DNA from: DASVDK01 sp036562265 [NCBI: Thermodesulfobacteriota bacterium]
GTDB taxonomy: Bacteria > DASVDK01
NCBI GenBank assembly: GCA_036562265.1
Contig: DATCKS010000587.1
Location: 1-8,830 of the forward strand
DNA: 8,830 nucleotides
Direction: 5' to 3'
Program-made: the position numbers and the translations under genes
The notes under the pieces: generated by a model
Told to the model about the DNA's origin: nothing
What the model saw: the letters and a program-made list of their open reading frames with translations, nothing else
Database searches by the model: none
Part shown: piece by piece, positions 1-8,830 of the stretch
Layout of the letters: every line of letters starts with the position of its first letter
How positions within the stretch are numbered: position 1 is the first letter of the stretch

Positions 1-771
1 GTCGACGGCCGGTTCTTCGAGCCGGGGTTGAACGAGCTGGTCATCGGCCGGAACGTGGCCGAGAGCTACGGCGGGCTGGAACTCGGCCGGACCGTCCGGT
101 TCGGCGGCAGCACCTGGACCGTCGTCGGCGTGTTCGACGCCGGCGGGACCGCCTTCGACTCCGAGGTCTGGTGCGATGCCGCCGTCCTCAAGCAGGTGTT
201 CCAGCGCCCCGCGGACCTCTTCCAGTCGGTCACCGTCCGGCTCACGTCCCCCGAGGCCCTCACCCGCTTCAAGGACGCGCTCACCACCGATCCCCGCCTG
301 TCCGTACAGGTCGACCGGGAGGTGGACTACTACGCGAAGCAGTCGCGGGCGCTCACGACCCTCATCACCGTCCTCGGGACCATCGTGGCGGCGGTGATGG
401 GCGTCGGCGCCGTCTTCGGCGCGCTCAACACCATGTACTCGGCCGTCGCCGAGCGCTCTCGCGAGATCGCCACCATGCGGGCGATCGGGTTCGGCAGCGG
501 CAGCGTCGTCCTGTCCTTCGTGGTCGAGGCGCTCTGCATCGCGCTCGTCGGCGGGGTCCTGGGCTGCGTCGCCGTCCTGCCGCTGAACGGCCTCACGACC
601 GGGACGATGAACTGGGCGACCTTCTCCCACCTGGCCTTCGCGTTCCGCATCACGCCCGCGCTCCTCGTCTGGGGGCTCGTGTTCGCGCTCCTCATGGGGC
701 TCGCGGGCGGCCTGCCGCCGGCCCTTCGCGCCGCCCGCGCGCCGATCGCCGCCACGCTCAGGGAGCTCTGA
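1..771 (+). CDS. ABC transporter permease, MacB/FtsX family (5'-truncated)
   Basis: The reading frame is open from the first base, so the N-terminus lies outside the window; 256 C-terminal residues are visible. The first ~100 residues are soluble and look like the end of a MacB-type extracytoplasmic core domain. An FtsX-type membrane domain follows, with three hydrophobic segments at about visible residues 118-144, 166-192 and 217-239. Between the first two lies the conserved cytoplasmic stretch [14 protein letters not shown], typical of FtsX/LolC/MacB permeases. The protein ends in the usual short basic tail ([14 protein letters not shown]). Members of this family work with an ATPase to export lipoproteins, peptides or antibiotics, or to transmit mechanical force in the envelope; the substrate here cannot be told. 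A TTG codon at 28 could be mistaken for a start, but homologous sequence continues upstream of it. The gene converges on the aminotransferase operon and is probably unrelated to it. Confidence 0.9.
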
Positions 772-870
772 GTCGCGCGGCCGCGGGGGCAGCCTGGCTG
801 CGAATCCCCGAGGCCGGATGCAGGTCCGAGGCGATGCCACCGGCCGAAGGCAGAGACCTCGCGATCGCGC
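772..870. other. Convergent intergenic spacer with weak inverted repeats
   Basis: This 99-base gap separates the stop of the permease (plus strand) from the stop of the aminotransferase (minus strand). It holds a short perfect hairpin GCAGC-CTG-GCTGC at 789-801, flanked by GGGG (785-788) and CCCC (806-809) that could lengthen the stem with a bulge. It also holds GGCCGG (812-817) paired with CCGGCC (840-845), and the palindrome CGCGATCGCG at 860-869. None is followed by a T-run on either strand, so a classical intrinsic terminator is not shown. A bidirectional, U-tract-poor terminator is possible given the position. No open frame here looks coding. Confidence 0.35.
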
Positions 871-2211
871 CTACATCGGCCCCCCCGCGGCCGTCGCCGC
901 GGTGAAGGCCTCGTCGAGGAGACGGAGCGCCTCGTCGATCTCGGACTCGGAGACGAGGAGGCTCGGGCCGATGCGCAGGACGTTGCGGTAGAGGCCGGCG
1001 CGGCCGACGAGGAGGCCGCGCCGCCGCGCCTCGTCCATGACGCGGGCGAGGAGCGCGGCGGCCGGCGCCTTCGCCGCGCCGCTCGCGGGGTCGATCAGCT
1101 CGAGCCCCTGCATGAGGCCGAGGCCTCGGACGTCGCCGATGACGGGATGCCTGGCCTTGAGCGCCTCGAGCCCCTCGCGAAGCCGCCGGCCGAGCCGTTC
1201 GGCGCGGCCGGGCCCGTCCTCGCGCTCGAGCACCCGGATGGTGGCGAGCGAGGCGGCGGCGCAGACGGGATTGCCGCCGAACGTGGAGAAGCCGGCCCCC
1301 TTCACCGCCGAGGCGACCGCCTCGGTCGCCATCGTGGCGCCGAGCGGCATGCCGCCCGCGATCCCCTTGGCCATGGCCATGAGGTCCGGCTCGACGCCGT
1401 AGTGCTCGATCGCGAACCACCGGCCGGTCCGGCCGATGCCGCTCTGCACCTCGTCGTCCACGAAGAGGCCGCCGTAGCGGCGCACGATCCCGACGGCCAC
1501 CTGGAAGTACTCCCTGGGGGGCGTCACGAAGCCGCCGGTCCCCTGCACCGGCTCGGCCACGAAGGCGGCGGGCTGGCCGCTGCCCGACGTCTGGATCACC
1601 GACTCGAGGTCCTTCGCGCAGCGCAAGTCGCACGACGGGTAGGTGAGGCCGAAGTCGCAGCGGTAGCAGTAGGGCGCGTGCCCGAACGCGACCCCGGGCA
1701 CCTGCGCCGGGACGCCGCGCCAGCCGGCCTGGCCGGTGAGCGCCTGCCCGAGGGCGCTCCTGCCGGAGTAGCCGTGTCGCAGCGCGACGACCTCCTGGCG
1801 GCCGGTGGCCGCCTTGGCGAGGAGGACCGCGGTGTCGACCGCCTCGCTCCCGCTGTTGGTGAAGAAGGTGCGGCAAAGGCCCCCCGGCGCGAGACGCGCG
1901 AGCGTCTCGGCGAGGTCGGCAGCCGGCTGGGTGGCGTACAGGGCGGAGGTGTGCACGAGCGTGCGCGCCTGCGCCGCCACCGCCTCGGCCACCTCCGGGT
2001 GCGCGTGGCCGACCGACGTGACGAGGATCCCGCCGAAGAAGTCGAGGTACTCGCGGCCGTCGGCGTCCCAGAGCCGGCTCCCCTCCCCGCGCACGGCGAC
2101 GAGCGGCTCGTCGTAGTAGTGACCCGCTCCCGGAAGGAAGTAGCGCCGCGCCTTCTCGCGGATCTCGGCCGACTGCGCGGACGTCGTGGAGGCTCGATCC
2201 CCGGTGCTCAT
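871..2211 (-). CDS. Class III PLP-dependent aminotransferase (AGXT2/GABA-aminotransferase-like)
   Basis: A 446-residue cytoplasmic PLP enzyme of normal family length. Visible hallmarks are the N-terminal G.G..L.D.DG.EYLDF segment (~42-60), the phosphate-binding NSGSEA (119-124), HGYSG (147-151), the PLP-ring aspartate in DDEVQSG (252-258), the Schiff-base lysine in MAKG (Lys282), and the FGGNPVC segment (311-317). The overall pattern fits alanine-glyoxylate aminotransferase 2-like and omega-aminotransferases, which swap amino groups between an amine or amino acid and a 2-oxoacid such as pyruvate or glyoxylate; the exact substrate is not readable. A cysteine-rich insert, C182-x2-C-x8-C-x3-C198, lies between the substrate and cofactor parts. 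The ATG start overlaps the alanine dehydrogenase stop as ATGA, which implies translational coupling. Alanine dehydrogenase next door suggests pyruvate/alanine is the amino acceptor pair (inference). Last gene of the minus-strand operon. The frame stays open upstream inside the next gene, but family homology begins at this ATG. Confidence 0.93.
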
Positions 2212-3335
2212 ACCTCGGTTCCCTCGAGCGCCCGCTCGACCGGCAGGTAGTCGAGCCCGAGGTCGCGCGCGACGGCGGCGTGCGTGCACTGCCCGAGCCA
2301 CACGTTGAGGCCGCGCGCCAGGGCCGGGTCCTCGCGCATCGCCTTCGCGTAGCCCCGGTCGGCGAGCTTGCGGATGTAGGGCAAGGTGGCGTTCGTGAGG
2401 GCGAACGTCGAGGTCCGTGCGACCGCGCCCGGCATGTTGGCCACGCAGTAGTGGACCACGCCGTCCACCTCGTACATCGGATCCGCGTGCGTGGTCGGCC
2501 GGGTGGTCTCCACGCATCCCCCCTGGTCGACGGCGACGTCGACGATGACCGCGCCGCGCTTCATGAGGCGGAGCATCTGCCGGGTGACGAGCCGCGGCGT
2601 CCTGGCGCCGACGACGAGCACGGCGCCGATCACGAGGTCGGCCTCGGCCAGCGCCGCCTCCACGCTGTAGCGGTTCGAGGCGACGGTCCTCACCCGTCCG
2701 CCGAAGAGGTTGTCGAGGTCGCGCAGGCGCTGGACGTTGACGTCGAGGATCGTCACGTCGGCGCCCATCCCGGCGGCCACCCTCGCCGCGTTCGACCCGA
2801 CGACGCCCCCCCCGAGGACGACGACCTTCGCCGGCTCGACGCCCGGCACGCCCGACAGGAGCACGCCGCGGCCGCCCGAGACGTTCTCGAGCGCCCTGGC
2901 GCCGGCCTGGATGCTCATGCGACCCGCCACCTCGCTCATCGGCGTGAGGAGCGGAAGCGAGCGGTCGGGGAGTTCGATCGTCTCGTAGGCGATGCCGATG
3001 ACCTTGCGGTCGAGGAGCGCGCGGGCGAGCCTCGGGTCGGGGGCGAGGTGGAGGTAGGCGAAGAGGAGTTGCCCCTCGCGCAGGAGCGGCCACTCCTCCG
3101 GCTGCGGCTCCTTCACCTTGACGACGAGATCGGCCTCGCCGAAGACGGCCGCCGCGTCGGGCGCGATCCGCGCCCCGGCCCGGGCGTAGTCGGCGTCGTC
3201 GATCCCGCTGCCCCGCCCCGCGCCGGCCTGCACGATCACGCGGTGGCCCGACTCGACGAGGGCGCGCACGCCGGACGGCACGAGCGCGACCCGGTACTCG
3301 TGGGGCTTCACCTCCGCGGGGACACCGATCAGCAC
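2208..3335 (-). CDS. ald: Alanine dehydrogenase
   Basis: A 375-residue NAD-dependent enzyme that interconverts L-alanine and pyruvate plus ammonia in the cytoplasm. It is close to full family length and matches from its first residues ([17 protein letters not shown]). The expected active-site residues can be placed: Arg15, Lys75 (VKVKEP), His96 (YLHLAPD) and Asp270 (VAVDQGG). The Rossmann loop GGGVVG is at 175-180 with the NAD-ribose-binding Asp at 198 (TILDVN), and the family stretch [12 protein letters not shown] lies at 129-140. The start is GTG (3333-3335), chosen because homology begins there and because it overlaps the upstream dehydratase stop by 7 nt. The downstream aminotransferase overlaps by 4 nt. 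In this context it more likely degrades alanine, regenerating pyruvate for the aminotransferase, than makes alanine (inference). There are no missing key residues. An 8-G run on the coding strand inside the Rossmann loop does not break the frame. Confidence 0.96.
2221..2225 (-). promoter_or_regulatory. Ribosome binding site of the aminotransferase
   Basis: GAGGG on the minus strand lies 9 nt before the ATG at 2211, inside the end of the alanine dehydrogenase gene. It supports this ATG, rather than any codon further upstream in the same open frame, as the true start. Confidence 0.55.
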
Positions 3336-5071
3336 CCGGTGAATCTAGCGCCCTGCTCCCCGTTCGACCAGGCTGCCCCGCCGTCCGCCCGGAGGAAGTC
3401 GAAGTCGCACCCCTGGTCGGCCTGGAGCACGTGCCGCGCGTAGAGCGCGGCGTAGCCGCGAGGCGGCGGAGGCGCGGGCGACCAGGACGCCCGCCGTCGC
3501 GCGAGCTCCGCCTCGGCCACGAGGAGGTCGAGCCGGCGCTCCCTCACCGAGAGGCGGATGCGGTCGCCGGTGCGCACGAAGGCAAGCGGGCCGCCGGCCG
3601 CGGCCTCGGGCGCGACGTGGAGGACGACCGTGCCGAACGCGGTGCCGCTCATGCGGGCGTCGGAGATGCGCAGCATGTCCCTGACGCCCGCGCGCGCGAG
3701 CTTCGCGGGGATCGGCAGGTACCCCGCCTCGGGCATCCCGGCGCCGAGCGGGCCGGCCCCCTTGAGGACCAGCGCGTCCTCGGGCGTCACGTCGAGGTCG
3801 GGGTCGTCGATCCGTCGAGCGAGGTCCTCGAGCCCGTCGAAGACGACGGCGCGCGCCTCGCGCTCGAAGAGCGCCTCGTCGGCGGCTGCCACCTTGAGGA
3901 TCGCCCCCCGGGGGGCGAGGCTGCCGAAGAGCGCCACGAGCGCGCCGGTCGGTCGGAACGGGTCGCTCGCCGGCCGGATCACCGTCCGGTCCACGAGGCC
4001 GTCCGGCCCGGCCACCCGTTCGGCGAGGGTCATCCCGGACACGCCGCGAGCACCCGGATGGAGGAGCGGCGCAAGCTCGCGCAGTACCGCCCCCACCCCG
4101 CCCGCCGCGTGGAAGTCCTCCATGTAGTGCCGCCCCACCGGCTTGAGGTCGACGAGGACCGGGGTCGTCTCCGACAGCTCGTTGAACCGCGCGAGGGAGA
4201 GTTCCACGCCGACCCGTCCCGCGAGCGCGGCCAGGTGCACGACCGCGTTCGTCGAGCCGCCTACGGCCAGGAGCACCCGGAACGCGTTCTCGAACGCCTC
4301 GGGCGTGAGGACGTCCCGCGGCGTCGGTCCACCCTCGACCGCCAGACGAGCCGCGAGGGCGCCGCTCGCCTCGGCGGCGCGGAGCCGATCGGCGTGCACC
4401 GCGGGGATGGCGGCCGTGCCGGGCAGCGCCATGCCGAGCGTTTCGGCGAGGACCGCCATGGTGCTCGCGGTCCCCATGACGGGGCAGGTCCCGGCGGTCG
4501 TGGCGAGGCTCCCCTCGACGACCTCGATCTCGGCCGCGGAGACCTCGCCGGCCCGATGGCGCGCCCAGAAGCGGCGGCAGTCGGTGCAGGCGCCGAGACG
4601 CTCCCCGCGATAGCGGCCGGTCATCATCGGGCCGACCACGAGCTGGACCGCCGGCAGGCCCGCGGAGGCCGCCCCCATGAGCTGCGCCGGGACCGTCTTG
4701 TCGCACCCGCCGACGAGGACCACCGCGTCCATCGGCTGGGCGCGGATCATCTCCTCGACGTCCATCGACATGAGGTTCCGGAAGACGAGGCTCGTGGGGG
4801 CGAGGAAGACCTCGCCCAGGGAGATGGTCGGGAACTCGAGCGGCAGCGCGCCGCCGGCCAGGACGCCGCGCTTGACCGCCTCGAGGAGTTCGGGCGTGGT
4901 GCGGTGGCAGGTGTTGAAGCCGGAGGGGGCGACGGCGATGCCGACGACCGGGCGGTCGAGCATGCCGCGCGAGTACCCCATCGAGCGGGCGAAGGAGCGG
5001 CGCAGGTAGCGCGCGAAGTCGGGGTCGCCGTAGCTCGTGAGGCCGCGGCCGAGGCCACGCGGAGCGCTCAT
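3329..5071 (-). CDS. IlvD/Edd family dehydratase, L-arabinonate-dehydratase-like
   Basis: A 580-residue Fe-S dehydratase that removes water from a 2,3-dihydroxy acid to give a 2-keto-3-deoxy acid. Cluster cysteines are visible at Cys55 (FNTCH), Cys123 (GGCDKT) and Cys196 (GTCPVMG), the three positions that ligate a [2Fe-2S] cluster in sugar-acid dehydratases. Lys125 is the probable Mg-site lysine and Ser475 in RISDARMSGTAFG is the expected catalytic base. From memory of the family, the C-terminal part (GYAALYARHV..AD.G.DFDFL) fits the L-arabinonate/sugar-acid dehydratases better than the valine/isoleucine enzyme IlvD, so a catabolic role on a sugar acid or similar polyhydroxy acid is likelier than amino-acid synthesis. 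Two extra cysteines, CTDC at 162-165, sit near the cluster region. The ATG at 5069-5071 is chosen because homology begins soon after it. No good Shine-Dalgarno is seen before it. The stop overlaps the ald GTG by 7 nt, so the two are translationally coupled. True substrate unknown. Confidence 0.9.
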   Translation of the reverse strand: MSAPRGLGRGLTSYGDPDFARYLRRSFARSMGYSRGMLDRPVVGIAVAPSGFNTCHRTTPELLEAVKRGVLAGGALPLEFPTISLGEVFLAPTSLVFRNLMSMDVEEMIRAQPMDAVVLVGGCDKTVPAQLMGAASAGLPAVQLVVGPMMTGRYRGERLGACTDCRRFWARHRAGEVSAAEIEVVEGSLATTAGTCPVMGTASTMAVLAETLGMALPGTAAIPAVHADRLRAAEASGALAARLAVEGGPTPRDVLTPEAFENAFRVLLAVGGSTNAVVHLAALAGRVGVELSLARFNELSETTPVLVDLKPVGRHYMEDFHAAGGVGAVLRELAPLLHPGARGVSGMTLAERVAGPDGLVDRTVIRPASDPFRPTGALVALFGSLAPRGAILKVAAADEALFEREARAVVFDGLEDLARRIDDPDLDVTPEDALVLKGAGPLGAGMPEAGYLPIPAKLARAGVRDMLRISDARMSGTAFGTVVLHVAPEAAAGGPLAFVRTGDRIRLSVRERRLDLLVAEAELARRRASWSPAPPPPRGYAALYARHVLQADQGCDFDFLRADGGAAWSNGEQGARFTGC

Positions 5072-5162
5072 CGAGCCCAGTATAGCCGCGGCTCCGCCCG
5101 CCGGGCCGCCGGCTGCCGGGCGACCCTGGCGCGGCCGGCCGGCTCGACCCGCGGCCGGGCGG
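5072..5162 (-). promoter_or_regulatory. Operon-internal spacer with a possible -10 element
   Basis: This 91-nt gap between the thiolase-like gene and the dehydratase is the only real gap inside the minus-strand cluster. On the minus strand a TATACT hexamer (5079-5084) ends 7 nt before the dehydratase ATG, but there is no recognisable -35 about 17 nt upstream and no Shine-Dalgarno after it. If used, it would start a leaderless or nearly leaderless mRNA for the last three genes. CGCCCG (5095-5100) and CGGGCG (5117-5122) can pair, but no U-run follows, so this is not a clear terminator. Confidence 0.25.
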
Positions 5163-6707
5163 TCAGCTCTGCGCGGCTGCGCGGGCGGCGCGGCGGCGGC
5201 GCAACCAGCGGGCGCGCACGCGCACCGGCCGGGTCACGCGCCGGAAGACCTTGCCGATGCCGGCGGTGAACCGCTCGACCGGGCTCTGCACCGCGAAGCG
5301 ATAGCGGTAGCCGTCGCGGGAGAGCACCACGCGGGCGCCGACGGAGAGCCGCTCGCTCGACTCGCCGCGAGCGAGGACGCGGCGGCGGTCGGCGGTCTGG
5401 ACGAGACCGAGCACGAGCGGCGAGGGGAACCCCTCGGGCGGCACGTGGAGCACGGTGTAGCTCAACAGGCGTCCGGCCGTGAGGGTGGTCGGCTCGCCCC
5501 GGACGACCGGGTCCTCCTCGAGGACCACCGGCTGCGCCGGCACGGGGTGGACCGTTCCGCGCTCGGCGCGGTCCAGGATGGCGACGAGGTTGTTGTTGGC
5601 CAGCCCGCCGATGCTCTGGACGAGGGCGATGGCCGGAGAGGCCAGTTGCCGGCCGGGGCCCGCGTCGCCGCGGAGTTGCCAGACCGCCTCGACGACCTGT
5701 GCCAGGCCGGAGGCGCCCACCGGGTGCCCCCGGGCCTTTAGCCCGCCCGACGGGTTGATCGGCAGCCGGCCGTTGAGCCCGGTCGTGCCGTCGAGGACGG
5801 CGCGCCCCCCCTGGCCTTCGGCGAAGAAGCCGAGGTCCTCGGTGCCGATGACCTCGAAGGGGGTGAAGGCGTCGTGGACCTCGGCGAAGCTCACGTCCTT
5901 CGGGCCGATGCCGGCCATGGCGTAGGCCTGGGCGGCCGCGAGCCGGGTCGACCGGAACCCGGTGAGGCTGCCGCGGTAGCGGAGCGCGACCGTGTCGGTC
6001 GCATGCCCGAGGCCGATCACCCGGACGCCCCCCTTGCCCGGCTCGGCGCTCACGACCACCGCCACCGCGCCGTCGGTGATCGGGGCGCAGTCGTAGAGCC
6101 CGAGCGGCGTCGCGATGGGCCGCGCGGTCCGGTACGTCTCCTCGGTGATCGGCTTGCGGAACTGCGCGTAGGGGTTGAGCGCGCCGTTCGCGTGGTTCTT
6201 GATGGCGACCGCCGCGAGGATGCGCGTCATCGCCTCCTCGGACAGGCGGTGCCGCGCCATGTAGCAGCGCGTGACGAGCGCGGCCAGGGCCGGCATGCTC
6301 GCCCCGGCGTTCCGCTCGTCGTGGTCGATCACCTCCGCGAGGATGGCCGTCGTCCGGGCGGTGGGGAGATGGGTCATCTTCTCGGCCGCCACGACGAGCA
6401 CGCGCCGCGCGTGTCCGGAGCCGACCGCCAGGCACGCCTGGTGGAAGGCGGTCGCCCCCGTCGAGGAGGCGGTCTCGACGCGGACCGCCGAGGCGCCGGT
6501 GAGGCCGAGGGCGTCGGTGACGACGACGGCGAGGTTCCCCTCCCCGACGAACTCCTCCGGGTTCATGACGCCGACGTAGACCGCGTCGACGGCATCGACG
6601 CCGGCATCCCTGAGAGCCGCTCGCCCGGCATCCGTGGTGAGGTTGATCAGGGAGCGGGTGGTCTTGCCGAAGGGGGTCATCCCGACGCCGCTGATGTAGA
6701 TCGCCAT
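5163..6707 (-). CDS. Thiolase-like protein fused to a DUF35-type OB-fold domain
   Basis: A 514-residue two-domain protein. Residues 1-~380 are a thiolase fold of the SCP-x/archaeal acetoacetyl-CoA thiolase type. It begins with MAIYISGVGMTPFG and carries the motifs VHDAF (His279) and NPSGGLKARGHPVGASG (His328). Residues ~410-475 match the DUF35 OB-fold (GRLLSYTVLHVPPEGFPSP, then L..G.RVVLS), which in archaea and in steroid degradation is normally a separate partner of such thiolases. The zinc-ribbon half of DUF35 is absent, with no CxxC pair. The nucleophilic Cys of thiolases (ACASG in relatives) is Ser81 here (ASSTG), and the late catalytic Cys region reads SIGGLANNN. Claisen condensation/thiolysis by the normal route is therefore doubtful, and a retro-aldol or other CoA-ester C-C reaction is possible. 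The tail 489-512 is very Arg-rich. The ATG at 6707 is preferred because homology starts there; an in-frame ATG at 6752 would add 15 unconserved residues. First gene of the operon. Confidence 0.85.
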   Translation of the reverse strand: MAIYISGVGMTPFGKTTRSLINLTTDAGRAALRDAGVDAVDAVYVGVMNPEEFVGEGNLAVVVTDALGLTGASAVRVETASSTGATAFHQACLAVGSGHARRVLVVAAEKMTHLPTARTTAILAEVIDHDERNAGASMPALAALVTRCYMARHRLSEEAMTRILAAVAIKNHANGALNPYAQFRKPITEETYRTARPIATPLGLYDCAPITDGAVAVVVSAEPGKGGVRVIGLGHATDTVALRYRGSLTGFRSTRLAAAQAYAMAGIGPKDVSFAEVHDAFTPFEVIGTEDLGFFAEGQGGRAVLDGTTGLNGRLPINPSGGLKARGHPVGASGLAQVVEAVWQLRGDAGPGRQLASPAIALVQSIGGLANNNLVAILDRAERGTVHPVPAQPVVLEEDPVVRGEPTTLTAGRLLSYTVLHVPPEGFPSPLVLGLVQTADRRRVLARGESSERLSVGARVVLSRDGYRYRFAVQSPVERFTAGIGKVFRRVTRPVRVRARWLRRRRAARAAAQS

Positions 6708-6754
6708 AAGCTGAAAAGTCCCCGGGGCGTCCTTCGCGCGATGGTGATGCATCG

Positions 6755-6783
6755 AGAGTGCCTGGCCGCGAAACGTCCGTCAA
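6755..6783 (-). promoter_or_regulatory. Weak candidate sigma70-like promoter for the thiolase/dehydratase/ald/aminotransferase operon
   Basis: On the minus strand TTGACG (6778-6783) matches the -35 consensus at 5 of 6 positions. A 17-nt spacer leads to CACTCT (6755-6760), a poor -10. Transcription would start about 40 nt before the preferred thiolase ATG (6707), or at or downstream of the alternative ATG at 6752, which favours the shorter protein. The poor -10 means that activator help or a different promoter is quite possible. Confidence 0.22.
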
Positions 6784-6852
6784 GGCCTATCGACATAATC
6801 GGGTTCTATCGGGTGGCCGCACCCCGGCCTGCGACCGTAACTGGGCTCGTTT

Positions 6853-6884
6853 CCGTGTACTTCCGGTGACGATCCCGTGTACAC
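6853..6884. promoter_or_regulatory. Candidate operator: phased CCGTGTAC direct repeat
   Basis: CCGTGTAC occurs exactly twice, at 6853-6860 and 6875-6882, 22 nt apart, which is about two helical turns. The second copy lies in the perfect palindrome GTGTACAC (6877-6884). A passable plus-strand -10 hexamer, TACACT (6880-6885), overlaps this palindrome, so protein bound here would block transcription of the regulator gene. The location between divergent genes fits autoregulation and operon control by the TrmB-type protein. An exact 8-nt repeat can arise by chance in about 230 bases, so support is moderate at best. Confidence 0.35.
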
Positions 6885-6921
6885 TCGTCGTCGGAAAGTT
6901 TCGACAGGGTCGTTTCGGGTT

Positions 6922-6926
6922 GGGGG
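6922..6926 (+). promoter_or_regulatory. Probable ribosome binding site of the regulator
   Basis: GGGGG lies 9 nt before the ATG at 6936. It is a purine tract at correct spacing rather than a textbook AGGAGG, and agrees with the start expected from family alignment. Confidence 0.4.
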
Positions 6927-6935
6927 CACCTGACC

Positions 6936-7706
6936 ATGGCGTTAGAGGAGACGCTTGCCCGGCTCGGGATCGAGGGGCGCCGGGCGCGCTTCTACCTGGC
7001 GGCGCTCGAGCTGGGAGAGGCGCCGATCGCGGCGGTGGCGCAGAAGGCGGGGGTCAGCCGCACGACGGCCTACGACCTCCTGGCCCGCCTGCTGCGCGAC
7101 GGGCTCGTGACCCGGGTCGAGAAGTCGGGGCGGCTGCACGTCCTGGCCGAGGACCCGGCCGCGCTCCTGCGCCGCCTCGACGAGCGGCGCGAGCTGCTCA
7201 CGGCCGCGCTCCCCGAGCTGCGATCGATCTACAACCGCTCCGCCGTCAAGCCTCGCATCCACTTCTACGAGGGGGTCGAGGGGATCCGGACCGTCCTGCT
7301 CGACCGCCTCCAGTGCCGCAGCCGGCGGCTGCGCGGCATCCTCTCCATGCAGGACCTCCTCGAGGTGCCGGGCCGCCGCGAGATGGACCGGCTCATCGCG
7401 CTGCGCATCGAGGCGGGCATCCACCTCCAGGCGATCCGCTCGCGCGCCAAGGAGGTCGACCACATCTGGCCCTCGAGCGCCGCCGACCTGCGCGAGCTGC
7501 GCTACGCGCCCGAGGGGCTCGTCTTCGCCATGACGACGTACATCTACGACCACAAGGTCTCGTTCATCTCCACGCGGCGGGAGAGCTTCGGGATGATCGT
7601 CGAGAGCGAGGAGTTCGCGGCGCTCCAGGAGAACTACTTCGAGGTCCTCTGGCGGGTATCGGAGCCGGCCCCCGTGTTCGACGGCGAGCCGGCGGAGGCC
7701 CGGTGA
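6936..7706 (+). CDS. TrmB-family transcriptional regulator
   Basis: A 256-residue DNA-binding protein. Residues ~5-70 form a winged helix-turn-helix of the TrmB type: the first helices FYLAALELGEAPIAAVA, a recognition helix around SRTTAYDLLARLL (41-53), and a wing near VEKSGRLHVL. A charged helix (~75-100) probably serves as a linker or dimer coil. The C-terminal part opens with the FYEGVEGIRTVL stretch (110-121), typical of TrmB-like sensor domains, and contains no known enzyme motif. TrmB proteins were first described in archaea as sugar-responsive repressors or activators, and bacterial members are common but mostly uncharacterised. The gene is divergent from the catabolic operon and lies 47 nt before a peptide-type ABC transporter gene on the same strand, so it is well placed to control both (inference). 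The effector is unknown. Confidence 0.85.
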   Translation: MALEETLARLGIEGRRARFYLAALELGEAPIAAVAQKAGVSRTTAYDLLARLLRDGLVTRVEKSGRLHVLAEDPAALLRRLDERRELLTAALPELRSIYNRSAVKPRIHFYEGVEGIRTVLLDRLQCRSRRLRGILSMQDLLEVPGRREMDRLIALRIEAGIHLQAIRSRAKEVDHIWPSSAADLRELRYAPEGLVFAMTTYIYDHKVSFISTRRESFGMIVESEEFAALQENYFEVLWRVSEPAPVFDGEPAEAR

Positions 7707-7753
7707 GCCGGCTCCCGCCGGGCCTGGCCCCGCGCGAAACGCCGTGCTAGAAG
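7707..7753 (+). other. Short spacer between regulator and transporter
   Basis: These 47 nt contain no clear promoter or terminator. The sequence just before the transporter start offers only GAAG as a weak ribosome binding site. The regulator and transporter may share a transcript. Confidence 0.3.
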
Positions 7754-8752
7754 ATGACGATGCCGCCGCTCCTCGACGTGCGCAACCTCGAGACCAGCTT
7801 CAGGACGTCCCACGGCCTGGTGAAGGCGGTCGACGGGGTGAGCTTCGACATCCAGCCGGGCGAGACCCTCGCCCTCGTCGGTGAGTCGGGGTGCGGCAAG
7901 TCGGTCACCGCGCTGTCGATCATGCGCCTGGTGCCGAACCCGCCGGGCCGCATCACGGGCGGTGAGGTGCTCTTCGACGGTCGCGACCTCCTCACCCTCT
8001 CCGACCGGGAGATGCGCCGTGTCCGCGGCAAGGACATCGGCATGATCTTCCAGGAGCCGATGACGTCGCTGAACCCCGTGCTCACGATCGGGCTGCAGCT
8101 CACCGAGACGATGGAGCACCACCTCGGGCTTACGCCGGCCGCCGCCAGGGCCCGCGCCGTCGAGCTCCTCGGCCTGGTCGGCATCCCCGAGCCCGAGCGG
8201 CGCCTGTCGCAGCACCCGCATCAGTTCTCGGGCGGCATGCGGCAGCGGGTCATGATCGCCATCGCGCTCTCCTGCCGGCCCCGTCTCGTCCTGGCCGACG
8301 AGCCGACGACCGCCCTGGACGTGACGATCCAGGCCCAGATCCTCGAGCTGCTCAAGAAGCTCTCGCAGGAGTTCGGCGTCGCCATGGTGATCATCACGCA
8401 CAACCTCGGCGTCGTCGCCCGCTACGCCGACCGGGTGAACGTGATGTACGCGGGGCGCGTGGTCGAGCGCGGGCCCGCGGCCGAGATCTACGACCGCCCG
8501 CTGCACCCCTACACGCTGGGGCTCCTCCGCTCCGTGCCGCGGCTCGACCGGCCGCGCCGCCAGCGACTCGACCCCATCCCGGGGCAGCCGCCGGACCTCG
8601 CGCGGCTGCCGGCCGGCTGCAGCTTCCGCCCGCGATGCCGCTTCGCCGTGGAGCGTTGCGAGCGCGAGACCCCGCCCCTCCTGCCGCAGGCCGGCGGGCG
8701 CCTGTCCGCCTGCTGGAAGGCGGCCGAGCTTCCGGCGCCGGAGGCCGCATGA
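7754..8752 (+). CDS. Dipeptide/oligopeptide ABC transporter ATP-binding protein (DppD/OppD-like)
   Basis: A 332-residue cytoplasmic ATPase of an Opp/Dpp/nickel-type importer. All ABC motifs are present: Walker A GESGCGKS (43-50), Q-loop Gln100 in [11 protein letters not shown], signature FSGGM (158-162), Walker B LVLADEP (178-184), D-loop ALD, and the switch His216 (ITHN). The C-terminal oligo-peptide domain follows ([12 protein letters not shown], ~251-262). It has four cysteines, C289, C295, C302 and C320, in the pattern [14 protein letters not shown]. This pattern is normal for OppD/DppD and has been linked to an Fe-S cluster in a mycobacterial homologue. Family members import peptides but also nickel, opines, amino-sugars or other solutes, so the substrate is open. 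The start at 7754 is uncertain: the ATG at 7760 (two codons later) has GAAG at 6-nt spacing. The stop overlaps the next ATPase as ATGA. Binding protein and permeases are not in the window. Confidence 0.93.
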
Positions 8753-8830
8753 CGGCGGCCCGGCCGATCCTCGAGGTGCGCGATCTGCGCAAGCACTTCG
8801 TGGTGACGCAGGGGGTCGTCCGCCAGAAGG
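8749..8830 (+). CDS. Second ABC importer ATP-binding protein (DppF/OppF-like), 3'-truncated
   Basis: Only 27 codons are visible before the window ends. The start ([19 protein letters not shown], then TQGVVRQK) has the usual opening of DppF/OppF ATPases: a first beta strand ILEVRDL, then the KHF aromatic residue that stacks on ATP, and a variable loop before Walker A. Its ATG overlaps the stop of the DppD-like gene by 4 nt, the normal arrangement for the two ATPases of an Opp/Dpp importer. Walker A and later motifs lie outside the window, so the call rests on the N-terminus and gene order. Confidence 0.8.

Follow-up and report, generated by a model that had tools for sequence, protein, structure and literature searches.

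Serine or threonine in place of the nucleophilic cysteine in a clade of thiolase-like proteins

What can a thiolase fold do once the thiols of the thiolase reaction are gone? The question is raised by a gene in the stretch of DNA analysed here (8,830 nucleotides, that is, all of positions 1 to 8,830 of contig DATCKS010000587.1 from a Thermodesulfobacteriota bacterium; hereafter, the window), the product of which lacks both of these thiols even though annotation is likely to name such proteins acetyl-CoA acetyltransferase or thiolase (judging from the names of the NCBIfam models that it matches below threshold). On the basis of alignments and a tree, the window protein falls in a separate clade of thiolase-like proteins that lack the thiols, and we think it probable, leaving the detailed mechanism aside, that it is an active CoA-ester enzyme that uses no thiol and is not a thiolase; the thiolase label is probably wrong for the Ser/Thr family as a whole. 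The conserved natural pair of replacements (Cys to Ser and Cys to Ala) allows the thiol-free thiolase fold to be tested directly, and the crystal structure of one relative that has Ser on the same column is already available (4yzo).

A thiolase fold with a fused OB domain

By fold, the window protein belongs to the SCP2/archaeal thiolases, as indicated by its Pfam domains (Thiolase_N, 66.6 bits; Thiolase_C_1, 152.1 bits; and OB_ChsH2_C) and by a structural match with a Z score of 59.8; its AlphaFold2 model has a mean pLDDT of 92.4 and a pTM of 0.90. It matched 24 NCBIfam thiolase families (E up to 0.001), none above the curated cut-off, the best model being PRK06064 (365.6 against a cut-off of 420). 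The layout of thiolase followed by OB domain (Table 1) recurs in relatives of the window protein. No Cys occurs after residue 380, so the OB domain of the window protein has no zinc-binding cysteines of the zinc ribbon kind. Across the family, the DUF35-type OB domain is either fused or, in a lineage with Thr at position 81, encoded by an adjacent separate gene. One Thr-type protein (L121/L215, genome G072; L numbers denote loci and G numbers genomes) carries its own fused OB domain in a lineage whose loci, as read here, otherwise have DUF35 as a separate gene, which is perhaps a second fusion event.

On the same strand, the dehydratase gene starts 91 bases past the thiolase-like gene, and the genes for the dehydratase, alanine dehydrogenase and class III aminotransferase (871–5071) are tightly packed 3′ of it; this set suggests amino-group removal with pyruvate recycling. 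The C-terminal part of an FtsX/MacB-type ABC permease, with no obvious relation to the thiolase-like gene, occupies positions 1–771.

Table 1. Genes and motifs of the window (residues numbered from the ATG at 6707)
Feature	Position	Strand	Remarks
Thiolase-like protein with fused C-terminal OB (DUF35/ChsH2-C) domain	5163..6707	minus	514 aa + stop
ETASSTG, residues 78–84	6456..6476	minus	reads GAGACCGCCTCCTCGACGGGG
Ser81, codon TCC	6465–6467	minus	at the acyl-acceptor Cys column
HDAF, residues 278–281	5865..5876	minus	His278 kept; Ala280 instead of the HDCF cysteine
GHP, residues 327–329	5721..5729	minus	His328 kept
SIGG, residues 365–368	5604..5615	minus	Ser365 where classical thiolases have the CxG cysteine
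OB domain core, residues 412–461	5325..5474	minus	PF01796, 31.0 bits (cut-off 27.1)
IlvD/EDD-family dehydratase	3329..5071	minus	next gene downstream; NCBIfam above cut-off only for the PRK06131 subfamily
Alanine dehydrogenase	2208..3335	minus	TIGR00518, above cut-off; overlaps dehydratase by 7 bases
Class III aminotransferase, 446 aa	871..2211	minus	its ATG overlaps the alanine dehydrogenase stop
TrmB-like transcription regulator	6936..7706	plus	divergent
OppD-type ABC transporter ATPase	7754..8752	plus	points away from the thiolase-like gene

Serine on the nucleophile column

The original prediction, made from the window sequence, placed Ser81 at the acyl-accepting cysteine and proposed alignment with SCP-x, archaeal thiolase and Ltp2 families as the check. 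HMMER sets S81 without gaps on the Cys of the archaeal thiolases 7yvy and 6esq and of zebrafish SCP2-thiolase (6hsj/6hrv), which bears the placement out, and a helix spanning residues 83–97 in the AlphaFold2 model puts residue 81 at the nucleophile's usual elbow. We compared this column in the fused group of 53 proteins (the window protein with L001–L051 and L071, that is, the window and 52 of 80 loci, grouped by locus number), the OB core being covered in 50 of them (L016, L039 and L051 are cut). Homologues from the cultured Desulfocarbo indianensis (L028) and Dethiosulfatarculus sandiegensis (L041) are among these loci. Column 81 is gapped in L051 and holds Ser in all of the other 52 proteins, every one that can be read there, with identities to the window protein that reach down to 39%. 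A sequencing error was considered and rejected: the codon TCC is one step from the Cys codon TGC, yet the homologues share Ser, and Ser81 is therefore no sequencing accident. A catalytic thiolase (EC 2.3.1.9/2.3.1.16) requires an acyl-accepting Cys; the window protein has Ser81 in that place.

Remodelling of the other catalytic columns

The catalytic histidines that a thiolase requires at HDxF and GHP are both present, and HDAF and GHP are found in 53 of 53 fused-group proteins; the histidine of HDAF is residue 278 rather than 279 as first numbered, and His328 had been numbered and described correctly. The second catalytic Cys, which lies in the HDCF loop (or in CxG in the classical type), is replaced by Ala280 and Ser365. 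The original prediction had sought this cysteine near the C terminus, at the column that we take to be that of the classical CxG motif; it is indeed absent there, but Cys-type relatives mostly lack it too, and the relevant cysteine is instead that of HDCF, which is also found in zebrafish SCP2-thiolase. In column weights computed from 91 Ser/Thr rows and 84 Cys rows, column 280 is Cys for 76% of the weight in Cys-type relatives against Ala for 100% in the Ser/Thr clade, and column 365 is Asn for 82% against Ser for 95%. With no thiol on the nucleophile column and both histidines kept, the standard thiolase route is unlikely, as had been anticipated.

An ordinary thiolase that works through another cysteine (Cys207 or Cys92) is very improbable. 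The point in its favour is that Cys207 is present in all 53 fused-group proteins, but the 18 Cys-type relatives in the same alignment, which have a normal nucleophile, all share this residue too, and it is thus no stand-in. Cys92 is Cys in 10 of the 53 and Cys148 in one, and five homologues (L001, L003, L004, L006 and L030, together with L039, the sequence of which is cut) contain a single Cys overall; the substitute thiol at Cys92 or elsewhere that would have spoken against the original prediction was thus looked for and did not appear.

Five columns separate the Ser/Thr clade from the Cys-type proteins (142, Y/F to A; 284, A to F; 326, K to R; 365, N to S; and 280, C to A), and three of these (142, 284 and 365) are near-uniform in the clade, at 100, 100 and 95% of weight. 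This remodelling, judged from the alignment, looks like a new and retained function rather than decay. We weigh at this point the improbable alternative of a pseudoenzyme (that is, a thiolase-fold scaffold or CoA-binding partner of another enzyme in which the site is kept for structure), which would agree with the loss of both thiols and with the further losses in a few members (His278 to Asp in L144 and Pro81 in L149). Against this alternative stand the near-uniform columns, the retention of His278 (99% of weight) and His328 (100%) in the clade, and the results from 18 searched genomes: in 3 the best copy is the sole match, in 13 the runner-up trails it by at least 178 bits, and in the two archaeal genomes (G014 and G015) its lead is 89 and 17 bits. 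In L144, which has the fused layout, the nucleophile motif is SPTG and the histidine motif DDAF, and this protein is perhaps a degenerate copy; together with Pro81 of L149, its lack of His278 means that the conserved set is not universal.

States, lineages and phylogeny

Among 186 distinct sequences of the wider family, the combinations of nucleophile residue and histidine motif were Ser/HDA in 63, Thr/HDA in 30, Cys/HDC in 70, Cys/HDA in 7, Cys/HDS in 5, Cys/HDN in 2 and others in 9, two of the latter (L188 and L199) being poor hits; these sequences were drawn by similarity to the window family, and the counts are therefore not frequencies in nature. HDC occurred in none of the Ser or Thr rows of this set. 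Thr at position 81 characterizes a lineage that includes a Candidatus Rokubacteria genome (that of L054), the phylum of which is presumably Methylomirabilota. When 95 genomes of that phylum were searched, 55 had a match above 420 bits, the next matches reaching at most 379 bits. Position 81 was read in part of these 55 genomes (30 loci plus L227 and L053): among the best 30 of the 55 matches, read as loci, Thr was found in 29 and Ser in L113, and among L209–L228 with L052–L054 Thr was found in 22 of 23 and Ser in L211. In the phylum of a Desulfocarbo genome, 12 of 198 sampled genomes had a match (E up to 1e-120), each over approximately 480–500 aligned positions.

A phylogeny of the Ser-type forms, which the original prediction had called for, was inferred from 183 of the 186 sequences (two poor hits, L188 and L199, and one gap row were removed), thinned to 74 representatives at 72% identity; the trait columns were removed before this quick tree was built, and five rows were of unusual composition. 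It places 26 rows (20 with Ser, 5 with Thr and 1 with Pro) on one starred branch (SH-aLRT 96), within which the five Thr rows form one branch (support 92, not starred); Halovenus L075 joins the 26-row clade at 93 (not starred), and the archaeal Ser-type pair L068 and L073 lies elsewhere on the tree with a support of 99. A single clade of all 28 Ser and Thr rows was rejected (p-AU 5.4e-5), which implies two or more changes of state. The simplest reading is that the thiol-free state arose twice from Cys; counts of changes on the tree do not tell gain from loss. In most draws, the two cysteines changed together in three starred independent contrasts, too few for significance (sign test p 0.25).

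Ser codons of both kinds, TCN and AGY, occur in the clade (AGY in L022, L030, L031, L036, L041, L055, L058, L113 and L148); as these are not interconvertible in one step, the hydroxyl looks to have been kept by selection. L149, the Pro row, lies within the clade, and column 81 outside it holds Asp in L177, Asn in L067 and Ala in L105. Archaeal L063, L068 and L073 have Ser on the nucleophile column (L063 is absent from the tree after thinning), and a DUF35-type gene adjoins L068. Overall, a thiol-free thiolase-like family is well supported by sequence.

Genomic context

Genes at the loci were called with a codon-model caller, and for the neighbour counts L063, L067, L068, L073 and L075 were set aside as 'other' and the gap row L051 was counted as Ser/Thr. 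An OppD/F-type ATPase lies nearby at 30 of 79 Ser/Thr loci against 1 of 17 Cys loci, a comparison in which many of the 30 come from one phylum and which is uncorrected for kinship or cut contigs; for Ser loci alone the count is 13 of 57. CaiB CoA-transferases were not significantly enriched (18 of 79 Ser/Thr loci against 2 of 17 Cys loci, p 0.51), and the link to CoA-transferases therefore rests on operon layout. A place in the mevalonate complex was considered and rejected, as a HMG-CoA-synthase-like cluster gene was found near 0 of 79 Ser/Thr loci (for the window, among its six other genes only) against 8 of 17 Cys loci; the representative of this cluster in L057 matches only ACP_syn_III_C.

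The operon layout was read at 22 Thr loci of the phylum of L054, where labels come from scanned representatives and OppB and OppC were assigned by cluster and position. Of these loci, 17 have an OppD/F-type ATPase, 18 OppA, OppB and OppC, and 19 the ferredoxin FdxA; at 21 there is either an OB/DUF35 gene or a long thiolase that carries the OB domain itself, and at 17 a family III CoA-transferase, eight genes being the furthest distance counted. OppABC, FdxA, DUF35 and the CoA-transferase all occur together at 14, and several others are cut by contig ends. L054 itself has an SBP_bac_5 protein gene in the neighbourhood (L054:3321-4934). At L040, which is among the nearest by identity, the thiolase is immediately preceded by OppB, OppC and two OppD/F-type ATPases, with an OppA-like gene ahead of them, and at L211 (Ser) two CoA-transferase (PF01144) subunits precede the thiolase, followed by a DUF35-cluster gene, an M20 hydrolase and an HpaB-type enzyme. 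At other loci the thiolase-like gene stands beside GntR-FCD regulators and OppD/F. These recurrent neighbours, Opp-type importers and at some loci CoA-transferases, suggest that an acid taken up by the cell is broken down.

Two further observations concern individual loci. A sensor kinase and a sigma-54 response regulator lie among the Opp genes of one Thr-type operon (L214:858-3558), nearest to AtoS/AtoC, both below curated cut-offs. At L013, L015, L021 and L044, the Ser-type gene is flanked on one side by dnaX/recR-like genes and on the other by a plsX-fabH-fabK-fabD-fabG-like cluster; two L021 genes (an ACP-synthase-III type gene near the thiolase-like gene and one of NMO type) were scanned, and the rest of the cluster was assigned by eye from L021 protein starts and from shared clusters.

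Proposed reaction

We suggest that the window protein would carry out a CoA-ester reaction without a Cys thioester and without ordinary thiolysis. As to how, we tentatively favour, with confidence somewhat short of even, a non-covalent enolate mechanism in which His278 and His328 would form or stabilise the enolate of a CoA thioester for use in C–C cleavage, condensation or decarboxylation, and in which the hydroxyl of Ser/Thr81, at the N terminus of a helix, would form a hydrogen bond to the other carbonyl or hydroxyl and stay un-acylated. Judging from the neighbouring genes, this may be a catabolic step on an acid that an Opp-type importer brings in and a CoA-transferase activates. Our confidence in an active thiol-free enzyme and our confidence in the individual mechanisms overlap. 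A search of the open-access PMC literature returned no report of activity for any member of the clade and no description of a natural Ser-type SCP2/archaeal thiolase.

The closest rival to the non-covalent enolate mechanism is a covalent one, possible but on the unlikely side, in which Ser81 or Thr81 would itself be the nucleophile and form an oxygen ester from the CoA ester, with His278/His328 and the dipole of the helix to activate it; water, an amine, an alcohol or some carbon nucleophile would then receive the acyl group. A Ser-based acyl enzyme had been among the options of the original prediction. The retention of a hydroxyl (Ser or Thr) in nearly the entire clade speaks for such an ester, and a natural precedent is found in DpsC, which self-acylates and has Ser118 at this place (PMC12664062). 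By contrast, a covalent catalyst would not usually have a secondary alcohol throughout a lineage (Thr) or Pro, as in L149, and the C88S variant of PhlC, a DUF35-dependent relative, is reported to be inactive with an almost unchanged structure (PMC12955522, PMC6392133), so that oxygen, on that account, is no drop-in for sulphur in PhlC. Three points place non-covalent enolate chemistry slightly ahead: the lineage with Thr, Pro in L149 and the inactivity of the PhlC variant.

The most far-reaching form of the covalent reading is one that we regard as doubtful: that the acyl group is truly accepted by Ser, or in one lineage by Thr, as the nucleophile of a new CoA-dependent C–C reaction that degrades Opp-imported acids in several bacterial phyla and in archaea. 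If this were true, the thiolase superfamily would, to our knowledge, gain its first Thr nucleophile.

Comparison with known systems

The closest fold is that of the archaeal acetoacetyl-CoA thiolase of the thiolase/DUF35/HMG-CoA synthase complex (6esq/6et9; Z 59.8, 376 aligned residues, rmsd 1.4 and 36% identity), which, like the window protein, has His at the HDxF and GHP columns and a DUF35 partner. It differs in having a Cys nucleophile and HDCF where the window protein has Ser81 and HDAF, and the OB domain of the window protein is fused and free of zinc cysteines, unlike the partner in the complex. PFC_04095 of Pyrococcus furiosus (7yvy; Z 55.9) has the highest identity among the solved structures listed (44%) and shares HDAF without a loop Cys and Arg at column 326, but keeps the nucleophile Cys; on these residues, 7yvy may resemble the step that preceded loss of that Cys. 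The 'thiolase-like protein' ST0096 of Sulfolobus tokodaii (4yzo; Z 53.5) has, as the window protein does and in alignments read by eye, Ser at the nucleophile column, Ala at column 142 and Ser at 365; it differs in having HDM for HDA and no fused OB domain. Among the papers listed for it, PMC6392133 alone names ST0096, as a structural match to PhlC; PhlC structures match the window protein with Z scores of 53.8–54.2.

The original prediction had offered Ltp2–ChsH2 as a precedent for altered chemistry. A retro-aldolase of the Ltp2/Sal type would fit the shared thiolase fold (Ltp2, 6ok1, Z 47.9; Sal, 9myr, Z 47.6), the DUF35-type domain and the missing Cys nucleophile, but we consider this even less probable than a pseudoenzyme, and the residues do not support Ltp2–ChsH2 as a mechanistic model. 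According to the report on Sal (PMC12329534), Ltp2 uses Tyr294 of YDHF as its base and Tyr344 as second acid, and Sal has catalytic Tyr302 and Cys304 in YDCY and Gly at the nucleophile column; its loop Cys is the proton donor, and the Ala, Ser and His variants are dead. On that description, the window protein has His278 for the required catalytic Tyr, Ala280 for Cys304 (by motif position) and Ser81 for the Gly of Sal, so that, residue by residue, a retro-aldolase of this kind was rejected, as both the catalytic Tyr and the Cys of the motif are absent; what the window protein does share with Sal is the absence of the nucleophile Cys. As the loop-Cys variants of Sal are described there as dead, an enolate-protonating cleavage by the window protein would have to use another acid. 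Both enzymes are also more distant in structure than the Cys-type archaeal thiolases (59.8 for 6esq and 55.9 for 7yvy), and their DUF35 domain is carried by a hydratase partner, whereas that of the window protein is fused.

DpsC, a thiolase-fold priming ketosynthase, likewise has a natural Ser at the nucleophile position, within a Ser118–His297–Asp302 triad (PMC12664062). It belongs to the ketosynthase III branch and works with an acyl carrier protein, in which, as in its Ser-His-Asp triad, it differs from the window protein.

A final parallel comes from engineering. In trypanosomatid SCP2-thiolases, the mutants C123S (3zbl) and C337A (4bia) were made separately, according to the structure titles, and HDAF is seen in 4bia; C123 is presumably the nucleophile. 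The natural exchange of the nucleophile Cys for Ser together with that of the HDCF Cys for Ala resembles these two mutants, and in the proteins described here the pair is conserved across phyla.
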